In this document: positions 1-23,312 of the stretch, piece after piece | Layout: each line of letters begins with the position of its first letter | How positions within the stretch are numbered: position 1 is the first letter of the stretch | Virus record (IMG/VR): IMGVR_UViG_3300005098_000138 | Coordinates: 1 to 23,312 of that record | DNA: 23,312 nucleotides | Strand: one strand, 5' to 3' | From: a virus | Made by a program: the position numbers and the translations under genes | The notes under the pieces: generated by a model | Told to the model about the DNA's origin: nothing | Databases searched by the model: none | What the model saw: only the letters and a program-made list of their open reading frames with translations

Positions 1-29
1 ATTTTCAGTAGTTTCTTCGGATTTACCTG

Positions 30-58
30 TTGACAATATCGACCTCTTATGGTTCAAT
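30..58 (+). promoter_or_regulatory. sigma70-type promoter for first gene
   Basis: A perfect -35 box TTGACA (30-35) is followed after 17 bases by TTCAAT (53-58), which matches four of six positions of TATAAT. The start site would fall near 65, giving a leader of about 40 nt that includes a purine-rich ribosome site (AGGAAGGAAGG, 90-100) just before the ATG at 104. The -10 box is the weak part of the call. Confidence 0.55.
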
Positions 59-103
59 GGTCGAGTCGGCAAGGCAAGGTCGACTAGAAAGGAAGGAAGG
101 ACG

Positions 104-598
104 ATGGAGAACGAAAAGCTTATTGAAGGATTGAGGATAGCGCTGGCCTACATGAAGGACAGGCTCAGGAGCCTGGAGAACAAGCGCAGTGAGTATGAGG
201 GGACTGAGACTACTCCAGGGCAACGGCGCCGGTATTGTCTGGAGTCCGGCTTAGCTAAAGCCGGGTGGTCAAGAGAGGACATCAGGGCTTTCCAGAAATG
301 GGCTTTGGAGCACGGTGACCTCATCGTGCAGAACGTCAAGGCCAACCTACCTGAGAACGTGAAGGCCGACAAGCTTTTGGACTTCGTGCATCACACAGAT
401 GAGTACGGTTGCCCGGCTGTGTCCACCAAGACTTGCAAGGACGGCACAGGTAGGCTTTGGTTCGGCCTAGACGGCATTACCCGACCGGCCCGGACAAGCT
501 CAGGCTCGATAAAGACTTCACCGGCTGAGGTCAAGCTTGTCGGACTGGAGAACCAGAAGAACCAGAACCAGAAGAACCAGAAGAACCAGAAGAAATAG
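104..598 (+). CDS. hypothetical protein with C-terminal NQK repeats
   Basis: I do not recognise this 164-residue protein. The start is supported by a strong purine-rich ribosome site ending three bases before the ATG. The N-terminal 30 residues look helical and charged (an ENEKLIEGLRIALAYMKDRLR-type segment); the middle is a mixed globular sequence with Cys45, Trp54 and a VHHTDEYGCP stretch; the last 18 residues are a low-complexity run of Asn-Gln-Lys triplets. The gene has its own promoter and a strong terminator, so it is a single-gene transcription unit apart from the structural operon. Its base composition is visibly less GC-rich than that of the virion genes to the right, which may point to a different expression class or origin. 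It could be an early or regulatory phage protein, but nothing in the sequence proves a function. Confidence 0.75.
   Translation: MENEKLIEGLRIALAYMKDRLRSLENKRSEYEGTETTPGQRRRYCLESGLAKAGWSREDIRAFQKWALEHGDLIVQNVKANLPENVKADKLLDFVHHTDEYGCPAVSTKTCKDGTGRLWFGLDGITRPARTSSGSIKTSPAEVKLVGLENQKNQNQKNQKNQKK
551..592 (+). repeat. tandem AACCAGAAG repeat
   Basis: A 9-bp unit AACCAGAAG is repeated four times (551-559, 566-574, 575-583, 584-592) with a 6-bp partial unit AACCAG at 560-565. It is in frame and encodes the NQK-NQ-NQK-NQK-NQK tail of the first gene. Such arrays are prone to replication slippage, so tail length may vary between relatives. Confidence 0.9.
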
Positions 599-602
599 AC
601 CA

Positions 603-616
603 CAAGGCGCGCCTTG
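603..616. repeat. 14-bp perfect palindrome after first gene
   Basis: CAAGGCGCGCCTTG is a perfect palindrome just after the stop codon at 598 and 7 bp before the terminator. It has no loop, so it is better read as a possible protein-binding dyad than as an RNA hairpin. Its function is unknown. Confidence 0.5.
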
Positions 617-622
617 CCGACG

Positions 623-651
623 AGCTCCCGGACGATCCGGGAGCTTTTTTT
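623..651 (+). terminator. intrinsic terminator after first gene
   Basis: A perfect 10-bp stem AGCTCCCGGA / TCCGGGAGCT (623-632 with 636-645) closes on a 3-nt CGA loop, and the + strand then has seven T residues (645-651). This is the canonical Rho-independent form. It isolates the first gene from the structural module. Confidence 0.93.
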
Positions 652-719
652 GCGCCGACGTGGGCCGATGCTGGCCTCTCCGCCTGTTAGGGTTTTGTTC
701 GGCCACGGCCGCGAGCACC

Positions 720-741
720 CATCGGCGCGGACATCGGCGCG
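720..741. repeat. direct repeat CATCGGCGCG x2
   Basis: Two exact copies of CATCGGCGCG occur at 720-729 and 732-741, giving a 12-bp period, and GAACGCGAACC follows. Two sites about one helical turn apart could be a protein-binding iteron pair, but two copies are few and the DNA is GC-rich. Confidence 0.45.
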
Positions 742-877
742 AACGCGAACCCGGCCCCGACCGCGAAAACCCCTGCGGCAGCGGTGCGGTTGACCGACGG
801 CCCCCACGCAAATCTCCAGAACGCCCCTAGCCTTTCCGAAAACCCAAAAATTATACCGCTAAAAAACTTCCGAATAG

Positions 878-919
878 CCCCATCCTCCCCTCCCCCCTAA
901 CTCCCGCTCCCGCCGCCCC
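878..919 (-). other. putative G-quadruplex (minus) / i-motif (plus)
   Basis: The + strand has six C runs of three to six bases (878-881, 887-890, 892-897, 903-905, 909-911, 916-919) separated by 5, 1, 5, 3 and 4 bases. The minus strand therefore meets the usual G3+N1-7 quadruplex pattern with two spare runs. It lies directly beside an AT-rich patch (839-877). Confidence 0.6.
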
Positions 920-1683
920 TTACCTCCCATTCCAGAAACTTTTGCTCACTCCTTTCAAGGACCATCCATTTTTCAGTCATTTTCACATTTCGGCGCTCCG
1001 CAACCCCCGCATTTTCTAGACTTACAAGCACACTTTTCATCCGCTTTCATTTCCTCTGGCGAGTCTCTCTATATCCCCCTCCTAACCCCCTACACATACA
1101 CACATTACACGCACCGAAAACAGGAAAATCTCGTGACCCCCCTTCGCGTTCCTGAAAACCACTTCCCAAATCTCTCGCAACGTCTTTCCGGCCCCGAATC
1201 CTGAATCTATCCGAATCGTACCCGCGCAAAACGCACGTTTCTGCGCAAGTCCTTATTTTACCGTCCGACATATATACCCTCCACAGCCTTTCAGAATCCG
1301 AAATCGTTTTACCACTTTATCTCCCGTCCCCACCTACACTTACGCCTCCTAAAATATCAGACTGGCAATAGAATGCGCCGCTTTTGAACAGAACCCGCAC
1401 TCACCTGAAAAATCATTCCTGCCTCCCATAACCCCCCGCCCCGCCAACAGTTACAATCCAGAAAATCCTAATACCCGCCAAACCTTTCCGACTCTTGACC
1501 AATCCTTGTCCCGTTCGTCCGATTTCATCCCATTCCTATCCATTTCTCGGAAACTTTGCCTATCCCGCCCATCTTACCACCAAACCCCCCATTTCCGTTT
1601 CATCCGCCAACCGATTTTTTCCTGAATCTCCATTCATTTCTGCACAACAATCCGAAAATCTCCATTTCATCCTATTCCGAAAG

Positions 1684-1695
1684 CCGAGGCCCGTG
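1684..1695 (-). repeat. dispersed 12-mer, TCGG form
   Basis: The + strand reads CCGAGGCCCGTG, the complement of CACGGGCCTCGG. It is non-coding and forms a close inverted pair with the copy at 1731-1742. Confidence 0.85.
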
Positions 1696-1730
1696 CCTGC
1701 CACCCCCGCCGCCTGCCTGTCATCCTCCCA

Positions 1731-1742
1731 CACGGGCCTTGG
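1731..1742 (+). repeat. dispersed 12-mer, TTGG form
   Basis: An exact CACGGGCCTTGG followed by a pyrimidine tract. It is non-coding and lies 31 bp upstream of the -35 box at 1774. With 1684-1695 it can form a 12-bp stem with one G-U pair. Confidence 0.85.
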
Positions 1743-1773
1743 TCTCCTTTTCTTCCCAATCTGCAAAATCTTC

Positions 1774-1802
1774 TTGACACGGCTCGCTTTCCGTGCCACA
1801 AT
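1774..1802 (+). promoter_or_regulatory. sigma70-type promoter of structural module
   Basis: A perfect TTGACA (1774-1779) is followed by a 17-bp spacer and CACAAT (1797-1802), which matches four of six -10 positions. A small dyad CACGG / CCGTG (1778-1782 and 1791-1795) lies inside the promoter and could be an operator. The expected start site is near 1808-1810, only a few bases before the ATG at 1812, so the first transcript may be leaderless or translation may begin further in. Confidence 0.6.
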
Positions 1803-1811
1803 ACAGTCGCC

Positions 1812-2411
1812 ATGACAGAAGCCCGAGCCGACAGGCCCGAGAGGGCCGACAGCCTACCGACGCCGAGGACCGCAAACACCGGTCCCGCCACCAATACTAG
1901 TATGCGGAGGGTGGGGCGTTCCGTGCTTCTCGTGTCCGTCGAGAGCCTTGCCGAAGCCCTTGCCGTCTCCCCCCGCGCCGCGCTTCATCTCCTCAAGGCG
2001 CTCTCCGTCCCCACCCTCCGCATGCCACCGTCGTCCAAGAGCCTCAAGCACCGCTACTTCAACCAGGTGGCCCTCGAGCGTGCCCTCTTCGCCATCCTCG
2101 ACGTGGGCGGCCCCGGCTACCCCCCACCCCGCGACTCCGAGCTCCCCGACGCCTACTTCCAGACCAACAAGGCCCGTCGTGCCCTGAAGGACTACACCGA
2201 GCTCACCAAGATGCACCGCTCCAGCGTCCAGGACACCGTGCTCCGCCTCGTGCACGCCGACCGCGTGGACCGCCGGGACCCCGCCCGTGTCCTCCGCGAG
2301 GTCGTCAAACGCACCACCCGCCCCGCCCCTCCCGCACGCTCTCCCGCACGCCCTCCTACACGGGCCTTGGTATCCGGTGGTCCTGATGCCCGGAAGGGGA
2401 CCCCCCGATGA
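1812..2411 (+). CDS. HTH-like DNA-binding protein, possible small terminase or regulator
   Basis: Residues about 40-65 (SVESLAEALAVSPRAALHLLKAL) read like a helix-turn-helix of the excisionase/MerR type, followed by a wing-like basic stretch and a second helical segment to about residue 95. The N-terminal 37 residues and the Pro/Arg-rich C-terminus look disordered. The ATG at 1812 sits at the expected transcription start, so this form would be leaderless. A GTG at 1923 has GGAGGG upstream (1906-1911) and would begin right at the HTH segment, giving about 162 residues. The stop overlaps the next start (ATGA, 2408-2411), indicating translational coupling. As the first gene of the packaging operon with a DNA-binding motif, it could be the small terminase subunit or a regulator of the operon; I cannot decide between these. 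Confidence 0.6.
   Translation: MTEARADRPERADSLPTPRTANTGPATNTSMRRVGRSVLLVSVESLAEALAVSPRAALHLLKALSVPTLRMPPSSKSLKHRYFNQVALERALFAILDVGGPGYPPPRDSELPDAYFQTNKARRALKDYTELTKMHRSSVQDTVLRLVHADRVDRRDPARVLREVVKRTTRPAPPARSPARPPTRALVSGGPDARKGTPR
2359..2370 (+). repeat. dispersed 12-mer, TTGG form
   Basis: An exact CACGGGCCTTGG preceded by A and followed by TATCC, lying in the Pro/Arg-rich tail of the HTH-like gene (read as TRAL). Confidence 0.85.
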
Positions 2412-3211
2412 CAGAGCCGAGCCCGGAACCGAAACCGAAGGTCCAGCGCATCGAGCGCACGCGGCACACCGAGGCCGCCCCTGCCGAGCGCCAGGATGAG
2501 CGTCGGGGCAAGCATCAGGGTAAGACACGGGCCTCGGCCATCGTCGTGCATCAGGGGTTGCCGCTCGCGAAGGACAGGCCGCCCGAGTACGAGTTGCGGA
2601 GATTGCCGGGGTTCCTGGACCCCCACACCATCGATGGCGCCCTGGAGGCGGCCGACTGGGACGTGTCCCGCGAAATCAGGCTGTACGTCGAGATTGCCAA
2701 CGACCCGGCCGTCCCGCCCGCCACCCGCATCAAGGCGTGCGAGGCCATCCACCGGCTCGTCATCAGGGCCATGACCGCCAGCGGCGAGCTCGTCAAGGCC
2801 CAGTACCGACACGAGACGGAGGACGGTTCCGTGGTCACGGTCGAGCGGATGGCCCGCGTCACCCGCGAGGCCCAGGCCGCCCTCGAACTCGCCAAGGATC
2901 CCGAACAGCCTTCCCGGACCGAACGCCCCGAGGAGACTGCCCCAGATAAGGAGACGTTGGATGTCGAGGTCGAACCCGAAATCGAAGCCGAAGCCGAGAC
3001 CGAAGCCGAAGAGGAACATGGACGCGAAGGCGCCGGTGCCCCAAGTTCCGGGGCAGATGGTCCTGCCAGGGGTGGGCTCGCCATCCCTGGCCGCGCCCAC
3101 ATCGACCCCCTCCGCCCCCGCACCCGAACCCGAAACCACGCCGCCGAACAGCCCGGGGCAGGAGAGGGGGGAGAGGAGGGAGAGGAGACTGATTCCGAAG
3201 CCGAAGCCTGA
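2408..3211 (+). CDS. hypothetical packaging-module protein, small-terminase candidate
   Basis: A 267-residue protein preceded by a purine-rich ribosome site (GGAAGGGGA, 2390-2398) and overlapping the upstream stop by four bases. Residues 1-50 are charged and disordered; residues about 60-165 are the globular part, with a segment DPAVPPATRIKACEAIHRLV and helical KAQYRHETEDGS...EAQAALELAK. The first of these resembles repeats seen before large terminases in other phages, so a small-terminase role is possible but unproven. From about residue 185 the protein becomes an acidic low-complexity tail (EVEPEIEAEAETEAEEE) and then a Gly/Arg/Pro-rich stretch. That tail is read from DNA that also encodes the next gene, whose frame has the better third-position GC signature there, so the tail may be a passive overprint. 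Upstream of about 2940 the frame has clean third-position GC. Confidence 0.7.
   Translation: MTEPSPEPKPKVQRIERTRHTEAAPAERQDERRGKHQGKTRASAIVVHQGLPLAKDRPPEYELRRLPGFLDPHTIDGALEAADWDVSREIRLYVEIANDPAVPPATRIKACEAIHRLVIRAMTASGELVKAQYRHETEDGSVVTVERMARVTREAQAALELAKDPEQPSRTERPEETAPDKETLDVEVEPEIEAEAETEAEEEHGREGAGAPSSGADGPARGGLAIPGRAHIDPLRPRTRTRNHAAEQPGAGEGGEEGEETDSEAEA
2526..2537 (+). repeat. dispersed 12-mer, TCGG form
   Basis: An exact CACGGGCCTCGG in the gene at 2408, read as TRAS; it lies in the disordered N-terminal part of that protein. Confidence 0.8.
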
Positions 3212-3557
3212 TACGGCAGCCGGCGCCGGCGTGGAGTTGCCGCCGTGGTATCCGAGGCTCACCAGGCGGGCCATCAGCCTGGCGCTGATGGAGTTGACGG
3301 CGCGCCCCGGCCTCCGCAGTATAATGAATTGGCCGAACGACAACGGTCGTGTCCTGTACAACATCGCCGTCGAGCTCCGGGACAAGGAGCCCGAGACCGT
3401 CATCGAGGGCACGAACCGGCTGCTCGCCGTCTGCGGGCGGCACTACGGGAAGGCTGCACCGGGCCACGTCGCCGCCGCAGCCGCCTGGTATATCGCGGTG
3501 ACGGCCCTGTACCGCCTCCTCCAGGTTGTACTGCCAGAAGCTCAAGCTAGGAAGTAG
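2961..3557 (+). CDS. hypothetical protein overlapping the upstream gene
   Basis: A 198-residue protein of unknown function. The start at 2961 is supported by an ideal ribosome site, AAGGAG at 2948-2953, seven bases upstream; another ATG in frame is at 3018. It overlaps the upstream gene by 251 nt in the +1 frame. Residues 1-90 are low-complexity: a basic Lys-Pro run (KSKPKPRPKPKR) followed by Pro/Ser/Ala-rich sequence. Residues about 92-198 are globular and helical (PPWYPRLTRRAISLALMELTAR, then a Trp/Asn-rich segment and an Ala-rich helix AAAAAWYIAVTALYRLLQVV). The final segment is hydrophobic enough to be buried or amphipathic rather than clearly transmembrane. It ends 14 nt before the terminase start. 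Its position leaves it as another small-terminase or packaging-accessory candidate, without recognisable motifs. Confidence 0.72.
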   Translation: MSRSNPKSKPKPRPKPKRNMDAKAPVPQVPGQMVLPGVGSPSLAAPTSTPSAPAPEPETTPPNSPGQERGERRERRLIPKPKPDTAAGAGVELPPWYPRLTRRAISLALMELTARPGLRSIMNWPNDNGRVLYNIAVELRDKEPETVIEGTNRLLAVCGRHYGKAAPGHVAAAAAWYIAVTALYRLLQVVLPEAQARK

Positions 3558-3564
3558 AAAGTAA
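3554..3564. repeat. 11-bp repeat at left edge of terL
   Basis: GTAGAAAGTAA includes the stop codon of the gene before terL. An identical copy includes the terL stop at 5536-5546. Confidence 0.6.
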
Positions 3565-3571
3565 GACCGGT

Positions 3572-5539
3572 ATGGCTCGGGTGAACAAGACGATGAGGGG
3601 GCCGCTGCCGGTACCGGAGGTGCCGAGGCCCGTTCCGCGTCCCGACCACGGCAACGAGTGGTATCCCCTGCCCCCCGACTACCCCGAGCTCACCAAGGAA
3701 GGTCAGCGGCTCGCCCGCGTCAATGCCTGCATGCTGCGGGACACGCCGGAGGACTTCGTGGCCGCCTGGTCCTTCTTCCGCAAGACGTATCTGGAGCCCA
3801 CACCGCCCGGCTTCTTCTACCGTCGGAAGGTGAACTCCCCTCCCGGCCACTACCAGTGGATTCGGGACATCGCGCAGTACAGCCGGAACATTCATGTGGC
3901 GCCCCGGGGTTCCGGGAAGTCCACCGTGTTCTCGCGGGAGGTGCCCCTCTGGCTGACCCTCACGCGGCCGTACACCAACATCCTTATCGTGTGTTCGATT
4001 CACAGGCACGTCCGCGACAACTTCTCGACCCTGATGCAGCAGTTCACCGACAACGAGTTCATCGTGAGGGACTTCGGGAACCTCCAGCCGGTGCGGAACG
4101 ACGGCTCCGGGCGCCAGTGGTCCCTCTCGATACTCCAATTGACCAACGGGTCGGTCATCCAGGGGTGCTCGGTGGACGGCCGCAAGCGGGGTGGTCGGCC
4201 CGACATCGTGATTCTGGACGACCCGGAATACGACCCGCACGACCCTACCAAGGAAACCGAGCTCTCCGCCCAGCTGGAGCGCCTCCTGTTCCGTGAAATC
4301 TTCGGGATGTTCGACACCCAATACTCGCTGTTCGAGTGGATTGGGACGTTCATCTCGTGCAAGTCGGCCCTCTACCGCGCCTACCTGGGGGAGGACCCCC
4401 GATTCAAGCGGTTCAACCGACGCATCTATGCGGCACGGGCCTCAGACGCCGACGGCAAACCCGTCTACTTCTGGCAGGAGAAGTGGGACGAGCGAGCCCT
4501 CGAAGAGAAGAGGGCGGAGGTGGGTCACGCCGCCTTCGAGGCGGAGTACCAGAACAACCCGGTCTCCGACGAGGCCCGCCTCTTCGTGCTGCATCCCGAG
4601 CTCGCCTGGTACCACGAGGAGGGCGAGAACGTCTGGACGCTCAAGGAAGGCTCCGACGGCCTTCAGCGCGTCACCCTGGCCCGCGACGAGTGGCTCTCCT
4701 CCATGCGGCGCATCATGACGGTAGACATGCGGCACGGCAGTTCGTACAACACCGACTACTCAGGCGCTCTGGTCACGGGCATCGACGTCGACAAGTACTG
4801 GTGGATACTCGACCTCTACCTGGCCCGCTGCTCCCCGAAGCAGCTGCTCCAGAAGATATGGGAGCTCGGGTGCAAGTGGCAGGTGTCGCTCATCGGCATC
4901 GAGTCGGCCGCCGGCCAAATCGCCATGGTCAGTTGGGTCCAGGAGAACCTCGAATCCCTCCTGGAGAAGCACGGGGGTTGGCGGCCTCGGGTCTACGCCA
5001 TCCGGTACCCCTCGCGTGTCGCCAAGGAGGACCGCATCAACGCCCTGGACGCGAAGTTCACGGCGCACGCGGTGAAGCTGCCGGCGGACCGGCGGAACCG
5101 GTGGCCCTTCACCGAACTCATCCGCCAGATTGAGATGTACACGCCGGACGGACGCTCCCTGGCCCACGACGACGCCCTCGACATGCTCTCGATGGTCCTC
5201 TACTGCCCGAGGAGGGCGCCCAACCCCGACGCCTATGAGGGTGCCCAGTCCCGCGACTTCTACGAGCAGTTGGCCGCTGGCGAAATCCTGGATGCCACCA
5301 CCGGGTTGCCGCTGGCCCACGCCGTCGACATATCGAGGGTGCCCCTCCACGTTTTGCAAGAGTTCCTTGACAAGCGGCGCGAAATCGAGGAATATGCCGC
5401 CGAGCGGGGCTCGCGGGTCAGCGCCCTGCGGCGACGCGGTGCGCTGGGCGCCCCGTCGAGGTTGCAGAGCCCCGCCGTCCGCGCCGGGTTGTGGCCGCCG
5501 CGCCCCGCCCACTTGATTCTGAGCGACGAAACACCGTAG
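3572..5539 (+). CDS. terL: terminase large subunit (packaging ATPase/nuclease)
   Basis: This 655-residue protein is the DNA-packaging motor. The ATPase domain has a Walker A motif APRGSGKST at residues 110-118 and a Walker B run DIVILDDPE at 211-219, with the expected acidic pair D216/D217. The C-terminal RNase H-like nuclease shows its acidic residues in the expected order: Asp385 (IMTVDMRHG), Glu444 (LIGIESAAG) and the HDDALDML segment at 532-539. In the family the ATPase pumps DNA through the portal and the nuclease cuts the concatemer. The N-terminal 40 residues are Pro-rich, and about 100 residues follow the nuclease as a charged, Arg/Pro-rich tail that is longer than usual. No strong ribosome site precedes the ATG; the gene follows the previous stop by 14 nt. 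The same 11-mer GTAGAAAGTAA marks its upstream boundary and its own stop codon. Confidence 0.95.
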   Translation: MARVNKTMRGPLPVPEVPRPVPRPDHGNEWYPLPPDYPELTKEGQRLARVNACMLRDTPEDFVAAWSFFRKTYLEPTPPGFFYRRKVNSPPGHYQWIRDIAQYSRNIHVAPRGSGKSTVFSREVPLWLTLTRPYTNILIVCSIHRHVRDNFSTLMQQFTDNEFIVRDFGNLQPVRNDGSGRQWSLSILQLTNGSVIQGCSVDGRKRGGRPDIVILDDPEYDPHDPTKETELSAQLERLLFREIFGMFDTQYSLFEWIGTFISCKSALYRAYLGEDPRFKRFNRRIYAARASDADGKPVYFWQEKWDERALEEKRAEVGHAAFEAEYQNNPVSDEARLFVLHPELAWYHEEGENVWTLKEGSDGLQRVTLARDEWLSSMRRIMTVDMRHGSSYNTDYSGALVTGIDVDKYWWILDLYLARCSPKQLLQKIWELGCKWQVSLIGIESAAGQIAMVSWVQENLESLLEKHGGWRPRVYAIRYPSRVAKEDRINALDAKFTAHAVKLPADRRNRWPFTELIRQIEMYTPDGRSLAHDDALDMLSMVLYCPRRAPNPDAYEGAQSRDFYEQLAAGEILDATTGLPLAHAVDISRVPLHVLQEFLDKRREIEEYAAERGSRVSALRRRGALGAPSRLQSPAVRAGLWPPRPAHLILSDETP

Positions 5540-5546
5540 AAAGTAA
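5536..5546. repeat. 11-bp repeat at right edge of terL
   Basis: The second copy of GTAGAAAGTAA covers the terL stop codon. Together with 3554-3564 it brackets the terL gene exactly. Confidence 0.6.
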
Positions 5547-5567
5547 CGTGTAGCACGGGATGACATC

Positions 5568-7898
5568 ATGGCTTCGACGACTCTCTATCTGCCGCACGAC
5601 CGGAAGGCGCTGTCCGAGACGCTCCTGTACCTCCTGGAGGAGGCGAGGCAGGCGCGGGTGCCCTACGCCGTCGAGTGGTACCTCGCCTTCCACTACCTGA
5701 GGGGCGCCCGGTACTTCGAGCAAATCGACTACGAGCGGGGTTTCGTCAAGGCGTCCTACAAGGACGAGGCCGGCGAGTACCCCTTCAAGTATGAGTCCCT
5801 GCTGCCGAGGTTCCAGTCGGAGGTCTCCCGCCTGGTGCGGCTGGACGTGCGGCCCGTGGCCCGTACCGACGGTCTCGGTCTCCTCCAGACCCGCAAGGCG
5901 GCCACCGCCCACGTCGTCCTCGACACTCTCATGCGGTCCATCGACCTCGACGCCCTGAAGCTGGAGGCGGCCCAGATGCTGTGCATGTACGGCACAGTGG
6001 GCGCCACCAACTGGGTCATCAGCGAGCCCGGCATCGGCGACGAGGACTCCGAAGCGGAAGAAGTCGGCCTGACCCAACTCACCAGCAACATCCACTCCAT
6101 CGAGTTGGTGCCCCCCTGGGAACTCCTGCCCATACCCGCCGAGCCGATGACCCGGGGCCGCGTCGCCGCCATCTGCCGCGAGCGGTGGGTGATGCTCGAT
6201 TGGCTGCTCCAGCAGGTGGCCGACACCGGCGAGGAACTCGACCTCGGCCTCCGCCGCCGGGGCGGTCGGGAAGGCGCCAGCCCGTACCCCGAGGACCTGG
6301 GGGTCGTCCACGCCCCGCCCCTGTACTCCCCGAACGATGCATCACCCATGATGGAATCGCTGGCGCCGTCGCCTCCACCGTCGAACCGGCCGGAGTTCAA
6401 CGTCCAGGAACCCACCTCCGATTCCTCGGAGCCCGGCAAGGCGGACCGCCGGAAGATTGCGCAGCCGCACGTCTTGCTCCGGGAAATCTGGGTGCGGTCG
6501 CCGTCGGGGCGACTGGGCCGCTACATCATCATGGTGGGGCAGCGGGTCGTGTTCGACCGGGACTTCATGGGGCTCCTGGAAGGCGTCCCCCGTCGAGGCC
6601 CCGGCAGACCGCCCAAGGAGGAAGCCGAGGCCCGCAAGCGACAGGTCCGCGGTAAGCCGCTGAGTTTGCCGCCGCTGCCTATCGCCGTGGCGCAGTATCA
6701 CGGGGGCACCGGGTTCTTCGGGCGCTCCTTCTTGGCCCCCCTCATCCCCCTGAACGCCGAGGTGGAGGCCATGCTGTACCAGTGGTTCCGCAACGTGGAG
6801 GACGCCGACGCCTTCGGCTACACGTTCTACCCGGAGTCCTGGGGCATCCCCAAGGACACGTTCGAGGAGGCCAAGCCGGGCCGCCGCTTCATCCCGTACT
6901 CGGTGGACCCCAACGAGCCGGACCTCAAGCCCTTCACCGTGGCGCCCTCCAACACGGGGGACTGGCCCGCCCGCGTCATGGAGATGTCGATGCAGTTGCT
7001 GGACAAGCTGGCCCAGCAGCCCCAGGAGCTCCTCTCGGGGCAGGTCCCCGGCCGCCTGGAGTCCGCCAAGGGGCTCGACGTTCTGTTCCAGGCGTCCACC
7101 GTCCCACTCGGTGCTCCGGCCATGTCGATGGCGGACATGTTCGTCGACATATACAGTTCGATTCTGTGGCACACCAAGACCAAGTGGAAGGCCCTCCGCG
7201 TCAACCTACTGAGCTTGCTGGATGATACCGTCATCGGCATCAAGTTCGACCCCCGCACCGGTGTCATGCGGCTGGACCAGAACGCGGTGCCCGACCCTGC
7301 CGAAGTCCGCCTCGACATCCGCTCGCGGGACCCGCTCTCCCCCGAACAGCGCAAGCAGGACCTCCTGGTCATGCGGAACCTGGGGGTCATCTCGGACCAG
7401 ATGTTCCGCATCCTCAACAGGCTGTATGACTTGGGGTGGCCCACCGGCAACGACGTGGAGTGGCAGAACTACATCCGGGCCGTCATCAACAACATCCTGA
7501 TGTTCGGGGACGGCGTGGAGCCCGGCGAAATCTTCGTCTCCGACTACGACATCCCCTCGGTCCACGAGTACGTCGTCCTGCGTCGCATAGCGTCGCCGGA
7601 GTTCGCCCTGGCGTCCGATGCCGTCAAGAAGAAGTTCTCGGACCGCCTGCGGGAGCTCCGCGACCTGCGCGGCCGCTACCCCGAACCTCTCCCGTTGCCC
7701 GAGGAGGGGGCCGCCGAGGCGTTACGGGCCTCGGCCGAAGCGCGGGGCGGCCCGGGTGCCGTCCCCCTCACCGAAGCCATGCCAGGTACCGGACAAGGCT
7801 CGTTCGGCCCAGGAGGGCCAGGCGGCCCAGGAGGGTCACCCACGGGCCTTGGTCCTTCTATTCCTTTAGTTCCACCGGAGTTACAGCAAGGAGAATGA
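5568..7898 (+). CDS. portal protein
   Basis: A 776-residue protein directly after terL, in the place and size range of P22-like portals, which form a dodecameric ring at one capsid vertex and are the channel for DNA entry and exit. The N-terminal third has the Arg/Lys-rich helical look of portal wings (ALPRFQSEVSRLVRLDVRP-type segment), and residues about 400-660 contain regular helices and a DWPARVMEMSMQLLDKLAQQPQELLSGQ region that would suit the stem and clip. Residues about 260-360 look like an insertion: a Ser/Pro-rich linker, then a basic RRGPGRPPKEE patch near 342-352 that resembles an AT-hook. The C-terminus is Gly/Pro-rich and includes one copy of the dispersed 12-mer. The start is preceded by GGATGACATC with only a weak ribosome site; the same context recurs at 10881. 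The stop is 3 nt before the next ATG. Confidence 0.8.
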   Translation: MASTTLYLPHDRKALSETLLYLLEEARQARVPYAVEWYLAFHYLRGARYFEQIDYERGFVKASYKDEAGEYPFKYESLLPRFQSEVSRLVRLDVRPVARTDGLGLLQTRKAATAHVVLDTLMRSIDLDALKLEAAQMLCMYGTVGATNWVISEPGIGDEDSEAEEVGLTQLTSNIHSIELVPPWELLPIPAEPMTRGRVAAICRERWVMLDWLLQQVADTGEELDLGLRRRGGREGASPYPEDLGVVHAPPLYSPNDASPMMESLAPSPPPSNRPEFNVQEPTSDSSEPGKADRRKIAQPHVLLREIWVRSPSGRLGRYIIMVGQRVVFDRDFMGLLEGVPRRGPGRPPKEEAEARKRQVRGKPLSLPPLPIAVAQYHGGTGFFGRSFLAPLIPLNAEVEAMLYQWFRNVEDADAFGYTFYPESWGIPKDTFEEAKPGRRFIPYSVDPNEPDLKPFTVAPSNTGDWPARVMEMSMQLLDKLAQQPQELLSGQVPGRLESAKGLDVLFQASTVPLGAPAMSMADMFVDIYSSILWHTKTKWKALRVNLLSLLDDTVIGIKFDPRTGVMRLDQNAVPDPAEVRLDIRSRDPLSPEQRKQDLLVMRNLGVISDQMFRILNRLYDLGWPTGNDVEWQNYIRAVINNILMFGDGVEPGEIFVSDYDIPSVHEYVVLRRIASPEFALASDAVKKKFSDRLRELRDLRGRYPEPLPLPEEGAAEALRASAEARGGPGAVPLTEAMPGTGQGSFGPGGPGGPGGSPTGLGPSIPLVPPELQQGE
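7841..7852 (+). repeat. dispersed 12-mer, TTGG form
   Basis: An exact CACGGGCCTTGG followed by TCCTTCTATTCC. It lies in the Gly/Pro-rich C-terminal linker of the portal gene, read as PTGLGP. Confidence 0.85.
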
Positions 7899-7901
7899 TA
7901 G

Positions 7902-9071
7902 ATGGCAGACCCCATGACAACGACTACCGAAACCGAAGTCGAGAACACCGGGAACACCGGACAGCAGCAGTCGCAAGAGCAGTCGCAGGCTCAATCGCAG
8001 CAACAATCGCAAGAGCAAGCGCAAGGTGAGTCAAAGTCGAACCTGACGGCGGCTCAGGAGGCCGAGCTCGCCAAGCTCCTGGAGGAGCAAGGGTTGCAGA
8101 TTATCGAGACCGGCGACGGCAAGAAAACGCTGGCCAAGACGGTGACTTACGACGGGCGGACCTACACCAAGACCATCGAAGAGTTGGTGAAGGACGCCGA
8201 GAAGGCCGGCGGCGCTGACGAGAAGTTCAGGAAGGCCGCCGAGCTCCGCAACCAGGCGACCACCGAGGCCCAAATCGGCCAGCTTGTCCTCACCATGCGG
8301 GATGAGTCCAAGCCGATGGAGGAGCGGCTGGACGCCATGCGGAAGTTCGGCGTGCTCCTCGGCGACGACCCTGCTGCCGTCGAGCAGTCCATCCAGCAAT
8401 ACTTGCAGACGGCCCAAGTCCAGTCTCAGCAAGGGCCACAAGGGCAACAGGGGGCGTCGGGTAACACCAAGGGTCAGGGCGGACAAGGGGGGCTGGGGAA
8501 CATCGACCTCTCGAAGCTGCCGCCCGAGGTGCAGGAGGCGGTCAAGTTCGCCCAGGAGGCGCAGGCGGAGCGGGACCGCCAAGCAATTTACGAAGTCATC
8601 GAAAAAGGGGTTGACACCGACCCCATCCTTGGTAAACTACCAGTGGAATCCCCGGGCGAGGGGCAACCGTCGCCTCGGGACAAAATCAAGGACCTCGCAA
8701 AGCGCGAAGTCGCCTACCGAGTGTTGGTGCTCGGCGAGGATTTCGGTCCGAAACTTGTTGGGGACGTACTCCAGGAGTTGAGGACGCTTCCCAACCTGTT
8801 TACGAAACCGGATACCCCCGCTGAGGGCCGCGTCCGGCTCGAACTTCCCCGCGAGGCGGTTCACGAGTACCCGGAACTGCTGAGCTTGGGAGGGGTAGTC
8901 GGAGGTTCACCTCCACTCCAAGCAGGTGCTCCAGGCGCTGGCGGAGGCTCCGAATCGGGTAGGCCGGTGTACGACCCGACCGACCCGAACTGGATGGACA
9001 GTTTCCTGAATGACGTGCGCCGCCACATGAACGAGCGGCTGAGTCCATCAGGGAAGTCCGGCAGTAAGTAG
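7902..9071 (+). CDS. capsid scaffolding protein (probable)
   Basis: A 389-residue, hydrophilic protein between portal and capsid genes, the usual place for a scaffold, which templates procapsid assembly and is then lost. AAGGAG (7888-7893) gives a strong ribosome site. The N-terminus is a Gln-rich run at about residues 21-41. A helical, Lys/Glu-rich part follows (about 50-170), then a Gln/Gly-rich linker (about 172-199), a second helical domain to about 320 and a basic C-terminal helix (FLNDVRRHMNERL) before the end, as expected for a capsid-binding tail in scaffolds. I see no serine-protease motif, so a fused maturation protease is not supported. The DNA around 8581-8800 is less GC-rich than its surroundings and holds a promoter-like sequence, which could drive the capsid gene. 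Confidence 0.7.
   Translation: MADPMTTTTETEVENTGNTGQQQSQEQSQAQSQQQSQEQAQGESKSNLTAAQEAELAKLLEEQGLQIIETGDGKKTLAKTVTYDGRTYTKTIEELVKDAEKAGGADEKFRKAAELRNQATTEAQIGQLVLTMRDESKPMEERLDAMRKFGVLLGDDPAAVEQSIQQYLQTAQVQSQQGPQGQQGASGNTKGQGGQGGLGNIDLSKLPPEVQEAVKFAQEAQAERDRQAIYEVIEKGVDTDPILGKLPVESPGEGQPSPRDKIKDLAKREVAYRVLVLGEDFGPKLVGDVLQELRTLPNLFTKPDTPAEGRVRLELPREAVHEYPELLSLGGVVGGSPPLQAGAPGAGGGSESGRPVYDPTDPNWMDSFLNDVRRHMNERLSPSGKSGSK
8611..8638 (+). promoter_or_regulatory. possible internal promoter upstream of capsid gene
   Basis: A perfect TTGACA (8611-8616) is followed after 16 bp by TAAACT (8633-8638), four of six -10 matches, within an unusually AT-rich part of the scaffold gene. It could add extra transcription of the capsid gene 600 bp downstream. 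It might also be chance. Confidence 0.35.
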
Positions 9072-9238
9072 ACCGGCTTACACAGCCGGGAACCGGAGCA
9101 GCCGGTGCTTGACCGAGACACCGTACAGTGCGGTACAGCATCTGGTCTCTGGAGACAGTCCGGCTGCGTTTGGTGAGACATGGCCTGATGATGCCTCCAG
9201 CGTGCGCTGTGCGCGCGGAGGCCGGGAGGTGTACATAG
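9072..9238 (+). promoter_or_regulatory. structured leader of major capsid gene
   Basis: This 167-nt gap is long for the operon and rich in complementary arms. CCGGC/GCCGG (9073-9077 with 9085-9089) starts it. An outer 8-bp stem GCAGCCGG/CCGGCTGC (9098-9105 with 9160-9167) encloses CCGAGAC (9113-9119), which pairs with GTCTC-T-GG (9145-9152, one bulge), around a GTAC/GTAC core. The word GAGACA is repeated three times (9115, 9152, 9175). A second hairpin (9193-9222) ends one base before the ribosome site GGGAGGT (9224-9230). I see no poly-T tail, so it is not a simple terminator. It may stabilise the capsid mRNA, be a processing site or control translation. Confidence 0.55.
9193..9222 (+). promoter_or_regulatory. 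hairpin beside capsid ribosome site
   Basis: GCCTCC pairs with GGAGGC (9193-9198 with 9217-9222), and after a 3-nt bulge GTGCGC pairs with GCGCGC (9202-9207 with 9211-9216, one G-U) around a TGT loop. It hides one GGAGG sequence (9217-9221) and leaves the second ribosome site free. Confidence 0.65.
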
Positions 9239-10720
9239 ATGGCAGACGCATACCTCGACGCCTTGGCTGATGCCTTCCGCGAGCGGTTGGTGCCGGGCTG
9301 GGTCGACCTGGCGATGAAGAACGACCCGGTGTTCCAGTACCTCCAGGACAGCAAGATGCGGACCGCTCGGGACCCCATCTCCAAGGAGTACAAGATTATT
9401 TACACGGTGGTCACGAGCCTGGCAGGCGGGCTGGCGTTCACCGGCGTGTCGGGCAACCAGACCCTGGACCTCGGCACCGGCGCCCGCCCCGTCATCAACG
9501 AGGACTTCGATGCCTTCCCCGGCATCCAGGAGTCGGCGATGCCCGGCGTGGCCCGCTACTCGGTGAAGCTCACCGGCGTGCGGGGCAACGTGGTCATCCC
9601 GTTCGCTACGCTTCAGGCGGACCAGATGGACTTCTCCATCGGGAACTACGCCGCGCTCATCATGAAGAAGCACATCGAGTTGTGGGGTCACATCATGGCC
9701 TGCTCGTTCTACGTCGATGACGATGCGGCCCTGGCGACCATCAACATCTCGAACAACTCCAGCAACGTGACCCACACGGCCGGCACCCACACTGTCACCG
9801 TCACCTGCGACGCCGGCGAGAACCTCATCGAGAACGGTCGGGTCCGCCGACTGAAGCCCGGCATGTACGTCGACCTCTGGAAGCCCACCACCTCGCAGGG
9901 CGCCTGGAACAAGACCGGCTTCTGCATCATCACCAGCGCGGTCAACTACAACCAGGGCAAGTGGTCGATGACCTTCTACTTCGAGAAAACCAGCGAGGCC
10001 GACGCCTTCGCCAACGGCACCGACTGCGACGGCAGCTACATCCTGCCGGCCAACGCGGTGCTCGACAAGACCGGCGACTGCGACGGCTACTCCATCCTGC
10101 CCTGCGGCTACAAGCAGTGGCTGCGGAGTTCCGGCACCCTGTACGGTGCGTTCGGCGACACCACCGTCGACACGCTGCCGGAGTTGGCATCGCTGACGGA
10201 TTCCAACGTCGGCGACGTGACCGAGACCGTCCTGAACCAGTACCTGGCTCGCCACTTCGAGAACGGCGGTGATGCGGACACCATCATCACCACCAGCGGC
10301 GTGGTCGTGAACCTGCTGGATTACCCCCATGCCCAGAGCATGATTCAGTACCAGAGGCAGGGGCAGCCGGCGGATATCCGGCTCGGCTGGCGCTCCATCG
10401 ACTACACCTACGAGGGGCGCACCTTCAGGATTCACGCCTCGCCCTACATGAGCAACGGCGAGTTGGTCATCCTCAAGGCGTCAAACGGGAACCTCCAGAG
10501 GCACTTCCCGCCTCGGGTTCCGAAGTTCGGGACGCAGGCCGGTTTCGAGTCCGCCATCCAGTGGATTGGCACGATGTTCGGGCCGAGCATCTGGCTGCCG
10601 ACCTCCAACAACGGTCGCGTGGCGGACGGTGCCCAGGCCCCCTACATCATGATGATGCAGCGGACGGCGGCCGACCCCAAGGGCGTGCTGCTGACCGGCT
10701 GCACCGAGACCAGCCTGTGA
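9239..10720 (+). CDS. major capsid protein
   Basis: A 493-residue protein after the scaffold, with the highest-investment upstream leader in the window; both points fit the major capsid subunit. It begins with an amphipathic helix and a segment like those of HK97-fold capsids without a cleaved delta domain (residues 1-50), followed by alternating beta and helix sequence, a long helix region near KHIELWGHIMA (about residues 143-153) and a C-terminal beta-rich domain ending in MMMQRTAADPKGVLLTG. An internal 18-residue-offset duplication of CDG-x-(S/Y)-ILP (near residues 262-285) suggests a small tandem expansion in a surface loop. The ribosome site GGGAGGT lies nine bases before the ATG. The HK97-fold assignment is inference from position and pattern; structure prediction would settle it. 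Confidence 0.8.
   Translation: MADAYLDALADAFRERLVPGWVDLAMKNDPVFQYLQDSKMRTARDPISKEYKIIYTVVTSLAGGLAFTGVSGNQTLDLGTGARPVINEDFDAFPGIQESAMPGVARYSVKLTGVRGNVVIPFATLQADQMDFSIGNYAALIMKKHIELWGHIMACSFYVDDDAALATINISNNSSNVTHTAGTHTVTVTCDAGENLIENGRVRRLKPGMYVDLWKPTTSQGAWNKTGFCIITSAVNYNQGKWSMTFYFEKTSEADAFANGTDCDGSYILPANAVLDKTGDCDGYSILPCGYKQWLRSSGTLYGAFGDTTVDTLPELASLTDSNVGDVTETVLNQYLARHFENGGDADTIITTSGVVVNLLDYPHAQSMIQYQRQGQPADIRLGWRSIDYTYEGRTFRIHASPYMSNGELVILKASNGNLQRHFPPRVPKFGTQAGFESAIQWIGTMFGPSIWLPTSNNGRVADGAQAPYIMMMQRTAADPKGVLLTGCTETSL
10022..10087 (+). repeat. in-frame internal duplication in capsid gene
   Basis: GACTGCGACGGC occurs exactly at 10022-10033 and 10076-10087, 54 nt apart, each followed by a TAC/TCC-ATCCTGCC-like sequence. 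It encodes two CDG...ILP units. Confidence 0.7.
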
Positions 10721-10890
10721 GTTGGAGCTTGAGTCCGTACCAGCGTCGACCAAACAACCAGTCGACCAGCGAGCGGTCGGAGCGTTCGGTAGTCTGTCTG
10801 GGCGAGTCGGTCGGTAGGGGGCGCTAACCGCAGCGCCCCCCGCCGGCCCCTCCGACAGCGCCCGCACACGAAACGAGAGAGGATGACATC
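10721..10890 (+). other. spacer between capsid and next gene
   Basis: This 170-nt gap has no gene. It holds a direct repeat GTCGACCA (10745-10752 and 10761-10768), several TCGGTAG-like words and a strong GC hairpin at 10817-10840. A ribosome site (GAGAGAGGA) ends it. It may contain a transcript-processing or attenuation site. Confidence 0.6.
10817..10840 (+). terminator. 9-bp GC hairpin, possible attenuator or mRNA 3' end
   Basis: GGGGGCGCT (10817-10825) pairs perfectly with AGCGCCCCC (10832-10840) around an AACCGC loop. No T tract follows, so it is not a canonical intrinsic terminator. It could lower read-through or protect the capsid mRNA from exonucleases. Confidence 0.5.
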
Positions 10891-11343
10891 ATGGACAACA
10901 TCGGGCAGAGCCGCATGGGACCCGCTAGAGCCCCCGTCTACTCCATTCGGCGGCGCATCAAGATGAGCGACCCCGATTGGACCGACAGCGGTGGCACATA
11001 CGGTACGCTCGACTTGAAGGACAAGATTCCCGCCGGGTCCATCGTGCTCGGTTGGGCCGCTTACGTCGACAACGCGCTCGACGACGACACCACCGCCTAC
11101 CTCGTGGTGGGCACGTCGAGCGACCTCGACAGGTTCAACCCGAACACTGACCCGAACCTGGCCACCGCCGGCTACCACGTCTGCTACCCGGCGAACGTGG
11201 CGGACGCCGGCGACGGGGACTTGGCCGTCGAGAGCGACACCACCGTCCGCTTGACGCTCACCGGCGCCAGCGACTTCACCAAGTTGGCGAACGGGGACGG
11301 GTCCTTCGACTTCGAGTTGTGGTTCCTCAAGATGAGACGATGA
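10891..11343 (+). CDS. small beta-rich virion protein, possible capsid decoration protein
   Basis: A 150-residue protein just after the capsid gene. The first 25 residues are basic; the rest is rich in Asp, Gly, Thr and beta-type hydrophobic repeats (GTLDLKDKIPAGSIVLGWAAYV), ending in FDFELWFLKMRR. Its size and place fit a decoration or head-stabilisation protein, which bind the outside of the shell in many phages, but I see no family motif. The start context GGATGACATCATGG (10881-10894) is identical to that of the portal gene; the ribosome site is GAGAGAGGA just before it. The preceding hairpin suggests its expression is set separately from that of the capsid gene. Confidence 0.65.
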   Translation: MDNIGQSRMGPARAPVYSIRRRIKMSDPDWTDSGGTYGTLDLKDKIPAGSIVLGWAAYVDNALDDDTTAYLVVGTSSDLDRFNPNTDPNLATAGYHVCYPANVADAGDGDLAVESDTTVRLTLTGASDFTKLANGDGSFDFELWFLKMRR

Positions 11344-11360
11344 GACGGTGAGTAGCACCG

Positions 11361-11786
11361 ATGCTGTGGAACCCGCAGCGACATGAGATGGTGAACCCGC
11401 CGGTGGCTGAGTACATCCGCCGCCAGTTCCCCGAGCGTGACCTGTTCGTGTACCGGCACCGGGTGTTCGGCACGTTCACGGTCGCCGAGTGGCTCAACAA
11501 GCTCACCGGGCTGTGTCGGGAGATTCTGGTGGTCGGCACGTCGCTGGCGGACTTCACCAGGGACAAGATGGCGGTGCTCCGGCAAATCCTCCGCACTCCG
11601 CAGCAGGAGGTGTCGGACGCCGCCAGACGTGACCTCCGCTCGGCGGTCCGTGCCTGGGCGCGTGCCGCCGACGAGGAACAAGAGGAGTTCATCGACATCC
11701 ACAGGTACCTCCGGCGCAAGGTGCGGAGTCAGGTCAAGAAGGACGACCCGCTCCTCCGCAGCTTGGCCGGCATGACCGAACAATAA
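11361..11786 (+). CDS. hypothetical small structural-module protein
   Basis: A 141-residue, charged, mostly helical protein (VAEYIRRQFPERDLFVYRHRVFGTFTVAEWLNKLTG, then Arg/Glu-rich helices and an RRKVRSQVKKDD stretch). GGTGAG (11347-11352) may be its ribosome site. An ATG at 11388 in frame is an alternative start. It lies 17 nt after the previous gene and 16 nt before the next, clearly in the same operon. Its place between decoration-like and lectin-like genes suggests a head or neck role; I do not recognise the family. Confidence 0.6.
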   Translation: MLWNPQRHEMVNPPVAEYIRRQFPERDLFVYRHRVFGTFTVAEWLNKLTGLCREILVVGTSLADFTRDKMAVLRQILRTPQQEVSDAARRDLRSAVRAWARAADEEQEEFIDIHRYLRRKVRSQVKKDDPLLRSLAGMTEQ

Positions 11787-11802
11787 TCGAGGAGCAACGC
11801 AG

Positions 11803-12669
11803 ATGGCAAAGATTGACAAAGACACCGCTCGAGCCCTCTCGGGCCAGCCGGTAGACGTGGCGCCATACATCCAGTACCCCCGGGCTATGGCGCAGGCGGG
11901 CGACCCCCTCGTCGACAAGATGGATTTCCTTCAGAAGCTCGTGCGGCTCGCCGCGCGGGTGCCTGAGCTCGACGACGCGGACTTCGCCCCGCCCATCATC
12001 TTCTTCGACGACTTCTTCTGGTACGACCCGACGGCGACTGTCGGAAAGTGGGCCGTGGTCGAGGACGCCGGCGCCACCACGGGCGACAAGCCGATTGACG
12101 GCGTTGGCGGTTGGGTCAACATCGGCCCCGACGGCGACGAGCACGACGAAATCTACGTCTCCAGCGCCAACGAGTGCTTCAAGGTCGAGGCCGGCAAGAG
12201 GCTGTACTTCGAGGCCAAGGTGAAGCCCGTCGAGGCCGACACCAACGAGATGTGCTGGTGCGTGGGCCTGTCCGACACCGTTGCGGCCAACACCATCACC
12301 GACGCCGGCGCGATGGCTGCGTCCTTCGACGGCATCGTGTTCTTCAAGGGCTCCGGCGGCCTGACCTTCGACTTCATCGCCTCGAACGGGTCCAACCAGG
12401 ACACCGCCAGCGAGGTCGGCACCGAGACCAGCGGCACCGCCGTTCGCCTCGGGTTCCTGGTCGAGCCTGGCCTGGACGCCGACGGTGAGGCCGACAGTAC
12501 CAAGGCCCGTGTGACTCCCTACGTCGACGGTGTGGCCGGCGAGGCCGTGGAGGTCGCGCTCTCCGGCATGGGCGAGATGCACGTCCTCTTCGGCGTCAAG
12601 AAGGACGGCACCGGCGGCAACGAGGAGGCCCTCCAGGTCGATTACGTCATGGTCGTCCAGGAGCGTTGA
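11803..12669 (+). CDS. beta-rich virion protein with possible lectin-like domain
   Basis: A 288-residue protein with a strong ribosome site (GAGGAG, 11789-11794). Residues 1-60 are a helical arm; from about residue 63 a PPIIFFDDFFWYDP motif begins a beta-sandwich-like sequence with alternating strands (YVSSANECFKVEAGKRLYFEAKVKPVEADTNEMCWCVGL; then a VDYVMVVQER end). This resembles concanavalin/LamG-type jelly-roll virion proteins that bind glycans or decorate capsids, but that is inference from pattern only. Cys at about 128, 152 and 154 are notable in a virion protein. One copy of the dispersed 12-mer lies near residue 233, read on the opposite strand. Confidence 0.6.
   Translation: MAKIDKDTARALSGQPVDVAPYIQYPRAMAQAGDPLVDKMDFLQKLVRLAARVPELDDADFAPPIIFFDDFFWYDPTATVGKWAVVEDAGATTGDKPIDGVGGWVNIGPDGDEHDEIYVSSANECFKVEAGKRLYFEAKVKPVEADTNEMCWCVGLSDTVAANTITDAGAMAASFDGIVFFKGSGGLTFDFIASNGSNQDTASEVGTETSGTAVRLGFLVEPGLDADGEADSTKARVTPYVDGVAGEAVEVALSGMGEMHVLFGVKKDGTGGNEEALQVDYVMVVQER
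12500..12511 (-). repeat. dispersed 12-mer, TTGG form
   Basis: The + strand reads CCAAGGCCCGTG, the exact complement of CACGGGCCTTGG. It is the only TTGG copy in minus orientation; it is read as TKARV. Confidence 0.8.
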
Positions 12670-12688
12670 ACGGCCTGAACACATAAGA

Positions 12689-12704
12689 CAGCCCTTTCGG
12701 GCTG
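12689..12704 (+). promoter_or_regulatory. small hairpin before adaptor gene
   Basis: CAGCCC (12689-12694) pairs with GGGCTG (12699-12704) around a TTTC loop, one base before the ribosome site AAGGAG (12706-12711). It may tune translation of the gene at 12721. Confidence 0.5.
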
Positions 12705-12720
12705 AAAGGAGCGGCCTTCA

Positions 12721-13644
12721 ATGGCTACCTCCTTCATAGCGCGCACGCGCGAGAGCATCCGGGAACTGGCAGGGGAGCCGGGCGTCAATGCGAAGTACAG
12801 CGACACCCGGCTCCTCACCTGGATAGAGAAAGCCTACGCGCACGTCCTCTCGGAGTTCAACCGGCGTGCGGCCAACCCGCTGCTGTGTCGGTACGACTTG
12901 ACCATCTCCGGCGACGCCGAGGTCTACCAGTTGCCGCCGACCATCCAGCGGGTCATCGACGTGCGCTGGCTGGATTCTCAGGGCCGCACGCAGGGCCACA
13001 TGAACCCCCGCGCGTGGTGGCACCCGGCCGGTCCCAACTTCCTCTTCGAGGGCTCCACGCTGCGGTTGGACCCTCCCATCCGGGACGGCTCCAGCTACGA
13101 CCTCCGCATCGTGTACCTGCCCAGCGGCACGGTTCGTCTCCACACCGGGACCGCCGGCACCATTACCAACAGCGTCTCCGACAACCAGTGCACCATCGTC
13201 CTGGACGACAGCCCGGCCGTGGGCACCCTGGACACCCGCCCCCACGCCTACGCCGGCAGCGTCCTCCGCATCCTCTCGGCGACCGAGAACGATTACGTCC
13301 AGGACCGCATCATCCAGGCGTATGATGTGACCACGAAAACGGCGACGGTGGTGCCCCACTTCGATGCGGACCTCGTGCCGGGCGGGATCGTCACCTACGA
13401 AATCGCGCCGCCCTTCGACGAGACCATCGACCTGCTCGTCGCCACCTACGTCGCGCGGACTATCGTGGCCCTGGAGGGGGACCGCAACAAGTTCGAGTTG
13501 CTCACCGAGATGTGGCGGGAGCAGCTGCGGGACCTCTCGCAGCAGGTCTCCTACTACTCGGCGCTCCACGAAGGCAAGGGAGGCGCCACCCGCTTCGCAC
13601 ACGGTCGCTACGTCCAGAGCTACTGGTCGCACCTGGGGAGGTAA
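12721..13644 (+). CDS. probable head-tail adaptor protein
   Basis: A 307-residue protein. The N-terminus (SFIARTRESIRELAGEPG...YSDTRLLTWIEKAYAHVLSEFNRR, residues 4-48) has the pattern of phage head-completion or adaptor proteins that bind under the portal, in which a short helix pair and a YSD..LL.WI..A core are common. A beta-rich middle (residues about 110-240) and a C-terminal helical segment (RNKFELLTEMWREQLRDLSQQV) follow. The strong ribosome site AAGGAG precedes it by nine bases. It sits after the head genes and before the tail genes, as expected for an adaptor. I call it from pattern and position only. Confidence 0.65.
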   Translation: MATSFIARTRESIRELAGEPGVNAKYSDTRLLTWIEKAYAHVLSEFNRRAANPLLCRYDLTISGDAEVYQLPPTIQRVIDVRWLDSQGRTQGHMNPRAWWHPAGPNFLFEGSTLRLDPPIRDGSSYDLRIVYLPSGTVRLHTGTAGTITNSVSDNQCTIVLDDSPAVGTLDTRPHAYAGSVLRILSATENDYVQDRIIQAYDVTTKTATVVPHFDADLVPGGIVTYEIAPPFDETIDLLVATYVARTIVALEGDRNKFELLTEMWREQLRDLSQQVSYYSALHEGKGGATRFAHGRYVQSYWSHLGR

Positions 13645-13653
13645 CGAAACGAG

Positions 13654-14928
13654 ATGGCCGGCTTGTATCCCATCCCCGACGTGCCCTATTCCATGTCGGG
13701 CCTCGGCACCATCCGCGGCCACCTGCGCGACGGCGGTCCCCGCTTCTATCGGCCGGACCCCCGCCTGTTGACCCCCGTCCTCGGCGGCGGCCGCTACCGT
13801 TACCTCTCCGCCTTGCTGGGCCTCGCCGCAGACCTGCCCGACGCGGCGGCACCCTCCGGCGACACGGGCCTTGGTATCTCCGAACCCCCGCAGCCCGTCC
13901 ACATCAATTTGGAGCCTTCAGATATTCTGGTGGAGTTCCCGGATATACCGAGGCCCGTGCAGCGGCTCAACGAGCGGGTGAACGTCTGGAATCCGGGCGG
14001 TCTCGGCAAGCGAGTCCACAACTTCTTCCTGTGGCAAGTGAGGGGCGGCTTGGGTTTCCGAGGCGGTCGCCGTCCCCACCGGTTGCTGAGCCACACGCAC
14101 CTCGACACTCGGGCTGATGCTGCACCGGAGCCTTACGACTTGGTGTATCGGGAGCCGACTAAGAACAAGTGGGACCGGCTGCCGTGCAACCTCGACCCCC
14201 AGGTCAAGGCGGTGCTGGTAGCCGAATCGGACGCCGCCGGCGATGTGACTTCCTTCGACTGGAACGACTTGCGCAACGTCGACCGGTTCATTGAGCAGGT
14301 CGAGGACGAGCTTGCGGGAGCCGTCACGCCGTGCGCTACGGTGCGGTTCTTGTCAAGCGACTTCGCCCGAGTGGTCGTGACCGACAAGGGCAACGATACC
14401 GCCGAGGTCGAAATCGACGGGGAGAACGACAGCGGAGCCACCAGCGGCGGCTTGGGCGCCGGCTGCTTCGTCAGCGGCATCATTCAGGTGAACAACAGCA
14501 GCACGTCGGCCATCACCATCGACAGCACGCACGACTGGACGGGTCGAGTGATTCTGGTGGCAGCCAACGGCATCAGCGGGTCGTTCACGTCCGTCGACGA
14601 CGTACAGTGGAAAGGCAACCGCGCCGCTGGCGTGAGCAGCGACGAGGAATACGTCTTGTATCCGTTCGAGAGTTCGATGGCTCACTTCAACGTCCACAGT
14701 ACGTTCATTGGCCCTAACTTGGGTTCGGGGTCCACACCGACAGTGCTCGCTATTCGGCATACTCGAGCGGACCCCGCGCAGACGAAAGCGCGGTTCTACG
14801 TCGACGGAAACGACGGCGCACTGAAGTTCATATGTACGGCATTCAACAGCACGTTCTGCGTGGCTTTCTGTTTTCGTGCTTCGCCGAGGTATACGTCCAC
14901 GACGGCAACGTTCCCTTCAGGGTCTTGA
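13654..14928 (+). CDS. hypothetical tail or virion surface protein
   Basis: A 424-residue protein. Residues 1-130 are Pro/Gly-rich with a linker that carries two copies of the dispersed 12-mer in inverted orientation (13863 and 13948), read as DTGLG and IPRPVQ. Residues about 250-420 are beta-rich with Asn/Ser/Thr repeats (SGIIQVNNSSTSAITIDSTHDWTGRVILVAANG) and a Cys-rich end (FICTAFNSTFCVAFCF). The pattern would suit a tail fibre or surface protein, but I recognise no motif. A GGGGAGG sequence (13635-13641) lies 12 nt upstream, a long spacing, so its ribosome site is not certain. The last 300 bases are less GC-rich. Its stop is one base before the next ATG. Confidence 0.6.
   Translation: MAGLYPIPDVPYSMSGLGTIRGHLRDGGPRFYRPDPRLLTPVLGGGRYRYLSALLGLAADLPDAAAPSGDTGLGISEPPQPVHINLEPSDILVEFPDIPRPVQRLNERVNVWNPGGLGKRVHNFFLWQVRGGLGFRGGRRPHRLLSHTHLDTRADAAPEPYDLVYREPTKNKWDRLPCNLDPQVKAVLVAESDAAGDVTSFDWNDLRNVDRFIEQVEDELAGAVTPCATVRFLSSDFARVVVTDKGNDTAEVEIDGENDSGATSGGLGAGCFVSGIIQVNNSSTSAITIDSTHDWTGRVILVAANGISGSFTSVDDVQWKGNRAAGVSSDEEYVLYPFESSMAHFNVHSTFIGPNLGSGSTPTVLAIRHTRADPAQTKARFYVDGNDGALKFICTAFNSTFCVAFCFRASPRYTSTTATFPSGS
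13863..13874 (+). repeat. dispersed 12-mer, TTGG form
   Basis: An exact CACGGGCCTTGG, preceded by A and followed by TATCTCC as at 2359. It is in a low-complexity linker and pairs with the opposite copy at 13948-13959. Confidence 0.85.
13948..13959 (-). repeat. dispersed 12-mer, TCGG form
   Basis: The + strand reads CCGAGGCCCGTG; this is the inverted partner of the copy at 13863, 73 bp away. Confidence 0.85.
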
Positions 14929-14929
14929 G

Positions 14930-17155
14930 ATGGCTAGGTTGCTGGAAAAGGTGATGGTGGAGTTTCCGCTGGCGGTGCCGGCGCTCAACCGGCGGGCGCA
15001 CCGCAGCAGGCTCCGGGTCGGCGAGTTGTCGCTGGCGGTGGGGGTCGACGGCCGCCGGCTGGGCGCCCTGCGGAAGTTCCCCGGCTTCACCGAGCTCGAC
15101 TACACCGACACGTTGCCGACCACGCCCAAGTGGTTCCAGTGGGCTCGCGTGCGGAAGGGCACCACCGACTACAACTACACGGGGTTCCTGGTGCTCCACA
15201 ACGACTCCGGTACCTGGAAAATCTCCTTCTACTACTACGACGAGTCGGCGAGCTCGTGGGGCAAGCAGGACCTGAACTTCACGGGCCTTGGTTCCTCTTC
15301 GGTGGTCTCGGCCGACGGCGACGGCAAGTTCCTGTACGTCGCGGTGGAGGGCCAGAAGCCCCGAGTCCTGTACCACGACGGCACCTCGTGGCAGGACAAG
15401 CAGATGGGCTACGCCGACGGCTACGGCCCCGACGGCACCAACCTGAAGGACATGAGCACCTCCGTGGAGAGTACGGGAGGCCAACTGACGGAGGGGCACT
15501 ACCGCATCGGCTACCGGTACTGGGATGACACCCGGAACGTGTACTCGGCGCTCCACACTCAGGACATCGAGATACCGGAGACCGATAGCGACCCCGGTAC
15601 ATACCGGATACAGGTGTCCGAGGGCGGGGCGAGCCCTGCGACGGACGGGTGGACGAAGGTGCTCCTGTACCGTTCGTTGAGTGCTGAGGTGGCGGGTACG
15701 TCGTATGACGCCGGCATCATGTGGCTGGAGAAAATCATCGACTGCACCGACGACTGGAGCGACTACATCGGGGAGCTCAGCGACGCGGCGCTGGTGTACG
15801 ACGAGGCGGCACCGTATGACCCCTGGGTGGACCAGGTGGGCAACCCCGTGAAGTCGGGCGCCCTGGCGGTGTACGAAGGGGTGACGTTCACCGGCTCGGC
15901 GTCCTCTAGTGGCTCGGCCGACTGCCAGCTGTATTTCTCGCCGCTGCATACGCACAGGCCGGAGACGTTCCCGGCGGACAACGTGTACAGGTGGAGTTCG
16001 GAGGACGGCCCCATCCTTCGCTTCGTGAAGGTGGGCGACCTCCTGTACGGGTGGAGCAGGGGCGCCGCGTTCCGCATCGCCAAGCTGGGCGACCAGATGA
16101 CCATCCACCGGATTCACGGGGGTAGGGGCATCGTCGCCCGGAACGCGGTGTCCGCCATCGGGCGGGACATGCTGGTGATGACGGACGCCGGCCTCATGCT
16201 CGTCGACGGGATGCAGGGTGACATGCAGGCGGTGGGCGCCGTGGACCGCATCGTGGCCGACGACTGGGGCTACGACCTGGACGAGGTGCACGTCGTCTCC
16301 GACGCGGTGCTGGGGTGCACCTTCGTCCTGAACGCCGACAGCAGCGTGTACGAGGCGGTGGTCATCTGGCACGTCACCGGGGCCGTCACGCAACTGGCCG
16401 ACATGCGGTTCGTGTGGGCGGCGGAGGGTCCCGACCCCGAGCAACCCAACGGGCCTCGGCGCGCCTTCTTCATGACCCCCGAGGGGCGCATCTTCACGCC
16501 GGATGTGAGTACGTCGTACAACTCGATGTTCGGGTTGAACCCGGCGACCGTGACCGTCAACGGGACGGCGACCGGCGGCTCCTCGAACACCCTAGAGGAC
16601 ACGAGTCAGTCGGGGTGGAGCACCGAGACGTTGAAGGGGGCTATGCTGTATGTTTGGGATGCGGACGGGGACCCCGATGACCCGCCCCAGGCGCTGCCCA
16701 TCACCGGCGTTTCGGGGGACACCATCACGGTGGACGGGACCTTCGACCCCGAGCCGGCGGAGGGCGACCGCTACACGATAGCCCCGGTGCCCTTCAAAGT
16801 CCGCGCGTGGGGTATGAAGCATCCCGACGCCCGGATGGAGGAGATGGGTCGGCGGGTGTCCACGTCGATGGGCATCCTGGCGACCGGGTTCGAGGGCGAC
16901 GCGGACCCGTCCTCCAACGACAACGCCAGGTGGCGGCTGGGGCTGTGCCGGAACTACGAGGACGACCCCGGCGCTACGGCGGACAGCCCCTTCGAGGACG
17001 ACCCTGCGGACCCCAACCGGTACCGGTTCCAGGAGTTGCGGCTGGACGGCGTGTCGCTGGAGCCCTATGTGGAACATGTGGCTGCGGGCACCAATTTCGA
17101 CTTGATTGCCGTGGCCGTCGATGGTACGATAACCTTGAACCGCCAGGTCGGCTGA
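14930..17155 (+). CDS. large tail protein, nozzle/stabilisation-like (P22 gp10 / T7 gp12 class)
   Basis: A 741-residue, beta-rich protein. The start ATG at 14930 follows the previous stop by one base, so the two genes are translationally coupled; a weak site (CAGGGT) precedes it. After an N-terminal strand-rich segment (GELSLAVGVDGRRLGALRKFPGFTEL) come many repeated strands with Asp/Gly turns (SADGDGKFLYVAVEGQKPRVLYHDGTSW, and similar), as in beta-propeller tail nozzle proteins that extend a podovirus portal. The C-terminus contains a further beta domain (VTVNGTATGGSSNTLEDTSQSGW, ITGVSGDTITVDGTF). This resembles the stabilisation or nozzle proteins of short-tailed phages. I am not certain of the exact family; a receptor-binding or baseplate role is an alternative. 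Confidence 0.6.
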   Translation: MARLLEKVMVEFPLAVPALNRRAHRSRLRVGELSLAVGVDGRRLGALRKFPGFTELDYTDTLPTTPKWFQWARVRKGTTDYNYTGFLVLHNDSGTWKISFYYYDESASSWGKQDLNFTGLGSSSVVSADGDGKFLYVAVEGQKPRVLYHDGTSWQDKQMGYADGYGPDGTNLKDMSTSVESTGGQLTEGHYRIGYRYWDDTRNVYSALHTQDIEIPETDSDPGTYRIQVSEGGASPATDGWTKVLLYRSLSAEVAGTSYDAGIMWLEKIIDCTDDWSDYIGELSDAALVYDEAAPYDPWVDQVGNPVKSGALAVYEGVTFTGSASSSGSADCQLYFSPLHTHRPETFPADNVYRWSSEDGPILRFVKVGDLLYGWSRGAAFRIAKLGDQMTIHRIHGGRGIVARNAVSAIGRDMLVMTDAGLMLVDGMQGDMQAVGAVDRIVADDWGYDLDEVHVVSDAVLGCTFVLNADSSVYEAVVIWHVTGAVTQLADMRFVWAAEGPDPEQPNGPRRAFFMTPEGRIFTPDVSTSYNSMFGLNPATVTVNGTATGGSSNTLEDTSQSGWSTETLKGAMLYVWDADGDPDDPPQALPITGVSGDTITVDGTFDPEPAEGDRYTIAPVPFKVRAWGMKHPDARMEEMGRRVSTSMGILATGFEGDADPSSNDNARWRLGLCRNYEDDPGATADSPFEDDPADPNRYRFQELRLDGVSLEPYVEHVAAGTNFDLIAVAVDGTITLNRQVG
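15280..15291 (+). repeat. dispersed 12-mer, TTGG form
   Basis: An exact CACGGGCCTTGG followed by TTCCTCTTC; read as FTGLGSS in the large tail protein. Confidence 0.85.
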
Positions 17156-17179
17156 CGCGCCGATGAGTGGAGTGCCGCT

Positions 17180-18622
17180 ATGCCGTCTACGCTGAATGCC
17201 GCGAGTGCTCTGAAACCTAAACGTCAACCACAGCAGCGGCAACAGTACAAGCCGCTGGACCCCGCCTCCGCGCTGTTGCAACCGACACGGGCCTCGGGCG
17301 TGTACGACCCGCTGTCCGCCGAGGCTGTCGCCCAGGCGTTCGGGCGTGCCACCGGCGGTATCAGGACGACCACCCAGAACGTGCCGCCGAGGACCGTCGA
17401 GGGCACGACCCTGGGCGTTCGGAGCACGACCTACTTTCCAGGGTACACCAGGGTCACGCATGCGAACCCGGTGACGACCCAGGACCGCATCGCCGCCGCT
17501 CTGGCGACGCACCAGGCGCAGATGCAGGCCGCCGCCGAGAACCGCAAGCAGGCCGAGGAAGCCCTTCGCCGGTTGGAGTCCGCCACCGAGGAGGTGCCGG
17601 GTGCCACGCAGTCGGCCGTGGATGCGTCCCGGGCGCGCATGGAGGACTGGGCCACACGGGCCTTGGGTCGTGTCCAGGAGAGTTTCGGGCGCGCTCGGGA
17701 GGCGGGACAGGCGCTGGTTCAGGCAGCCGAGGCCCGTGAGCAGACGCTGGGTGCCCTGGCGGAGCGCCGGCGGACCGAGTTGCTCCAGGAGTATCGGGAC
17801 ACGGCGGCGCTCCAGGCTCAGCAGTTGATTACGGGGGCCAAGTCGGCCTACGCCCGGCGGATGGCCCAGTTGGACGCCGCCATCGCCAGCGGGCAGATTC
17901 AGGGCGGTCCCGAGGTCATCAACAACATGCGGCAGATTATCAGGGAGACCCACGCGGCCTCCCTCGGGAACGTCATCGCCCAGACCTCCATCGCGTACAA
18001 CGAGCGTCGGGCGGAGCTCATGTCCCGTGCCAACGAGGTGGAGCTCTCCCTCAAGCAGGCGTTGGCGACTCAGACGGTGGGGGCCTACGCCACGGCGGCG
18101 GGATTGGAGGCACGACTCGCCGAGGCCAACGCCGCCTTCGAGAGGTATGCCCAGGCGCAGAGGGCGGAGCATGAGGTCGCCATGGCGAGGCTGGAGGCGC
18201 AGGCAGAGCTCTTGCGGTTCCAGGGGGCTACGGCCCAGGCGGACCTGTTGACTTCCCCGGCGATGCAGGCGGTGGCCGCCGACCTCTCCGGCCTCCTCGA
18301 CTCCATCTACGCCATCTACCAGGAGGAGTTGAAGGGTCGGTGGAACGTGGCGGGGCCGGGGCTCATGCAGCGGGCGGTCGGCCTCGGCGGCCCGTCGCAG
18401 CCCGTCGTCACCGGCGCTCGGTCGGGGGGACGGGTGGGCGGTCCCATCTTCGTCGGCGGCGGCGAAATCCGAGGTCGCCGTAGTCGAACACAGACAACTC
18501 AAGGACGGAAGAGCTTGACTTCCTCCGAGCGACAGACGGGACAGGCCGCCTCGCAGATGGCGACCCAGGTAGGCTTGCAGATGGCGGCTCCCGGCATGGC
18601 GCTGCCGCCGCTCGGTCAGTGA
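17180..18622 (+). CDS. coiled-coil protein, probable internal virion or ejection protein
   Basis: A 480-residue protein with GGAG (17169-17172) seven bases before its ATG. The N-terminal 100 residues are Pro/Gln-rich and basic. Residues about 103-345 form a long, nearly uninterrupted Ala/Glu/Gln/Arg-rich helix with heptad-like spacing, typical of coiled coils. The C-terminal 120 residues are Gly-rich and then basic (GGRVGGPIF...GRRSRTQTTQGRKS). In T7 and P22 relatives, similarly placed long helical proteins sit inside the capsid and are ejected with DNA to form a channel. This assignment rests on position and character only. Three copies of the dispersed 12-mer lie in this gene, one of them in its N-terminal linker. 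Confidence 0.6.
   Translation: MPSTLNAASALKPKRQPQQRQQYKPLDPASALLQPTRASGVYDPLSAEAVAQAFGRATGGIRTTTQNVPPRTVEGTTLGVRSTTYFPGYTRVTHANPVTTQDRIAAALATHQAQMQAAAENRKQAEEALRRLESATEEVPGATQSAVDASRARMEDWATRALGRVQESFGRAREAGQALVQAAEAREQTLGALAERRRTELLQEYRDTAALQAQQLITGAKSAYARRMAQLDAAIASGQIQGGPEVINNMRQIIRETHAASLGNVIAQTSIAYNERRAELMSRANEVELSLKQALATQTVGAYATAAGLEARLAEANAAFERYAQAQRAEHEVAMARLEAQAELLRFQGATAQADLLTSPAMQAVAADLSGLLDSIYAIYQEELKGRWNVAGPGLMQRAVGLGGPSQPVVTGARSGGRVGGPIFVGGGEIRGRRSRTQTTQGRKSLTSSERQTGQAASQMATQVGLQMAAPGMALPPLGQ
17286..17297 (+). repeat. dispersed 12-mer, TCGG form
   Basis: An exact CACGGGCCTCGG in the N-terminal linker of the coiled-coil gene, read as TRASG. Confidence 0.8.
17655..17666 (+). repeat. 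dispersed 12-mer, TTGG form
   Basis: An exact CACGGGCCTTGG, read as TRALG; inverted partner of the copy at 17727-17738. Confidence 0.8.
17727..17738 (-). repeat. dispersed 12-mer, TCGG form
   Basis: The + strand reads CCGAGGCCCGTG, 60 bp from its opposite copy at 17655. It is read as AEARE in the coiled coil. Confidence 0.8.
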
Positions 18623-18643
18623 TGATATATCGGAGCGAATAGA

Positions 18644-19222
18644 ATGCCTGCACCACAGACGATTCAGGCGCCGGCGTTGAACCCGGCGGCGATTCAGGGG
18701 CAAGGGGCGATTGGCGCGCCTGGGGCGCCCCAGCGGGTACCCTACGCGCAGCAGTTGGAGGTCCAGCGACAGCGGCTCGCCCTCCAGGGAGATGTCGAGC
18801 AGGAGCGGTTGCGGCTGGCTGAGCGGGCGCAGCGTGCCAGGGAACTCTTCAACAAGGAGCAGATGGAGTTCTATCGGCTCCAGCAGAGGGCCACCGAGGA
18901 GTGGCGGCAGGCGACCCTGGAACTCCAGCGGATGACCGCTGAACTCAGCAGGCGGCGATTCGAGAAGGTGGAGTTGCCGCAGACGGAAGTCGCCCGGCGG
19001 GAGGTGCGCCTGCGGGAGCCAGGTCGGGTTGCAGGAGAAGCAGGTCGGCCTCGCCGAGCAGTTGCAGTCGTTCCAGTTGCGGGCGAAACGGTTGGAGGAG
19101 CTCCGCCAACTGCTGGATGTGGGACGGGTAGCCTCGCTGTTGAACATTCCACTGGTCAAGCAGGCGGCCCTGGGTCGGGTGTTGCCGCAGTTCCGGGAGG
19201 CGGCGTTCAAGGCCACCCGTGA
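18644..19222 (+). CDS. 5' part of a frameshifted coiled-coil gene
   Basis: The frame opens with a ribosome site GGAG (18632-18635) and gives a Pro/Ala-rich start then a strong coiled coil (residues about 35-125: QQLEVQRQRLALQGDVEQERLRLAERAQRA and onward). After residue 125 (about 19018) the same frame turns into a Gly/Val/Pro-rich sequence without helical character and stops at 19222, while the +1 frame carries on the helical sequence. Third-position GC is high in this frame up to about 19018 and in the next frame from 19020 on. The real protein is therefore probably this part joined to the frame ending at 20480, about 611 residues in total, by a +1 frameshift or because of an extra base in the sequence. 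It could be an internal virion or ejection protein like its left neighbour. Confidence 0.55.
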   Translation: MPAPQTIQAPALNPAAIQGQGAIGAPGAPQRVPYAQQLEVQRQRLALQGDVEQERLRLAERAQRARELFNKEQMEFYRLQQRATEEWRQATLELQRMTAELSRRRFEKVELPQTEVARREVRLREPGRVAGEAGRPRRAVAVVPVAGETVGGAPPTAGCGTGSLAVEHSTGQAGGPGSGVAAVPGGGVQGHP

Positions 19223-20480
19223 TTTGCAGGACAGGGCCGCTGCATACCGCTCGCTGGTGACGGCACTGGTGAGCCGGCTGGCACCCCACGTCAGTCAAGG
19301 TAAGCTTTGGCGGCAGGCGAGGGAGCAAGCGGCCAAGGAACTCCCGGACGCCGAACTCCGCAAGCAATGGATGCAGGACGTGAAGCAGTGGCCGGAGGCG
19401 ATGCAGGCCGCCATGACGTTCAAGGAGTACGCCACCGGCGCTCGCATGATGCAGGCCCTGCGCATCTTCGACGACCTCGTACTCGCCGAGATGGACAAGG
19501 CCCCCACCGCCGCCGTCGACCTGTTGTCCTCGGAGCTGCGGGCGGCGACGCAGGCGGGCAAGAAGCCGCAAGCGGCCGTGTTCTCCGCCTTGGCGAAGCT
19601 GTTCGGCGTGAACGGCTTCACTCGGTTGCAGAAGGCGGCGGAGGCACTGGCGGCGCACGGGTTCGGCGGGCCGGATGCGGACCCCCAGCAGCTGGAGGCC
19701 GCTATCTCCGCCTTGTCGAGGGAGGAGCGGGCTGCGCTCCTGAAGGGGGCCGAGATGCTCGCGCCTGTGTGGCGACAAGTGACTGGCGAACTAGCGGTGC
19801 CTCAAGTCGAGCGCGAGCTGCGCCCCGAACTGCGGCAGGTGCGGTGGGAGGACCTCAGCCGAGATGAACTGAAAGCGTTGGCCGAGCAGGAGGGCATCGG
19901 CGGCGGTTGGCACGGTCCCGTCAGCTTGTGGACGAAGGGCGAGCTCATCGAAGGCATCAAGGCCAAGTACGGCTTGGGGAAAGACGACAGGTTGGTGCCT
20001 GAGTCCCTCATCCGCTCGTTGCCTCGGTGGAAGGTGTTGGGCAAGGAGGCGATGGAGCGGACCATCGAGGCGCCGGCAGCGGTTCCGGCCGAGGTCCGGT
20101 TGGCGGGGCCGGAGTTCGTGGTGGCCCAGTTGTTGACGAACCTTCCGAGCCGCCGGGCCAGCGAACTGTTCATGGAAGGGTTGCAAGCGGTGGACCCCTC
20201 CCGCTCCCGGTTGGCGGTGCTCCACACGTTGTCCCGGCTGTCCGACGAACTGAGGTCCAAGGCGACTGCCGGCTACAACCCCGCGCAGTTCTTGTCTCGG
20301 TTGCAACTGCTGGCGACGAAGGCGAGGGTGGCCATAAGCAAGCATCCCTCCTTGCCGGCGGCTCAGTTGTACGACTTGCCGGAGGTTCGGGAATACCTGG
20401 ATTACCTTCGCAGCATCCAGCGGTTGAGTGAGAGGGTCGCCGGCGGCAGTCTGGCCCTGAAACTACCAGAACCCGACTAG
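19029..20480 (+). CDS. 3' part of the frameshifted coiled-coil gene
   Basis: This frame is open from well upstream; the only nearby start is a TTG at 19029, ten bases after GGGAG (19014-19018). Its first residues continue the coiled coil of the upstream frame (QVGLQEKQVGLAEQLQSFQLRAKRLEELRQLL), so it is better read as the second half of one gene. If it were made alone it would have 483 residues. The remainder is helical, with an Ala/Leu-rich helix pattern and segments LLNIPLVKQAALGRVLPQF (residues about 37-55) and a weakly hydrophobic AAMTFKEYATGARMM. No enzyme motif is visible. It ends 11 nt before the next gene and has the usual codon pattern of the operon. Confidence 0.6.
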   Translation: MQEKQVGLAEQLQSFQLRAKRLEELRQLLDVGRVASLLNIPLVKQAALGRVLPQFREAAFKATRDLQDRAAAYRSLVTALVSRLAPHVSQGKLWRQAREQAAKELPDAELRKQWMQDVKQWPEAMQAAMTFKEYATGARMMQALRIFDDLVLAEMDKAPTAAVDLLSSELRAATQAGKKPQAAVFSALAKLFGVNGFTRLQKAAEALAAHGFGGPDADPQQLEAAISALSREERAALLKGAEMLAPVWRQVTGELAVPQVERELRPELRQVRWEDLSRDELKALAEQEGIGGGWHGPVSLWTKGELIEGIKAKYGLGKDDRLVPESLIRSLPRWKVLGKEAMERTIEAPAAVPAEVRLAGPEFVVAQLLTNLPSRRASELFMEGLQAVDPSRSRLAVLHTLSRLSDELRSKATAGYNPAQFLSRLQLLATKARVAISKHPSLPAAQLYDLPEVREYLDYLRSIQRLSERVAGGSLALKLPEPD

Positions 20481-20491
20481 GAGACGACTGA

Positions 20492-20998
20492 ATGTTGGCA
20501 GTAGCTCAGATACTCCCGGTGCTGTACTGGTTGGCCCTGCTCGGCGTCCCCGCGCTGACGACTTGGCTGTCCTCCCGCTCCATGAAGCGGCAATTGAAGG
20601 TGCAGCGAGCGGGACAGGAGAGGGCTCGCCGGGCGGCTTCGATGCTTGCCGGTCGTCGTACCGCCGCTTCGCTGATGGCCGCCGGCATGGAGAAGCAGCG
20701 GGCCAAGGAGGCCCTGCGAGCCGCTGCGTCCGCTCGGCAGAGGGCGGGCTTCGAGGCCCTGGGCGACATCGCCGCCCAGATGGCGATGCTCTCGATTGCG
20801 CAGAACCTGGGGCTCTCGCCCAGTGCCGTACCCGCGCCGCTCCAGGGACAAGAACAGGGGCAGCCGACGCAGGGTGTGCCGAGGCCCGTGTCGCCCACGG
20901 CGGCCTTGATGCAACAGATGCCTCCTGCCGTCGCCAGCGAACCGCTGCTGGTGTTGGAGCAGCAGGGCCTCATCGACTTGGACCAGTTGCCTGTGTAA
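20492..20998 (+). CDS. small protein with N-terminal membrane segment
   Basis: A 168-residue protein with a good ribosome site (AGGAGA, 20479-20484) overlapping the previous stop. Residues 5-26 form one clear hydrophobic helix (VLYWLALLGVPALTTWLSS), followed by a basic stretch (RSMKRQLKVQRAGQERARRAA), which by the positive-inside rule would be cytoplasmic. The rest is Ala/Gln-rich and helical, with a Pro/Gln linker containing a dispersed 12-mer. Options are a membrane-inserting ejection protein, a holin or another lysis accessory; a single membrane helix with a long Ala-rich tail is not typical of the classical holin classes. Confidence 0.6.
   Translation: MLAVAQILPVLYWLALLGVPALTTWLSSRSMKRQLKVQRAGQERARRAASMLAGRRTAASLMAAGMEKQRAKEALRAAASARQRAGFEALGDIAAQMAMLSIAQNLGLSPSAVPAPLQGQEQGQPTQGVPRPVSPTAALMQQMPPAVASEPLLVLEQQGLIDLDQLPV
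20879..20890 (-). repeat. dispersed 12-mer, TCGG form
   Basis: The + strand reads CCGAGGCCCGTG. It lies in the Pro/Gln linker of the membrane-segment gene, read as PRPVS. Confidence 0.85.
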
Positions 20999-21028
20999 GC
21001 GAACGCAAGCGAACCGAGGAAACCGACG

Positions 21029-21898
21029 ATGGCGAACACCGGAACCGGCGTAGGCATACCTCCGACGCGATACCTCCAGCGGTGGCTCCGGGTCCTGGAG
21101 TCCCGATTGGGGCGAGGTGCCGCGCCGATTGACGTGACCCAGGTCCTGTGGCAGATGCTGGTGCCCAGCGGCACGACCTGGCGCGGCCTCTCCGCCGAGA
21201 CGATGCGCCGGGCCGTCGCCGGCAAGTTCTTGTCGGAGCTTCAGCGGTCGGGCCTCGGCCGAAACTACGGCTCCATCATGCAGCGGTTGGCGCAGGCGCT
21301 GTTGGAGGGGGGCAATACCGCGACCATCGCCCAGTCGGTGTTCGGCAGACCCTACGAAGAGTTGCCCCCCGTCACCCAGGCTGTGTTGCACCGGGTCGCC
21401 TCCTACGCCAAGCGGGGCGGTCGTCGGGTGGCGACTCCGGGGGGTGTGCCTCCGAACGTCGCCGGCATGAAGGAGCAGATTCGCCCGACCAAACCGAGCA
21501 AGGGCGGTCCCATCGTCCTGGCCGGCCCCCAAGCGGAGGAGCGGTTCGCTAAGTTCCTGCGTAAGCCGGAGACCTGGTTCGAGAAGATGACCGGCGGCAG
21601 GACGCCCAAGGGCAAGTTCGTCCGCTTCGGGTTGAAGTGGGCGGGGCCTGTGGTCGGCATGTTCCTCTTGAATTGGCTCCTGAACAAGATGCTCATCGAA
21701 CCGGTGCAGGAGCAAGCGCAAGCGGAGCAGGCCGCCTTCGCCGCCGAGCAGCCCTTGTTGGAGGCCCAGGCGCAGCAGGGCACGTCGCTGGGGCTGGCGA
21801 CCGAGGCCCAATTGCCGTCGCTCCAGCAGGCGTCGCAGTTGGCGCTCCAGTTGGCGATGCAGTCTGGCGCCACGCCCGCCGACATGGGTTGGCGTTGA
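21029..21898 (+). CDS. hypothetical protein with internal membrane segment
   Basis: A 289-residue protein preceded by GAGGA (21016-21020). The N-terminal 130 residues are helical with Arg-rich patches (RYLQRWLRVLESRLGRG). Residues about 130-200 are basic and Pro/Gly-rich. A hydrophobic helix at about 205-224 (WAGPVVGMFLLNWLLNKML) is probably transmembrane and is followed by a Gln/Ala-rich, amphipathic tail. It fits the group of coiled-coil and membrane-segment proteins here, which may enter or cross the host membrane during infection; this is inference. Confidence 0.58.
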   Translation: MANTGTGVGIPPTRYLQRWLRVLESRLGRGAAPIDVTQVLWQMLVPSGTTWRGLSAETMRRAVAGKFLSELQRSGLGRNYGSIMQRLAQALLEGGNTATIAQSVFGRPYEELPPVTQAVLHRVASYAKRGGRRVATPGGVPPNVAGMKEQIRPTKPSKGGPIVLAGPQAEERFAKFLRKPETWFEKMTGGRTPKGKFVRFGLKWAGPVVGMFLLNWLLNKMLIEPVQEQAQAEQAAFAAEQPLLEAQAQQGTSLGLATEAQLPSLQQASQLALQLAMQSGATPADMGWR

Positions 21899-21930
21899 GC
21901 AAGCAGAGCACGAAAGCAGGGTAGGACAGG

Positions 21931-23312
21931 ATGCCGGCGACCGTCGGACTACTCGAACGCCCCTCCGTGGCCCTGGCGAACCTCCTGCGCGGTGACGTGG
22001 GCGGATTCGTTCGGGCGCTGGTGGCCCCCAAGACCCTCGCCCCCGAGAAGCGGAAGAACTTGGCCGAGTTGTTGGGGGTGCGGGCTGAGACCAACCCGCT
22101 GCTCGCAGGCATCCTGTCGGTCATCACGGACCCCTTCTTCGCCTTGGGCGTGTGGATGCACGTCAAGTGGCCCATCCTCCCGCCTCAGAAGATGTTCGAG
22201 GTGGGCAGGAAGTGGGCCGCGCACGCCCGCCGCATCGGGTGGGCAGAGGCCAAGTTCCTCCGGGGCGAAGCGCTGTTGGAAGGGACGCCGCTGCCGGAGT
22301 TGTTCGACAAGGTGGCCGCCGCCCGCGAAGAGGCCCTCCTCATGATGTTCCGCCCGATGGAGGAGGCCCTCCGCGCCTTCCAGAAGCGCACCGGTCGATT
22401 GCCCACGCCTGACCAACTGATTCGCATCGGGGCCAAGTTGGAGGCGTGGGACAAAGGCATACCCCGCGACCTGCGTCGTGTCTGGGAGTTCGCCATCGAC
22501 GCGCCCAAGCCGTTCACGAAGCCCATCCGACTGAGCCCCGCCGAACAGGGTCTGTATGAGGCCCTCCGCCGCCTGCGGGAGGACGTGGCCTTCAAGAAGC
22601 TGTACGAACCCATAGCTCGGTCGCCGGAAGGGGCGCGGGCCGTCAGGCTGGCGTACAACTTGCCGCCGGATGCTCGCATCGACCCCGGGCACATCCGCAA
22701 CTACCTGCCGAGGGTCGCCATCCGCAGCCCGCTGGACGAGAGCATGTACGAGAACCTGCTCGGGGAACTGCTCGCCGAAGGGCCTGACGTGTTCGGTCGG
22801 AAGGCTGCCGCGGCGACCCGTCGGGTGATGTCCCGCGCCATGTATCGGCGGAAGGGTTGGCTGATACCCGACTTGGCAGAGCTCTCGAAAATCGAAGGGG
22901 TCAACCCCGACTTCATAAAGTACATGGCGAGGACGGTTCACGAGCGGCTGGCGGAGTACGCCCTTGGCGAGAACAACCAGGCGCAGGCCGCCAGGCTCTT
23001 ACAGAGGGCAGCCCAAATCGAGCGGTTGACGCCCGAGCAGGCGGCGGCTGTGGTGGAGGACACCCTCCGGTCCGGCGTCGGCTTCGCCAAGTACACCCTG
23101 AATGCCAAGGCGGCGTTCACGTCCTACGCCTACGGGATGTCGGGACCCTACGCCTGGCTGGCGAAGGGCCTCGGCAAGCGCATCAACGAGATACGGAACG
23201 CGCTGCCTGTGGACGCCCGCCTCATCCTCGACGAGTACATCCCTCTGTTGCAAGGCAAGCCGAACTACCAGCAGATGTTGAACACATATCGGTGGAACGG
23301 CTTGCGGATGCG
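21931..23312 (+). CDS. large hypothetical protein, truncated by window end
   Basis: An ATG at 21931, with a purine-rich site (AGGGTAGGACAGG, 21918-21930), opens a frame that stays open to the last base: 460 codons and two bases with no stop, so the gene is longer than this. The sequence is basic, helical and rich in Arg, Leu and Ala (PEKRKNLAELLGVRAETNPLLAGILSVITDPFFALGVWMHVKWPI). Residues about 60-75 are moderately hydrophobic and could touch membrane. A DPGHIRNYLPRVAIRSPLDESMYENLLGELLAEG region near residues 250-283 is polar and ordered. I see no transglycosylase or protease motif. By position and size it could be a large internal virion protein; the missing C-terminus is needed to say more. 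Confidence 0.65.
   Translation, partial: MPATVGLLERPSVALANLLRGDVGGFVRALVAPKTLAPEKRKNLAELLGVRAETNPLLAGILSVITDPFFALGVWMHVKWPILPPQKMFEVGRKWAAHARRIGWAEAKFLRGEALLEGTPLPELFDKVAAAREEALLMMFRPMEEALRAFQKRTGRLPTPDQLIRIGAKLEAWDKGIPRDLRRVWEFAIDAPKPFTKPIRLSPAEQGLYEALRRLREDVAFKKLYEPIARSPEGARAVRLAYNLPPDARIDPGHIRNYLPRVAIRSPLDESMYENLLGELLAEGPDVFGRKAAAATRRVMSRAMYRRKGWLIPDLAELSKIEGVNPDFIKYMARTVHERLAEYALGENNQAQAARLLQRAAQIERLTPEQAAAVVEDTLRSGVGFAKYTLNAKAAFTSYAYGMSGPYAWLAKGLGKRINEIRNALPVDARLILDEYIPLLQGKPNYQQMLNTYRWNGLRM

Follow-up and report, generated by a model that had tools for sequence, protein, structure and literature searches.

Results and Discussion

Organisation of the Locus

The window, i.e., the whole stretch of DNA analysed in this work, corresponds to bases 1-23312 of the 37,619-base record of an uncultured virus. 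The features on which the following sections rely are as follows (coordinates in the window, strand and nature).

104-598, + strand: small gene (164 aa) upstream of the tract, taken from the ORF list
622-651, + strand: intrinsic terminator after the small gene, with an 11-pair stem and a T run (terminator call; inverted repeat I5)
801-1770 (core 801-1678), + strand: G-poor, C-rich non-coding tract, delimited by composition, without period-3 signal and with no ORF above shuffle expectation
835-1680, + strand: nine TCCGA words (835, 869, 1210, 1264, 1297, 1487, 1518, 1651 and 1676), the core of the relatives' GTCCGATA motif
1684-1742, no strand assigned: inverted repeat bordering the tract on its right, in which a dispersed 12-mer is present twice (CCGAGGCCCGTG / CACGGGCCTTGG)
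1774-1802, + strand: sigma70-like promoter, TTGACA-17-CACAAT with TG, near-leaderless (ATG 10 nt downstream)
1812-2411, + strand: winged-HTH protein gene, the first of the late operon (4-fold-site GC skew −0.60)
2408-3211, + strand: small-terminase-like (TerS-like) gene, so named by position (alignment A6; 4-fold-site GC skew −0.43)
3572-5539, + strand: large terminase (TerL) gene (phrog_38, E 9e-62; skew −0.10)

The small gene upstream of the tract found no match in the PHROG search and just one sub-threshold match in Pfam; its Q/N/K-rich tail is encoded by a short AGAACCAGAAGAACCAGAA tandem repeat (549-600). Downstream of the tract, the sigma70-like promoter was graded as strong and is predicted to drive the winged-HTH/TerS-like/TerL operon. 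The layout with only a few bases between the promoter and the start codon is common to L190, L008/L188, L189 and L168, and homologues of the winged-HTH gene were recognisable in 53 loci. Residues 31-100 of the winged-HTH protein were modelled by AlphaFold2 with good confidence as a winged HTH, for which the fold search returned a weak Xis/BldC-like resemblance, nothing at E ≤ 0.001, and a best viral match, also weak (E 0.006), that carries the name DNA packaging protein. Our preferred explanation is that the tract, which is non-coding, serves as a control region ahead of the packaging/late operon.

Composition and Coding Potential of the Tract

The first-pass annotation of this DNA had described the segment 832-1730 as having about one G in ten and C as its commonest base. 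This description is accurate: the + strand of this segment contains 23.9% A, 39.0% C, 11.2% G and 25.8% T, and the whole record (37,619 bases) contains 32.2% C and 33.1% G. With its limits set at 801-1770 (about 11% G and 39% C on the + strand), the tract is the sole one of its kind in the 37.6-kb record. The maximal G-poor segment, 801-1678, had a segment score of 114.5, as compared with 9.0 for the runner-up N-free G-poor segment of the record and 13.2 for the best segment among 20 shuffled genomes. The GC skew of the tract (−0.55) is more extreme than that of all other 900-nt stretches with a GC content above 45% in the 166 loci that we fetched (1.6 Mb).

The GC content of the tract, 51%, is lower than that of the genome (65%), yet the tract is not A+T-rich. 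Its content in A (.237), C (.393) and T (.256) is close to what is expected if the genome composition had been thinned of its G (.233,.426 and.225, respectively). As A and T are nearly equal, a loss of G through one simple substitution is not apparent. Hence, of the biased mutation proposed in the first-pass annotation, the general idea stays possible, but plain C deamination is disfavoured, and we rejected it as the only cause of the skew because the matching AT skew is absent.

The tract had also been regarded as non-coding and devoid of plausible open frames, which agrees with its period-3 power (0.45-0.99 times the mean, versus 30-69 in TerL) and with the length of its longest ORF (74 aa, under the shuffle mean of 93 aa). 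By contrast, the idea of a long structured transcript did not hold, as neither strand of the tract folds better than shuffles (z 0.38 and −0.13) and the Rfam search of the tract gave no credible match. Neither a coding region nor a structured RNA is thus supported by the periodicity, ORF length and folding data. We nevertheless considered that the tract could be a gene that had escaped recognition, or the decayed remnant of the helicase gene that relatives have near the seam on the minus strand, because minus-strand ORFs with more C than G on the + strand occur in the corresponding area of L168, L191, L217 and L237. Besides the missing period-3 signal and long ORF, tblastn with the helicase-type proteins of three relatives produced chance matches alone (E 1.7 or worse), and we regard this explanation as very improbable indeed.

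Strand Composition along the Genome and in Relatives

The first-pass annotation had taken G and C to be close to equal in the flanking genes and the skew to be abrupt. The skew in fact has a broader setting, in that the two downstream genes show an excess of C over G at synonymous sites: the 4-fold-site GC skew is −0.60 in the winged-HTH gene and −0.43 in the TerS-like gene, and it is −0.10 in TerL and about zero mid-genome. At the far end of the contig, the 4-fold-site skew reaches +0.68 and +0.62, and the values just right of the tract and at this far end differ from those of the mid-genome genes with p values of 1e-4 to 1e-31. The skew is therefore partly a feature of a larger area, forming a gradient that is steepest in value at the gap and has the opposite sign at the far contig end. 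Judged from base composition, the genome has a single strand-composition seam (G-rich on the left, C-rich on the right), of which the tract is the sharpest edge, on the C-rich flank; the tract's value of −0.55 is best read as the unconstrained part of the seam skew. Taken by itself, the window genome does not distinguish an effect of gene direction from one of DNA strand, as the genes nearest to the seam point away from it, but the relatives allow the two to be told apart.

About 80 relatives were found through the TerL alignments A1 and A3, two of them with a TerL identity near 47-49% and many near 35-40%. Nothing useful came from blastn of window 1-3600 against phages, from single-protein scans of viral and genome contigs (TerL, portal, MCP and PolA), or from tblastn searches of phages (MCP and portal) and plasmids (MCP). 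Eleven relatives (genomes or large contigs) were read whole or in large part, and five of these have 114-123-base end overlaps, as expected of circular assemblies. The + strand of the relatives is mostly G-rich, with a peak just left of one switch to C-rich, and the cumulative skew rises almost continuously apart from this switch. Using 3-kb windows, 10 of the 11 relatives have their largest drop from G-rich to C-rich at a distance of 3.4-9.0 kb upstream of TerL, the next-best drop elsewhere being 1.5-8 times weaker. The misfit is G008, and both G003 and G012 fit with 3-kb windows and are ambiguous with 1-kb windows. In several relatives, the + strand genes have a 4-fold skew of −0.29 to −0.69 on the right of the seam and a positive one on the left. 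Since genes of the same strand differ in sign across the seam, gene orientation is not the cause of the bias, and we rejected an effect of gene direction.

G-poor non-coding tracts also occur upstream of the corresponding operon in L190 (278 nt, 2% G), L188, L177, L191 and L212, and are absent from several other relatives (L185, L186 and L221-L229). A mirror image of such tracts was observed on the early side of L190 (1-1240) and L177 (299-4753), where the + strand has 7-10% C and 35-37% G.

These comparisons bear on the idea that the tract is a functionless spacer whose composition reflects a mutational asymmetry, either local or coupled to transcription, that has nothing to do with the initiation of replication. 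Such a spacer would be expected to have what we observed, namely a base content close to that of the genome with G thinned, and a DNA sequence unconserved among relatives save for one weak 41-nt match. However, divergent relatives again show the seam and G-poor tracts in the equivalent position, often together with repeat arrays, and the bias is independent of gene direction; we consider this spacer explanation improbable.

Similarly, we asked how well the tract fits a Rho-loading (rut) region, i.e., an unstructured C-rich, G-poor RNA that would halt upstream transcription ahead of the late promoter. The tract resembles the known rut sites, which are C-rich/G-poor C>G bubbles (PMC9160355), in being rich in YC dimers (21 versus 12.7 per 78 nt) and in specifying a weakly structured RNA (−110 kcal/mol over 970 nt for the + strand, versus −245 for the other strand). 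Furthermore, 97% of the + strand 78-nt windows of the genome with a C/G ratio of at least 3 fall in 723-1770, and the RNA would be an extreme case of a region for Rho to bind. On the other hand, an intrinsic terminator (622-651) already precedes the tract, the 970 nt of which represent about ten times the 70-78-nt windows used in rut scoring, and the excess of C over G extends to the synonymous sites of the translated downstream genes and is genome-scale in relatives. A rut function is consequently doubtful, with a low probability in our estimation. For the same reason, i.e., the same bias at synonymous sites of translated genes downstream, we demoted the paired scheme of Rho avoidance by C-poor early transcripts and Rho loading by the tract.

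Repeat Arrays and a Possible Replication Start or Stop at the Seam

In relatives, iteron-like arrays of the GTCCGATA motif, with some repeats 16 nt apart, lie at or near the seam (G004, G005, G007, G009 and G012), and the densest GTCCGATA windows genome-wide are those at the seam, alone or tied with arrays further left. Near the array or seam, L008 and L168 also have AAA_25 helicase-like genes, and G005 and G009 have similar genes; the window contig has no replication gene beside the tract and is incomplete on that side, the missing part of the genome being located between PolA and position 1. The window contains no exact GTCCGATA array, just degenerate TCCGA words. The latter are related to the CC-N(0-1)-GAAA words of the first-pass annotation, which are real (eight were reported, and we counted nine in 801-1770). 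TCCGA occurs nine times versus 1.9 expected from dinucleotide shuffles, an excess that we take as no more than suggestive, given that the word was chosen post hoc; these words could possibly be degenerate iterons. Because both GTCCGATA arrays (at the seam and further left) precede promoters in the relatives inspected, GTCCGATA could also be an operator. Four relatives (G004, G005, G009 and G012) carry the second array, at 3-6 kb to the left of the seam; in the three for which we read the sequence (G004, G005 and G009), this array adjoins a conserved AAATTCACGCAGT-like word.

From the following lines of evidence, we propose, with evenly divided confidence, that the seam marks where replication rounds begin and/or end, i.e., an origin/terminus region of an essentially unidirectional or rolling-circle-like replication. 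First, there is a single seam. Second, its effect reaches the synonymous sites of genes on both strands. Third, repeat arrays accompany it. We infer from these sequence features the binding of an initiator, the start or stop of replication, its direction, and mutation or selection as the origin of the asymmetry. An initiator would bind the repeats at the seam, and replication would proceed mostly one way round the circularised genome, so that the strand-asymmetric base pressure would change sign at the seam. Coding constraint would buffer the genes against this pressure, and the gap, being unbuffered, would display the strongest skew, with the late promoter placed at its right edge.

Concerning polarity, if the leading strand is G-rich, a switch from G-rich to C-rich is what characterises a terminus rather than a bidirectional origin. 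The polarity of the seam thus appears to fit a terminus, a unidirectional origin (with start and end at one place) or genome ends better than a bidirectional origin. The replication origin suggested in the first-pass annotation receives indirect support, since the tract lies at the one skew switch of the family and relatives bear iteron-like arrays there, but the polarity is that of a terminus or of a unidirectional origin.

Replication-linked skew switches are already known, and the present one is an unusually strong example in a phage family. In bacteria, skew shift points indicate origins and termini, and rolling-circle replication leads to a continuously rising cumulative skew (PMC3269016, a review). 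Our phage family is similar to these replicons in its sharp sign change reaching synonymous sites and in a cumulative skew that, this change apart, rises almost without interruption. It differs from them in the local magnitude of the skew (−0.55 for non-coding DNA, with 4-fold sites attaining about ±0.6), in its decay over a few kb, and in the finding of just one strong G-to-C switch per genome. In the Sinorhizobium podovirus AP-20-A, oriC was placed near the minimum of the cumulative GC skew (PMC13299392). The likeness resides in a phage of about 50 kb for which one putative origin was assigned close to an extremum of the skew; however, AP-20-A has two broad skew domains with the origin at the minimum, whereas the seam of the family studied here corresponds to a maximum and its C-rich side is short.

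The main rival to a replication seam is that the tract holds a packaging start or a physical end of the genome (pac, terminal repeat or cos-like), to which the winged-HTH/TerS proteins encoded next to it would bind, the skew resulting from asymmetric replication toward the ends or from their single-strandedness. We regard it as unlikely. In its favour, the winged-HTH, TerS-like and TerL genes form an operon directly downstream of the tract, the weak viral fold match of the winged-HTH protein bears a packaging name, and the skew peaks on either side of the seam and weakens toward the interior, as linear ends predict. In addition, the pac site of the Vibrio phage ICP1 was placed in a 1.3-kb space devoid of ORFs, close to the predicted rolling-circle origin, with the late replication origin in or near this space (PMC7145576). 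ICP1 and the window phage thus have in common an extensive gap devoid of ORFs, in which packaging may come together with replication, but the evidence in ICP1 comes from read coverage and virion ends, whereas the window phage is known from sequence alone. Against such ends, the long linear contigs G003, G007 and G009 cross the seam and five relatives assemble as circles (headful packaging being still compatible with both), and no terminal repeat or nicking site was identified. Moreover, the exposure of an overhang predicts C-to-T changes with a matching AT skew, which is absent in the tract.

Beyond these two proposals, a single very steep seam (about ±0.6 at synonymous sites, with a decay over a few kb) at a combined origin/terminus/packaging locus might represent an undescribed replication-packaging mode, neither ordinary theta nor rolling-circle, which we view as a rather unlikely prospect.

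Returning to replication start or stop at the seam, if this proposal is correct a simple skew scan would yield the likely origin/terminus, and a natural breakpoint, for this family of uncultured phages of about 50 kb, and the odd base composition would be explained without a new gene or RNA. As the bias is strong and short-range, this phage family is well suited to asking what drives strand asymmetry in phages.

Dispersed Words

The 12-mer CACGGGCCTYGG occurs in 18 copies in the record (12 on the + strand and 6 on the − strand), for about 0.02 expected per strand. Its copies, which include those at positions 1684, 1731, 2359, 7841, 13863, 24992 and 33769, are found both inside genes and in the spaces separating them, and in several cases two of them form a close inverted pair. 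Most relatives (G001-G011 and L167) have their own, differing, over-represented word of about 10-12 nucleotides, dispersed genome-wide in both orientations: CCGTCCCCCGTC in G010, CTTCCGGGGTC in G008, CCTGGGACCACC in G001 and CTGCGGAGG in several relatives. Since both orientations occur throughout, we rejected the possibility that the dispersed 12-mers are polar KOPS-like motifs pointing at the seam. A CTGCGGAGG-like word, or its complement, was also observed between the −35 and −10 boxes of sigma70-like promoters in relatives (L171:957, L189:3907, L209:3835, L214:2403 and L008:2846), a position which suggests that it may serve as an operator.
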